NCBI GenBank assembly: GCA_026394715.1
Contig: JAPKXR010000230.1
Coordinates: forward strand, 1-64,000
DNA: 64,000 nucleotides
Reading direction: 5' to 3'
Source: Methanomicrobiales archaeon
GTDB lineage: Archaea; Halobacteriota; Methanomicrobia; Methanomicrobiales; Methanospirillaceae
The position numbers and the translations under genes were made by a program. Positions 1 to 64,000 of the stretch are shown here, piece after piece (position 1 is the stretch's first letter; the number at the start of each line of letters is the position of its first letter). The notes under the pieces were generated by a model. The model had not been told where the DNA came from. It did no database searches and saw nothing but the letters and a program-made list of their open reading frames with translations.

Positions 1-500
1 GTGCTGATCAGGTCAAGGTCGATTAAGTCTGCGCCGTAGCGGTCGACCCAGGCCTTTGCCCAGGCACAGGGGTCCTCGAGAGCGTCCCCGAATGACTCCT
101 TGACCGGCCCCGGGAGCGGCGGGACCATATCGAATACACTCCCGGCGACCACAGGGGAATGGGGGTCTGTCCCCTCGAACAAGTGGAATGGTGGTGTCGA
201 TGCCCCGCCGATGGTCACCGATTTCACGCGGCTCCCTCCATCTCCCCTGGTTGAGCCGAGGATGACTTCCCGTATTTTTCCCGGGTATGATCGGACTGGT
301 GGTGTATACCCGATATCCACAAGCCCGGCCAATGGTGTCGGCACCGGCATCAGCCCGGCAACCGCCGGGAACCCCGAGAGATCTGATAAAGAAACCGTGA
401 GTTCCTTTGCCGTCAGGGTGACCCCTTCCAGTTCTAATTCTCCATCACCCGCCAGGAGTTTTAACAGGCTCCGGATCAGTGCTTCCTGCCCGTTTTCCAT
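1..500 (-). CDS. cdhD: Acetyl-CoA decarbonylase/synthase delta subunit, partial (C-terminus beyond window edge)
   Basis: Minus-strand reading frame starting at ATG 500 (MENGQEALIRSLLKLLAGDGELELEGVTL...TIGGASTPPFHLFEG...), directly after the cdhC stop (TAAATG junction); runs off the left edge. The plus ORF 100..555 is antisense. Confidence 0.85.
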   Translation of the reverse strand, partial: MENGQEALIRSLLKLLAGDGELELEGVTLTAKELTVSLSDLSGFPAVAGLMPVPTPLAGLVDIGYTPPVRSYPGKIREVILGSTRGDGGSRVKSVTIGGASTPPFHLFEGTDPHSPVVAGSVFDMVPPLPGPVKESFGDALEDPCAWAKAWVDRYGADLIDLDLIS

Positions 501-1892
501 TTATTTCCTCCCTTTTCTTACAAAGATCCTATCCGCGTGGAGCCGGATATTATGAAATGTTATCGAGACCCCGGTCCCTGGCCCTTGGGGTAAAGAACGG
601 CTTTCACGAATGTCCCGGTGGCTACCAGGAGCTGATCCAAGTGTATCTGATGTGGATACTTCATTAGTCACTGTCCGGGCAATGATTGGGTGGCGATGTG
701 CCCGGAGAAACGCCAGCATCTCGTCCATGGATGTCACATCCTTCTCAGTAGCGATCAGGTCGTACAGGTCGGCCGGGATATACGCCTTCAGTTTTTCCCG
801 CACATCAGAGGGCATCCATATGATCCGTTCCCATCCACCACTTGCCCGCAGAAACCGGGGGGACCTCATGTATTCGAATGATAACCCGTGGAATCCGTCG
901 ACCTGCCTTCCGCCTCCCGTTGAGTCTGCAATGGAACCAAAACTCAGTCCCGTCGGAGTCATCCCCCGGAAGTCCCGGTTAACAATCCCCAGACCATCGC
1001 ATTCAGGGACATAAAATGTAGTACATTCGAAGCAACCGCACGAGGTATGGGGATAGCCAAATGCCGTGTACAGCTGGACTCTCGAAATATCAGCGAGGGA
1101 TTTTTCCTTGACCACGCGGTTTACACCTTCGTATTCCCCTGTTTCCGGGTCGATGCACTCCCCTTTCTGGATCTCGTAAATCGGCCCCTTCGGGTCGACT
1201 CGTGAGGCAGCCCGCCCGTCAAGCCAGCTGATCGCTCCGCAGTTGGCATAGCGCTCCGGGGAGATCACACAGACATGGGAAGGTGCAAATGACTGGCAGA
1301 GTGAACATCCGTAGAAGACATCCACGTCCTCATCGGTCATGCCCCGTGTCCTTGCGTCACGTTCCTCGTAGGTCTGTACTGCCGCGGCATGCCAGCGGTG
1401 CACGAGTGCCGGGTCGGTGATCAAGGTCACGCTGATCCGGTCGATAATCGGGAGAGCACTCCGGAACAGCCGGATCAGCACCATTCCAACATGATTGAGC
1501 GTGAGGCCCCTGGCAACTGCTTTTTTATCGGCCCGCAGCCAGATCCCGTCCCTCTGGTTGAGGTGCATGAACCCCTCGATCCAGTTACAAAAATCGTGGA
1601 TACGGCGTTCCATGACCGCTTCCATGTCCGCCTCTAGTTGGGCACCGGCAACTTCCACGCAGATGCCAAAGGGTATAGCCCCGCCAACCGCCATCTCGGA
1701 AAGATCGGGACCGAGCACTTTCACCTCCCCGTCATGGACCTCCTCCGGGCTTTTCACCCTGAGGATCTCAAACTTTTCTTTTACCTGCGGTCCCCCGAGT
1801 TCGACATGCATCGTCTGTTTCCGTATGCGTTCCCCTTCATAAACGACCCCGATCTCGACCGGGATATCGGAGAACATGCCATCCGAAGTCAT
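501..1892 (-). CDS. cdhC: Acetyl-CoA decarbonylase/synthase beta subunit
   Basis: 463 aa; conserved ACS core (FYGCSLCQSFAPSHVCVISPER, GYPHTSCGCFECTTFYVPE). Confidence 0.95.
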   Translation of the reverse strand: MTSDGMFSDIPVEIGVVYEGERIRKQTMHVELGGPQVKEKFEILRVKSPEEVHDGEVKVLGPDLSEMAVGGAIPFGICVEVAGAQLEADMEAVMERRIHDFCNWIEGFMHLNQRDGIWLRADKKAVARGLTLNHVGMVLIRLFRSALPIIDRISVTLITDPALVHRWHAAAVQTYEERDARTRGMTDEDVDVFYGCSLCQSFAPSHVCVISPERYANCGAISWLDGRAASRVDPKGPIYEIQKGECIDPETGEYEGVNRVVKEKSLADISRVQLYTAFGYPHTSCGCFECTTFYVPECDGLGIVNRDFRGMTPTGLSFGSIADSTGGGRQVDGFHGLSFEYMRSPRFLRASGGWERIIWMPSDVREKLKAYIPADLYDLIATEKDVTSMDEMLAFLRAHRHPIIARTVTNEVSTSDTLGSAPGSHRDIRESRSLPQGPGTGVSITFHNIRLHADRIFVRKGRK

Positions 1893-2434
1893 GTGTAGCC
1901 GACCTCATCGGCGATCGTATTCAGGTGCGTTATCCATTCATCCCTGCTCTGGTTTGGAAATGAGAGGGTGCAATGTGGCTGGTACCGCTGATCGATTGAA
2001 ATAAACCGTATCCCTTTCGGAGCGAATGATTTCAGTCCTGACTGGAGCAGCCATCCCATACTATAGGGAAAACCGAGAAACAGGACGAGGTCGGGGTGCT
2101 GATGGTCATCGCCGATGCTCCAGTCCGGATCGTTTAACCGTGCCCCGATTTCCATGATTGAAAGTGTAGCAGTTGGGGTAAAACCACGTTTCCTGAACGC
2201 GGGGGCCGTGGATGGTGTTACAATAACAGGAATTCTTCCTGCATCTGCAATCCGTATGATGATCTCCACGGGGTTTCCCGTCACGTTCGCGGGGATATCT
2301 GCATGATGCGCTACCACGATAAGCGGATGTGCAGCTTTCTTCAAGAGGGCCGTAATAACCGCAGTTTTTGTAACCACTGTTGATTGTGTGCTCCCCGGGA
2401 CCTCATAGCGCTGCCACGGGTCATCGCTGGTCAC
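1889..2434 (-). CDS. cdhB: ACDS/CODH complex epsilon subunit
   Basis: 181 aa; position between alpha and beta subunit genes with short overlaps; CdhB-like sequence. Confidence 0.9.
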   Translation of the reverse strand: MTSDDPWQRYEVPGSTQSTVVTKTAVITALLKKAAHPLIVVAHHADIPANVTGNPVEIIIRIADAGRIPVIVTPSTAPAFRKRGFTPTATLSIMEIGARLNDPDWSIGDDHQHPDLVLFLGFPYSMGWLLQSGLKSFAPKGIRFISIDQRYQPHCTLSFPNQSRDEWITHLNTIADEVGYT

Positions 2435-4824
2435 TTGGCCCTACCCCCTTTTCGTACCAGCCGTGGTAGCAGGGTCGGGTCTGGTATGCGGCCATCCCCT
2501 TCTTTCCAGTCAGTCTGGCGCAGGGCTTTTAAGATATCCTCCTTCATCGCTACCGGGATATCCGCGGTGGTGCGTACGAACAGGTGCATATCATCAGGCA
2601 TTACCCCAAAGAACTTCCTGTGGAGGTCGATGTAATGGTTCAGTTTAATCGACCTGCCCTTCGTCGTGTCGCTTGGCCTCATGCAGAGTTTCGGGATGAG
2701 CACCATCGCTTCCTCACGAGTCTCGGCGACGGCGAACAGGTGTTCCGGGGTGGGTGCTGCGTAGACCCGTTCCCCGGTCCTTGCATCAATGACCTCCCAG
2801 TCTTCGTCATGGTCCTTCCGGCCGAGGAGCATTCTCCGGTATTTTGCACCATGTGGTCCGACAATGACAGGTATCCCGAGGCGCCAGAACCCTGCTGCAA
2901 TGGAAGATGCCTTCTGGGACATCGCACCCCACGCGATCCCGACTGCCCCGACACGGTTATGGACATAGTCCGCGATCTCTTCATAATTCGAATTCAATTG
3001 CCTTCTTGCAAAAATACTCGCGATCTTTATCGCAGCCCCCGATATGTGGGCATTTGAAACGCAGGAACCGCAGTTGACGAGACTCCCCGCATCGAAGGTA
3101 CCCGGGTACGCCTCGTAGAGGCCCTGCCCGTTTTCCGTCGTGTACATCCCGATCTGCATTGCGGCACAGCCAGAGGTGGTCACAATATACCGTCTTTTTA
3201 AGAACTCTTCCGCGATGAAGCCAACATCTTTCCATGAGCCAGGGTTATTCGAGCACCCGACCATCCCGAGTACTCCCGGGACTTCGCCCATCACAATCGG
3301 ACCGCCGACAGCCCGGATCTCCGTGTCCTGAATGGGTCCCCTTCCGCACCGGACCCGGAATTTCTCTTTCCCCATCCGGATCCGTGATGCACCAAGGATC
3401 ATCGTGTGGGGCATGAGGCCTTTCGCACAGACCCCTTCACCTTCACACCTCGTACAACCGATACAAGACTCGTACAGTTCACCAAGAAGACTCAGGTTTC
3501 CCTTTCCGGCAGCTGCGATGGCCTCTGCGAGGGGGAGGTCATTGGGACAAACTCTCCTGCAGTTGTCACACCCGCCGCAGGCCTTTGCGGCGGCGGCAAT
3601 AGTAGCCTCGTCAGGAATCGCACGGAATTTTTTCCGTTTCGGGAACATGGCCGTTGCAAGGCGGACAGCCACCTCACCTGCCTTAACTGGATCGAGAATT
3701 GCCGCACCAAGACTTTTACCACTGATAATATCCCCAACGATGCTGTCGACCGAGTCACGTGTCCTGTCCGGGAGCCCCTGGAAATTTTTGCAACTGGTCG
3801 CAATTACCGGTGCATTTACTTTTTGCGCCTCAATTACGACATCCGTCCGGACACACTGCTCATCGATTACGATCACATCCGCCCCCCCGTAACGGATAAA
3901 CCGTATCTGGTGCGAGAGAGGACCGACGATCTTTGCCTTGTTATTATATCGAGTCAGATCAAGGGCGGTGCAGCATATCCCGGCGAGGTCGATAGCATCC
4001 TCAAGGCCATGATCACGCATATAATCCGTGATCTCAACCGAAGGGGCGACATTATGGCCAATGACAAGAATTGACGGCTTATCGGGGTTCACACACCCGA
4101 TACCAATATCAACAAGTGACGCTTCCGGGTCACCCTTTGGAAAATTAAGCGATGAAATCTGTGCAATGTCAGCAGCCTCCATTGCGACATGGTCGATCAT
4201 CCCCGCATGGAAGACCTTGGATTCGAAATCGATATTGTTACCTTCCTGACCGGTATGGCAACAGGCGAGGAGCTGGGTGATCTCCTTTTCGCAATAGTCG
4301 ATCACATCTTCGAGATCTCCAAGAGTAATCGGCTTGATCCCGGTTACAAGCCTTATATTCGGTGCTTCCAGGTTTACCGATGCACCAATGTCGAGGTGGT
4401 GATCCCGGCCCGATGTTTCAACCAGGTGTTCGAGGAGGTGACGTGCGTGACCGGTATGTGTTGCGGTACCAATTGATGCCGAGAGCAGCACGATGCGGGA
4501 CTGCTGGGCGGCCATATCTATCCCGCAGGCACCGCGTTTTCCGCGGGAAAGGTCACATTTTCCCATGGTACATAAGCAGCAAAGGTCACAGAACGGAAGA
4601 TAATGGGGTGGGTATTTCTTCAGGAGTTTATGGTCCCATTCCCGGAGGTCCCCGATACCCGGCATACGCGTAGGGCCCGGCCGCTCCTCCCACGTCCTGA
4701 TGATCCGCCCGATATCGAGTTCGACCCCGTGTGCCCTGATATCGTCGCCAATCAGCTCGTCGATTTTAACCCTTGCTTTCATTTTTAGTATTTTCCTCTT
4801 CGTCTGGCTGGATATATCAATCAT
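2431..4824 (-). CDS. cdhA: ACDS/CODH complex alpha subunit (Ni-Fe-S CO dehydrogenase); start may be internal ATG at about 4782
   Basis: 797 aa; CxxC-rich N-terminus (CDLCCLCTMGKCDLSRGKRGACGID), ferredoxin-like Cys clusters (CGGCDNCRRVCP, CIGCTRCEGEGVC). Confidence 0.95.
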   Translation of the reverse strand: MIDISSQTKRKILKMKARVKIDELIGDDIRAHGVELDIGRIIRTWEERPGPTRMPGIGDLREWDHKLLKKYPPHYLPFCDLCCLCTMGKCDLSRGKRGACGIDMAAQQSRIVLLSASIGTATHTGHARHLLEHLVETSGRDHHLDIGASVNLEAPNIRLVTGIKPITLGDLEDVIDYCEKEITQLLACCHTGQEGNNIDFESKVFHAGMIDHVAMEAADIAQISSLNFPKGDPEASLVDIGIGCVNPDKPSILVIGHNVAPSVEITDYMRDHGLEDAIDLAGICCTALDLTRYNNKAKIVGPLSHQIRFIRYGGADVIVIDEQCVRTDVVIEAQKVNAPVIATSCKNFQGLPDRTRDSVDSIVGDIISGKSLGAAILDPVKAGEVAVRLATAMFPKRKKFRAIPDEATIAAAAKACGGCDNCRRVCPNDLPLAEAIAAAGKGNLSLLGELYESCIGCTRCEGEGVCAKGLMPHTMILGASRIRMGKEKFRVRCGRGPIQDTEIRAVGGPIVMGEVPGVLGMVGCSNNPGSWKDVGFIAEEFLKRRYIVTTSGCAAMQIGMYTTENGQGLYEAYPGTFDAGSLVNCGSCVSNAHISGAAIKIASIFARRQLNSNYEEIADYVHNRVGAVGIAWGAMSQKASSIAAGFWRLGIPVIVGPHGAKYRRMLLGRKDHDEDWEVIDARTGERVYAAPTPEHLFAVAETREEAMVLIPKLCMRPSDTTKGRSIKLNHYIDLHRKFFGVMPDDMHLFVRTTADIPVAMKEDILKALRQTDWKEGDGRIPDPTLLPRLVRKGGRAK

Positions 4825-5129
4825 GGGAAATACGCAATCTTAATATTATTGTACCTGGGACTTCCAAAAAAACATTGGTAACCAGCAGATGAAATTTCAT
4901 GTTTGCAATGTAATACCAGGCCATATCCGATTTAAACCAGGTAGTTTGACAATCCCGGGATAATTACCGGATAAAATCCCAGGGGTCCTATTTTCACCGG
5001 TAGTACCCAGGACTCGCCGGGTACAAGGGCTTCTTATACCAAGCATAAATGGTGCAGGCAATCTTTTTTACCATTTTAAAAGAAATAATTTCCAATCTCA
5101 TTATTTAGAATTTTGAGAGGTGACGATAG

Positions 5130-7190
5130 TTGTACCAATTGAATTTACTGGTGTTTATTTCGGTGATATGCCTGGTCGCACTTGCCTTTGCAGCGATTTT
5201 TGCCCGGCAGGTGCTCAGGGCTGAGACTGGAAGCGTGAAGATGGCCGAAGTAGCGGCTGCCATACGTGAAGGGGCCGAAGCCTTCCTGAAGCGGCAGTAT
5301 TCGACCATTGCAGTCCTTGCGATCGTTGTGGCGATTTTACTGTTTGCTGCATATATGATCTCAGGGAGCAGCACAACTGCCTGGCAAACTGCCGTGGCGT
5401 TCCTGCTTGGAGCATTTCTCTCCTCTATTTCCGGTATTATCGGCATGTGGATATCTGTCCGGGCAAACCTTCGTTCAGCGGCAGCAGCAACAAAGAATGC
5501 GGGAAAAGCGGTTGTCCTTGCGCTCAGGGGTGGGGCCGTTTCAGGTCTCACCATCGTATCCCTCTCTCTTCTTGGTGTCTCGTTAATCTTCTACGCCTTT
5601 GGTGCTGACCCCGTAACGACCCCGTTCCTTATCGTCGGGTTTGCCTTCGGTGCGTCATTCATTGCACTCTTCGCCCAGCTTGGCGGTGGGATATATACAA
5701 AAGCCGCCGATGTGGGTGCTGACCTTGTTGGAAAGATAGAGGCAGGGATCCCGGAAGATGACCCAAGAAACCCGGCCGTAATTGCCGACCTTGTGGGAGA
5801 CAACGTCGGTGACTGTGCTGGCCGTGGAGCAGACCTGTTTGAATCGACGGCAGCAGAGAACATCGGGGCCATGATCCTCGGTGTGGCACTCTTCTCGGTA
5901 TTCGGAATGAATGGAATTCTGTTCCCGCTGGTGATGGGGGCCTTCGGCCTGATTGCCACGATCGTGGGAATATTCTTTGTCACCGAGAAGCTCGCTGACC
6001 AGGAAGACCCGATGAAAGCATTATACCGCGGGTTTTTTGTCACGGCCATTCTTTCTGCGGGTTTCCTTTACATCGCAACGACCTGGCTGCTTAACAATAA
6101 TATCTGGTTCTTCTATGCGGGACTTGTCGGTATCGCGCTCTCCATCGTGTTCGTATACCTGACCCTGTACTACACCGATCACAAGTACCGCCCGGTCAAG
6201 TCAATTGCCGAGGCCTCAAAGACCGGCCCCGGGACGAACATCATTTCAGGGTTTGCCGTTGGTCTCGAAACAACCGCTGTATCAGCAGTAGCAATTGGTG
6301 TAGCCCTGATTGTGTCATTCAAGCTCGGTGAATTTTCCGGAGTGACCAACGGCGGTCTCTATGGTACCGCGGTTGCAACAGTCGGCATGCTTTCCACCTG
6401 TGCCTACATCCTTGCGATGGACACGTTCGGACCTATTGTTGACAATGCCGGTGGTATTGTTGAGATGAGCGGGGAATCCGAAGAGACACAGAAGAGAATT
6501 TCACGTCTCGATGCGGCTGGAAATACCACGAAAGCGCTTACAAAGGGGTATGCCGTGGGTTCTGCAGCGCTTGCAGCGTTCCTGCTTTTCAGTGCCTACA
6601 TGGGCGAGGTTTCGAATCTTACCCACAAGCCCTTTATCAGTGTAAACCTGGCCCTTGTCCCGGTTTTTGTCGGTGCACTCCTTGGTGCAATGCTCGTGTT
6701 CCTCTTTGCGTCCCTTGCAATAAGGGCGGTTGGAGAAACTGCGCAGTATATTATCCAGGATGTCAGGCGCCAGTTCAAGGACAAGGGTATCCTTGAAGGG
6801 ACTGTCAAACCTGACTACGCCAGCTGCGTTGACATTACCACAAAAGGGGCGCTCAAGAACATGATCCTCCCGGGTTTCATCGCAATTGCGGTCCCTGTGT
6901 TTGTCGGTTTTGCATTAAAATATGAAGCAATGGCCGGCTTCCTGATGGTCGCTACCATCACCGGTGTCCTCATGGCACTGGTGCTGAACAACAGCGGCGG
7001 TGCATGGGACAATGCCAAGAAATACATCGAGAGTGGTGCGCTCGGTGGAAAGGGAAGCGAGGCCCACAAGGCCGCGGTTGTCGGAGACACCGTTGGCGAC
7101 CCGTTCAAGGACACTGCAGGGCCGTCCCTCCACGTGCTTATCAAGCTCCTGGCGACCCTGACCCTGGTGCTTGCACCCCTGTTTATCTGA
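5130..7190 (+). CDS. hppA: Membrane-bound proton-translocating pyrophosphatase, K+-independent type by motif
   Basis: 686 aa; DNVGDCAGRGADLFES, DAAGNTTKALTKGYAVGSAALA, GDTVGDPFKDTAGPSLHVLIK. TTG start. Confidence 0.95.
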   Translation: MYQLNLLVFISVICLVALAFAAIFARQVLRAETGSVKMAEVAAAIREGAEAFLKRQYSTIAVLAIVVAILLFAAYMISGSSTTAWQTAVAFLLGAFLSSISGIIGMWISVRANLRSAAAATKNAGKAVVLALRGGAVSGLTIVSLSLLGVSLIFYAFGADPVTTPFLIVGFAFGASFIALFAQLGGGIYTKAADVGADLVGKIEAGIPEDDPRNPAVIADLVGDNVGDCAGRGADLFESTAAENIGAMILGVALFSVFGMNGILFPLVMGAFGLIATIVGIFFVTEKLADQEDPMKALYRGFFVTAILSAGFLYIATTWLLNNNIWFFYAGLVGIALSIVFVYLTLYYTDHKYRPVKSIAEASKTGPGTNIISGFAVGLETTAVSAVAIGVALIVSFKLGEFSGVTNGGLYGTAVATVGMLSTCAYILAMDTFGPIVDNAGGIVEMSGESEETQKRISRLDAAGNTTKALTKGYAVGSAALAAFLLFSAYMGEVSNLTHKPFISVNLALVPVFVGALLGAMLVFLFASLAIRAVGETAQYIIQDVRRQFKDKGILEGTVKPDYASCVDITTKGALKNMILPGFIAIAVPVFVGFALKYEAMAGFLMVATITGVLMALVLNNSGGAWDNAKKYIESGALGGKGSEAHKAAVVGDTVGDPFKDTAGPSLHVLIKLLATLTLVLAPLFI

Positions 7191-7205
7191 TGAAAAAAGG
7201 GGCAA

Positions 7206-7215
7206 TTTTTTTTTT
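7206..7215 (+). terminator. Oligo-T tract downstream of hppA, probable archaeal terminator
   Basis: Run of 10 T just after the hppA stop. Confidence 0.5.
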
Positions 7216-7363
7216 AATCCGACGAATATTTGGCCATTTTCTCCTGGTTATTTCTGCAGAGTCACGCGGGAATTTCCAACGTGAAAGGGGTCCCGTTAAC
7301 TATTAAAAAAGAAGTAGCTCAGGATACGGGGACTACCTGGTATCCCCGTTTGAAGGATGGATA

Positions 7364-8782
7364 TTAACCGAGGGTAACCATTTCCTCGCCACTGAAGTCA
7401 TGTATGGTGAGTGCCAGAGTCTGCAGGTCAAGGACAACAGCACGTGCAGGGGTGGGATTGATATTCATCTGTTTCTGGAATGCGGTCTGGGACTGCCATG
7501 TCCCCGCGTTGATTGCAAGCGTTCCATGGTACTGGGCGATTCCCATCACGTGAACATGGCCGGTCATAAGTACTTCGGGGATGGGGTCGATCATCAGGTG
7601 GTCCTGTCTGTCTGCAGCGATTGGGGTCTTTCTTCCATAGGTAGGGGCAAGGTGGCGGCGTTTGAGCATCCATTCCATCATCGGGGACGGGTTTTCGTAC
7701 GAAGCACCCGGTGTCAGGCCGATCTGGTCGTCGATTGACCTCCCGTGATACATCAGCACCCGGACCCCCTGGAGGCTCACAAGAGCCGGGTTTTCGACAA
7801 AAACACAATTTTCCGGAAATTTCCCGGTAAATTTCCGGGGGATCGCGGGTTGCGGCTCTGCCCCCCGGACCACATCGTGGTTGCCGGGAGCGAGGATAAT
7901 TTTCAACCGGGACGGGAGTGACCGGAGCAGTTCCCCGAGGAAGTCATACTGCTCGTAGATGTTCTTAATTGTGAGTTCTGCCTCCTGCCCCGGGTAAATA
8001 CCAATCCCGTCAACAAGGTCCCCCGCGCAAAGGAGGTAGGAAACATCCGCCCCCCTGATCCATTGTGAAAACCTGTCCCAGGCATCATCGAGGAATGTAT
8101 CACTGCCCACATGAATATCGGAGATTAATACGGCTTTTCCTGGAGTATTGCTCGTGTAGGGTGCATGGCTGTGGGGGATATCGGGCCTCATGAGCTGGTC
8201 GGCAAACAACAATTTTCCATCAGATGAGAGCGACCCCTTCACACCGATGACTTCATCCGGGAGCAGCGTTTCAGCTTCAGCAAACCCGGGCCTGTCTTTG
8301 TTGAAGAGCACTGCCACAGTCCCGGTCGCATCTTCTACGTCAACACGCCGATGACCTTTCGTGGTGCTTTTTACCTCTGAAACCAGCCCGATAATCGTGC
8401 ATTTTTCATCTCGGTACCGTGGTTTTTTCAGTGCCTCGATTGGCATAGCACTGCATCTGCTCCGGATGAGCCCCCCGAGACAGTCATAACGGTGCCGGAA
8501 ATAATGGAGATAATCTGCGACGCCGAGAACTCCCCCGGATGATCCTTCGCTGCCGTTGATTATCTCGACTTCGGGGTCGGTAAGGAACCTCGTCCCATCT
8601 TTCGAGAGCCCCATGCCCTGGACGTGCTGTGCCAGCACGACGATGGTGTCATTCGGAACAGAAGAAACCACGCGTTCCAGCAGGTCTGTGTCCCCTTTTT
8701 CGGCAAGATATCTCACCACTTCAGGGTGCACCTGTAATTTGGTATCAAGGAATCGCTGGACAATGGTCTCGGTGTCAAGCAT
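7364..8782 (-). CDS. polB: DNA polymerase D small subunit (DP1)
   Basis: ORF 7364..8860, probable start at ATG 8782 (MLDTETIVQRFLDTKLQVHPEVV). Calcineurin-like phosphoesterase motifs (LISDIHVGSDTF, GDLVDGIG, APGNHDVVRGAEPQPAIP, MTGHVHV). Confidence 0.92.
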   Translation of the reverse strand: MLDTETIVQRFLDTKLQVHPEVVRYLAEKGDTDLLERVVSSVPNDTIVVLAQHVQGMGLSKDGTRFLTDPEVEIINGSEGSSGGVLGVADYLHYFRHRYDCLGGLIRSRCSAMPIEALKKPRYRDEKCTIIGLVSEVKSTTKGHRRVDVEDATGTVAVLFNKDRPGFAEAETLLPDEVIGVKGSLSSDGKLLFADQLMRPDIPHSHAPYTSNTPGKAVLISDIHVGSDTFLDDAWDRFSQWIRGADVSYLLCAGDLVDGIGIYPGQEAELTIKNIYEQYDFLGELLRSLPSRLKIILAPGNHDVVRGAEPQPAIPRKFTGKFPENCVFVENPALVSLQGVRVLMYHGRSIDDQIGLTPGASYENPSPMMEWMLKRRHLAPTYGRKTPIAADRQDHLMIDPIPEVLMTGHVHVMGIAQYHGTLAINAGTWQSQTAFQKQMNINPTPARAVVLDLQTLALTIHDFSGEEMVTLG

Positions 8783-8965
8783 CTGATCTAATACTATCCC
8801 CTGCCGCCGATATAGGATTTTAGATCGGCGACTGACGGGCCAGCCATAACAGGGCCGCACATGAGTTGGTCATCGCCGCACTGCTATGCGGTAGTTCATC
8901 TGCCATCCAAATCTATGCCCGGACGCGATTAATTATATGACAATAGTACATAGATAAAAAGACTC

Positions 8966-9742
8966 GTGTCAATACTCCGCGAGTTCCTCTGGGTAATCAT
9001 TGTTGTTGGTGCAATAGCCGCTCTCTTATTTGCCGTCAGTGGCACCTGGCCTGCTGTTGTCACGATAGAATCTGAGAGTATGGTACCGCACATGAATGTG
9101 GGTGACCTTGTGTTCGTGGTCCAGGCAGACCGGTTTGGCCAGTTGCAGTCCTGGACCGAAGGAAAAGAAACGGGGTACACCAAATTCGGGGATTATGGGG
9201 ATGTGATTATCTACAACCCGAATGGGGGTACAAAGACCCCGATACCGTTTATCGGGGGTGCGCACCCGATAATCCATCGTGCAATGGCGTTTGAGGAACC
9301 GGGCAGCACCCTGGTCGCTTACGTCAATCCCAGCGGTGGGAAACACACGCCGACAAGTTATATCCCGATCACGAAGGACAATTTTACAGCACAGGGTTCG
9401 ATCATACCCTCCCCGGACCCGGACATCGGATTTATTGTTCCACTGAACAGCACGGACTCCCATGGCGGCTATATCACAAAAGGGGATAATAACTGGAGGA
9501 GTGACCAGGGGTCAGGACTCTCACATTATACAAGTCTTGGGGCAATCGAGCCGGTAAAACCGGAATGGATCGTTGGTAAAGCACTCTTTACTGTGCCCCT
9601 TGTGGGGTACCTTCCGCTTAACATCATCCCGGTTGCGATTATCATCATCCTGTTAATCCTCCTTCACGAGTGGTATCTCCGGAAAAAGGAAACCTCGAAA
9701 AGCCAGGTTAAACCGGGTAATAAATCTAAAAAGCGGAAATAA
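8966..9742 (+). CDS. Signal peptidase I (S26 family), archaeal type; GTG start
   Basis: N-terminal TM followed by VTIESESMVPHMNVGDLVFV, and a C-terminal TM. Confidence 0.85.
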   Translation: MSILREFLWVIIVVGAIAALLFAVSGTWPAVVTIESESMVPHMNVGDLVFVVQADRFGQLQSWTEGKETGYTKFGDYGDVIIYNPNGGTKTPIPFIGGAHPIIHRAMAFEEPGSTLVAYVNPSGGKHTPTSYIPITKDNFTAQGSIIPSPDPDIGFIVPLNSTDSHGGYITKGDNNWRSDQGSGLSHYTSLGAIEPVKPEWIVGKALFTVPLVGYLPLNIIPVAIIIILLILLHEWYLRKKETSKSQVKPGNKSKKRK

Positions 9743-9745
9743 TTT

Positions 9746-10840
9746 TTGAGGGTGAAGATGGACCTGCGGCGGCTGCTGAATGATACCTGTGAGGGGTACC
9801 GCCTGACAGAGAAGGACGCGGCCTCTCTTCTCAATGTCCGGGGCCATGAAGTATTTTCAATTCTTGCTGCTGCAGACGATATGCGGGAGAAAAAGGCCGG
9901 AACTATCATCACGTACGTGCGGAACCAGAATATCCATATCACGAATATCTGCAAAAATCTCTGCGGCTTTTGTGGGTTCGGGAAAGCTCCGGGTGATATG
10001 GGGGCATACTGCAATGACCGGGTGGCGATCGAAAAGAAAGTGGCGCTTGCGGTGGGGCGGGACGTCACAGAAATCTGCCTGCTCTCGGGGGTTCACCCTG
10101 ATTTTACCATGGAGTCCTACGAGGAGATCCTCACCTGGGTTACCCGGGCAGCCCCGGGAGTCCACGTCCACGCGTTGAGCCCGGACGAGGTCGCCCATGC
10201 CTCTACCAGGAGTGGCATCTCTACGGTTGAGGTACTGGAACGGATGAAAAAAGCTGGACTCGGTTCACTCCAGGGGACCGCCGCAGAGATCCTTGTCGAT
10301 GATGTACGGTCTGTGATCTGTCCGAATAAACTAAAAACCCAATTGTGGACTCAAATAATCAGGGAAGCCCACCGTATGAAGATCCCAACGACCGCGACCA
10401 TTATGTACGGCTCGTATGAAAATGCCATGGACCGTGCACGACACCTGTCGATTCTCCGCAAAATTCAGGATGAGACTGGTGGATTTACCGAACTGGTCCC
10501 GTTAACGTATATTCATACCGGTACCCCCCTCTTCCAGCAGGGTATTGCCCGCGCGGGTGCAACTGGCATGGAAGATATCCTCCTGGTTGCAGTCTCGCGC
10601 CTGTTTCTTGATAATGTTAAAAATATCCAGGTCTCATGGGGAAAACTTGGGCTTAAGATGAGTGAACTTGCTCTGGCATCGGGTGCAAATGACTTCGCAG
10701 GGACGATGTTCGCGGATGATGTTTCAAAAGAGGCTGGTGCCGATAGTGCTGAATATCTTGACCCGGTTATAATGGAGCGGATAGCAAAGGACCTCGGGCG
10801 CACGCTCCGCCAGAGGACAACCCTGTACGAGCTTTTGTGA
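9746..10840 (+). CDS. cofH: Radical SAM CofH-family protein (FO synthase subunit 2 homolog), copy 1
   Basis: CKNLCGFCGF (CX3CX2C), VTEICLLSGVHPDF, GTAAEILVDDVR. Confidence 0.88.
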   Translation: MRVKMDLRRLLNDTCEGYRLTEKDAASLLNVRGHEVFSILAAADDMREKKAGTIITYVRNQNIHITNICKNLCGFCGFGKAPGDMGAYCNDRVAIEKKVALAVGRDVTEICLLSGVHPDFTMESYEEILTWVTRAAPGVHVHALSPDEVAHASTRSGISTVEVLERMKKAGLGSLQGTAAEILVDDVRSVICPNKLKTQLWTQIIREAHRMKIPTTATIMYGSYENAMDRARHLSILRKIQDETGGFTELVPLTYIHTGTPLFQQGIARAGATGMEDILLVAVSRLFLDNVKNIQVSWGKLGLKMSELALASGANDFAGTMFADDVSKEAGADSAEYLDPVIMERIAKDLGRTLRQRTTLYELL

Positions 10841-10864
10841 AAGCGTCATTTTTTTCAAAGGGTC

Positions 10865-10874
10865 TTTTTTTTTT
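10865..10874 (+). terminator. Oligo-T tract downstream of the first cofH-like gene
   Basis: Run of 10 T. Confidence 0.45.
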
Positions 10875-11114
10875 ACAACACATCGCAATGTAATTCAGAC
10901 GATGAAACTGTTCAATGGATGAAAAAGGGCCCCCGTTATTTTACTCCTGTTAAGATATTCCCCGGGCAGGATGTACCGGGGAGATTTAAAAAAAATTCCA
11001 ATGAATCCGGATCAGTTCCAATCACGGGTCGCGGTGCCGGTCCACACCTGTCTCACTACTGGATGAACTGGCGAATTTTCATACCTTCTCCGCTATTGGT
11101 CCCGTGTTTCAGTT

Positions 11115-11417
11115 TCAGGAGAGCAGGTCTAGTGCGTCCTTTCCGGTCATCCCGTTGATCACACCAAGTCCCTGTGCGGCAGTGTTGGCTTCTTTTACTT
11201 CACCGGACAGGAGGTCAGCGATTGTTACGATTGACGGTCCTGTTACCGGACGGACCTTCGCTGCCGCATATGCAAAATTATTGAGTGCAGAAACATCAAA
11301 GGCGCCGCACCCCACCATCCCGTTCTTTGTGACAACGCCTACAAGGTTGATACTGCCGAGGGGGATCACAAACCCTTTGCCCTCCGAATGCCTGAGTGAA
11401 ATCGTCTCTTCGATCAT
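11115..11417 (-). CDS. DUF1805 family protein
   Basis: ORF 11115..11465, probable start at ATG 11417 (MIEETISLRHSEGKGFVIPLGSINLVGVVTKNGMVGCGAFDV). Confidence 0.75.
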   Translation of the reverse strand: MIEETISLRHSEGKGFVIPLGSINLVGVVTKNGMVGCGAFDVSALNNFAYAAAKVRPVTGPSIVTIADLLSGEVKEANTAAQGLGVINGMTGKDALDLLS

Positions 11418-11554
11418 GTGCGTTCCCCCGGATTGAATTATTGGTGCTGACTGGGCATAAAGCATTCATGGTCCGTGAGGGCCCGCCAGGCAGTGCAGTG
11501 TCTTTTGGATGAGTTTATCTGTCCGGCCATCCTTCGTCAGATGAGGCAATCGGG

Positions 11555-12658
11555 GTGTTTAACTTTCAGGTGATAGATCCAGTCCGGCAATTACTCAATG
11601 ATGTTCTGGGTGGCCACCGGCTTACGGTTGACGAGGGGACAATGCTCATGTCCACCCGGGACCGGCGTGTATGGGACATCGTATCAGTGGCGGACAAAGT
11701 GCGGGAGAGGGTAACCGGAAACCTGGTCACGTACGTGAGGAACCAGAACCTCAATATCACAAATATCTGCATAAACACTTGTGGGTTCTGCGGTTTTTCA
11801 AAAAAACCAACTGATGCCGGAACATTCCTTTTTGGTACCGAAGAAATCCGGGAGAAGGCGGCACTCGCCCGGAAAAGAAATGTCACAGAAATCTGTACGG
11901 TGAGTGGTCTTCACCCAGATTTCGATGCCTCCTCCTATACCGGGATAGTCCGCACTCTTCATGAAGAAGCCCCTGACATCCACATTCACGCAAGTAATCC
12001 CATGGAAATCGCGTATGGGGCAAGAAAAAGTGGTATCACGACTGGAGAGATGCTGGTGGAGATGAAAGGGGCAGGCCTTGGTTCACTGTGCGGGACCGCG
12101 GCAGAGATCCTCGTTGATGAAGTACGTGACGTGATATGTCCCGGGAAAATTCGTACCGCGGAATGGGAGAAAATTATCCGGGAAGCGCACCTGCTCGGGA
12201 TACCTACGACAGCGACAATGATGTATGGCCATTGTGAAACGGTTGCAGACCGGGTCCGGCATTTAGAGATTATCAGGAATATCCAGGATGACACACGCGG
12301 GTTTACAGAATTTGTGCCGCTCTCGTTTGTTCATCTGAACACGCGTCTTTTCAGGGAGGGTACTGCGCGGCCCGGGGCTACCGGGAGGGAAGATCTGCTG
12401 ATGGTCGCCGTCGCGCGGCTATTTCTTGACAATATCCATCATATCCAGGTTTCCTGGGTTAAGACCGGTATCAAAATGGCGCAACTCGGTCTCTTATCCG
12501 GAGCGGATGATATTGGTGGAACAATGTTTGAAGAGAGCATCTCGAAGGGAGCAGGAGCATCCAATACCGATTACCTGGATCCATCAGAGATGAAAATACT
12601 GGCTGATGACCTCGGACGTGAATTAAGCCAGCGCACCACGCTTTATGCGTTTGTGTGA
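11555..12658 (+). CDS. cofH: Radical SAM CofH-family protein, copy 2
   Basis: CINTCGFCGF (CX3CX2C), VTEICTVSGLHPDF, GTAAEILVDEVRDVICPGK; clearly similar to the 9746..10840 product. Confidence 0.88.
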   Translation: MFNFQVIDPVRQLLNDVLGGHRLTVDEGTMLMSTRDRRVWDIVSVADKVRERVTGNLVTYVRNQNLNITNICINTCGFCGFSKKPTDAGTFLFGTEEIREKAALARKRNVTEICTVSGLHPDFDASSYTGIVRTLHEEAPDIHIHASNPMEIAYGARKSGITTGEMLVEMKGAGLGSLCGTAAEILVDEVRDVICPGKIRTAEWEKIIREAHLLGIPTTATMMYGHCETVADRVRHLEIIRNIQDDTRGFTEFVPLSFVHLNTRLFREGTARPGATGREDLLMVAVARLFLDNIHHIQVSWVKTGIKMAQLGLLSGADDIGGTMFEESISKGAGASNTDYLDPSEMKILADDLGRELSQRTTLYAFV

Positions 12659-12758
12659 AAATTCAGGTTTTTTTAAGCGTATGCCTGAATAACTCAATTT
12701 TCTGGACTGCCGTAAAAATAAATCGCCGGGTTAGAATGTTATCTGGATATGAGCCTGT

Positions 12759-13475
12759 TTATTCCTCCTTGTTCATCGCCTCTTTCTCTTCCTCCACAAA
12801 CTCTTCGACATCCCTGTATGCCCGCTGGAGGAGACTGACCAGCGGTGCGAGTGCAATCCAGGAGATTTGTGCAAGGGTCGTACTGAAAAAGGCAATCGGG
12901 ATCGATATCAGAAAAATTGCGATAACAACCAGTTCCCGGTGATAATTGAACCTTATAACGCGTGCGCCCAGATGGGGATCTATAAGACGGTGATTCCTGG
13001 ATGCATATACCCAGATGATGATAAGTATTCCCCCGGTTACTACCTGCATTGCGGCAAACAGTATTGTTGCCAGTTCGAAATTCCCGTATTGGATGATGAG
13101 GTTAGTCAGGAAAGGAATTACTGTAATACACATCAGGAAATAGAAATTAAGACTGATAAGCGTAGAATTACACCGCTTCATATGGGCAAACACCCTGTTA
13201 TGGCCCCGCCACCACGATGCAATGACAAAAAAGCTGACAAAGTAGCTGATAAATGTCGGACCCATACCCATGAGATCCGTTACTAACTCATTCTGATGTG
13301 CCCCGGTGGATAATACCGGGGCTATCAGCGAAAGGGCAAGCAATGTAACGGCGAATGCGAATACCCCGTCGCTGATGGCCAGAACCCGGTCTAAATTTTT
13401 ACATACGGGATCATAGCCCCCTGTTTTGTGGGGTACGTGTGGTGCTGTCTGGTCAGCGACCGGTATGGAAGTCAA
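12759..13475 (-). CDS. TMEM175/DUF1211-family potassium channel-like membrane protein
   Basis: LDRVLAISDGVFAFAVTLLAL signature and multiple TM segments. Confidence 0.85.
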   Translation of the reverse strand: MTSIPVADQTAPHVPHKTGGYDPVCKNLDRVLAISDGVFAFAVTLLALSLIAPVLSTGAHQNELVTDLMGMGPTFISYFVSFFVIASWWRGHNRVFAHMKRCNSTLISLNFYFLMCITVIPFLTNLIIQYGNFELATILFAAMQVVTGGILIIIWVYASRNHRLIDPHLGARVIRFNYHRELVVIAIFLISIPIAFFSTTLAQISWIALAPLVSLLQRAYRDVEEFVEEEKEAMNKEE

Positions 13476-13528
13476 TACCGGAGTTATTTACTTAAAAAGA
13501 TAAAAAATGTGCTTGTTTGAAAATATCT

Positions 13529-14098
13529 TCAATGCCCTGTGTGGAAAAGTCGCGCTATCTTGTCACCGATTTTCTTTGCGTGCTCGATTGCCTCCTCATC
13601 CGTAAGCACATCCCCTGCGAGATATCCTTTCCCCTTTACGTGGCCCATGTAGGAAAACTCGTGTGCAGACAGGAACCCTTCTATGGTCTGGATTGTTCTT
13701 GAACCTCCCTTATCGGCCTCAACCGAAACAGCCACGGCCTTCCTCCCGGCCAGTCTCCGGTCGTGGTAGTAGGAATATGTCCTGTCAATGAAGTTCTTCA
13801 GTTGTCCCGATACGTCGTAGTAGTAGGTCGGTGACCCGATCACGAGCACTTCACAATCAAGGATAAGCGACGCGACATCTTCCCAGTCATCGTCGGTGAT
13901 GGAGCACTCGTGTTCTTTTTTACACTTCTCGCAGCCGATACAGGGGTGGATTTTCTTTTCCGCCAGGGATATGAACTCGGTTGTCAGACCCTTCTCTTCG
14001 CATTGCCTGAGCACGATCTTTACAAGCATACTCGTATTGCCCTCTTTTCTCATACTCCCGGAGATCCCTAGTACCTGCATACCATCACTCTCATTCAA
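13529..14098 (-). CDS. Flavodoxin/NADPH-dependent FMN reductase family, iron-sulfur flavoprotein-like
   Basis: GISGSMRKEGNTSML, CIGCEKCKKEHECSITDDDW, SPTYYYDVSGQLKNFIDR. Confidence 0.88.
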   Translation of the reverse strand: MNESDGMQVLGISGSMRKEGNTSMLVKIVLRQCEEKGLTTEFISLAEKKIHPCIGCEKCKKEHECSITDDDWEDVASLILDCEVLVIGSPTYYYDVSGQLKNFIDRTYSYYHDRRLAGRKAVAVSVEADKGGSRTIQTIEGFLSAHEFSYMGHVKGKGYLAGDVLTDEEAIEHAKKIGDKIARLFHTGH

Positions 14099-14547
14099 CA
14101 GTGTCCCTGCTTGGTATTGATTGTTGCGATGATCGGGTCAAGATCGATTGACCCCATCGCACTGATGATGGTATTGACCGGATCTGATTCAAAATAAAAA
14201 AGGTGCGAATCACAATGGCAGTCACTGCACCCGAAACCTCTGACCGGGACCCCACCGATCGCATTTGCGAGTTTACATTCGATCGGCCGGGTCGTATGTG
14301 CGCAGAGGGCTGAGAGAAGGGTGACCTCCTCGTGTCCCAGCAGGTAGTCAATATGCCACCGTTTTGTAATGTTTCGTGAGGCCGCGAGTTTAATATGGCG
14401 TTGCACCCGCTTGAGCCCCCCTTGGCCCAGTGCGGAACCGGTATATACATGCCAGCCACCTGGAAATGCCAGGTCCCCGAGGGCACCCACCCGTACTGTG
14501 CATGGCTTGTTGAACAACACAAGACAGTAAACTCCTTTTTTCATCAA
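14095..14547 (-). CDS. DUF123 (GIY-YIG-like) protein
   Basis: GVYCLVLF...FPGGWHVYTGSALG...RHIKLAA...KRWHIDYLL. Confidence 0.8.
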   Translation of the reverse strand: MMKKGVYCLVLFNKPCTVRVGALGDLAFPGGWHVYTGSALGQGGLKRVQRHIKLAASRNITKRWHIDYLLGHEEVTLLSALCAHTTRPIECKLANAIGGVPVRGFGCSDCHCDSHLFYFESDPVNTIISAMGSIDLDPIIATINTKQGHC

Positions 14548-14557
14548 CCCTTTCCTT

Positions 14558-15160
14558 TCAGGGATAGGTCATCCGGATAAGTTCACGAGCGGCGGCGATA
14601 TGGCGGGCACCGCCCTGACGGGATGGTTCCCCGTGCCCGGGATAAAGGCCGCGGATGTCAAGTTTCGAAAGCCTTTCAATTGACCGGACTAACTCATCCA
14701 GGTTCCCGCCCGGGAAATCAAACCTGCCAAATCCACCATCGGTAAACACGGTGTCCCCTGAGATCAGGTCCCCGCTGGCTTCGTCCAGGATGCAGATGCT
14801 GCCCGGTGTATGCCCCGGGGTGTGAATAATCAGGAAACCACCTACATAGTCCCCGTCTTTGAGCAGGGTATCGGCAGCAATCCCGGGTGAATGAGAGCCA
14901 AAATGCATGGAAAGACTCTGTGCATCCTCAACAAGCCCGGATGCGTCATCCTGGTGAACATATACCTCTGCCTTGCACATCAGGGCAATTTCTTTCACGT
15001 GGGCCGTATGATCAAAATGACAATGGGTGAGGATGATTTTCTGAATGGTGTCCCGGTATTTCGAGACGGCTAAGGGTGTCACCCCGGCGTCAATGAGGAC
15101 ATCACCTACAAGGTAGGAATTAGCAAATACCGGGTCACCGGGAATCCACTGGACGGGCAT
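14558..15160 (-). CDS. MBL-fold metallo-hydrolase (glyoxalase II-like)
   Basis: ILTHCHFDHTAHVKE, HTPGHTPGSICI, SGDTVF; probable start at ATG 15160 (MPVQWIPGDPVFANSYLVGDVLIDAG). Confidence 0.88.
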   Translation of the reverse strand: MPVQWIPGDPVFANSYLVGDVLIDAGVTPLAVSKYRDTIQKIILTHCHFDHTAHVKEIALMCKAEVYVHQDDASGLVEDAQSLSMHFGSHSPGIAADTLLKDGDYVGGFLIIHTPGHTPGSICILDEASGDLISGDTVFTDGGFGRFDFPGGNLDELVRSIERLSKLDIRGLYPGHGEPSRQGGARHIAAARELIRMTYP

Positions 15161-15194
15161 GCACAATAATAAGTTCCCGTGACAAATGTGTTTT

Positions 15195-16481
15195 ATGTAT
15201 ACCTTCGTCCAGGAATGCCACAACGGAGTCCCTGCTGTCGTGGAGCAGGCAGCCAGGATTGAGGGAATTTCGCCCCGGGACCTCGCAGGAAGCATTGCAA
15301 GGGGTCGGGTGGTTATCCCCTCGAACCCGAACCGGGACCACAAGGTATGTGCGGTTGGTGAAGGGTGCCGTGTCAAGGTCAATGTGAATGTTGGCACATC
15401 GGGTGAACGGTGTGACGAAGACCTCGAAGTAAGAAAGGCGGAGGCAGCGATTAAAAATGGTGCTGATACCCTGATGGACCTCTCGACCGGGGGGGACCTC
15501 CCGGAAATCAGGAAGCGTATCCTCGCCCTCGATGTGCCGGTCGGGACCGTTCCGATTTACGAAGCGGTCCGGAAAGCCGGCAACGTTGCTGATGTAGACT
15601 CTGATACGCTTTTTAATGTAATCCGTCAGCATTGCAACGATGGTGTCGACTTCCTTACCCTGCACTGTGGTGTAAATTACGAAGCCCTTGCGGCACTCCG
15701 CGAGGACCCGAGGCTCATGGGCGTTGTCAGCCGGGGCGGGGCATTTCATATCGCCATGATGGTGCAGAGGGAAGAGGAAAACCCGCTGTTTAAGGAATAC
15801 GATTATCTCCTCGAGATTCTTGCAGAGTCTGATGTCGTAATCAGTCTCGGTGACGGGATGCGACCGGGGTGTCTCCAGGACGCAGGGCGGAGGGCCAAGA
15901 CCGTTGAATACCTGACGCTCGGCAGCCTCGCACACCGTGCTCTTGACCACGGAGTCCAGCGGATGGTCGAGGGACCAGGTCATATCCCGATGAACCAGAT
16001 CGGGTACAACGTGAAGATGATCAAGGAACTGACCGATCATGCCCCGCTCTACCTCCTCGGTCCGTTAGTCACCGATATCGGCGCCGGGTATGACCATGTC
16101 GTTGCTGCCATAGGGGGTGCAATTGCCTGTAAAAGCGGCGCAGATTTCCTCTGCATGGTCACTCCGGCCGAACACCTCGCCCTGCCGGACGTTGACGATA
16201 TTATTGAAGGTACACGGGTCGCCTGCCTCGCAGCGCACATCGGCGATATGGCGAGACGGAAAGATGAGTCTGTCATGCAGCGGGAGTCGCAGATGGCGGA
16301 CGCCCGGCGGAGACTGGACTGGGAAGGCCAGTTCAGGCTGGGCCTCTTTGGTGACGTGGCAAGAAAAATCCACGAGCGGGATGGCAAGCTCGAGACCTGT
16401 TCGATGTGTGGGGACCTCTGTGCGATGAAACTGGTAAAAGGTCTCCTTGAAAAGGAACCCGCCCCAAAGGAAAAAAGATAA
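15195..16481 (+). CDS. thiC: ThiC-family radical SAM enzyme (phosphomethylpyrimidine synthase; BzaF-type paralog not excluded)
   Basis: GADTLMDLSTGGDLPEIRKRIL, DFLTLHCGVN, C-terminal CSMCGDLCAMK; ORF opens at 15186, alternative ATG at 15195. Confidence 0.88.
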   Translation: MYTFVQECHNGVPAVVEQAARIEGISPRDLAGSIARGRVVIPSNPNRDHKVCAVGEGCRVKVNVNVGTSGERCDEDLEVRKAEAAIKNGADTLMDLSTGGDLPEIRKRILALDVPVGTVPIYEAVRKAGNVADVDSDTLFNVIRQHCNDGVDFLTLHCGVNYEALAALREDPRLMGVVSRGGAFHIAMMVQREEENPLFKEYDYLLEILAESDVVISLGDGMRPGCLQDAGRRAKTVEYLTLGSLAHRALDHGVQRMVEGPGHIPMNQIGYNVKMIKELTDHAPLYLLGPLVTDIGAGYDHVVAAIGGAIACKSGADFLCMVTPAEHLALPDVDDIIEGTRVACLAAHIGDMARRKDESVMQRESQMADARRRLDWEGQFRLGLFGDVARKIHERDGKLETCSMCGDLCAMKLVKGLLEKEPAPKEKR

Positions 16482-16516
16482 TCATTCAACAGGTTTTCAG
16501 GACGGGATCCGTTCCT

Positions 16517-16912
16517 TTATGTTATCGAGAGTATCCGCACTGCGAGCAGCGCGGCATTATCACCATTATCTATCCCGACACAGGCCACGGGGACACCCTT
16601 TGGCATCTGGACAATTGATAAGAGCGCATCAATCCCCTGCAGAGGTCCGCTTACCGGGACACCGATAACCGGTTTTTTTGTCCTTGATGCGATCACACCA
16701 GGGAGGGCCGCCGAGAGGCCGGCGATTGCGATAAAAATTTTGCAATTGCTCATTTTCACGAATTCATCCAGTCTCTCCGGCTCCCGGTGGGCGGAGATGA
16801 CAGAACTATCGTAAGTTATATTGTGTTTAGCGAGGACTGCTCCCGCGCGTTCAGCAATTTTTGCATCTGATGCGGAACCTGAAATAATCGAAACCTCAAC
16901 CATAAATTCCAA
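16517..16912 (-). CDS. purE: N5-carboxyaminoimidazole ribonucleotide mutase
   Basis: [49 protein letters not shown]. Confidence 0.92.
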
Positions 16913-16960
16913 CCAAACTTATATTTTGTCTCTATTAATATACTATGGGCTGATTAACGA

Positions 16961-18549
<1,589 letters not shown>

Positions 18550-18609
18550 GATATACTGTTCGGGACAGTTTATGAATAATCAGTAAAGATACAATAGTTG
18601 AGGAATTAT

Positions 18610-19026
18610 ATGGCGCAAAAGGCGATAAAACTCGGATTTGTAGTCGCAGAATTCAACCGCGACATCACCTACATGATGGAGATCGAGGGGCGGGAACACG
18701 CCGCGTTCCTTGGTGCTGAGGTATCGGAATGCATCTATGTCCCCGGGGTATATGACATGCCACTGGCTATCAAGAAGATGTTAAAGGACGGAAATGTTGA
18801 TGCGGTGGTTACGATAGGCTGTGTGATTGAAGGGTCTACACAACATGACGAAGTCGTGGTGCAGCATGCGGCAAGAAAGGTAATCGACCTCTCGCTCGAA
18901 TTCGGGAAACCTGTCACCCTTGGTATATCAGGGCCCGGAATGACAAGGCTTGAAGCGAATGACCGGATCGATTACGCAAAACGTGCTGTTGAATCTGCAA
19001 TAAAACTGGTCCAGAGATTGAAATGA
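18610..19026 (+). CDS. ribH: 6,7-dimethyl-8-ribityllumazine synthase
   Basis: [46 protein letters not shown]. Confidence 0.9.
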
Positions 19027-20159
19027 GGGAATTGTCCGGCAAGATTGCCGGTATTGCCCCGTCGGCCACGATGGCCATCTCGAATGAAGCCAAGAAGATG
19101 CAGGCAGCCGGGATCGATGTTATCAGCCTCTCTATCGGAGAGCCTGATTTCGATACACCCGAACATATCAAAGAGGCCTGTATCAACGCACTCCGGAGAG
19201 GTGAGACCCACTATGCCCCAAGTAACGGCCTCCCCGAACTGAACCAGGCAATTGCTTCGAAGATAGAGGTGGAGAACCATTTTCCCTGCAGGAAAGAGGA
19301 TGTGATTGTTACCTGTGGTGCGAAAGACGCTATTTATGAAGCCATGGAGGCCGTTCTCGACCATGGTGATGAAGCAATTATCCTTGACCCGTCCTGGGTA
19401 AGCTACGAACCTTGTGTTCAGATTGCAGGTGGCAGGCCCGTTCACCACCCGTTGAATATGCGGACGTTCCAGGTCGATGATTCCCTGGTTGACCGGATCA
19501 CGGCACATACCCGGATGATTGTCATCAATTCTCCTTCCAACCCGTCCGGTTCCGTGCTGGATAAAGCGTCACTGCGGCTGATCACGGATACCTGCGAAGA
19601 TTATGACCTTATCGCCTTGTCCGATGAAATTTATGAGAAATTGTTGTATGGAAAGGAGCACATCTCGCTTGCCTCGGTCGGTGATATGGCAGAACGGACG
19701 ATCACGGTGAATGGGTTTTCGAAAGCCTATGCCATGACCGGGTGGCGCCTCGGTTATGCAGTAGCACCATCAAAAATTCTTAACCGGATGTCCATTGTCC
19801 AGCAGCACACGATCAGTCACCCCACGAGCTTTGCGATGTGGGGCGGGCTTGCAGCGATTCAGGGTAACCAGTCGTGCGTTGAAACGATGAGGCAGGAATT
19901 TGCCAGGCGCCGCGATTACCTGATGAGGGAGCTCTCGGGGATGGGATTTGAGTCAGCTCCTGCAGATGGGGCATTTTATGCGTATATTCGCGTCGAAGGG
20001 GATGATATGGAACTTGCGGAGGACTGGTTGAAAAAACTGCATGTTGCAGTGACACCAGGTACAGCCTTCAATTCTCCTGGGTGGGAAAGGCTTTCATACG
20101 CGACATCGATGGTCAGTCTCGCTGAAGCAGTGAAACGTATAAGGGCATCAGTAACCTGA
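19023..20159 (+). CDS. PLP-dependent aminotransferase (class I/II, aspartate aminotransferase-like)
   Basis: [46 protein letters not shown]. Confidence 0.9.
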
Positions 20160-20275
20160 TAGTAACTTATTTTGAGTGCAAATTTTCAATTAGCAATAAA
20201 ATCCTGCGTATAATTGCGTAACAATCCCCAAGCGTGTCACCCTGGTTGAAAAAAGGCATTTTCGGGGATATTTTC

Positions 20276-20301
20276 ATATTAAAAACCATCGGTTTTAATA
20301 T
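20276..20301. promoter_or_regulatory. Inverted repeat ATATTAAAA-ACCATCGG-TTTTAATAT upstream of the Nramp-like operon; candidate operator or RNA hairpin
   Basis: Exact 9-nt arms around an 8-nt centre whose CC and GG could also pair; intergenic, about 115-140 bp upstream of the likely start. Confidence 0.5.
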
Positions 20302-20417
20302 CATTACATAACAACATATGGATTGAAATGAACCAACGCTGGCTCTGATGAAGGGATGAAAAAGTAGTACCAGGATGTCCCTGAGCAGTCATCTATTCAG
20401 GAATGGGAGGGACCACT

Positions 20418-21686
20418 GTGAACTACGTTTCAAGATTTTATTACCAGTATCGCAGGGTCATTAAAGCACTCCAACTCTACCTCCTTATCGCCGGACCCGG
20501 TCTTATCGTAATGATCGCCGATAACGATGCCGGCGGGATCACGACTTATGCTGCGACTGGTGCGAAATTTGGCTACGCACTGATCTGGTTCCTTGTGCTG
20601 CTCGGGCCGGTTGCGTACTATGTACAGGAGATGACGGTGCGCCTGGGTGCCGTAACTAAACACGGGCATGCAGAGGCGATTTTTGCCGCATTTGGTCCTT
20701 TCTGGGGCTGGTTCTCCCTCCTTGACCTTTCACTGGTGAACTGGCTGACTCTTATTACTGAATTTATCGGGATGACTGCAGCGTTGAGTATTTTTAATAT
20801 CCCCCCTGTATTTACCGTAATAATTGTCATCGGCATCATGATGTTCATGGTCATGCAGGGCAGGTACTGGACATGGGAGAAACTGGCGATGTTCTTCTGT
20901 CTCTTAAACCTGGTGTATATCCCGGCCGCATTCATGGTGCACCCGTCTGTCGGGAGTATTCTCCAGAAGGGAATTATCCCGAACTTACCTGGCGGGCTCA
21001 CCGCGACATTAATTTTCTTCCTGATGGCAAATATCGGGACTACCATCGCACCCTGGATGATCTTCTTCCAGCAGAGTGCCGTAGTCGACAAGGGCATGGG
21101 AAAGAAGGATATTCCATGGGGGAGACTCGATACCATTCTTGGGGCGGTTTTCACGGTCGTTGTGGCAATTTTCATTGTTATTGTGACCGGGACTGTGTTA
21201 TATGGGATGGAAATTTCGAGTGCAGCCCAGGCCTCCACTGCGATGATGGGGACCTACCCGCTGGTGGGGACGCTCCTTGCAATAGGGCTGTTCGATGCAG
21301 GCCTGCTTGGTGCAATCTGCATCTCTCTCGCAAGTTCATGGGCGTTTGGGGAGGTTTTCGGCTGGGCACATTCCCTGAACAAAAGGATCCGTGAAGCACC
21401 CTGGTTCTATGCATATTATTTCTTTGCCATCATCACCGCAGGACTGGTTGTCCTCATCCCGAATGCACCCCTTGTCCTGATTACCCTGTTTGTCCAGGTC
21501 ATTGCGGTGACCCTGCTACCTGCAGCACTGGTGTTCCTGATCCTGCTGCTGAACAACGAAGAAATCATGGGTGAATACAGGAACACAACAGTCCAGAACG
21601 TGGTGAGTATCACCATTGTCATCGGGATCATCTCACTCTCCACGCTCTATGCCTTCAGTGTCCTGTTCCCGGAAATATTCGCCTGA
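20418..21686 (+). CDS. Nramp-family divalent cation transporter, NRMT-like (putative Mg2+ transporter)
   Basis: Multi-TM; LLIAGPGLIVMIADNDAGGITTYAATGAKFGYALIW (TM1) and IGTTIAPWMIFFQQSAVVDKGM (TM6). ORF from 20403; GTG at 20418 follows a GGGAGGG ribosome-binding-like sequence. Confidence 0.8.
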   Translation: MNYVSRFYYQYRRVIKALQLYLLIAGPGLIVMIADNDAGGITTYAATGAKFGYALIWFLVLLGPVAYYVQEMTVRLGAVTKHGHAEAIFAAFGPFWGWFSLLDLSLVNWLTLITEFIGMTAALSIFNIPPVFTVIIVIGIMMFMVMQGRYWTWEKLAMFFCLLNLVYIPAAFMVHPSVGSILQKGIIPNLPGGLTATLIFFLMANIGTTIAPWMIFFQQSAVVDKGMGKKDIPWGRLDTILGAVFTVVVAIFIVIVTGTVLYGMEISSAAQASTAMMGTYPLVGTLLAIGLFDAGLLGAICISLASSWAFGEVFGWAHSLNKRIREAPWFYAYYFFAIITAGLVVLIPNAPLVLITLFVQVIAVTLLPAALVFLILLLNNEEIMGEYRNTTVQNVVSITIVIGIISLSTLYAFSVLFPEIFA

Positions 21687-21697
21687 GGTGACGAGAA

Positions 21698-21922
21698 ATG
21701 GAAAAACTGGAACCAACTGGAAAAAGTGAGACCTGCGAAGGAAGCAGTGATAATTTCCTTGCGAAGCAGTTCTCAAAATTCACCGAGATAAACAAAAAAT
21801 ATGCGAAACCACAAATTAAAATGACCCCCATGGTCAGGATAGCCCTGCTGGGGCTCAGGATATACTTAATTGTCCTGGTGCTGGTGCTGGTATACAAATT
21901 TTTCACATTAATCAGGGTATGA
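21698..21922 (+). CDS. Small single-TM protein between the Nramp-like and MgtE_N/CBS genes
   Basis: 74 aa; charged N-terminal half and one C-terminal hydrophobic helix (VRIALLGLRIYLIVLVLVLVYKFFTLI); tight operon spacing. Confidence 0.65.
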   Translation: MEKLEPTGKSETCEGSSDNFLAKQFSKFTEINKKYAKPQIKMTPMVRIALLGLRIYLIVLVLVLVYKFFTLIRV

Positions 21923-21928
21923 GGTGGA

Positions 21929-23212
21929 GTGATGGAAAACAACACAATACAAAACCGGAAAAAGGCAGAAGATGAGTATTTCCTCTCTCATGTTATTGGT
22001 GCCGCCGTGCGTTGGAACGGGAAAAAAATCGGGAAGCTCTCCGACTTTGTTATTGTTGAAACGGGAAAGATCCCTGAAGTGACCCACCTCTCTATCCAGC
22101 GACCTTTTGGTTATCCCTCCCTGGTTGTTCCGATGAGCCGGGTCCTCGCATTTTCAGGGAGGGAAATTATCCTCCGGATAGAATCTGTTGAATCGTATGA
22201 GGGTTCCCCCGAAGAATCTGCATTCCTCCTCAAAGACCATATTCTCGATAAAAAGGTCATCGATATCGAAGACAAGGAAGTAGAAGTAGTCTACGATATC
22301 CGTATCGTATACCGGAACGGCAGGATCTATGTTACCGATGTCGATGTAAGTCGCTATGGCCTTTTGCGCAGGATCGGGCTGAAATTTGTTGCGGACCTGA
22401 TCCACAACTTTTCCCCGGACCGCGAGGAACAGATGATCTCCTGGACATTTGTGCAACCCCTGCCAAACCCGATGGGGAGTTTTCGGGGAAACGTAAAATT
22501 AAATGTCCTGATGGAGACTCTCTCTGAAATCCATCCCGTTGACCTTGCGGATATCCTCGAGGAACTCGACAACGAGCAGCGGGTCATGATCTTTTCTGAA
22601 CTTGATACCCGTCAGGCGTCCGATACCCTCGAGGAGATCGATCCGAATGTCCAGCGTGAACTCGTATCTTCCATGAAAAGGGAACGGGTTGTCCAGCTGA
22701 TCGATGAGATGACCCCGGGGCAGGCCGCGGATATCCTGTCGGTACTACCCGCATCTGATGCCGAGGTGATTATCCTGGCACTGGACAAGGACAATGTAAA
22801 AAAGATCCGCGCCATCCTCGAAAAACAGGAAGAGACCATCACCGACTATGCAACATCCGGGTATATCCGGTTCCCCCCAGAGATAACTGCAGAACAGGCA
22901 ATAAACCAGTATGCAGCTGTTGCGAAGGGAAAGGACGTCATTATGTACCTTTATGTGCTTGACAGGGAAGAACGCCTGCTCGGGGTGATCGATATCAAAG
23001 AGCTTCTCCAGGCTGAGGATATGAAAAAAATCGGAGAGATCATGGTATTTGATTATATCAGCCTCAGTCCAGATAGCACACTAAAAGACGCCAGGCGTAT
23101 GTTTGACCGGTATGATTTCCGTGCTCTCCCTATTACCGATGAAGGAAAAAAGATGCTGGGGGTTGTCCCGTACCGGGATGTGATGAACCTGACTCATCAC
23201 TTTATTGAATGA
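21929..23212 (+). CDS. PRC-barrel + MgtE N-domain + CBS-pair protein, no membrane domain
   Basis: 427 aa; N-terminal PRC-like segments, helical LMETLSEIHPVDLADILEELDNEQRVMIFSELD...TPGQAADILSVLPASDAEVI (MgtE_N), two C-terminal CBS motifs; no TM stretch. Confidence 0.82.
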   Translation: MMENNTIQNRKKAEDEYFLSHVIGAAVRWNGKKIGKLSDFVIVETGKIPEVTHLSIQRPFGYPSLVVPMSRVLAFSGREIILRIESVESYEGSPEESAFLLKDHILDKKVIDIEDKEVEVVYDIRIVYRNGRIYVTDVDVSRYGLLRRIGLKFVADLIHNFSPDREEQMISWTFVQPLPNPMGSFRGNVKLNVLMETLSEIHPVDLADILEELDNEQRVMIFSELDTRQASDTLEEIDPNVQRELVSSMKRERVVQLIDEMTPGQAADILSVLPASDAEVIILALDKDNVKKIRAILEKQEETITDYATSGYIRFPPEITAEQAINQYAAVAKGKDVIMYLYVLDREERLLGVIDIKELLQAEDMKKIGEIMVFDYISLSPDSTLKDARRMFDRYDFRALPITDEGKKMLGVVPYRDVMNLTHHFIE

Positions 23213-23434
23213 TTGAGATCTCTGTAGATCCTGCCCATTTCTATATTCCCTGTGTAAAGTTTCGGATGATCTCTTTCACAACCCCATAAAATAAGTCTAT
23301 GTTTGTGAGTTTGCGATTATGCAAGTTCAGAAAAAGTATCTCCTTTTAATAACGATTTTTTCTGAATAATCATTCATTGTTTATTGTGTGTTGCAAAAAC
23401 AACAACACCCCCCTACCTTTATATACCGATACGT

Positions 23435-24145
23435 ATGACCTATGTTGATAATCTGGTATCTATGATTCAGAATATAATTGACGTGTTAACTCGTCCGGAT
23501 GCAATATTCCAAGAGAAGGTCAAGTCTGAAGAAGACCTGAAAATCCCTTTCCTGTTCGTTGCAATAGTAGGGATTATTAGTGCGTCGTACGGATACATGG
23601 TTGGTTCCCTGACAAGCAGGATGTTTGCCTCTGTAGGTGCCGGAATGGGCGAGATTGTTGCCGTATCAACGGTGATTGGTGCTTTTATCGGTATCATGGT
23701 TTTCTGGTTAATCGGGTCTGCAATATTTTACCTTATTTCAATGGTCTTCAAAGGAACGGGGGGTTATAATAGGACCCTTGAATTTGTCGGCTATGGGTTT
23801 ATACCCCAGATTTTTGGCAGCCTGCTAACGCTTATTATGGCGGTTTATTACCTTCCGATGGTCCAGGTTCCGGTCGTCAACTCATTTACGGACCCGGCGG
23901 TTATCCAGAATGCGGTTACCCGCCTGACGCACGATTCAGCAATGATGGAATTCACGAAAGTAAGTGCCGTAATCGCCATAATCTTTCTTATATGGAGCGC
24001 CAATATCTGGATTTACGCGATTAAATATTCCAGGAATCTGACGATAAAACATGCAGCCGTTACCATTCTGCTCCCGGTTATTATCTACATCATCTATACT
24101 CTGTTCATGACATTTGTGGGCGTTCCTGCCCCCGGAGGATACTAA
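23435..24145 (+). CDS. Yip1-family membrane protein
   Basis: MTYVDNLVSMIQNIIDVLTRPDAIFQ followed by several TM segments; preceded by TATA-like TTTATATA. Confidence 0.7.
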   Translation: MTYVDNLVSMIQNIIDVLTRPDAIFQEKVKSEEDLKIPFLFVAIVGIISASYGYMVGSLTSRMFASVGAGMGEIVAVSTVIGAFIGIMVFWLIGSAIFYLISMVFKGTGGYNRTLEFVGYGFIPQIFGSLLTLIMAVYYLPMVQVPVVNSFTDPAVIQNAVTRLTHDSAMMEFTKVSAVIAIIFLIWSANIWIYAIKYSRNLTIKHAAVTILLPVIIYIIYTLFMTFVGVPAPGGY

Positions 24146-25362
24146 TGAAAACGAACTTCCAGGAATTACTTTTACATGATAGGGGATTCCTGCTTAAAAT
24201 TTCTATTACACTGATTATTGTCTCTGCAATGGCATTCACTGCCCTTGCAGCCCCAACTGATACATCAGGATCAGCTACCACGACATTCCTTTCCCCTGCG
24301 TATACCCAGGTTACGGTGAGTGATCTAACCTTAGATCCCGGAACATTCGCTACCGGTGATGAAGGTACAATAACGGTTGTAGTCCAGAATACCGGTACCC
24401 AGAGTGTTACCATCCGGCGGGCGACTCTTTATGACAAGGATATCACCCTCGTATCCACGACCACCTATGACAGTGTCGGGTCTATTGGAGCAGGGAATAA
24501 AATGCCTTTCACCTTTACGGTGAAGGCAGACGTTCCTGAAGGTATTTATTACCCCGTATTCTCCCTTGAATTCCAGGATACGGGATATCTTCGCTATCCT
24601 GTCAAGTTAGAGGTGAAAAATTCTCCCGTAGTCCTTTCCATAACTGATAAGCCGGATACGTTTGTTGCAGGAAAAAAAAGTATTGTCACCTTATCATTGA
24701 GCAACCTCCGCACGAATGCGATAAAAAATGTTATTGTCTCGCCAAATGCCTCTGATATTGAGATTATACCCCAGAATATCGTGATAAATTCACTGGATCC
24801 CGGTCAGACCGTTAAACTCCCATTCAGTATTACCCCGAAAAGTCCGAACGATATTGACTTTGAAGCGGTTTACCTGAACGGTCCAAACATACACCAGGTC
24901 GGACTCATTCTTCCGATCCAGTTCAATAATGATAAAACTCAGGCGGACCCAGTTATCAGCAATATTGTTTCTGCACCTGATGGAAACCATATCAGGATTA
25001 CCGGGGATGTAACAAATTCAGGTCTCCAGGATGCGAAATCAGTGACCGTTGCTTCAGGAAGTCCTGCAATTCCGGTTGATCCGTTCAAAGTCTACGCAGT
25101 AGGTTTATTGAAACCGGACGATTTCTCAAGTTTTGAGCTGACGGTCAGTTCTGAAAGCCCGGATGAAGTCCCTGTTATCGTGAGCTACAAAGACCAGGAT
25201 GGCAATATGTATAGCCGAAGTATTGCTGCGGACATCTCCCTGGCGAAGACTCCCAAAAATAATAGTTCAATGTCGAATGCCCCATGGATTATTGTTGGCA
25301 TTATTGCTGTCATTGTCGTACTCGCTATCGGGTACCGTTATATCAGAACAAGAAAACCGTGA
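24145..25362 (+). CDS. Secreted/membrane-anchored CARDB/COG1361-like beta-sandwich protein
   Basis: Signal peptide-like N-terminus, NTGTQSVTIRRATLYD and similar repeats, C-terminal TM and basic tail. Confidence 0.75.
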   Translation: MKTNFQELLLHDRGFLLKISITLIIVSAMAFTALAAPTDTSGSATTTFLSPAYTQVTVSDLTLDPGTFATGDEGTITVVVQNTGTQSVTIRRATLYDKDITLVSTTTYDSVGSIGAGNKMPFTFTVKADVPEGIYYPVFSLEFQDTGYLRYPVKLEVKNSPVVLSITDKPDTFVAGKKSIVTLSLSNLRTNAIKNVIVSPNASDIEIIPQNIVINSLDPGQTVKLPFSITPKSPNDIDFEAVYLNGPNIHQVGLILPIQFNNDKTQADPVISNIVSAPDGNHIRITGDVTNSGLQDAKSVTVASGSPAIPVDPFKVYAVGLLKPDDFSSFELTVSSESPDEVPVIVSYKDQDGNMYSRSIAADISLAKTPKNNSSMSNAPWIIVGIIAVIVVLAIGYRYIRTRKP

Positions 25363-26051
25363 GGGGAATTTCTATTTCAGATGAACCTGTAATCCGATTG
25401 GTTGATGTCCGGAAGGTCTACAAGCTCAAGGCCGGGGATGTCACTGCACTCCAGGGGATCTCTTTTGATATACTGAAAGGTGAATTTGTGGCCATAATGG
25501 GGCCATCAGGTTCCGGAAAATCAACCCTTCTCAATCTGATCGGTTGCCTGGATGTGCCGACATCAGGTGAGCTGATCCTTGCCGGACGTAATGTCAAAGA
25601 AATGTCTGATGACGAACTGACCTTCTTAAGAAGAGACGAAATCGGGTTTATTTTCCAGAAGTTTAACCTGATATCATTACTTACTGCGTATGAAAATGCA
25701 GAATACCCGATCATCCTCAAGCAGGGTCATATGGATGAAGAAGGCAAAACCGCACGAATGATGAAACTGGTCGGGCTTGGCGATGACCTGATGACCCATA
25801 AACCAAGTGAGCTTTCCGGGGGGCAGCAGCAGCGTGTGGCAATAGCACGGGCACTCGTCAATGACCCGGCATTACTTCTCTGTGATGAACCAACGGGGAA
25901 CCTTGATTCCGTTACCGGGAGTCAGATTATGGATATTCTGAAAGGTCTTAACGAGCAGGGCCGGACGATTGTGATGGTCACCCATGACCCCAACATCGCA
26001 CGTTCTGCCCACAGGACTATCAATATTATTGACGGCAGAGTGGCGGCATGA
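25359..26051 (+). CDS. ABC transporter ATP-binding protein (MacB/LolD-like)
   Basis: [49 protein letters not shown] start overlaps the upstream stop (GTGA). Confidence 0.92.
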
Positions 26052-27253
26052 AAATCCGGAAAAATGTTTTCTTCCAGCTTGCCAGCAGGAATGTCAGGCT
26101 CAATTTCTCCCGGTCTCTTCTTGCGGCCCTCGGCATAATCATTGGTGTAGTTGCCATTACTACGATGGGAATACTTGGGGCCAATATCCAGCTCGCGGTC
26201 TCCTCTAATCTTTCGAGCAGTGCAAATTCAATAATTATTACTCCTGACACCGGTTCCCGTGGGGGTTTTGGTCCCCCTACGAGAGGGACGACAACTCTCC
26301 TGATCACTGATAACCAGGTCAGGGAGATTGAACAGGCGGCAGGGCATAATGTCGTCGTTCCCATTCATTCGGGGTCAGATCTCATCCAGGTCGGGACGAA
26401 AGATAAAACGCGTGTAACCATCTATGGCCTTGATCCCGAGAAAGTATCAAACTTTGTTGAGATTGCCGAGGGAAGCTCGTTACGTGGGGCATCAAGCGGT
26501 GTCCTTATCGGCTCAACCCTTGCGAAAGACCAGGACATCAAGGTGGGTACCCGGATAAAGGTAGGGGATGAGTCAACCGGGACGAACGAGGTGGTCAGGG
26601 TGGTAGGTATCCTGAAATCAAAGGGTTTTGGAATAGATCTCATGCCTGATAATGCTATCATCGCACCCGATCACTGGTACACATCAGTGTATGGAAACCA
26701 GGGTGAATATCAGCAGGTCGATATCCTGGTCCCATCGATCAAGGATATTCCCCCCATAAAGGACGCAATAGATAAAAAGATGAATAAAAAAGTCAAGGTG
26801 GTTAGTATTACTGATTCAGGGGCATTGCTCGAGACCATAAATGCTACAATCGGCCAGATAAGCACGTTCATCCTCCTGCTTGGCGGGATATCACTTCTCG
26901 TGGCATCGGTGAGTATTTTCAATGTCATGATGATGTCTGTTAAAGACCGGATCAATGAGATCGGTGTACTGAGAAGTATCGGGACTACCAAGTCAGAAAT
27001 ACGGAAAATGTTTATTTACGAGTCATTCATCATCGGTTCGATTGGGGCCGTTATCGGTGGACTGATTAGCTTTATCGGGGGGTACCTCCTTGTCCGGGTG
27101 ATCGGGACGACTAATTATTTCTTCACCCCCGCAAGTATCATGTATGTGCCGTACGGCATGGCAATAGGTATTGTTGTATGTCTTATTTCGGGCCTCTACC
27201 CGGCTGCAAAGGCCGCAAATCTGAATCCGATTGAGGCACTAAGGCACGACTGA
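26048..27253 (+). CDS. ABC transporter permease (MacB/FtsX family)
   Basis: MacB-like N-terminus, C-terminal FtsX-type TM region (VSIFNVMMMSVKDRINEIGVLRSIGTTKSEI). Confidence 0.9.
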   Translation: MKIRKNVFFQLASRNVRLNFSRSLLAALGIIIGVVAITTMGILGANIQLAVSSNLSSSANSIIITPDTGSRGGFGPPTRGTTTLLITDNQVREIEQAAGHNVVVPIHSGSDLIQVGTKDKTRVTIYGLDPEKVSNFVEIAEGSSLRGASSGVLIGSTLAKDQDIKVGTRIKVGDESTGTNEVVRVVGILKSKGFGIDLMPDNAIIAPDHWYTSVYGNQGEYQQVDILVPSIKDIPPIKDAIDKKMNKKVKVVSITDSGALLETINATIGQISTFILLLGGISLLVASVSIFNVMMMSVKDRINEIGVLRSIGTTKSEIRKMFIYESFIIGSIGAVIGGLISFIGGYLLVRVIGTTNYFFTPASIMYVPYGMAIGIVVCLISGLYPAAKAANLNPIEALRHD

Positions 27254-27335
27254 CATTTAAAGGACCCTTCCACGACCCGGTCTTCCTTACCGGGAATGTG
27301 GGAGTATCTCCACCATTAGGATCTCGTGGTAATGA

Positions 27336-27710
27336 ATGGAAGAACGACACAGGCAACGGAAATTTGAGGGGATGGTTATCCCTGCATTTATTCTGATTGG
27401 TATCGGTGCAGGTCTCCTCTTTGGCAGGCCGGATGTGGGTGCCGTTGTAGGGCTTGGTACAGGTTTTATCGCAATGGGAATTACAAAAATGATGAATTCT
27501 CCCAAAACGGGTATATCTTCAGTCACGACCGGGGCCACCTTCCCCCTCCTTATCGGCGGCCTCTTTATTATTGCCGGATTCGGCCTGGTATACTTCCCTG
27601 CGTTGATCTGGCCCTATTTTGGTGCCCTTGCGTTAATCTTTGCAGGGACCTGGCTCCTTTTCAGAGCTGCGGTGCACCGTGAAGTGGAAAAAACGGATGA
27701 AGTCGAATGA
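27336..27710 (+). CDS. Small multi-TM protein, unknown function
   Basis: 124 aa with several hydrophobic segments. Confidence 0.65.
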   Translation: MEERHRQRKFEGMVIPAFILIGIGAGLLFGRPDVGAVVGLGTGFIAMGITKMMNSPKTGISSVTTGATFPLLIGGLFIIAGFGLVYFPALIWPYFGALALIFAGTWLLFRAAVHREVEKTDEVE

Positions 27711-27761
27711 GACGGTAGTTTCAATCCAGGTCTTCAATAAACCGGGACCAGGAAGGAAGGA

Positions 27762-29114
27762 ATGAACCGACGGGGTGTATTTCAGAAGGAGCCCTGCCTG
27801 ACACAGCTCAACCCTTTTGATTTCTTTTCTGAACTCTTACGTGCTCATTCGGACCAGGTCATCCACATGGTCCTGTATTTTGACGGGAAATTAGACCTGG
27901 ACAGGATGCAACGGGCGGTTATGGGTGCCGTTTTAGCAGAACCTGTCTGTAACAGCCGGCTGGTGGAGGTGCATGACACCCTATGGTGGGAACTACGTTC
28001 AGATGTGCATCCCGGAGATTCCTTTTCGGTTATTGAAAAAAAAGACCTCGATTCCGCCCTGTCCTACACTCTGTCGAAATCCATTGATCCGTATGAAGGC
28101 CTCCAGATAAAGGTCTTTATCATACGACCCATTGATGGCGTGGGGGATGTCCTGGTGATCAATGCCAGCCATGTCGCAATGGATGGCCGTGGCCTGAAAG
28201 ATATCACCGGGTTGATCATGGAATTGTACCACCATTTAACGGGAGACCCCCCATTCATCACCGGTATAATACCGGTTGTATCAGGTGATTTACCATTGAT
28301 CTCCACGTTTCTGCCACCTGGAGCAGGACTTCCAGGGGATAAAGAATTCTCATCAGGAGGAGACCGGTGGACATTTCCGGTACAATCACGTGAGGTTCAC
28401 CAGAAGGCATATGCGGTTATGACGATTCCCTGTCCAAGGGTTGCGGCCATCCATGCAAAACGGGAGGAACTCGGGGTAACCGTGAATGATCTTATGCTTG
28501 CGGTTGTTGCGATGGCCTGTTCAAACCTGGGGGGTGGAATTGATCCGGTAGAATGTTCGTTCTTAACTACGATTGACCTGAGACGGTACCATCCGATCCC
28601 ATTGAGGTCAGTGACAAATTATTCAACCGCATTCGAAGTCAGAATTCCGGTAAAACCTCTCGATACGTTGTCCTCTATCTGCGGCGTTGTCCACGAAATA
28701 ATGGAAAACAAAAAGAACAACTGCCCGGGAATGAAAGATGCACTCGATGCCGAACGGTTATGGAACTCCGGTGTTTCTGCTGCCCGTGAGACCTTACGCA
28801 CCCGGGTAATGGATCCGAAAAATTACGAAAACCAGATCCCTATCGTTACAAACACAGGGATTATTGATTTTGACCTGGGAAATCATTGCCTCCCCCGCGT
28901 TAAAAAGGCTTGCATGCTGCCATGCCATGCTCCCACTCCTGCCATTTTTGTTGCCATTTCAACGTACAAGGATACCATGACCATCAGTTCAACTTTTCAT
29001 CGACCGGCTGTTGCGGATGGACAGGTGCGGGTATTCTTTGGCTGGATTAACCGGCTTCTTCCAGGGTATACAGTTTCGGATGACCGGGATTGGTTGCAAC
29101 TCATTCCGGGATGA
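27762..29114 (+). CDS. Condensation domain/acyltransferase-like protein
   Basis: 450 aa; NASHVAMDGRGLKDI resembles the HHxxxDG active-site motif of condensation-fold acyltransferases. Confidence 0.7.
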   Translation: MNRRGVFQKEPCLTQLNPFDFFSELLRAHSDQVIHMVLYFDGKLDLDRMQRAVMGAVLAEPVCNSRLVEVHDTLWWELRSDVHPGDSFSVIEKKDLDSALSYTLSKSIDPYEGLQIKVFIIRPIDGVGDVLVINASHVAMDGRGLKDITGLIMELYHHLTGDPPFITGIIPVVSGDLPLISTFLPPGAGLPGDKEFSSGGDRWTFPVQSREVHQKAYAVMTIPCPRVAAIHAKREELGVTVNDLMLAVVAMACSNLGGGIDPVECSFLTTIDLRRYHPIPLRSVTNYSTAFEVRIPVKPLDTLSSICGVVHEIMENKKNNCPGMKDALDAERLWNSGVSAARETLRTRVMDPKNYENQIPIVTNTGIIDFDLGNHCLPRVKKACMLPCHAPTPAIFVAISTYKDTMTISSTFHRPAVADGQVRVFFGWINRLLPGYTVSDDRDWLQLIPG

Positions 29115-29428
29115 ATTATTTTACACGATTGGACCGGAGGGTACCTCCCCGGGTTATCAGAAGACCATTTCAATTCCCAAAATTCGGGTGGTCCATTCCA
29201 AAGACCTGCTGGTCCCCACCAATGATAATGTGGTCACGCCGGTGTATTACGGTGGATAACCTGGTGGAGGGTATTGCTCACGGTATTACCGTCAGATAGG
29301 GCCCAATGGTGTGAAACGCCTATTGTCACTCTCCACATTTACTTCGAGAAAAAAAGCCATTTTGATGAGTTTCAAAGGAGAAGCCAATACGCCATGCAGG
29401 AAAATACTAGACAAATTTTGGTGTGGGA

Positions 29429-29764
29429 ATGACAAATATACTCATCCTTGGAATGACGGAATTTTTTATCGTCCTTTTCGCAGTCCTTGCTTACATGATC
29501 AAATACAAGGGACGGGTCGATATCATCGCAGGCTATGATGAAAAACAGGTCAGAAATAAATCAGGACTTGCAAATTTTGTTGGTAACAATCTCATCATCC
29601 TGGCGGTGAGTGCTCTTCTGGTATTTATCTTTGAGCTCCTGAACCTGTCGACTGAATTTCTTGCATTCCTCGTATTCGCCTCAGTTATTGTCCCTATTCT
29701 CGGGATAGGAACTTTTTTAGGCATGCGTAAGTACCTTGTAATTCCCACTCCTGCCTCTCCCTAA
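29429..29764 (+). CDS. DUF3784-like small membrane protein
   Basis: IAGYDEKQVRNKSGLANFVGNNLIILA plus TM segments; ORF 29423..29764. Confidence 0.65.
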   Translation: MTNILILGMTEFFIVLFAVLAYMIKYKGRVDIIAGYDEKQVRNKSGLANFVGNNLIILAVSALLVFIFELLNLSTEFLAFLVFASVIVPILGIGTFLGMRKYLVIPTPASP

Positions 29765-30225
29765 AAAAAGGGTCATTCATTTCAGATCCGGACATCAATT
29801 TAGTCCAATCCAACCCAAAGATAAATCCTGTCATATTCCGGCCTCATTATTCCAACAATAAGCAGGGTTTCGGCATTGCCCCGCCCTTTACTTCATCCCC
29901 TCCTGGAAGTGCCCTGAATTTCAGTCCTTACTGCTCGTATTTCTGCCTGTTTCCAGAAATACATGATTATTAGCCGTATTAATAAATAACCCCCCTATCT
30001 CCTTGGATCATCCGGATCCGGACCCATAATGGGTCTGGTTCATTTCACCATGCCGTTACCCGGTACATGGTATGACCTGGAATGGGAGCATTGACCTAGC
30101 TGGAATTCCGGTTCCGCATCCCCCTGCAAATTGTTAAGGGATCTATAAAGCTTCTATAAATGCTTATATTATTTTAAGGGGACTTCCGGGCACAGATATT
30201 AGAATACGTCTTATTTGCATTAAGC

Positions 30226-30543
30226 ATGTGGAGTCCCCAATATAAAATGAGGGGCATGACGTTGGGGTTACCGACCCTGAAACGAAAATGGTGTAATCTG
30301 GTATCTCTTTTCCATGTCAAAGGTCACCATCGGACGCGAAAGGTGGAGAAGGTGTTTCGTCCTGCTGGACAAAATACCCTTCATATTTATGTGAGAATCC
30401 GATGGACTGATTCTCAATGGTCAGAGAAGAATCCAAGGGAAAGAAAAGACATAAGCGTTGGTGAAGTTCTAAAAGCCTCGTTGGTTGTGTTCTGGAAGAT
30501 AGCGGACCTCTTCCCTGTGCAGATTATCCGTGTAGATGTGTAG
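30226..30543 (+). CDS. Doubtful hypothetical ORF in a gene-poor stretch
   Basis: 105 aa open frame only; no recognisable motif. Confidence 0.25.
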   Translation: MWSPQYKMRGMTLGLPTLKRKWCNLVSLFHVKGHHRTRKVEKVFRPAGQNTLHIYVRIRWTDSQWSEKNPRERKDISVGEVLKASLVVFWKIADLFPVQIIRVDV

Positions 30544-30750
30544 TGTTACCCAAGGATACCAGATATTTTTAGAAAATCTCTAATTCCCTTGGACCTTAAA
30601 ATAAGGGCATGGTTTTTTTGGAATTGATCAGAAATAAACGGTCCGTGTTTTGCGCTAAACAACCATAAAGACCAGGTTCTTTACCCGACATCCAAAAATT
30701 GGCAGGGATGAACCGTAATTGTTAACAACCCAAGCCATTAATATTCTGTC

Positions 30751-31353
30751 ATGCACGAATTGCTGGTAAACATTGATGATACTACCTACCAGCGAGTCAT
30801 CGAAGATGCCAGAATAAAAGGGATTGAACTCCACGACTGGATTGACCATGCAATGAATGACTTTCTTCTCCGGCGCCAGTCCGCGATAAAAGAGGTACCA
30901 GCATGCGAAAATGAGACCTGCTTACCCGGTGCAGTGCATGTACATGCTGAGGTCTATATCCCGCATCCCGGCGGGGCCTGTCATGGCATTGTTGAACAAC
31001 TGCAACGGCAGGTCAGAGATCTGGAGGTGGAGCGTGATAATCTGAAGGTACTCCTCGATCAAAAAAATGATCCTGAAGGTAAGGTCCCTGGGGATGAGAC
31101 CCGGATTTTTACCCTCCAGCGTGAGATCGAAAAAAATGCGTTTGATTTTGATGAAATGGAGGCGGCACTAGAGAGGCTCCGCCTGGAGAGAGACCGTTTA
31201 TTGACCGATCCAAAAGGTACGTCCAGGGTACAGCACATTGAAAATGAGATCGGGAAGCAGCAGTTCGAAGTGGAAAATTTCAGGGAAGAGATCGCAAAAC
31301 TCATGTCCACCCGTGATACGTTAAGGTTGGGACTCGCAAAAAAACGAAGATGA
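30751..31353 (+). CDS. Hypothetical protein: RHH-like N-terminus, Cys/His-rich segment, coiled-coil C-terminus
   Basis: 200 aa; MHELLVNIDDTTYQRVIEDARIKGIELHDWIDHAMNDFLLRR, then ACENETC...HVHAE...HPGGACHG, then long heptad-rich helix. Confidence 0.65.
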   Translation: MHELLVNIDDTTYQRVIEDARIKGIELHDWIDHAMNDFLLRRQSAIKEVPACENETCLPGAVHVHAEVYIPHPGGACHGIVEQLQRQVRDLEVERDNLKVLLDQKNDPEGKVPGDETRIFTLQREIEKNAFDFDEMEAALERLRLERDRLLTDPKGTSRVQHIENEIGKQQFEVENFREEIAKLMSTRDTLRLGLAKKRR

Positions 31354-31578
31354 AAAACCACTTCCAGCTCTATTTCAACTCAATGCATTTTTTTGGTATC
31401 GCCTGGTTTAACCCTCAATAAATAAATGGAAAACACCTACAATTTGGCATGAGAACTTCCCTGACCCCCATAAATTTAGGGCTCATAACGTCGTACTTAT
31501 GGGTGTTTTTTAAGGAGTTGTTCGCGTCGGACCTCTTGCCCGGATCAATTTGTATCTCCTCTTAACGAACAAATAGAC

Positions 31579-32283
31579 CTACCTGGTATCCCACGCAAAC
31601 AGGTCGTTGGTAGCCCCGGGGTTCTCTTCCTGTACTGTTGCTTTTGATTTGAACGAAGGTTTGTTTACCATTTTTGTTACCCTGTATGCCATCATATTTT
31701 CAGGCGGATAGGGGTTGAGCATGGTTGCCAGTCCCTCGCTAATGTCGCAGTCCGGGCACAGCCATTTTTTTTCATCTTCCCTGATAAGAATTGCCGGCAT
31801 CCGGTTATGGATGGGGGTGACCAATGAATTCGGGCCGGTTGTGATAATTGTAAAAGACCACACCATCCTGCCATCCGGCGCCTCCCGGGAATTGCAAAGC
31901 CCGGCCATGCTAAAAATTTCCTGGGTTTTCATCCTGAAATAATAGGGGGACTTCTGATTTCCTGACTTTTTCCATTCATAAAAACCCGTGGCTGGAACAA
32001 CGCAGCGACCATGTAAGAGGAGTGGACGGAACAACTTATTTTCATTTAGTGCCTCAGCCCTTGCGTTAACCGGTGCCTGTGCCGGTTTCTCACCCCTGAT
32101 CCGTGAAGGGATGAGGCCCCAGTGCATCATGACAACCTGTGCACGTTCATTCCCGGTAATGACGGGGACTTCCTCACCCGGTGCAATATTGAACCTGGGC
32201 AGGGAGATCCCGGGGGGTTCATGGACACCGAAGCGCTCAGCCAGGTAACCTATCCTCACTGCGATAGAGAAGCGACCACACAT
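31579..32283 (-). CDS. SRAP/HMCES (YedK) family abasic-site protein
   Basis: MCGRFSIA with Cys2, FNIAPGEEVPVI, MHWGLIPSRI, NARAEAL, CVVPATGFYEWKK. Confidence 0.93.
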   Translation of the reverse strand: MCGRFSIAVRIGYLAERFGVHEPPGISLPRFNIAPGEEVPVITGNERAQVVMMHWGLIPSRIRGEKPAQAPVNARAEALNENKLFRPLLLHGRCVVPATGFYEWKKSGNQKSPYYFRMKTQEIFSMAGLCNSREAPDGRMVWSFTIITTGPNSLVTPIHNRMPAILIREDEKKWLCPDCDISEGLATMLNPYPPENMMAYRVTKMVNKPSFKSKATVQEENPGATNDLFAWDTR

Positions 32284-32433
32284 TACTGACTGGTAGTTGC
32301 GAAAAGTGGATAATAGTATTCCGGTAGAGATGACTCAGTCTGGGTATTCAATGGGGCGGTTTTAATGTGGTTCCGGCATTATGGTAAAAATCCGTGTTTC
32401 GGCGGGGAATTATTCGGAAAAGTTCAGGACTCT

Positions 32434-32877
32434 TCATGAATCTCTTTCCTTCGCACTACCCTCAAGACGACGTTTTACATTCTCCTGGTGCAGGATTTTC
32501 TCCGTGAGAAATTCTTTGTACACCCCGTCTCTCAACGGGATTGCCTCAAACCGCATAATAAACTCTTTTATAAGTCCTTTTTCATAAATGAGATTAAGGG
32601 CGGTACTCGTGATCTCTTCATAGGCCTTGCTATGTGCATGACTGGCATCCATCCGGTACTTTTGCATATACGCCGTGCAGAGACAATCTACCACGAGATT
32701 GAAATAAAGGATCATGGTCTCCTTATCGGCCTTTGAGACTTGTTCAGATTCGATCTCGACTTCTGCCCAGAAATTACGAATAATCCTGACAAGATCTTCA
32801 AATTCTTCATCAGAAACGGTGTTACCACCACGGGTTGCAACCTCTCGAACGAATGTACGTATCTCGTTGTCATCCAT
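32434..32877 (-). CDS. Hypothetical helical protein
   Basis: 147 aa coding-like ORF; no recognisable domain. Confidence 0.55.
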   Translation of the reverse strand: MDDNEIRTFVREVATRGGNTVSDEEFEDLVRIIRNFWAEVEIESEQVSKADKETMILYFNLVVDCLCTAYMQKYRMDASHAHSKAYEEITSTALNLIYEKGLIKEFIMRFEAIPLRDGVYKEFLTEKILHQENVKRRLEGSAKERDS

Positions 32878-33126
32878 AAAGCGCCTGCGGGATCCTTTAT
32901 TGGTATACCCTTTACGGGTAATATAAGTGCAGCGGTATGATCATGGCTATGTGAAAAACCATTTCCCTCTCTTTCCGCCGTGATCAAAGAACTGCCAGGA
33001 ATACCTGTATTTTAGATCTACGGACGTTTGCCCGGAAGTGCAACAGAAAAATGAAGACGTCTTCACATATTATTCGGATTATCCTTGCATATTCGTACTA
33101 ACAATAAACTTATTTCTCCAACAATG

Positions 33127-33134
33127 TATAAATA
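33127..33134 (+). promoter_or_regulatory. TATA-box candidate (TATAAATA) upstream of trpB2
   Basis: About 22-29 nt before ATG 33156; spacing fits a leaderless or near-leaderless transcript. Confidence 0.45.
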
Positions 33135-33155
33135 TGTACAGAAGTGAATACTATT

Positions 33156-34514
33156 ATGCAAACTAAAATTCTCCTTGACGAGGACCAGATGCCAAAACGG
33201 TGGTATAATGTCCAGGCGGACCTGAAAACTCCGCTGGACCCCCCGCTCCATCCCCAGACCCGGGCTCTGATTAAGCCCGAAGACCTCTCTCCTATCTTTC
33301 CAATGGAGATTATCCGTCAGGAAGTGACTACTGACCGTTATATCGATATTCCTGAAGAGGTGCAGGAAGTGCTTCGCTTATGGAGACCAAGTCCGCTGTA
33401 CCGTGCCTACAGGCTTGAAAAATTCCTAAAGACGCCGGCGAAGATTTACTACAAGTGGGAAGGGGTAAGTCCTGCCGGTAGCCACAAGACGAACACGTCC
33501 ATCCCGCAGGCATACTATAACATGAAGGCAGGGATTGAACGGATCGCTACGGAGACCGGAGCAGGCCAGTGGGGTTCTGCGATGTCCTTTGCAACCATGC
33601 TCTACGATCTCGAGTGTACTGTCTACATGGTCAGGTCAAGCTATACACAGAAACCCTACCGGAAGTCGATGATGCATGTCTGGGGAGCAGAATGTATCCC
33701 CAGTCCAAGCACAAAAACGAATGCGGGCCGTTCAATGCTCGAAAAAGATCCTGATACCCCGGGAAGCCTTGGCATGGCCATCTCTGAAGCGGTTGAAGAT
33801 GCGGCATCCCACAAGAACACCAATTACGCATTAGGTTCGGTCTTAAACCATGTCTGTCTCCACCAGACCATTATCGGGCTCGAATGCCGTGAGCAGCTCG
33901 CGATGGTCGATGACTACCCGGACGTTGTGATCGGATGTGTTGGCGGCGGGTCAAACTTCGCCGGGATCTCGTTCCCGTTTGCCGGTGACAAGCTGACCGG
34001 GAAGCACAAGGATGTCGATATCATCGGTGTTGAACCTGCGTCCTGCCCCACGCTGACAAAAGGGTTGTTTACCTATGACCTTGCGGATGAGGCCGGGTAT
34101 ACCCCGCTCCTCAAGATGTTCACGCTTGGTCATGATTTTGTGCCGCCCTCCATGCATGCAGGTGGTCTCCGCTACCACGGTGACTCCCCTATTGTATCGC
34201 GGCTCGTACATGACGGAATAATGCGGGCTGTCTCATATCACCAGAGTGAAGTCTTTGAAGCGGCCCAGACCTTCGCAAGGACTGAAGGGATTATTGTCGC
34301 ACCCGAGACTTCCCATGCGGTACGATCTGCAATTGACGAGGCCCTTGCCTGCAAAAAGACCGGTGTGGGTAAGACCATTCTCTTTAACTGTTCAGGTCAC
34401 GGCAATTTTGATATGTCGGCATATGATGCCTATTACGAAGGTAAGCTGGTGGACTACGAATACCCGGACGCGTTGATCAAAGAGGCCATCGCCCGGATAC
34501 CAAAAATTTCCTGA
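33156..34514 (+). CDS. trpB2: TrpB2-type tryptophan synthase beta-like protein
   Basis: [59 protein letters not shown] opens at 33144 (GTG), ATG at 33156. Confidence 0.92.
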
Positions 34515-34526
34515 ATATCTTTTTTT

Positions 34527-35648
34527 ATGCGACGCATTGGATTTTTGATCAACCCGGTAGCCGGTATGGGTGGTGCCGTGGGGCTTAAGGGTACCGATGG
34601 CAATGTTGAAGAAGCCCGCCGCCGGGGTGCGTCACCGCAGGCAAAGAACCGGGCGCACATTACGCTTTCCCTGCTTGCCCGTGAACCCGGAATTAGTTTT
34701 TTTACCTGTTCAGGCCAGATGGGGGAGGAGGCCCTCAAGGAAACCGGGGTGCAGGAATACCAGGTTCTCTATCATTGCCACGATGAGAGTAGTGCCAATG
34801 ATACGCGGCAGGCTGCACTGGCATTTAAAATGGCCGGTGTTGACCTGGTCCTTTTTTGCGGGGGTGACGGGACTGCCCGGGATATCTTTGATGCAATAGG
34901 CCGGGACCTGCCGATCCTTGGCATTCCTGCCGGTGTGAAGATGTACTCCGCTGTCTTCGCCATCGATCCTGCAATCGCCGCAGAACTCATGACCGGGTAC
35001 GATGCGCATTCCCTGCGTGATTCCGAAATAATGGATGTTGACGAAGACGCATACCGGGCGGGGGTGCTGAAAACCCGGTTGTATGGGATTGCCCGCACTC
35101 CTGCTCTTCCGGGAAAAGTCCAGCTCTCCAAGCACGTCTTTGAAGAGGGGAACGAGGAACGGGCAAAAGGAAAAATAGCCCGTTTTATTCATGAAATAAT
35201 GATCCCGGATGTGCTCTATGTCCTCGGTGCAGGGACTACCACCGAGGCTGTTGCCCGGGATATCGGTGTGAATAAGACGTTGCTGGGTGTAGATGCAATA
35301 AAAAACGGGAAAATCGTTGCACTTGATATCAATGAACAAATACTATGGGATTTGCTCCTCCAGGGAGAGGAGGTAAAAATTCTTATCAGCCCGATTGGTG
35401 CACAGGGTTTCATCCTTGGCCGGGGTAACCAGCAGATTAGTCCCCGGATCATACGACGGGTCGGGCTTGGGAACATCATCGTTGTTGCAACCCCCCATAA
35501 ACTCAGGGAAACCCCAGTCCTGTATGTGGACTCCGGGGACTCAGGTCTTGACGCAGAATTTGGTGAAACTGTGCTTGTTGTCTCGGGTTACCATATGGCC
35601 CAGCGAAAACGCATCTATCACAGCGATACTATTCAAAGCGAAATATAA
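34527..35648 (+). CDS. ATP-NAD kinase-like (COG3199-type) protein
   Basis: MRRIGFLINPVAGMGGAVGLKGTDG, LVLFCGGDGTARDI, LGIPAGVKMYSAVF. Confidence 0.82.
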   Translation: MRRIGFLINPVAGMGGAVGLKGTDGNVEEARRRGASPQAKNRAHITLSLLAREPGISFFTCSGQMGEEALKETGVQEYQVLYHCHDESSANDTRQAALAFKMAGVDLVLFCGGDGTARDIFDAIGRDLPILGIPAGVKMYSAVFAIDPAIAAELMTGYDAHSLRDSEIMDVDEDAYRAGVLKTRLYGIARTPALPGKVQLSKHVFEEGNEERAKGKIARFIHEIMIPDVLYVLGAGTTTEAVARDIGVNKTLLGVDAIKNGKIVALDINEQILWDLLLQGEEVKILISPIGAQGFILGRGNQQISPRIIRRVGLGNIIVVATPHKLRETPVLYVDSGDSGLDAEFGETVLVVSGYHMAQRKRIYHSDTIQSEI

Positions 35649-35754
35649 ACCCCGGGATAAAGATAAATCAGAAAGTCCGGTGACCTGATATCCAGCCGGT
35701 TTTGCTATCCTGGGAAGTCAGATACCCGTCATCTTTTATTTTCTACAATGCATA

Positions 35755-35784
35755 GTGACTAGTCAGTCTAGACCATTCAGTCTA
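35755..35784. promoter_or_regulatory. Tandem palindromic TetR-type operator candidate: GTGAC-N6-GTCTA and TAGAC-N6-GTCTA
   Basis: 35769..35784 is TAGAC CATTCA GTCTA (exact 5-nt arms); 35755..35770 is GTGAC TAGTCA GTCTA (imperfect), containing the palindrome TGACTAGTCA. A TetR gene lies downstream at 37833. Confidence 0.6.
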
Positions 35785-35826
35785 ATGAATGCGGCAGAGT
35801 GCCCGGCAGTACAATCGGAGATATCC

Positions 35827-37027
35827 ATGCAATACCGGCAAGTACCCAAAAATGGCGATCAATTATCAGCACTTGGCTTTGGTGCAATGCGTCTTGCAAC
35901 GAAGCGACTGAACATCGATGAAGAGCGTGCCACACGGCAGATCCGTGATGCGATCGACAATGGTGTAAACTATATCGATACCGCAGTCCCCTACCACGGC
36001 GGGGAGAGCGAGCGTTTTTTAGGTAGGGTACTCTTGGGGGGATACCGGGAGAAGGTGAAACTTGCCACCAAACTTCCGCCGTGGAGTGTAAAATCCCGCG
36101 GAGATATGGACCGGATCCTCGACATCCAGCTAAAGAAACTCCAGACGGATCACATCGATTATTACCTTCTCCACTCGCTCGAAGCCGGTCACTGGAAAAG
36201 ACTTTTAGAACTCGGGGTCCTGGAATTTTTGGACTCGGTTAAGGCAGCCGGAAAAATTACCAATGCCGGTTTCTCCTTCCACGGCGACCGGAAGACGTTC
36301 AGGGAGATCATCGATTCCTATGACTGGACGTTCTGCCAGATCCAGTACAATTTTCTCGATGAAATGAACCAGGCCGGGACCGAAGGGCTCCACTACGCGG
36401 CCTCAAAAAATATCGCAGTCATGGTGATGGAACCGCTCCGGGGTGGGATGCTTGCCGGAAAACTCCCGGTCGATGTTGAACAGGTATACCGCGCAGGCAG
36501 CAACGAAACGATCTGCAGCGGAATGGGCACTCCGTTGGGTCTGGAACCATCCTGAAGTCACCGTTGTGCTCTCCGGCATGAATGTTGAGAACCACATAGC
36601 CGAGAACCTGAATACCTGTGAGAATGCCCTGCCCGGCTCCATGACACCCGATGAACTCGCGACCGTGGAGAAGGTGGCAGCGACCTACCGGAAGCTGATC
36701 AAGGTAGGCTGTACCGGCTGTGCCTATTGTATGCCCTGTCCGTTTGGGGTGAATATTCCCCAGTGTTTCTCAATGTACAATGATTATTCCATGGGCCTGA
36801 ACCGCATGATGACCCGGGGCTTCTATGGCCTGCAGCTGATGGGTGGAATGGGAACGCCTGCCGATGCCTCGCTCTGCCGGAACTGCGGGAAGTGTGTAAA
36901 GGCCTGCCCCCAGAAGATTGCCATACCGGATGAACTCAAAAAAGTCAAACGTACTCTTGGCGGGCTCAGCACGAAGATCATGATCCCGCTGATCCGTTTG
37001 ATGATCTCGCCAAAGGTGAAGGAATAA
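35827..37027 (+). pseudogene. Aldo/keto reductase with C-terminal 4Fe-4S motifs, frameshifted
   Basis: Frame of ORF 35755..36555 is AKR-like to about 36485; homology-like sequence continues in the frame of ORF 36443..37027 (KRSAAEWALRWVWNHPEVTVVLSGMN...CTGCAYCMPCPFGV...CRNCGKCVKACPQ). Confidence 0.82.
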
Positions 37028-37046
37028 GAGGAGATTGGAGAAGACC

Positions 37047-37801
37047 ATGACGACAACCATCTATTATTTTTCAGCAACCGGTAACAGCCTTTAGGGGGTC
37101 AGAAAGCTTGCCGAAGGACTCGGGGAATGCACGGTTCAATCCATCCCGGAACTGATCCTTTCGGGCGATCAGATCGTCTGCCCCGTGTACGGAACAGGGA
37201 TCCCCCTGATTATCGCTGATTTTGTGAAGAGGGCAGATCTCTCTACAGCGGAGTACGTCTTTGTCGTGCTGACTTACGGGGCCTATACCGGGGCGGTTGA
37301 GAACATGACGTATAATATCCTGGATGCCGCCGGGAGAGTTTCGGATTATATTACGAAAGTGAAGATGGCCGATAACTACCTGCCCATTTTCAGCCCCCGA
37401 AGGGTGAAGAACCTGAGATGCTGATGTCGTCAACCCGGGACGGGTTTGCTATCGCTGCACGTGAGATACATGAAAAGAAGAGAAGTATTCCGCAGAACTT
37501 CTTCATCCACAAGTGGATAGGGCGTCTGATGTACCGGATCTCTATGAAGGGGGAGAAGCTCGATAAGCGTTTCCAAACTGACCCAAGCTGCAACGGGTTC
37601 CGAACCTGTGAGAAGGTCTGCCCGGTGAAAAATATCACCCTCGAAATGAAGAGACTGGTCTGGTACCACCACTGTGAACTGTGTTTTGCCTGTGTTCACC
37701 ACTGCCCGAAAAAGGCAATCCAGTACAGCTTCATGACCCGGGGGAAAGAGCGGTACAGGAACCCGGAAGTATCCCTCAAAGACCGGATGAGGAAATCATA
37801 A
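37047..37801 (+). pseudogene. EFR1-like flavodoxin-ferredoxin protein, disrupted by in-frame TAG and a -1 frameshift
   Basis: MTTTIYYFSATGNSL then TAG (37092..37094) then GVRKLAEGLGECTVQ...; frame change near the C5 run at 37394..37398; C-terminus has CNGFRTCEKVCPVKNI and CELCFACVHHCPKKAI. Confidence 0.8.
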
Positions 37802-37832
37802 GATTCATGGCGAGTGAAGGAGGGAAACAACA

Positions 37833-38459
37833 GTGACACAGGTTAAGAATAAACAATCAGGTCCGAAAAAACCAGCCAAAGGGCAGGACGCTGACGCAGG
37901 CAAATCTCCAGGGAACCGGGAGAAGATCCTCGCAACGGCACTCCGCCTCTTCACAGCGCAAGGTGTAGATTCCACCCCCACAGCACAGATCAGCAGGGAT
38001 GCTGGCGTCTCGACCGGAACGCCCTTCCATTACTTTCCGGACAAGAAGAGTCTCATAGACCAGCTGTACCTTTCAATCAAGAAGAAACTGGCGGAGGCAA
38101 TCCGCAGCCATGACGACGAAACGCTTCCGACGAAACAGCGGCTCGGGCAATGCCTGCGGGGGTATGTCGCATGGGGCGTGGAAAACCCGGAAAAGATGCA
38201 GTTCCTGGACCAGATGTATAACTCTCCGGGCCTCTGCGAAGAGGTGAAATGCCAGGCCTATGACGATTTCGCCTGGATGCTCGAACTTGGCGATGCAGCG
38301 GTCCGTGAAGGAGTATTACCCGATCGGCCCCGTGAATTTCAGGTCGTGATGCTCTCCCGCATCCTGAATGGTATCCTGACGCTGATAGATTCCAAAAAAT
38401 CAGGCATGTCACAGGATGAGATCATAGAAAACGGGCTTGCGATGCTCTGGAACCATTGA
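37833..38459 (+). CDS. TetR-family transcriptional regulator
   Basis: REKILATALRLFTAQGVDSTPTAQISRDAGVSTGTPFHYFPDKKSLIDQLY. Confidence 0.92.
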   Translation: MTQVKNKQSGPKKPAKGQDADAGKSPGNREKILATALRLFTAQGVDSTPTAQISRDAGVSTGTPFHYFPDKKSLIDQLYLSIKKKLAEAIRSHDDETLPTKQRLGQCLRGYVAWGVENPEKMQFLDQMYNSPGLCEEVKCQAYDDFAWMLELGDAAVREGVLPDRPREFQVVMLSRILNGILTLIDSKKSGMSQDEIIENGLAMLWNH

Positions 38460-38477
38460 ATACGTTGGAGTTAACCG

Positions 38478-38976
38478 ATGACAGATACCGTAACAGAACG
38501 TCCAAGTATAGCAGGTCCGGGTCCGATAGTTCTCCGGGCCCTGATCATTGCGGTTGTCCTGGGAGATTTTCTCTCCACCGTTCCTCATCTCTTCACTCAG
38601 TATCGCAATACCGGTCATCGGAAAGGATATGGCCCTGGGTACCGCGGAGCTTGGCTGGATCCCCATCTCGTTCCTGCTGGCATCCTCGGCAGTCACGCTG
38701 GCTGCGGGAACCATCGCCACGTTCCGGCGGTTTGGTAACCAGCTCTCGGTAGCCATCCCGATGATGGTATTATCAGTTTTCCTGGGAAATACGGTTCTTA
38801 CTGATGTGCCCGACCCGGATTTTCTTATGGCACTTCGGGTGATCTTCGGCATCTTCCTCGGTCTTGCGGTAATCGCGATTGTCTGCTCGGTTCTGCAGGA
38901 AAGAGTGAGATGGAAGGGGCGCTGCCCGGAACAATCGCGGGGAATTACCGTGGGCCGGAGGGAGCCGCACATTTGA
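38478..38976 (+). pseudogene. MFS transporter remnant (frameshifted and truncated)
   Basis: N-terminus in frame of 38478 (PIVLRALIIAVVLGDFLSTV), then +1 frame (SSLSIAIPVIGKDMALGTAELGWIPISFLLASSAVTLAAGTIATF); ends after about 165 aa. Confidence 0.72.
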
Positions 38977-39095
38977 CGGCAGACCCCCCATCGCATTTCC
39001 ACTGATGTTTAGCGGTTCTCGTTGGATTGACAGGTCAGATAGAATCGGGGCGCATTTTAAGGCAAAATCAGAAAAAAAGTAGAATTGGTTGTTTT

Positions 39096-41159
39096 TCAAA
39101 GAAGCCCCGGGGCCCGTGTCCTGAACCGCTGCCATAATACACGGCCCATTACCCGGAATGTAAAATCCAGCTCGGTGAAACTTGGGATCTGGTGCTCTTT
39201 GAGTATTTTGCGGCCGATATCCATTGACTCTCCCCCAAGCAGGGTTGCAATAACCCGGTTGTCAGTACTCCCTGAAAAATTAAGGATCTGTCCGGCAAGA
39301 TTTTTTGATGTAAGGACCAGGTTTGGGAACCCGATAATAAATGCCATGTCCCATAGATCCCCATGCCTGGCGAGCACTTCAAAAGTCCTCTGGAACCTGA
39401 GTTCGTTTGCATCGCCGAGCAGATCGATCGGGTTCCCCTTGTTCCAGTATTCAGGCAGAAACTCGTTCATTTCCTCGATCACGTCAGGCGGAAGGTCGAC
39501 TATTTCTATACCATACCGCTCAGCATAGTCAGCTGAAAGGACTGCGAACCCCCCTGCATTGGTAATTACAACCGCCCTCTTACCTTTCGGGTACCGTTTC
39601 GGGTGGGCAAGCATCTGTGCCGCAAGAAATGCGCCGGTTAAAGTGTGGACTGTGATTGCCCCGGATCGGCGGAATGCTTCCATGTAGACCTCCCATGACC
39701 CGGATAATGAACCCGTATGGGAAGATGCCGCCTTTTGACCCCTTTCAGATGCCCCGGACTTGATCACGATTACAGGTTTTGTTTTTGAAACCTCACTGAC
39801 GACTTCCATAAATGCCTTCCCATCGGTGATCTGTTCGACATACAGGATAATGGCCTTTGTTTTTTCATCTTTCTCGACATACCGGAGGTAATCGAGGAAA
39901 TTTAAGTCAGCCTGGTTTCCCACCGATATCACGTTTGAAAACCCAAGGTCCTCGCTGATGCTCCAGTCGACAACGGTGTTGATAATCGCTCCGCTCTGGG
40001 AGATAAAGGCAATATTACCTTTTTTTGGGGACTGGTGAACATAGGTCGTATCAATACCCCGGGGTGGGATTATGATCCCGAGACAGTTCGGCCCTATAAT
40101 TCTCGTACCGTGTGCTCGTGCAATATCCATCACCCGGTTTTCAAGTGCCTTACCCCGATCTCCCATTTCCTTGAATCCCGCAGTGATGATCACCACCATG
40201 GGTATCCCTTTCCGGCCACATTCCTCGACCACATGTGGTACGTGGATTGAAGGCACAGTTACGACTGCGAGATCTACCGGTGCCGGGATATCCATTACCG
40301 ATGAATATGCCCTGATCCCCTGGATCTCCGATCGTTTATTGTTAACCGGGTAGAGCTGACCTGGAAAATGGAGGAGATTGTGCATTACTGCATATCCCAT
40401 CTTCGTTGAGTCCTGTGACGCACCGATTACGGCGACTGACCTGGGATTAAAATATTCAAGAGGTACCGGGGCACGTGTCACGGTGATTTGCTGGTCGATC
40501 TCATCGGTGAGGATGATCCGGGCGTCAACTGCACAGGCTCCATTTTCGTAGAGGCGGATTGGGTTGATGTCAAATTCCACCAAGTTCTCATTTTCCTCGA
40601 AGACCTGTGCGATAGCGAGGATAGTCCGGACAAGTGCTTCTTCATCACGGGGCTTTGCCCCGCGGTACCCGGCGATAAGGGGGTAGAAATTGATCTCGTG
40701 CACCATCTGCCTCACTTCTTCTTCAGTAATCGGGAGAATGCGTAACGTCACGTCCCTGACGAGTTCAACCATGGTACCTCCCATCCCGAACGTGAGGACT
40801 TTCCCAAAGGCAGGATCGGTTTTACCTCCGATGATCAGTTCAAGCCCGGGGTCTGCCTGTTTCTCAACAATTACACCCGTGATTTCTGCCATAGGATCGA
40901 ATGCTTTCGCCCCCTCGATGATCTTCACAAAAGCCTCCAGGGCCGCATTCCTGCTGCTGACTCCGACAATAACACCCCCGGCGTCGCTCTTATGGATAAT
41001 CTGGGGAGAGATAATCTTCATCACGACCGGATAACCAATACGGTCTGCCACTTCAGCAGCATCTTCCCCTTTCTGAACAATCTGGAATTCAGGAACTGGT
41101 ATCCCGTATTTTTTCAGGAGGTCATACCCTTCTGCCTCACTTAACATCTTCCGAGCCAT
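39096..41159 (-). CDS. ADP-forming acyl-CoA/acetyl-CoA synthetase, ATP-grasp and CoA-binding domains fused
   Basis: 687 aa; N-terminal ATP-grasp (YPVVMKIISPQIIHKSDAGGVIVGV), CoA-binding region (VAVIGASQDSTKMGYAVMHNL, GPNCLGII, SQSGAI). Confidence 0.9.
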   Translation of the reverse strand: MARKMLSEAEGYDLLKKYGIPVPEFQIVQKGEDAAEVADRIGYPVVMKIISPQIIHKSDAGGVIVGVSSRNAALEAFVKIIEGAKAFDPMAEITGVIVEKQADPGLELIIGGKTDPAFGKVLTFGMGGTMVELVRDVTLRILPITEEEVRQMVHEINFYPLIAGYRGAKPRDEEALVRTILAIAQVFEENENLVEFDINPIRLYENGACAVDARIILTDEIDQQITVTRAPVPLEYFNPRSVAVIGASQDSTKMGYAVMHNLLHFPGQLYPVNNKRSEIQGIRAYSSVMDIPAPVDLAVVTVPSIHVPHVVEECGRKGIPMVVIITAGFKEMGDRGKALENRVMDIARAHGTRIIGPNCLGIIIPPRGIDTTYVHQSPKKGNIAFISQSGAIINTVVDWSISEDLGFSNVISVGNQADLNFLDYLRYVEKDEKTKAIILYVEQITDGKAFMEVVSEVSKTKPVIVIKSGASERGQKAASSHTGSLSGSWEVYMEAFRRSGAITVHTLTGAFLAAQMLAHPKRYPKGKRAVVITNAGGFAVLSADYAERYGIEIVDLPPDVIEEMNEFLPEYWNKGNPIDLLGDANELRFQRTFEVLARHGDLWDMAFIIGFPNLVLTSKNLAGQILNFSGSTDNRVIATLLGGESMDIGRKILKEHQIPSFTELDFTFRVMGRVLWQRFRTRAPGLL

Positions 41160-41872
41160 TGTTTAAAACCTGTAATCAATTCGTATGAAATCTGGTATAG
41201 TACCAGATCAGTGGTTAAACAGGAGAACCTCACTAATTAACGAAGTTCTTATGTATACTTGACGATTAAAGCTGGTTAATGACTGGATTTAAATTTACTG
41301 GTATCCCTGTATCATCATCAGCACCTAATTATCGCTCTGTTGTAAAAATTGGGCTAAATTCGATGGAATTAAGCTATAGTTGGAGGACATGGGATCCCCC
41401 CCATGCAGGTCATTTTTCCAAGATACACGCAGCCTACAAAAATGTCTCGTTACTAATTCCTGCTGTAATTGAACAGTACATCATCATATTACCCTAAAAT
41501 TCAAGGTGAAATCCATTTTGGATAACCTAAACTATGTGGATCATCATGGCCGAAGGTGGTAATGTATCAGGCCGTATATGAGTGTAAAATTTATAGAAAA
41601 CGGGCTGGCAATGCCCTGGATGCCGATAATATCAATTAGTAGAAGACAGAAAGGGGTGGAACCCCTCATTGCCCACTCCCATTAAGATACTGTTTGGGAT
41701 GGGTTTCCCTAAGGCTCATTAAATACAGAGTTCTGGTGTTCCTTTCTTTCCCAACCGGGGTCGCCAATGCTGAGCGGGCGGAGCCCCCGGGAGCGTGGAT
41801 AAATTTCGGAAGGGTCCTAATAGACACGATAGTTGTAGAGGATGTCAAAAGGGCCCAAATCTTTTAAAAAAA

Positions 41873-43138
41873 TTATTCTGGTGCCGGAGCCCTGGGGGGC
41901 TTCAGCAAGGCAAAGGCGATCACAATGCCGACGACGGCAAGTGCAAGCACGTACGGGAACACACCAAGGTACGAGCCAGTGGACGTCTTGATGAACCCGG
42001 CAAGTTGCGGCCCGGCAATTGCACCTGCTCCATAGGCAAGGAAAATAACTCCGTAGCACCGCGGGTAGTCACCCGTGCCGAAATAGCTGCCGGTAGTCGT
42101 TGGAGCGATGGCGAGCCATCCCCCGAGGCATCCCCAGAGCACGGCAAATGCAATAATATATACGAATACGGACTGGACCTGCCACATCACCAGGGATGCC
42201 AGCGCAATGAGGGCAAAGGACACCATCGCTGCATTTCTTGGGGTGAACTTATCCGTCAGTGCACCAAAGGCGGGCCGCCCAAAACCATTGAAGACGGCAA
42301 AGAACCCGACAAGCATGGTGGCAAGTCCTGTCTCAATGCCTACGTCGGTACCTACCGGTTTTGCAATTGATATGGCCATCAGTCCGGCCAGACAACCGAT
42401 GAAGAAGCAGGCCCATAAAGCATAAAATGATGACGTTTTGAGCATCTGCGACCGGTTGAATTCACAGGCGACCTGCTGACCTGCCACTGGTGCCGGGGGC
42501 ACCCACCCTGCGGGTTTCCACCCTGTTTTCGGGAATTTGAGGGGCAAGGCCAACAATATTATTAAGATGATCATCGCAACCCCGAAGATCCTGAAGGTAT
42601 TCATCACGCCATAGGTACTAATGAAATAACCTGCAAGGTTGGCCGTAATGAGTGCAGAGAACCCGAACCCGAGGACTGTCAGGCCGACAGCGAGCCCCCG
42701 TCGGTCCGGGAACCAGCGAGCCGATACTGCAATCGGCACACCGTAGGCAATACCGACCCCGACACCCCCGATTATCCCATACACTACGTAGAGCATCGGG
42801 ACAGATGTAGCGAACGATGCCAGGAGCCAGCCAAGGCCTGTCAGTACCCCGCCGACGATTGTCACATTCCGGGGGCCGTACTGTTCTATGTATTTCCCGG
42901 TAAATGGCATTGCGATGGCAAAGAATGCCAGAAATACTGAGAATGGCAGCAGTATATCACTTGCCGTAATCTGCAGGCCCAGCGTGCCGGTAAAATATTC
43001 GGTGAGCGGCTTGACAAAGACGCTCCATGAATAGATCGAACCCAGGCATAGGTTGATTGCCATACCGAGTATGACTAGAATCCATCGGCCTTTTTCCGGC
43101 TCCATTCCAAATAGTTTTTCTGTTGGAGTTTCACTCAT
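41873..43138 (-). CDS. MFS transporter, OFA (oxalate/formate antiporter) family
   Basis: KGRWILVILGMAINLCLGSIYSWSVFVKPL and 12-TM pattern. Confidence 0.87.
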   Translation of the reverse strand: MSETPTEKLFGMEPEKGRWILVILGMAINLCLGSIYSWSVFVKPLTEYFTGTLGLQITASDILLPFSVFLAFFAIAMPFTGKYIEQYGPRNVTIVGGVLTGLGWLLASFATSVPMLYVVYGIIGGVGVGIAYGVPIAVSARWFPDRRGLAVGLTVLGFGFSALITANLAGYFISTYGVMNTFRIFGVAMIILIILLALPLKFPKTGWKPAGWVPPAPVAGQQVACEFNRSQMLKTSSFYALWACFFIGCLAGLMAISIAKPVGTDVGIETGLATMLVGFFAVFNGFGRPAFGALTDKFTPRNAAMVSFALIALASLVMWQVQSVFVYIIAFAVLWGCLGGWLAIAPTTTGSYFGTGDYPRCYGVIFLAYGAGAIAGPQLAGFIKTSTGSYLGVFPYVLALAVVGIVIAFALLKPPRAPAPE

Positions 43139-43197
43139 AATCCAATCCTCCGTTACTGAACCTGATTTTTTCGTCCTGAAATAATTGATTGAGACGG

Positions 43198-45093
43198 TTA
43201 TTCATCAAGGGTTGAGACATCACCGGGGTCAATACCCATCTCTTTCGCCTTGAGCACCCGCCGCATGATCTTGCCACTACGGGTCTTTGGAAGTTTATCC
43301 ACAAATTCTATCTCCTGCGGTACCGCGATTGGGCCGATCGTCATCCGGACATGGTACATCAGGTCCTGCCTCAGCTTATCACTCGGCTCGTGCCCGATCC
43401 TGAGAATTACAAAGGCCTTGATAGAATTTCCCTTGACGAAATCGGGCTTCCCGATAACTGCTGATTCGGCAACCGCGTGGTGGGAAACAAGTGCGCTCTC
43501 CACTTCAGCAGTCCCGATATTGTGGCCGGCAACGATGATAATGTCATCAGACCTGCCGAGAATCATGATGTAACCATCTTTTCCCTTGACAGCCAGGTCA
43601 CCAACGGTGTAGACCCCGTCAATGGTGTACCAGTATTTGCGGTAGCGGTCATCATCCCCGTATACCGTCCGGAGCATGGAGGGCCAGGGTGACTTGACAA
43701 CGAGGAACCCACCTGTCCCGGGCTTGACAGAATTACCGTCTTTATCGACAACGTCTGCTTCCACACCAGGGATTGGCAGACCCGCGAAACCCGGACGCAT
43801 CGGCTCGCCGAGCATCGTGGTAATCATGTGCATCCCTGTCTCCGTCTGCCACCACGTATCAAGGATCGGGCACTTTTTCTTCCCTATTACCTGGTAGTAC
43901 CATTCGAATGCTTCGGGGTTCAGCGGTTCCCCCACAGAACCGATAATGCGGAGCGAGCTCAGGTCGTATTTGTCCGGCCAGGTCTCGCCCATTTTCATGA
44001 ACATCCGAATCGCCGTTGGAGCGGTGTAGAAGATCGTGACCTTCTGTTCTTCGATAAGAGACCAGTAACTTCCGGCATCGGGGTAATCAGGGGTCAGTTC
44101 CGACATGAAGACGGTTGCCCCGACTGCGAGTGGTCCGTACACGATATAGCTGTGGCCCGTGATCCAGCCGGGGTCTGCAGTACACCAGAAAATATCGCTA
44201 TCCTTGATATCGAATACATATTTACTGGTATAGTAGGTGCCCACCATGTACCCGCCGCAGGTATGCACAATTCCTTTCGGTTTCCCGGTGGACCCGCTGG
44301 TATACAGGGTAAACAGGGTGTCTTCGGCATCCATTACTTCAGCCGGACATTCAGCCGGCACTCCCCTCATCATCTCGTAGAAGTCAAGTTCAAGGTTTGG
44401 ACGGAGTTCAACCTGCGGGCTCTGCCGCCGGAGAACAATGACGTGCTCAACGGAAGATGAGTTGATAATGGCCTCTTCCACGATTGATTTCAGCTGGATG
44501 ACCTTTCCCCTCCTGATGCTGACATCAGCGGTGATAACGACCTTTGCTTCTGCATCCTGTATCCGCATATTGAGTGCAGCAGCACCAAAGCCGCCAAATA
44601 CCACACTATGGACTGCACCGATCCGGGCACATGCGAGCATTGCAATGACCTGTTCCGGCACGAGCGGCATATAGATACAAACGCGGTCTCCTTTCGTCAC
44701 ACCAATCTTTTTCAGGACGTTCGCAAACCGCATTACACACGAGAGCAACTGCTGGTACGTGTAAATCTTCTCAGCACCATTTTCTCCTCTCCAGATCAAC
44801 GCAGCCTTGTTCCGCCGGTCTCCGGAGACATGCCGGTCAAGACAGTTTGCCGTGATGTTCAGCTTGGCGTTGGTAAACCACTTTGCATACGGGTAGTCCA
44901 GTTCCTTGACCTTATCCCATGGCTGGACCCACTCGAGTTCATGGGCCATCTTACTCCAGAATGCATCCTGATCTTTCAGAAATTCATCATATGCAGTCCG
45001 GTAGTCGCCCAGCCAGGAATTCTTTTTGTAACGAGGGTCAGGTGCATACGACTTGACATCCTCGACGAGTTTCACATCGAAATCCTCGGTCAT
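43198..45093 (-). CDS. acsA: Acetyl-CoA synthetase, AMP-forming
   Basis: [74 protein letters not shown]. Confidence 0.95.
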
Positions 45094-45368
45094 GTATCAT
45101 TCACCGATTTAACATTATTAATCATGATAAATATCTATTTATATTTTTTTAAATTCTTATCCTCAAGGTCATTCAGCGACATATCAGATAGATGTTTAGG
45201 TGAACTAACCCTGATGCGGGATAAAATTGGATTAAGGAAAACAATATGCAGGTCCACGCTCCCATTTACCTTGATTACACTGCTATTTTCTAAAATTCCC
45301 TGATTATAATAAGATTGCAATCATGATCCCCTAAAAAGCATTAAGTTTTTACAATTGAATAGTATGGT

Positions 45369-46355
45369 ATGAACGTTGCGATCATCGGTGCCTCGGGATA
45401 TACTGGTGGAGAACTGATCCGTCTCCTCCTGATGCACTCATCCGCAGAAGTCACCTGTGCGACCTCGCGCAAACTTGCGGGGACTCCGGTTGTGAAAGAG
45501 CACCCCCACCTGAAAGGCCGGATTGACCTTCGGTTTGAAAACCCATCCGCCGAAGATATTGACGTAGATTTTGCGTTTCTTGCCGTCCCCCATACCGCGG
45601 CGAAGAGCTACGCCGCTCCGCTGCTTGATCGCGGGATCAAAATTGTCGACCTGAGTGCGGATTACCGGCTTCCAAAAGACGTATATGAGAAGGTCTACGA
45701 GGTCCCCCATACCGCATATTTCGAGTGCCCTTATGGGATCCCCGAACTGCATCGTGAGGCCTATGGGCCTGCCCGGTTTATTTCCAATCCTGGTTGCTTC
45801 CCGACGGGAGCGACGCTGGCCGCAGCGCCCCTGGCAGGTCGTGCCCATACGATAATCTACGACTCAAAGACGGGTGTCAGCGGGGCCGGGGATAACCCGT
45901 CGGCAACGACACACTACCCGAATGTCGCGGACAATATCAATCCCTACAAATGGACCTCCCACCGGCACCTTGCCGAGATGCGCATGGAGGCCTCACGCCT
46001 CGGTTCCTCTGCAAAAGTGTATTTCACTCCCCATCTTGTTCCTGTTACCCGTGGGATACTGACGACGGCCCACATTCTCCTCAAAGAGCCTATGGGGCAG
46101 GAAGAAGTGGAGAAATGTTACCATGACTTCTACAAGGGTGAATATTTCATCCGGCACCAGAAACCCATGCTGGCGACCGTCAGGGGATCCAACTTCTGTG
46201 ATATCATGGTCGAGAGCGAAGGTGAACGGGTCGTGGCCGTATCGGCAATTGATAATCTCGTCAAGGGTGCGAGTGGCCAGGCGATACAGAATATGAATAT
46301 TATGTGTGGGTTCGCTGAAAATGACGGGCTCCGCGGAGCTGGCATGTTTCCATGA
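45369..46355 (+). CDS. argC: N-acetyl-gamma-glutamyl-phosphate reductase
   Basis: [33 protein letters not shown]. Confidence 0.94.
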
Positions 46356-46366
46356 GGTGAGAAGAA

Positions 46367-46852
46367 GTGAACGTTTCAGAAGTAATGACAAAAAACCCGG
46401 TTATTGTATCGGTCAATGATACCGTCCGAAAGGTTGCGGGATTGCTGAAAAAAAACCGTATTGGCGGCATTCCGGTAATGGATGACGGTGTGCTTGTAGG
46501 GATGGTCACCGACACGGATATTGTGAACCTCCTGGAGACCGGCCAGATATCAGACGACCTCTGGCTCCCGTCCCCGCTGGAAATCATAGAAGTCCCTATC
46601 CGCGAGATGATTAACTGGGAAAAGACAAAGAAGGCATTGACCCACATTGGCGATGAAAAAGTCGGGAACATCATGAGTCACCCGGCAATCACTATTGCTT
46701 CAGGTGCTGATATCGAGGAGGCCGCAGCAGTGATGCACAAGGAACAAGTTGCCCGCCTTCCGGTGTTGGACGGTCGGAGACTCGTCGGCATTATCACCCA
46801 TACCGATATAGTCCAGGGGATCGGATGCAGTTTCGATCAGGCAGACCGGTAA
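46367..46852 (+). CDS. CBS-pair domain protein
   Basis: VSEVMTKNPVIVSVNDTVRKVAGLLKKNRIGGIPVMDDGVLVGMVTDTDIV and a second CBS repeat. Confidence 0.88.
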   Translation: MNVSEVMTKNPVIVSVNDTVRKVAGLLKKNRIGGIPVMDDGVLVGMVTDTDIVNLLETGQISDDLWLPSPLEIIEVPIREMINWEKTKKALTHIGDEKVGNIMSHPAITIASGADIEEAAAVMHKEQVARLPVLDGRRLVGIITHTDIVQGIGCSFDQADR

Positions 46853-46872
46853 TCCCCCGGAGGGAAGTTGCG

Positions 46873-48024
46873 ATGAAAAGTATCTGTGGTGTCGAAGGAG
46901 TGAAAGCTGCCGGGGTAAAGGAAGGGAAATATGGTCTCACCCTCATCCAGGCAGAAGGGACTGCGGCCGGAGTTTTCACTTCGAACATCATGAAAGCTCC
47001 CCCCATTGTCCTGATGCAGGAAAGGATTGTTGCGGGAAAACTTAATGCCGTGATCGCAAACAGCGGTTGTGCCAACGCATATACCGGAGACCGCGGGTAC
47101 CAGGACGCAGTGGCAATGGCAGAGATTGCTGCAGGAGAACTGGGCCTGGATGCCACCGGGATTGGTGTTGCAAGCACCGGGGTAATCGGGCGTTACCTCG
47201 ATATTCCCCTGATTATGCGGCAGACGAAGGAGATTGCCCCGCGTCTTGAACGCAGTGCGTCAGCTGAAATACAGGCGGCGAAGGGGATCATGACCACCGA
47301 TTTATTTGAGAAACATGCTCTCGTTCAGCGGGAGGCATTTTCTGTCGGAGGGATTACGAAAGGCAGCGGGATGATCGCTCCCAATATGGGCACCATGCTC
47401 GCGTTTATCTATACTGACGCCGAAGTCAGCGCCGGAGACCTCCAGGCCTCTTTAAAACTCGCGGTGAGGCGGACGTTCAACCGGGTCGTAGTGGACGGCG
47501 ATGAGAGTACCAACGATATCGCACTCTGCACATCGACGGGGTTACGGGGTCGCGTAAACCTGCAGGAGTTCCAGAAGGCACTTGAAGAGTGCTGCCGATC
47601 TCTGGCCATGCAGATCGCGATCGATGGTGAAGGTGCGACGAAATTGCTTGAAGTCACGGTCACGGGTGCACCGTCTGAAGAATCAGCCTCAGCAGTGGCA
47701 AAGACTATCCTGGCCTCCCCGCTTGTTAAGACAGCTGTCTATGGCCAGGATCCTAATTGGGGCCGGGTGGTTGCTGCGGCCGGGCGTTCGGGCGTCAGGT
47801 TTGACCCGTACGCGGTCTCACTCTGGATCTCGGACGGGTCCGGTCGTGCGGAACTTGTCAGGTCCGGCGAGATCGTTGTTGACCTGGCACTTGCCAAATC
47901 CCTGATGGCAGGAAAAAAAGTGATATTTGAACTGGACCTCGATGCAGGTGAGGGGACGGCACCTGCATGGGGATGTGACCTGACGGAAAAATATGTTGAA
48001 ATTAACGGGAGGTATACGACATGA
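46873..48024 (+). CDS. argJ: Glutamate N-acetyltransferase
   Basis: [37 protein letters not shown] at 46873 preferred over ORF start 46825. Confidence 0.93.
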
Positions 48025-48935
48025 AACGTGAAGAGGTGCTCACCGAAGCACTCCCCTATATACAGCAGTTCCATGGCAAGACCATGGTGATCAAGCTGGG
48101 TGGTCATGCGATGGTGGACCCGGATGTACTGGAGGACGCGATAAAAGATGCCGTCCTCCTGCAACTGGTCGGAATCAGGGTTGTCCTCGTGCATGGTGGA
48201 GGTCCTGAGATCACCGATAAGATGAAAGCCATGGGGAAAGAACCCAAATTCGTTGCGGGTCTCCGTATCACTGACCACGAAACCCTCGAAATTGCCCAGA
48301 TGGTATTGGTGGGGAAGATTAATACCGGGATAGTATCTTTGATCGCCAAGTCAGGTGGCCGGGGAATCGGTGTCTCCGGAAATGACGGTGACCTGATTAT
48401 TGCGAAAAAAATGGGCCTTCAGAAGGTTACGGTCGCAGGGAAGGAGCAGGAGGTCGACCTTGGCCATGTCGGAGAGATCGAGGTAGTTGATCCCGCGTTG
48501 CTCAACACCCTTCTCGATAACAAGTATATCCCCGTATTGGCACCGATTGCAATAGACCGGAGCGGCCAGAACCTGAACATCAATGCAGATACTGCCGCCG
48601 GTGACATTGCAGTCGCATTGAACGCCTACAAATTAATCAACATGACTGATGTCGATGGCGTGATGGATCGGGAGAGGACAAAAGTCTACCGCAGGCTTGC
48701 CCTCGATGAGGCGAAGGAAATGATGGCACAGGGGGTCATCAGTGAAGGAATGATCCCGAAGGTGACATCGTTAATCGATGCGGTGAGTCGGGGTGTCCGG
48801 TTTGCCCATATTGTGAATGGGAATATCCGCCATAATCTTCTCCTTGAGCTCTTCACCGATGAAGGCATCGGCACCATGGTGACCGAAAAGAAGGTGCCCT
48901 ATGGAGATAAGCGTATTAAGGCTGGCAGGAGATAA
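48021..48935 (+). CDS. argB: Acetylglutamate kinase
   Basis: [47 protein letters not shown]. Confidence 0.95.
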
Positions 48936-48970
48936 CTGGTAATCACAATTCCAGAGTCCCCCGGTGTCCC

Positions 48971-50143
48971 ATGAGGTTACATTATACTTTTTTTGCCGTA
49001 ATTATTCTGCTGCTTCTCTTGTTGGTATCCGGGATTGTAGCTGCAGAATCTCCGGGGCCTGCCCCATCCGGTACAACCGGGAGTGCCATGAATATCTCGG
49101 ACCTCCTCTCATCAGAACCCGCTGGTCACGTGGTTGTTTATTTCTTTTACCGGCAGACCTGTGGTGAGTGCCAGAAGGCCCTTGTATTCATGGAAGGGTT
49201 TAGGGAACGCCACCCTGATGTGATTATCCGCTCGTATGACCTCCTTGACAATGCATCAAACCAGCGGTTGTTCCAGCAATTTAACAAGCGTTACAATGTC
49301 CCTTTTTCACCAGTGCCCGCCGTATTCGTAGGAGTATGGGAACTGACGGACATTGAGAACATCGAGTTGCATTTGGATGATATTGTTGTACAGGTCGCAC
49401 AGAACCCGAACTCTACGGTTCCCATGCCAACGGAGATTATCCCGTCTCTTGAAATATCCGGTACCACTCAGCTTACGATACCCCTGGTCATTGTAGCCGG
49501 TCTGGTGGACGGAATTAATCCCTGTGCTTTTGCTGTACTGGTCTTTCTTCTTGTATCGATCATGTCGATCGGTTCAAAAAGGAGGATTTTACAAGTCGGG
49601 CTGGTCTATATCGGGGCAATTTTCATTTTTTATTTCCTGTCTGGCCTCGGTCTTTTCGCCCTTGTACAGGTATCCGGATTTTCCAGCGTATTTGCACTTA
49701 TTGCTGCGACCGTTGCATTCGTTACCGGGGCCATCATGATAAAAGATGCCCTGTATGGCGGTACAGGGGGCTGGCTGGTCATTCCTGAGTCAAAAAAGGA
49801 CGCAATCACCCGGTACGTGAAGGAGGCGACGCTTCCAGCTACGTTTATCCTTGGTATCCTTGTCGGGATGTTCGAGCTTCCCTGTACCGGTGGAATCTAC
49901 CTCGCAATTATCTCCCTGATATCGCAGAAGATGACGGTAATGGAGGGGTTACCACTTCTGGTGCTCTATAATATTCTCTTTGTCGCCCCGCTGATTATTA
50001 TCCTTGCAATTGTTTACTTCGGACTGCCACCGGAGCGGCTTGAGGCCTGGCGCACAGAAAACCGGGTAATCGTCAGGCTTGCCATGGGGTGCCTTATGAT
50101 CGCCATCGGCATTGTTGTGCTGGCCACGGTGTTTTTCAAATAA
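48971..50143 (+). CDS. Thioredoxin-like domain fused to CcdA/DsbD-type membrane domain
   Basis: Signal peptide; VVYFFYRQTCGECQKAL (CxxC); GLVDGINPCAFAVLVFLL and further TM helices. Confidence 0.85.
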   Translation: MRLHYTFFAVIILLLLLLVSGIVAAESPGPAPSGTTGSAMNISDLLSSEPAGHVVVYFFYRQTCGECQKALVFMEGFRERHPDVIIRSYDLLDNASNQRLFQQFNKRYNVPFSPVPAVFVGVWELTDIENIELHLDDIVVQVAQNPNSTVPMPTEIIPSLEISGTTQLTIPLVIVAGLVDGINPCAFAVLVFLLVSIMSIGSKRRILQVGLVYIGAIFIFYFLSGLGLFALVQVSGFSSVFALIAATVAFVTGAIMIKDALYGGTGGWLVIPESKKDAITRYVKEATLPATFILGILVGMFELPCTGGIYLAIISLISQKMTVMEGLPLLVLYNILFVAPLIIILAIVYFGLPPERLEAWRTENRVIVRLAMGCLMIAIGIVVLATVFFK

Positions 50144-50187
50144 TAAAAAATCTGTGGTCCTCCCTCACCCCTGTAAGCCAATCGTAT

Positions 50188-50472
50188 TCAGGGGAGGTTA
50201 CCGTCACCCGAACATCCACGCTGCCATTCTTCGCTCATTTCTATCAGGATTGATATTATTCTCTGGACTTGGACGGGGTTGATTTTGTGCTCAACTGCAT
50301 AATCAAACGAGGACTGAAGGACTGCCTTTACCCGTTCCTCGTCATGGACCGGGATGCCCCCGGTGAATTTTACCCGTGCAATTTTTCCGGCTACTGCCTG
50401 GCGTTTTGCGATCAGCCGGATTATCTCCCGGTCAATCCTGTTGATCTCTTCTCTGAGTGACTCGATCGGCAT
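50188..50472 (-). CDS. Chorismate mutase (AroQ class)
   Basis: 94 aa; SLREEINRIDREIIRLIAKRQAVAGKIARVK. Confidence 0.88.
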   Translation of the reverse strand: MPIESLREEINRIDREIIRLIAKRQAVAGKIARVKFTGGIPVHDEERVKAVLQSSFDYAVEHKINPVQVQRIISILIEMSEEWQRGCSGDGNLP

Positions 50473-50676
50473 AGTACCTACTTGCAGCAGTTCTATGGTT
50501 TAAATGTGTGCCCCTGCGGGCACCGGGCAGGTACCAGTGACCCAGGGTGCTCCTGCTTCCTAGTTAACCCTCCTGGAACAAACCCTGTTATTTCCGTTCG
50601 CATACGGGAAGAAAATGTGTAATGGGCCATACGAAGCAAATAAGCCCCGGGAAATACCATCAGTACACGACAATTT

Positions 50677-51312
50677 ATGCTCGAACGGATAACGAAACGG
50701 GAGCGCTTTGATCTTTTCATTGCGTGGCTTGGGATCACAATTGCATTCACTCTCGCGATCGTCCTCTCAAATTTCAATGGAAAACTGGAGCCTCTATTCT
50801 TCCTTTACATATTCGGGATATCCTGCCTGACAGTGGGTATCGGTTTTGTCCTTCATGAAATGGCCCACAAATTTACTGCCATGAAGTACGGTTACTATGC
50901 AGAATTCCGTAAAGATAATGTCATGCTCCTGATGTCAGTAGTACTGGCGGCACTGGTCCACATCGTATTTGCAGCCCCCGGCGCCACGGTCATTTATGGG
51001 GGCGGTTTATCGAAGGAGCAGAACGGTAAAATATCTGCAGTCGGTCCGGCCACGAACCTCGTGCTCTGTCTCCCGTTCGGGATCATGGTCATTATGACAC
51101 CCTTCATTGCAGGATGGGGTCCTGTTATCGGCTTTATCGGGATGATGGGGCTCCAGATCAATGCAATGATCGCCGCATTTAACCTCCTCCCTATCAGTGT
51201 CCTTGATGGAAAGAAAGTCCTCGAATGGAATCCTGGGATATTTCTGGTTATGATTGCCGTCTCCTTCGCGGTGCTGTTCGTTGCACTCACCATGGTACCA
51301 TCTTACATCTGA
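50677..51312 (+). CDS. M50-family (site-2 protease-like) membrane metalloprotease
   Basis: GFVLHEMAHKFTAMKYG (HExxH) and NLLPISVLDGKKVLEWN. Confidence 0.85.
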   Translation: MLERITKRERFDLFIAWLGITIAFTLAIVLSNFNGKLEPLFFLYIFGISCLTVGIGFVLHEMAHKFTAMKYGYYAEFRKDNVMLLMSVVLAALVHIVFAAPGATVIYGGGLSKEQNGKISAVGPATNLVLCLPFGIMVIMTPFIAGWGPVIGFIGMMGLQINAMIAAFNLLPISVLDGKKVLEWNPGIFLVMIAVSFAVLFVALTMVPSYI

Positions 51313-51491
51313 CCAATTTTTCCGAAATCTAAAATTCCTGATTGTTGTCTTCTGCAGATATTTTTTCCGAATAAGTCCACCGATATTTCGGGACATAACT
51401 GAGAAGTAAAAAAGCGAAATTGATAATTAGTACCAAATAATAAAGTAATATTGAGTTAAAGCAAATTAAATTGAATGGAGGTATTGAACAT

Positions 51492-52184
51492 ATGCATATT
51501 ATGGAAGGCTTCTTACCCTGGCAATGGTGTCTGGTTTGGTGGATTTTTGCCATCCCGTGCCTGGTTTACGGCGTGTACCTGTTGAAAAAAGTGCTGGATG
51601 CTGATCGCGAAGCGCTCCCGTTGCTTGGGGTTACTGGTGGATTTATTTTTATTCTCTCCTCCTTAAAACTCCCGTCCGTAACAGGTAGTTGTTCACACCC
51701 GACCGGCACCGGCCTCTCTGCGATTTGCTTTGGTCCGTGGATAACTTCTGTTGTGTGCGCGATCGTGCTGCTGTTCCAGGCCCTTTTTCTAGCACATGGC
51801 GGGTTGTCAGTTCTCGGGGCAAATATCGTCTCGATGGGGATAGTCGGTCCTCTTGCAGGATATGCCGTATACCGAGCCCTCCGTGAAACCAGGGTAAATA
51901 TGTTTCTTACGGTGTTCCTTGCCTGTGCGCTCGCTGATATGTTCACCTATTTTACCACGTCACTGGAACTGGCATTGGCATATCCGGCCCAGGTGGGCGG
52001 TGTCGGAAGTTCGTTCATCCTCTTTATGGGAATCTTCGCGGTTACCCAGGTACCACTTGCCATCGTTGAGGGTGTTGTTCTTGCGCTGGTGTTCAAATAC
52101 ATTGTCCAGCTAAAACCAGATATCCTTTTCCGGATGAACGTGTTCCCCGAAGCAAAAATTAACGCCGCAAGGAATGATACCTGA
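51492..52184 (+). CDS. cbiM: Cobalt (or nickel) ECF transporter substrate-binding component
   Basis: MHIMEGFLPWQWCLVWW, LKLPSVTGSCSHPTGTGLSAICFGPW. Start at ATG 51492 places His at position 2. Confidence 0.92.
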   Translation: MHIMEGFLPWQWCLVWWIFAIPCLVYGVYLLKKVLDADREALPLLGVTGGFIFILSSLKLPSVTGSCSHPTGTGLSAICFGPWITSVVCAIVLLFQALFLAHGGLSVLGANIVSMGIVGPLAGYAVYRALRETRVNMFLTVFLACALADMFTYFTTSLELALAYPAQVGGVGSSFILFMGIFAVTQVPLAIVEGVVLALVFKYIVQLKPDILFRMNVFPEAKINAARNDT

Positions 52185-52495
52185 TGGGATACAAATATAG
52201 GTTAGAGATCCTGGCAGTTGTTGCCGTCCTGATATTCTGTGCCTTGTTCCTCTATACGAGTTCTATAATGGGCAATGCAAAATATACCGGCTCTGACATG
52301 GTCGGTGCAGAAAAAATTGCGTGGCTGGCGGGGGTTCCGGCAGACGAAATTGTGCCATTAATTCCGCAATGGGTCCCCCCCAGTGGAGAGATTGAATCCG
52401 CGTTGTTCGCCCTTCAGGCGGCAATCGGCGGAATAATGGTTGGCCTGGTTTTTGGCTACTGGATTGGCCAGAAAAAGGGAACGAAAAGTACCTGA
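52184..52495 (+). CDS. cbiN: Cobalt transport protein CbiN
   Basis: Two-TM small protein, position between cbiM and cbiQ. Confidence 0.88.
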   Translation: MGYKYRLEILAVVAVLIFCALFLYTSSIMGNAKYTGSDMVGAEKIAWLAGVPADEIVPLIPQWVPPSGEIESALFALQAAIGGIMVGLVFGYWIGQKKGTKST

Positions 52496-52506
52496 ATTTT
52501 TTTGTC

Positions 52507-53295
52507 ATGTATGAAAAATTCCTGGAGGATATTGCCCAGGCGAATGGATTGCGGGAGGTCAATACCTACGTAAAACTCATGGCCGGGCTCGGGGCCATCA
52601 TCCTCTGCCTCCTCTCAACCAGTTTTATTGCTCCGCTCTTTATTGCGATCCTGCTTACAGGGGCAATTATTCTCCTTGCACAGGTAGATATGAGGACATA
52701 TGCAGAACTCTTTATCGTGCCGTTCTGGTTTGCAGCCATGAGTGTCATCGTGATCATTCTCCTGTCCGGGGGAAGCGAGGTATACTGGAGCTGGACCCCA
52801 TTTTCATGGCTCTCCATTTCCATATCGGTTGAAAGTCTGAACGAGGGTATATTTGTATTCTGCAGGGTGATCGGGGGAATGGCGGCACTGATATTCATTG
52901 CTCTCACGACACCCATGACCGATCTCTTCATCGTAATGAGGCGGTGCCGGGTACCTGAAGTAGTACTCGACCTGGTGATGATGATCTACCGGGCCATCTT
53001 TATGATTATGCACCTGCTTGTGCTGACATACCAGGCCCAGGTAATGCGCCTTGGGTATTCCTCCTTCCGTGAATCGATTGAGTCCTTTGCAACCCTGTGC
53101 GGTTCAGTATTTATCGCCAGCTGGGATGCAGGGGAAGACCTGGTCCGTGCCATGGATGCACGTTGTTATGCGGGAAAATTTGCCATGTTTGGAGAAACCG
53201 GTCCGGTGAATAGTTATTCCCTGGTGGCAGTGGGATTATTTCTCCTGACCTCGTCAGTGATTGTGGTTATTACACGAGATATTGTCGTGATTTAG
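52507..53295 (+). CDS. cbiQ: Cobalt ECF transporter T component
   Basis: CbiQ-like TM pattern, MRRCRVPEVVLDLVMMIYRAIF, AMDARCYAG. Confidence 0.9.
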   Translation: MYEKFLEDIAQANGLREVNTYVKLMAGLGAIILCLLSTSFIAPLFIAILLTGAIILLAQVDMRTYAELFIVPFWFAAMSVIVIILLSGGSEVYWSWTPFSWLSISISVESLNEGIFVFCRVIGGMAALIFIALTTPMTDLFIVMRRCRVPEVVLDLVMMIYRAIFMIMHLLVLTYQAQVMRLGYSSFRESIESFATLCGSVFIASWDAGEDLVRAMDARCYAGKFAMFGETGPVNSYSLVAVGLFLLTSSVIVVITRDIVVI

Positions 53296-53306
53296 GGTTT
53301 TGTTCT

Positions 53307-54473
53307 ATGAGCCGCATTATTCTTGAAGCAAGGGAGATCCGGTACCGCTATCCGCGGGGCATGGAAGCAATCCAGGGCATCAGTTTTCATATACGTAAAG
53401 GGGAAAAAATTGCCCTGGTCGGACCCAATGGTGCCGGAAAATCAACGCTTATGCTGATGTTCAATGGAATGATACGCCCTGACTCAGGGGCTATCCTTTT
53501 TGATAACGTGCCCGTCAGCTATGATAAGGGGTCGCTCCGGAAATTACGTAAACGAGTTGGATTCGTCCTTCAGAACCCGGATCGGCAGATCATTGCACCA
53601 ACCGTGTACCAGGATGTGGCATTCGGTCCTGTCAACCTGGGTTACAGCGAAAGCGAGATAAAAACGGCAGTAACGGAGGCACTCCGGTATGTGGGACTCG
53701 AGGGGTTCGAACGCCGCCCACCCCATCTCCTTTCCGGTGGTGAGAAAAAACGTGTGGCAATTGCGGGGGTGCTTGCGATGGACCCTGATCTCCTCGTATT
53801 TGATGAGCCTACCAGTGGTCTTGACCCTTCAGGATCAGAGGATATCATGGAACTCCTTGATGAACTCAATCTCCAGGGAAAGACCATTATCATATCAACC
53901 CATGACATTGAACTCGCTTACCCGTGGGCTGACCGTGCCATCCTCCTGTTAGAGGGTAAAATTCTCCAGGAAGCTATTCCGGATGTCGCATTTGGCAGGC
54001 CCGAATACGTGAGGCAGGCACACCTTTCGATGCCGATCCTGCTTGACATCTATTTTGAGCTCAAAAAACGGGGCTATATGCTGCCTGAAAGAAAACCGAG
54101 GACCGTGCTTGACATGCTGCAGGTAATTGACGTTGCGTTCGAGAAAACTCCCTGCTGTCATGCGTTTCCCGGGACCATCAGCGTGTTTGATGTCGATTCC
54201 TCACCACATGATTCATTACCCGGGTGGCTGGCATCCCACCCGGATTCGTCAATCGGTGCGATGGGGACGCGTGCGAAACAGCACGCGGCTGATACTCAGA
54301 TCACTCTTGATTTTACCTACGGCGTGATTGACAAATGTATTTTGCGGGCAATTATTGGAGAGTCCTCGTTGATCCTGACGAGTACAGGGATGGTCCGCCG
54401 GGTTGAGCAACGGGTACTTGAATTTGATACCATCAGCGGTATCAGTGTACCGGTCAGGTTAATAGGCCCGTGA
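53307..54473 (+). CDS. cbiO: Cobalt ECF transporter ATPase with about 110-aa C-terminal extension
   Basis: VGPNGAGKSTLMLMFNGMI, LSGGEKKRVAIAGVLAMDPDLLVFDEPTSGLDP; additional C-terminal domain. Confidence 0.92.
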   Translation: MSRIILEAREIRYRYPRGMEAIQGISFHIRKGEKIALVGPNGAGKSTLMLMFNGMIRPDSGAILFDNVPVSYDKGSLRKLRKRVGFVLQNPDRQIIAPTVYQDVAFGPVNLGYSESEIKTAVTEALRYVGLEGFERRPPHLLSGGEKKRVAIAGVLAMDPDLLVFDEPTSGLDPSGSEDIMELLDELNLQGKTIIISTHDIELAYPWADRAILLLEGKILQEAIPDVAFGRPEYVRQAHLSMPILLDIYFELKKRGYMLPERKPRTVLDMLQVIDVAFEKTPCCHAFPGTISVFDVDSSPHDSLPGWLASHPDSSIGAMGTRAKQHAADTQITLDFTYGVIDKCILRAIIGESSLILTSTGMVRRVEQRVLEFDTISGISVPVRLIGP

Positions 54474-54522
54474 AAAGAACTGCGTGCGACAGGGAACCTA
54501 ATAAAAATCCCTCTTCCGGCAG

Positions 54523-55128
54523 TCAATATTTTCCGAGCGATCCGATAACCCTGGCTACGTCTTCCCCTTTTGCGAATGCCTCAGCTAATGCCGTTGGATG
54601 TCCCCTGATCCCCTTATAGGTGTCCATATCATTGGCGATGATATTGTCATAATATTCGATGCCAAGCGTGTTGAAAAAAGCCGTGATTGCAGGAAATGCT
54701 GCATCAAACACATGTTCCCACGGCAGACCGGCGGTTGAGATGAATATACCTTTATGGCGCCTGATCAGATCATCCGGGTAAAAACGGGTCTTTAAAATGA
54801 ATTTCTGAGCCCAGATATACTGGGCGCGGTCAATCAGCCCTTTCAATTCCGCCGTAATCCCCATGCTGTAAATTGGTGAGGCAATGCAAAGGCAGTCACA
54901 GGACATGACCCGTTCAATGATCACTTCGGCATCATCCTGGATGATACATTCTCCTGTTTTATGACATGCATTGCATCCCCGGCACGGTGTGTAATTCATA
55001 GACCGCAAAATAATCTTGTCCATCTCTGCACCAGCATTACGAGCACCGTCGAGAAAACTATCCAGCAGTGTCTCGGTATTTCCGTGCCGGTGGGGGCTGC
55101 CCGAGATCCCAAGGACAGTAACCGTCAT
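54523..55128 (-). CDS. Flavodoxin/NADPH-dependent FMN reductase family (iron-sulfur flavoprotein-like)
   Basis: GISGSPHRHGNTETLLD, CRGCNACHKTGECIIQDD, SPIYSMGITAELKGLIDR. Confidence 0.88.
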   Translation of the reverse strand: MTVTVLGISGSPHRHGNTETLLDSFLDGARNAGAEMDKIILRSMNYTPCRGCNACHKTGECIIQDDAEVIIERVMSCDCLCIASPIYSMGITAELKGLIDRAQYIWAQKFILKTRFYPDDLIRRHKGIFISTAGLPWEHVFDAAFPAITAFFNTLGIEYYDNIIANDMDTYKGIRGHPTALAEAFAKGEDVARVIGSLGKY

Positions 55129-55748
55129 GCACGCTCACTCTGGAGCCGGCTCCTGAGTTCGGTGATTACCCCGGGCCCGAGTTTTTCCACATCGGTTTTT
55201 GCTGTCGGATGGGACAGGATTGCGCCCTTTTCGTCAACTCCCCTGATGAGCAGGTACCTGATATCACGGTCAGCCACGTCAATCACATGAAAAAGGCATT
55301 TGACTGACATGATTGCCCCTTCAAACACGTGGTCCCATGTCTGGCCCGATGTCCCGAGATAAATGCCCATTCTTTTACCTTTGCGCTCCGGAGGGACGAT
55401 CGGGAGCTTCAGGACATATTTTCTTGACCGGAACACCTGTGCACGGTCAATTAAGGATTTTCCCTGGGCCGGTATCCCCATGCAGAAGATGGGAGATGCA
55501 AATACGATGATGTCAGCATCGATTATTTTATCATGAATACTATCCATTCCGTCTCTCTGGACACAATAGTTGAGCTTTTCGCAGGCATTGCAGCCCCGGC
55601 AGGGATTAACATCCGCATCAATCAGTACAACCTTTTCGATGGCCACATCGTGCTCATGACCCATTGACGCAAGCAGCCAGTCGAGGAGCGTCTCGGAATT
55701 CCCGCCCCTCCGCGGACTTGATGCAAATGCAAGGACCTTTATCGGCAT
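55125..55748 (-). CDS. Flavodoxin/NADPH-dependent FMN reductase family (iron-sulfur flavoprotein-like)
   Basis: FASSPRRGGNSETLLDWLL, CRGCNACEKLNYCVQRDGMD, SPIFCMGIPAQGKSLIDR. Confidence 0.88.
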   Translation of the reverse strand: MPIKVLAFASSPRRGGNSETLLDWLLASMGHEHDVAIEKVVLIDADVNPCRGCNACEKLNYCVQRDGMDSIHDKIIDADIIVFASPIFCMGIPAQGKSLIDRAQVFRSRKYVLKLPIVPPERKGKRMGIYLGTSGQTWDHVFEGAIMSVKCLFHVIDVADRDIRYLLIRGVDEKGAILSHPTAKTDVEKLGPGVITELRSRLQSERA

Positions 55749-55795
55749 GAATGAGCCTTTGGCGGCGTAGGATAAAAAAAGATTGTTGATGAGTT

Positions 55796-56443
55796 TTAGA
55801 CTGATTTAAAACAGAGGTACCAGTCTTTGCACTCGTAGCCTTCTGTCGGCCGCTTAGCCATTTCCGCCGCGGTCTTCGGGGGCGGGACTACGACTTTGTC
55901 GCCAGGCTGCCAGTTTGCAGGTGTTGACACCTTATGGTTATCTGTCATCTGGAGTGCCTTCACGAGCCTGATGATCTCCGGGATATACCTCCCGTTCTGC
56001 AATGGATAATAGATCATTGCCCTTGTGATCCCCTTATCATCGATAAAGAAGACACAGCGGACGGTCGCGGTGGTGCTCTGTCCCGCGTGGATCATACCAT
56101 AGCTCTTTGCAATATTCATCGATAGGTCAGCAATAATCGGGAACGGGATATCCACCCCCATCTTCTCTTTCACCGCATGCACCCATGCAAGGTGGGCAGA
56201 TACGCTGTCCACCGAAAGGCCGATGAGCTGCACATTCATTGCCTTGAGTTCTTCATAAACTGCTGCGAATGCCAGGAACTCGGTCGTACAGACCGGTGTG
56301 AAATCCGCAGGGTGTGAGAACATGACGACCCACTTCCCTTTCAGGTCAGAAAGGCGCAGCGGGCCCTGTGTAGTCTCGGCCGCAAAGTCAGGTGCAGGTT
56401 CACCAATTGACGGCATCCGGCCTGACCCCATCTCTCCACACAT
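55796..56443 (-). CDS. Peroxiredoxin (AhpC/TSA, Prx6-like)
   Basis: KGKWVVMFSHPADFTPVCTTEFLAFA. Confidence 0.93.
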   Translation of the reverse strand: MCGEMGSGRMPSIGEPAPDFAAETTQGPLRLSDLKGKWVVMFSHPADFTPVCTTEFLAFAAVYEELKAMNVQLIGLSVDSVSAHLAWVHAVKEKMGVDIPFPIIADLSMNIAKSYGMIHAGQSTTATVRCVFFIDDKGITRAMIYYPLQNGRYIPEIIRLVKALQMTDNHKVSTPANWQPGDKVVVPPPKTAAEMAKRPTEGYECKDWYLCFKSV

Positions 56444-56455
56444 GTTGTTTCCCCC

Positions 56456-56809
56456 TCACTTCTTCATTACTTCGTCAAGCTGGGCTTTTCCGTAGACATA
56501 TGCCGGCATCCCTGCGAGCAGGAATGCGACCCTGAGTGCCTCTTCTACCTCTTTCTTCGTAACGCCAAGACTTTCAGCGCCAATCAATTGCGCATGCACG
56601 GCGTGCTGGTCACGGAGTGATGCCGCAATCGCAATGGCGATCAACTTTTTTGTCTTTTTTGTGAGCGCCCCGTCGTCCCAGATATGACCCTCAAGTTTCA
56701 TTACCATATCAAACATTACGGGGTCTTTTTCAGTCAGTTCCCTGAAGAATTTCGGGACTTTTCCAATTTTCTTTTCAAGTTCATCCATATCTTTTGTCAT
56801 TTCCTTCAC
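56456..56809 (-). CDS. AhpD/carboxymuconolactone decarboxylase-like protein lacking cysteines
   Basis: 117 aa; KLIAIAIAASLRDQHAVHAQLIGAESLGVTKKEVEEALRVAFLLAGMPA; no Cys in sequence. GTG start. Confidence 0.82.
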   Translation of the reverse strand: MKEMTKDMDELEKKIGKVPKFFRELTEKDPVMFDMVMKLEGHIWDDGALTKKTKKLIAIAIAASLRDQHAVHAQLIGAESLGVTKKEVEEALRVAFLLAGMPAYVYGKAQLDEVMKK

Positions 56810-56934
56810 CCTTCGATAAGTTTCATCGGTTCACCGCAACAGACGAGTTCTCCTCCGCCTAATGCCTTTATTACAACGACATTACCACAGATCTCACATT
56901 CGAAGATCTGCCCTTCTTTCGATACATTTACCAT
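56806..56934 (-). CDS. Desulforedoxin-like small iron protein (42 aa)
   Basis: Read from sequence, absent from the ORF track: MVNVSKEGQIFECEICGNVVVIKALGGGELVCCGEPMKLIEG (CxxC...CC); GTGA overlap with the AhpD-like gene. Confidence 0.82.
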   Translation of the reverse strand: MVNVSKEGQIFECEICGNVVVIKALGGGELVCCGEPMKLIEG

Positions 56935-57065
56935 CGTGCTCAATTCTCCGGAATGGTCTGGTAAGGCAGATTGCCTTTCCGGTCATGAAAAAGATCTGAA
57001 TTGTGATCTCTCCACTACCGGTGTTCTGATCTCTTTTGCAGGGCCAAAATAAAGAAAAAATCGTA

Positions 57066-57305
57066 TTACTGGTTGCTCTGGCCACGCTTTGGTGGGTTCT
57101 TCGCATCCTCCGGAGTTTTTACATCCGGCCTGATGTGATGCATCGGTAAACACTGGTACTCTTCACATGAGCATGCGGGACACTTGCGGAGGTCCTGTTC
57201 ACTCTTGTCAAGTTCTAATTCCTTCCCGCAATCAAGGCATACATATTTCCCAGGGCCGACCTTTGAGCCGGCTTTATACTGCTTGTTTTCGGTCAAATCT
57301 ATCAC
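57066..57305 (-). CDS. Small zinc-ribbon/rubredoxin-like protein
   Basis: 79 aa; GKYVCLDCGKELELD...RKCPACSCEEYQC. Confidence 0.75.
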   Translation of the reverse strand: MIDLTENKQYKAGSKVGPGKYVCLDCGKELELDKSEQDLRKCPACSCEEYQCLPMHHIRPDVKTPEDAKNPPKRGQSNQ

Positions 57306-57460
57306 CTATTTTTGTAATAGGTGCAGGAGATTATTTATTAGTTGTGTTTGTTCTCTTAAATTGCCAGCATTAGATCGGAATTCTTAATTTTTCTAGAAAA
57401 CAGGACCGGCCCCCAGCGACACAAAAGGTATATCGCACCATTCATGGATACTCTCCTATC

Positions 57461-58070
57461 ATGGGAATGAAAATAATCGGTCTCCTTGGCAGCCCGCTTG
57501 TAAAAGGGAATACTGCAAAACTGCTTGACCAGGCATTCCGGGGTGAGACGGATGCCGGGTGCGAGGTTGAAAATATTGTCGTGCCGTTTCTCGATTTTAG
57601 TCCCTGCATGGAGATCATGTATTGCAAGGAACACACAACCTGCAGATTGAAAGACGATATGATCCCGATATATGAGAAGGTTCGGGAAGTCGACAGCATT
57701 ATTGTTGCCACCCCGGTGATGACCATGGGGATCCCCGGGAAATTCAAGGGGTTTATGGACCGGTTCCAGGTATTTTTCATGGCCAAATTTGTCCGGAAAC
57801 AACCACTTGTTGACCCGGTAAAAAAGAAACACCGCCGCGGGTTGTACTTCGTTATATCCGGGATGAACCTGCCGAACGTATTTGACGGATCAAAAAGGAC
57901 GATACAGTCATTTTTCCAGATAAACGACTGCAAGTACTGGGACCAGCGAGCTAATCCGCGATATGGATACGATCATGGATATTACAGCGCGGCCGGAACT
58001 GCTTGAGATGGCGTATAAAAAGGCTGCCTACCCGGCAGGCTCCTGGTCGAAGAGAGTTAAAACGTGGTGA
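57461..58070 (+). pseudogene. Iron-sulfur flavoprotein-like flavodoxin, frameshifted near the C-terminus
   Basis: ORF 57461..58006 ends in non-homologous tail (QRANPRYGYDHGYYSAAGTA); the next frame from about 57951 reads LIRDMDTIMDITARPELLEMAYKKAAYPAGSWSKRVKTW to stop at 58068..58070. Confidence 0.75.
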
Positions 58071-58218
58071 ATATTTTTTTGAAACTGGGCGGGCTACGTG
58101 GAATCAGCCAATATTTTTAGCAAACAGAATTTCATGTAAGGCAGAAGATCCCTGGTAGTCCAGGACTAATTTGAATAATTGGCGTTTTAGTAAAAAACAG
58201 TGTAAACACCCGGTTTCG

Positions 58219-58887
58219 TTACAGGTACCCCCTCTCCTTCATCGAGAGGTGGCCGTCTTTTGTCACAATAAGGTGGTCAAGGAGCCTGATGCCGAGGATT
58301 GCCCCCGCGTCTGTCAGTTGCCTCGTAACCTCAAGGTCCTGCGGACTTGGTTCAAGGGTCCCGGACGGGTGGTTATGGACGCAGATGATCGATGCCGCCC
58401 GGTCCGTTATCGCATCTGCAAATACTTCTCTCGGGTGCACAAGGCTGTGGTTCAACAGCCCGACGGTGATGATACGGTTCCCGATTACTTCCCCTGCCCC
58501 GTTCATGGTAATGCAGATGAAATGTTCCTGCTTCTTGTTTTCAACGCCATGCAGGAGGGGTAGGACATCTTCAGGGCAGGATATTTTATGGGCCGTGGTC
58601 TCTTCTTTCGCCGGGTAACGGCGTGAAAGTTCGAAACATGCAGAAATCTGTGCGGCTTTTGTCGGTCCCACGCCCTGGATCTCTACCAGTTTTTTATACG
58701 TAAGGTGCTCTCTGCCGGAGTTGAGCTCTTTCTCGATATCTCCCGCCACCACCAGTACATCTCTGCCTTTTACCCCCCTGCCGATAATTGCCGCAATTAA
58801 GTCCCTGTTAGAAAGTGCCCCTGGGCCGAGACGACGTATTCTTTCCCTTGGCCGGTCGTGTTCCGGCAACTGGTTCATCTTTTTCAT
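58219..58887 (-). CDS. radC: RadC-family JAB/MPN domain protein
   Basis: RERIRRLGPGALSNRDLIAAIIGRG, IICVHNHPSGTLEPSPQDLEVTRQL. Confidence 0.92.
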   Translation of the reverse strand: MKKMNQLPEHDRPRERIRRLGPGALSNRDLIAAIIGRGVKGRDVLVVAGDIEKELNSGREHLTYKKLVEIQGVGPTKAAQISACFELSRRYPAKEETTAHKISCPEDVLPLLHGVENKKQEHFICITMNGAGEVIGNRIITVGLLNHSLVHPREVFADAITDRAASIICVHNHPSGTLEPSPQDLEVTRQLTDAGAILGIRLLDHLIVTKDGHLSMKERGYL

Positions 58888-59129
58888 CTTTCCTCCGCTG
58901 TCTGCCGCCTGGTGTCGTTATTAAACGGCCGTTTCGAAAGCGCGGGGTACCGCCGGAAGTGGTTCAACTATCAGCGTGGTGTGGTGATGATGTAAAAGGG
59001 TTCCGGAATGCTATCCGTTTTTTAACATTGACCTCTTCCGGGTAACATTCTCTGGAAAGGGTACTTCATTTCAGTGGCCGCCTGGTATCAGAACTATGGA
59101 TACAGTTATTACCAATTTTGTCCCACTAG

Positions 59130-59636
59130 ATGATCATGGGAACAAAAGAAAATGCAATGGAGGCGTTTGCCGGTGAATCACAGGCAAACCGAAAATATTC
59201 TGCGTTTGCTGACAAGGCAAAGGATGAAGGGTTTACCAATGTCGCAAAGCTCTTCACCGCGGCATCAGAAGCGGAGGCAATTCATGCAAAGCGGCTCCTG
59301 AAAGTACTTGGGTCGATTGGGAAGACAGAAGACAACTTAAAAGCATCCGTTACCGGTGAGACTCATGAGTATACTGAGATGTATCCTGCCTTTGTAAAAG
59401 TTGGGGAAGCAGAGAAACAGAGTGATGCTGTCATTGCCTTCACATATGCAATGAAAGCAGAAGAAGTCCACGCTAACCTTTACAAGGAGGCATTAAAGGC
59501 GATCAGTGGAGGACATGACCTTTCCGGGCAGAAAGTCCTGCTCTGTCCTATTTGTGGGAATATCTTTCGTGGCGAAACCCCGGAGAGGTGCCCGATCTGC
59601 AGTGCGTTCAAAAAAGTCTTCCGGGAAATTGAATAA
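59130..59636 (+). CDS. Rubrerythrin
   Basis: AFAGESQANRKY, EAEAIHAKRLL, C-terminal rubredoxin-type CPICGNIF...CPIC. Confidence 0.93.
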   Translation: MIMGTKENAMEAFAGESQANRKYSAFADKAKDEGFTNVAKLFTAASEAEAIHAKRLLKVLGSIGKTEDNLKASVTGETHEYTEMYPAFVKVGEAEKQSDAVIAFTYAMKAEEVHANLYKEALKAISGGHDLSGQKVLLCPICGNIFRGETPERCPICSAFKKVFREIE

Positions 59637-59749
59637 CCAGGCACATGCCTTACTCACCTTTTTTTCGGATTACTTTTTGAATTATCCCTTTTTAGTCCCG
59701 GGTGTTCCAGCATCTTTATATCCGGATACATCTGAAATGCAGGGTATCA

Positions 59750-60901
59750 ATGCCTCAGGTTACCGTATATTCCACAAAAAACTGCCCCTATTGCAGGATG
59801 GCAAAGGCGTTTCTCGAAAAACACTCTATATCGTATATATCAATCGATGTCGGGGAAGACGAGGAAGCAGCAAAGCATATGATTGCGATCTCCGGTCAGC
59901 GGGGTGTACCGGTCATCACCATTGACACCGAGATAATTGTCGGGTTTGACGCCCAGCGGCTCAACGAAATTTTTGGTACCGGTACCGAAGGGGATATTCT
60001 TGATGTTGTTATTATCGGTGCAGGGCCGGCCGGCCTGACCGCCGCCGTGTACTGTGCGAGGAAGCTCCTCACTGCCGTGGTCATTACTGAAAATATCGGG
60101 GGCCAGGCCCTTGAAAGCTGGACCATCGAGAATTACATGGGGTACCGGATGATCACCGGCGATGAGCTGATGAAGAAATTCGAGGGCCAGGTAAAGGAAC
60201 AGAAGATCAGCCTTGAGCTCGACCAGGTCCGGGAAATTACCCCATCGGATGGAATATTTAGGATCCACACAGCAACGGATACGAGCTACCTTGCGCGTGC
60301 AATCATCCTTGCACCAGGTAAACAACCGAAAAAGCTCGGTGTCGAAGGAGAGGAACGGTTCCTTGGAAGGGGCCTGTCGGTCTGTTCAACCTGTGACGGG
60401 CCATTATTCAAAAACAAGGTTGTTGCCATTGTAGGGGGTGGAAATTCAGCCCTGCAGACCGCGGTTGAAATGAGTAAGATCGCAAAAGAGGTCCATCTTA
60501 TTGTGAGAAGTACTATCCGGGCCGACGAAGTGTATGTCAAGCTGTTCGAAGCACAAAAAAATATAATCCTTCATTCCAACTCGGTTGTATCCGCTCTTCA
60601 CGGGGATAAGCTCCTGGACGCTATAACGATTAAAGACCGGTTAACCAGTGTGGAATCAAACATCATGCTTGACGGGGTATTCGCTGAGATCGGCTGGTCC
60701 CCCAATACGGATTTTGTTTCCGGTCTTGTGAAGCTCAATGACCAGAAAGAGATCATGATCGATATTAACTGCCACACCAGTGTCCCGGGAATTTTTGCTG
60801 CAGGAGATGTAACGAATATCAAGGGCAAACAGATTATCATCGCTGCAGGCGAAGGGGCAAAGGCAGCACTGGAAGCCTATGACTACCTGGTCCAGTTGTG
60901 A
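59750..60901 (+). CDS. Glutaredoxin-like domain fused to thioredoxin reductase-like flavoprotein
   Basis: MPQVTVYSTKNCPYCRMAKAFL (Grx CPYC), then DVVIIGAGPAGLTAAVYCAR and CSTCDGPLF. Confidence 0.92.
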   Translation: MPQVTVYSTKNCPYCRMAKAFLEKHSISYISIDVGEDEEAAKHMIAISGQRGVPVITIDTEIIVGFDAQRLNEIFGTGTEGDILDVVIIGAGPAGLTAAVYCARKLLTAVVITENIGGQALESWTIENYMGYRMITGDELMKKFEGQVKEQKISLELDQVREITPSDGIFRIHTATDTSYLARAIILAPGKQPKKLGVEGEERFLGRGLSVCSTCDGPLFKNKVVAIVGGGNSALQTAVEMSKIAKEVHLIVRSTIRADEVYVKLFEAQKNIILHSNSVVSALHGDKLLDAITIKDRLTSVESNIMLDGVFAEIGWSPNTDFVSGLVKLNDQKEIMIDINCHTSVPGIFAAGDVTNIKGKQIIIAAGEGAKAALEAYDYLVQL

Positions 60902-61054
60902 GAAGTCTGGGGGGTCTGGCCTTGCCAAAACCCCGTTTTTTTAAGAAGAGCACTATTTTTTAATCGATGGTGTTAATTATTGCCAGTCCGGATAACCATT
61001 AATTAACATCAATATCACTATAGGATATATCAGTTCTGGAATTGGAGTGCTGAC

Positions 61055-61357
61055 GTGAAACAGATATTGTGGTGGATAATTGCAGGGTCAAAGGGCGGCA
61101 TTAATCGTGCCCGGATAATCCTGGCACTCCATAAACGGCCATATAATGCCAACCAGTTAACACAGTTGTCCAGCCTGGATTATAAGACTGTTCGCCACCA
61201 CCTGGATGTCTTAAAAAAGCACCAAATCATTAGATCAATGGGGGAGGGATATGGGACGATGTATTCTCTTTCAGACCAGATGAACTTGAGATTTGAAGAT
61301 TTTATGGAGATCTGGCAGCAGATCGATGTACCAGATGTATATAGAGAGGAAAGATAG
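61055..61357 (+). CDS. ArsR-like winged-helix regulator
   Basis: INRARIILALHKRPYNANQLTQLSSLDYKTVRHHLDVLKKHQII. Confidence 0.82.
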   Translation: MKQILWWIIAGSKGGINRARIILALHKRPYNANQLTQLSSLDYKTVRHHLDVLKKHQIIRSMGEGYGTMYSLSDQMNLRFEDFMEIWQQIDVPDVYREER

Positions 61358-61358
61358 A

Positions 61359-61826
61359 ATGGATAAAAAAAATCTTGTCGTCATAATTCTCATATCGGTG
61401 ATTATACTAGTACTTGCCAGCTTACTAATCCCGATTATGATAAAAACTCCGCAACCAGAACCGGGGCAAAATCCAGGGTTAAATCCTGTTCAAATTCAAA
61501 ATCACGCTCAACCACAGCAGGCACGCCCCATCCAGCAACCCCCGACTCCCATGGAAAATCTAAAAACTGTGATATCTTTCATCAATATCGGCCTGATTAT
61601 TCCCCTGTTCGTCATCTATGCGGGGATTTACCGGAAGATGCGGAGCTCATTTACTCTCGGTCTGATGGCCGTAATTTTCGCCCTTGGTATGTATGCCGTC
61701 ACATCCAACCCACTGCTCGTGAGTCTCCTCGGGGGTCGGCCGGATTATATAGGTCTGTTCCAGATTGTCCCTGACCTCTGCGCAACGGCAGCCCTGGTTA
61801 TCCTCATCTGGATCAGCCTTGAATGA
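61359..61826 (+). CDS. Small multi-TM protein with P/Q-rich external segment
   Basis: Start ATG 61359 (MDKKNLVVIILISVIILVLASLLIPIM), then PQPEPGQNPGLNPVQIQNHAQPQQ, then TM helices. Confidence 0.68.
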   Translation: MDKKNLVVIILISVIILVLASLLIPIMIKTPQPEPGQNPGLNPVQIQNHAQPQQARPIQQPPTPMENLKTVISFINIGLIIPLFVIYAGIYRKMRSSFTLGLMAVIFALGMYAVTSNPLLVSLLGGRPDYIGLFQIVPDLCATAALVILIWISLE

Positions 61827-61951
61827 TCCGGATTTGGGTATGATCTGGGTATAATCCGGGGCAAATTCTGGCATTTCCTTTTCTCTTTTCCTGATTAATC
61901 TGCATAATAACCCTAATTTCGGGATAAACCAGAAAAAGGAGAATGTCAACG

Positions 61952-64000
61952 ATGAACCTATCAAAGAAGGCTGGTATTGCTGTTGCCGTGTTGTGTATCA
62001 TGGCACTCGTGACAGCAGCGGCCAGTGCAGCAAGTATGCCCTGGCCAGTCGGGCAACAGTCCGCGGGACACGGCTCCAAGCAACCAGGAACCGGACCGGG
62101 ACAGCAACAGCAGATGGCGAATACCAATGTAATTAATCCAGTGCCGACCCAGAGTGGATCCGGAACCCCCGGAACAATCCTGGGGCGGTTACCTGGCCAA
62201 GGTACGACTGGTAACCAGGCATACACTATGGAACAAACCCTTTCCGACCAGGCCCAGGGAGCCACCATCGCATTCGATGCACTGGCGTTCCTGACCGGAC
62301 AGGCATGCAGCGACACGTTCCTGCCGCCGGGAAAAGTTGCAGATTATGCGGGTTTCCAGTACCTCCGTGATAATGATGCCACGCAGATGGGGCATAATAC
62401 CGATTTTGTCACCCGGGTTTCCGACAATGTATTGATCACCCTGGATAACGGCCAGCTTGCGCAGTTTATTGCGCTGTCAAAAACAGAAGCTCCCCTTTCA
62501 AGCCACTATGGTTACATGCGATTTCCCCTGACGAAAGCGTTCAGGGCACAGCTGGAAGGGACCATACCTGCCGGGAGCAGCGGTCTCGATAGGGCAGCCT
62601 TAATGGCATACTCAGCAGAATTGTATGATGTTGATGCGAGTATCAGCCTGGAACGGGCCAGGACCTATGCCTCTGTGATCCGGTCCCTGAACCAGACCCA
62701 GCGGGCATACCTCGATAAGATGGCGTCCGGTGGAATACTTTCATCGCCGGTCGTGGATGCTTCAGCAGTGCTGAAAAACAGCGGCCAGGAAAACTCGGTC
62801 GCCATGAGGACCTATGCAAGTGAGATGTTCGCCTGGTATGCAGGCTCGGTTACTGCCGACGTGTATTTCTGCCCTGAACGGCAGGCGACCTACTTCGGCT
62901 CATTCTACATGAAAGACCGTCCTGCAATGGGCAACCCGGACTATTCCATCAGTACTACCCTGACCGGTGATTCCGGAGAGGCCTTCCTGAATGCATTGAC
63001 CGAAACCCAGCGCGAGAAAATTACAAGTCTCGTGGACCTCCAGCGTGCTGATCTCAACGAGATCGTTGCAAAACGAACGGCAATTGCAACCGAATTGCGT
63101 ACTGCGTTAACTGGTGATACTATCGACGAGAACCTTGTACGTTCACTATCGGCAAGATACGGGGAGCTTGACGGGGAGATTTCGTACTATTACGCAACAC
63201 ACTTCGCAGAGGTTGGGAAAACTACTACAAGTGAACAGAAACTGAAGATGGTAGCACTGCGGAACCTTGAAGGCTACGTCTGTGAAGGGGCATACCTGTA
63301 CTCCCAGCCAGTCAGCATGCCGCAAAATGTACCCTCTGATTTCCTCTTCGGTGTTGGGAAATACGATAGTTCGCAGATGTCCGCATGGTTACAGGGACTG
63401 CGGCAGACAACCATAAGCCCTGTCCCTTCAACCACACCAAAAGTAGAGGTTACAACAACACCGTTGGTACGTCCAACAACACCAGTTCCAACGACTACTC
63501 CAAAGGTTGTGGTTACAAAAGTACCAGGGTTTCTTCCGACAACCGTTACCCCTGTGATCCCCGGCCTGAAAACCGGGATTATCACCGTCAATTCAAATCC
63601 CCGGGGTGCAAGTGTAACCCTTGACGGAAATGTACTGGGAACGACGCCTGTTGCAAGGAAAACAGTCACAGCCGGCACGCACACTATTACCCTGGCACTC
63701 GCCGGGTACCAGACGTATACCGGGAAAGTGACCGTCAATCCGAACTCAGAGACCACCGTACCCCTGGTGATATTACAGAAGATAAATGCATACATCCCGG
63801 AGGTACCGGGTATCACCCCGTCAAAGCCGGTTGTAATTCCAACCCCCACACTTATCTGGTGGCAACAGCAGGGAAGAACAATATCAAATCGTTTCCTGGG
63901 TGAACAAACCAACCAAATAGCCCTGGCACAGGTTTTCTCGCTTACAAGCGATATCGGTGTTAATGGCGGCAAGATTCCCATAGAATACACGTGTGATGGA
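61952..64000 (+). CDS. Secreted multidomain protein, partial: helical LTxxQ-like segments, T/P linker, PEGA domain, start of PEBP/YbhB-like domain
   Basis: Frame from ATG 61952 is open to the window edge (absent from the ORF track because no stop). Signal peptide MNLSKKAGIAVAVLCIMALVTAAASA; GIITVNSNPRGASVTLDGNVLGTTPVARKTVTAGTHTITLALAGYQ (PEGA); FSLTSDIGVNGGKIPIEYTCDG (YbhB-like start). Confidence 0.78.
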   Translation, partial: MNLSKKAGIAVAVLCIMALVTAAASAASMPWPVGQQSAGHGSKQPGTGPGQQQQMANTNVINPVPTQSGSGTPGTILGRLPGQGTTGNQAYTMEQTLSDQAQGATIAFDALAFLTGQACSDTFLPPGKVADYAGFQYLRDNDATQMGHNTDFVTRVSDNVLITLDNGQLAQFIALSKTEAPLSSHYGYMRFPLTKAFRAQLEGTIPAGSSGLDRAALMAYSAELYDVDASISLERARTYASVIRSLNQTQRAYLDKMASGGILSSPVVDASAVLKNSGQENSVAMRTYASEMFAWYAGSVTADVYFCPERQATYFGSFYMKDRPAMGNPDYSISTTLTGDSGEAFLNALTETQREKITSLVDLQRADLNEIVAKRTAIATELRTALTGDTIDENLVRSLSARYGELDGEISYYYATHFAEVGKTTTSEQKLKMVALRNLEGYVCEGAYLYSQPVSMPQNVPSDFLFGVGKYDSSQMSAWLQGLRQTTISPVPSTTPKVEVTTTPLVRPTTPVPTTTPKVVVTKVPGFLPTTVTPVIPGLKTGIITVNSNPRGASVTLDGNVLGTTPVARKTVTAGTHTITLALAGYQTYTGKVTVNPNSETTVPLVILQKINAYIPEVPGITPSKPVVIPTPTLIWWQQQGRTISNRFLGEQTNQIALAQVFSLTSDIGVNGGKIPIEYTCDG

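Follow-up and report, generated by a model that had tools for sequence, protein, structure and literature searches.

The window, by which we mean the whole stretch of 64,000 nucleotides that was analysed, probably comes from a methanogenic archaeon, as the genomes nearest to it among named ones are those of Methanomicrobiales/Methanoregulaceae. Within it, three open reading frames follow one another on the forward strand, and all three are real at the position where the original prediction had placed a three-gene Mg2+ transport and sensing module. We refer to them as NR, SM and MG, and their features, together with the two metal-site motifs of NR, are as follows:

20403..21686, + strand: NR, an Nramp-related Mg2+ transporter (NRMT, by family) of the SM-associated branch, 427 aa; the likely true start is GTG 20418, which gives 422 aa
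20520..20537, + strand: TM1 metal site of NR, DNDAGG (D42, G45), which fits the NRMT signature DxxG (PMC8806188)
21036..21059, + strand: TM6 metal site of NR, GTTIAPWM (T213, A216, W218), which fits the NRMT signature TxxA/T; Trp replaces the proton-path His
21698..21922, + strand: SM, a 74-aa protein with one membrane helix, a basic N-terminal side and an LRxYL motif within the helix
21929..23212, + strand: MG, a soluble regulator with PRC, MgtE_N and a CBS pair; the likely start is ATG 21932

The gap between NR and SM is 11 nt and that between SM and the ATG of MG (21932) is 9 nt, and each of the three genes is preceded by a Shine-Dalgarno-like stretch. For NR, a GGGAGGG lies 6 nt upstream of GTG 20418, so that this codon rather than ATG 20403 is probably the start. 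In the window the operon's neighbours are genes for a Yip1-domain protein and an aminotransferase, and immediately before the latter (18088-19026) come two small genes that resemble, as judged by eye only, archaeal riboflavin synthase and lumazine synthase. NR is the sole Nramp of the genome, which possesses three CorA-family genes.

NR belongs to the Pfam Nramp family (E 1e-72), and in a phmmer search of PDB sequences its best match was EleNRMT (7qia and others, 2.8e-63), with the Mn2+ Nramps at 1e-18 or weaker; it also scores below the cut-off of the MntH subfamily. The motifs that the original prediction had read in TM1 and TM6 (DNDAGGI and TIAPWM) proved to be correct. TM1 carries D42-A-G-G45 at the place of the canonical DPGN and TM6 carries T213-T-I-A216-P-W218 at that of AxxMPH, while the two TM6b histidines are replaced by W218 and Q223, and the TM3 Glu (E120) and TM10 Gln (Q365) are retained. 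When aligned, D42, G45, T213, A216, W218, E120 and Q365 all agree with the site of EleNRMT, the signature described for NRMTs being DxxG in TM1 and TxxA/T in TM6 (PMC8806188). EleNRMT itself is a demonstrated Mg2+ carrier, by which Mn2+ is carried too (PMC8806188). Trees group NR with the NRMTs and apart from the outgroup Nramps, and NR falls outside the Mn/Fe clade, a placement in which had been set beforehand as counting against the prediction. The NRMT-type pattern is thereby upheld by match, site residues and trees alike, and as far as sequence can assign it NR is by family an NRMT. The description of NR as a ‘channel partner’ was right as to the Nramp fold but loose in its wording, since Nramp proteins are carriers.

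With the canonical SLC11/Nramp proteins (MntH, DraNramp, DMT1) NR has the Pfam family and overall fold in common, but it lacks the TM1 Asn and the TM6 Met and His, and the similarity is much weaker (1e-18). EleNRMT (7QIA) and the C. acetobutylicum proteins Ca_c0685 and Ca_c3329 resemble it in fold family, in the DxxG/TTIA site and in the loss of the proton-path His, and they resemble its relatives in the M-box. What separates NR from these NRMT/NrmT proteins is its position in a sister branch whose members carry SM or are fused to it, whereas EleNRMT has no fused SM and the MG-NR loci that we examined are without SM.

For MG, Pfam detected MgtE_N (6e-23), CBS (1e-16) and PRC (2e-4), which are laid out as two PRC-like beta domains (about residues 15-90 and 100-175), the MgtE_N helices (203-299) and the CBS pair (304-422), and MG matches the cytosolic domains of MgtE among PDB sequences. 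The AlphaFold2 model contains the same two beta domains, MgtE_N helices and CBS pair and is good locally but poor overall (pLDDT 83.7, pTM 0.42); Foldseek matched it to 8gps (4.9e-20) and 2yvy (9e-20), which are MgtE cytosolic domains. MgtE_N and CBS were present in all 49 MG proteins scanned, and PRC in 45 of the 49. As originally proposed, the MgtE membrane domain (PF01769) is absent from MG, which is therefore not an MgtE channel, and neither this domain nor a full MgtE was found anywhere in the genome.

MgtE_N and the CBS pair of MgtE from Thermus thermophilus align with MG over about 230 residues, MG being without the plug helix and the membrane domain, and we mapped onto MG the residues published for the cytosolic Mg2+ sites Mg4-Mg7 (PMC5882242) and for the ATP site (PMC5529423). 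At Mg4, D91 has become G264 and D247 is kept; at Mg5, D226 is kept and D250 has become N420; at Mg6, D95 is kept, and at Mg7, E59 has become D232. At the D91 position almost the whole SM-associated branch has Gly, Ala or Pro, and 8 of the 8 aligned proteins of MG-NR loci, which is a small sample, have Asp. The ATP site of the SM-branch MGs mostly still has Tyr170, a basic position 187, an acidic position 188 and Phe/Tyr at 227, but not Asn203. Because key acidic residues of Mg4 and Mg5 are lost and most of the ATP-site residues are kept, MG may respond as much to nucleotide as to Mg2+. The original view of MG as the Mg2+ sensor of MgtE is thus sound with regard to the MgtE_N and CBS modules, but a simple ‘Mg2+ sensor’ is too strong a term for a protein in which D91 and D250 are lost.

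Close relatives of NR, MG and SM are confined to the same 11 of the 150 genomes of the order, and for this reason their linkage is not a matter of chance; no strong SM match was found in those of the 150 genomes that lack NR. Between NR and MG, SM matches occur in 12 of the 12 closest archaeal loci, and the order NR-SM-MG is retained in 56 loci examined (window included), so that the triad is indeed conserved in other genomes as had been supposed. A scan of named genomes with the search motifs [VA]DNDAGGI and PWM[QIV]F[YF][IQ]Q yielded 80 loci (581 candidates). Since the scan used those motifs, the conservation of their letters partly reflects this choice, which did not extend to SM, MG or riboswitches. 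As many as 77 of the 80 loci lie in one branch, made up of 44 with NR-SM-MG, 21 with NR-MG-SM, 7 with NR-SM and five without SM by the first profile. Four of these five contigs end too soon after NR, and in the fifth (L173) SM was found with a broader profile. Wherever the contig reaches far enough SM adjoins NR in this SM branch (73 of 73 loci, in two gene orders). In the acidobacterial family of L130, the 43-46%-identical NR group (L186-L198) has SM in 13 of 13 loci, and no MG was found in their short flanks; several SM-NR loci are without MG. No SM was found in archaeal or acidobacterial MG-NR loci, nor in distant Nramp loci.

On a tree made by a quick method the SM branch has a support of 96, with EleNRMT and the MG-NR branch falling outside, and the window's own group of five rows, L115 among them, has a support of 93. 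Phylum names are those of MAG titles, for which binning errors are possible, and the linkage was confirmed in single-contig genomes (G017, G069, G085, G093 and G113) and in complete plasmids. Among 101 first neighbours no further family was shared by more than 5, and therefore the unit comprises NR, SM and MG only. Complete E. coli genomes lack the operon. The site itself also varies among related proteins. The NR genes of L175 and L178 encode NRMT-like proteins whose TM1 reads DTEAGSI and whose TM6 reads GAVIMPWM, so that the soft-metal position is again Met; no SM was found with them, and these proteins are possible intermediates in metal selectivity. A further SM-bearing NR group (L169, L172, L173, L176, L177, L193, L194 and L196-L198) has ENDxPSM in TM1 and GATVTPWM in TM6, a site that differs from that of the NRMTs, and has no MG within the flanks examined.

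SM has a single, strongly hydrophobic helix and no family match in Pfam or NCBIfam. Across 85 sequences L53 and Y56 of this helix are invariant, and R54 is found in 93%. The original prediction had cast SM as a possible bridge between NR and MG, which is not its general role, given that SM also stands beside NR where MG is absent; it therefore belongs first to the transporter. Moreover, SM forms the C-terminal end of a long NR protein in records of Leifsonia, Alicyclobacillus, Paraburkholderia, Burkholderia, Caballeronia and Streptantibioticus, and with the Leifsonia fused protein as query, 39 plasmid records aligned over at least 80% of its 545 residues. A Streptomyces clavuligerus protein with LRGYLL near its end looks like a fusion by eye and failed the SM profile. 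Such fusions were seen only in plasmid records, as no stop-to-stop open reading frame joining NR, SM or MG was found in the 80 scanned genome loci. According to hydropathy, the last usual NR helix of the fused proteins is followed by an extra hydrophobic helix, a basic stretch and SM:

L208 2869-4506, and also L210, L211, L212, L213 and L215: natural NR-SM fusions with the added helix

As is general for the family, an NR with 11 helices has its C-terminus outside, and given the extra helix of the fusions, the chain would therefore return inside and leave the N-terminus of SM in the cytosol. This N-in orientation, predicted for the fused form, is also the one predicted by the basic N-terminal side of stand-alone SM. 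The fusion is the best evidence for SM as a physical partner of NR, and it is likely that SM is a bound subunit of NR, a physical assembly that we infer. Single-helix accessory proteins such as KCNE, KdpF and MgtS accompany one transporter or channel, and SM would work likewise, as one membrane helix beside one transporter, with no relation in sequence being claimed. As the third component of NRMT loci SM has apparently gone unreported until now; our literature search found neither a small subunit of NRMT nor a description of a one-helix subunit for any Nramp-fold carrier.

With regard to the transported metal, Rfam identified an M-box riboswitch on the same strand upstream of NR in L115, L141, L146 and L168, and upstream of the SM-fused NR in L208, L210 and L213. 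These seven loci are from bacterial relatives, one of which (L115) belongs to the window's sister group, and they span the arrangements NR-SM-MG, NR-MG-SM, NR-SM and fused NR+SM; the other loci scanned yielded no M-box, and in the window Rfam found no riboswitch close to the operon. Such control of seven relatives points to Mg2+ as the likely substrate, in keeping with what had been predicted for the Nramp protein, and we regard it as very likely that Mg2+ is what NR mainly transports. MgtC or CorA genes adjoin some copies. On plasmids, MgtC/SapB genes are located directly downstream of units of NR-SM, or of fused NR-SM plus MG (L209 2941-5375, L208 5842-6624). Conjugative IncHI plasmids of Citrobacter freundii and Serratia marcescens carry NR-SM-MG with an NR that is 70% identical (L205 6321-9728, L206 4361-7725), and on these SM lacks annotation.

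The family was named NrmT by Shin et al. in 2014, who showed that members from Clostridium transport Mg2+ and are controlled by an M-box (PMC4072509). Most NrmT members adjoin a gene for the cytosolic part of MgtE, for which feedback control was proposed (PMC4072509), and both the pairing of an NRMT with an MgtE fragment and the idea of a sensor in trans are thus already known. The original suggestion that an MgtE sensor works in trans on an Nramp partner agrees with the conserved gene linkage, but as an idea it dates back to 2014. MG is of the same kind as these fragments, a pore-less cytosolic part of MgtE next to an NrmT, but here the order is NR-SM-MG or NR-MG-SM in place of MG-NR, the acidic residues of Mg4 and Mg5 are partly lost, and the PRC domains go unmentioned in that study. 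There, the NrmT of Acidobacterium capsulatum, which lies beside an MgtE-like gene, carried mainly Mn2+ and rescued Mn2+ uptake but Mg2+ uptake only in part, co-expression of the MgtE-like gene gave no better Mg2+ rescue, and in B. subtilis this gene was dispensable for NRMT transport (PMC4072509). It follows that the NRMT site motif by itself is no proof of Mg2+. What the MgtE-like gene next to NrmT does was not settled in 2014, and our literature search found no later answer. That MG acts on NR in trans is somewhat more likely than not; the direction of such regulation we infer.

NR might instead be mainly an importer of Mn2+ (or Fe2+) that has retained the NRMT site, with SM and MG regulating transition-metal uptake. 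The preference of the A. capsulatum protein (PMC4072509) and the Mn2+ carried by EleNRMT (PMC8806188) would suit such an importer, which we nonetheless judge improbable in view of the Mg2+ riboswitches over SM-branch relatives. Furthermore, the NRMTs that are ubiquitous in the family of L130 (Acidobacteriaceae) sit in a separate branch without SM, and these are probably the ones like the A. capsulatum protein, since they are mostly in MG-NR order where the flank shows the order. The whole unit could also be a module for survival of heavy metals, either a Mg2+ importer selected for maintaining Mg2+ influx during Cd/Zn/Co/Ni stress or one element of the metal-resistance machinery itself. The C. 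freundii and S. marcescens plasmid units adjoin an ArsR/SmtB-type (winged-helix) regulator and a P-type ATPase gene, which in Citrobacter is annotated as heavy-metal translocating and has a CDF gene nearby, NR-SM lies beside cadR and CDF genes in Acidithiobacillus caldus, and an NR-SM-type copy lies beside a metal-sensitive repressor in Acidiphilium. Judging by such copies, the system may be of benefit under metal stress, among other conditions, but there are few metal-resistance genes among the 101 first neighbours in genome loci, the window's own neighbours are the aminotransferase and Yip1-domain genes, and M-box control points to Mg2+ shortage, which together leave this module with little likelihood.

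Small membrane proteins such as MgtS and MntS exist, and SM could be an independent protein of this type (e.g. a protease-protecting or stress peptide) that is merely co-transcribed with NR. We find this hard to credit of a protein that gives no strong match in genomes of the order without NR, moves with NR across gene orders, has invariant residues inside its helix and, in its natural fusions to NR, preserves the orientation predicted for it. A stronger contender, though still an unlikely one, is that MG serves as a nucleotide sensor or as an expression or chaperone factor and not as a Mg2+-dependent gate. The loss of D91 (Mg4) and D250 (Mg5), the retention of Tyr170, basic 187, acidic 188 and Phe227 of the ATP site and the dispensability of the MgtE-like gene in B. 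subtilis (PMC4072509) all accord with this role, against which stand the retained D247, D95 and acidic residue at E59, and a co-transcription with the carrier that fits post-translational control.

NR, SM and MG are best explained as one operon, and on balance this operon probably encodes a regulated Mg2+ uptake system. In the mechanism that we propose, the NR carrier would admit partly hydrated Mg2+, driven by the membrane potential and without proton coupling, SM would add a further helix that packs against NR and has a cytosolic N-terminus, and MG would restrain or tune NR from the cytosol in response to Mg2+ and/or adenine nucleotide. More tentatively, it is nearly as likely as not that a large branch of Nramp-fold Mg2+ carriers operates as a multi-subunit complex of carrier and an obligatory SM, be it separate or fused, which in many lineages would be gated in trans by a detached MgtE-type regulator responsive to Mg2+ and/or adenine nucleotide.

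To the best of our knowledge no accessory subunit is known for any transporter of the SLC11/Nramp fold. If our reading is true, SM would be the first, and the gate of MgtE would have been reused on an unrelated carrier. The locus adds to the NRMT family a third component, apparently unreported, which accompanies the carrier itself, occurs as a natural fusion with NR in relatives and has a predicted orientation, and through such a component the question of the MgtE-like gene beside NrmT becomes testable. Should SM be a true subunit, SM-branch NRMTs reconstituted in its absence may not show how they truly behave. The system is widely mobile, conjugative plasmids included, and the benefit that it may bring to its hosts, be it Mg2+ in times of shortage or survival of metal stress, would be of broad interest.
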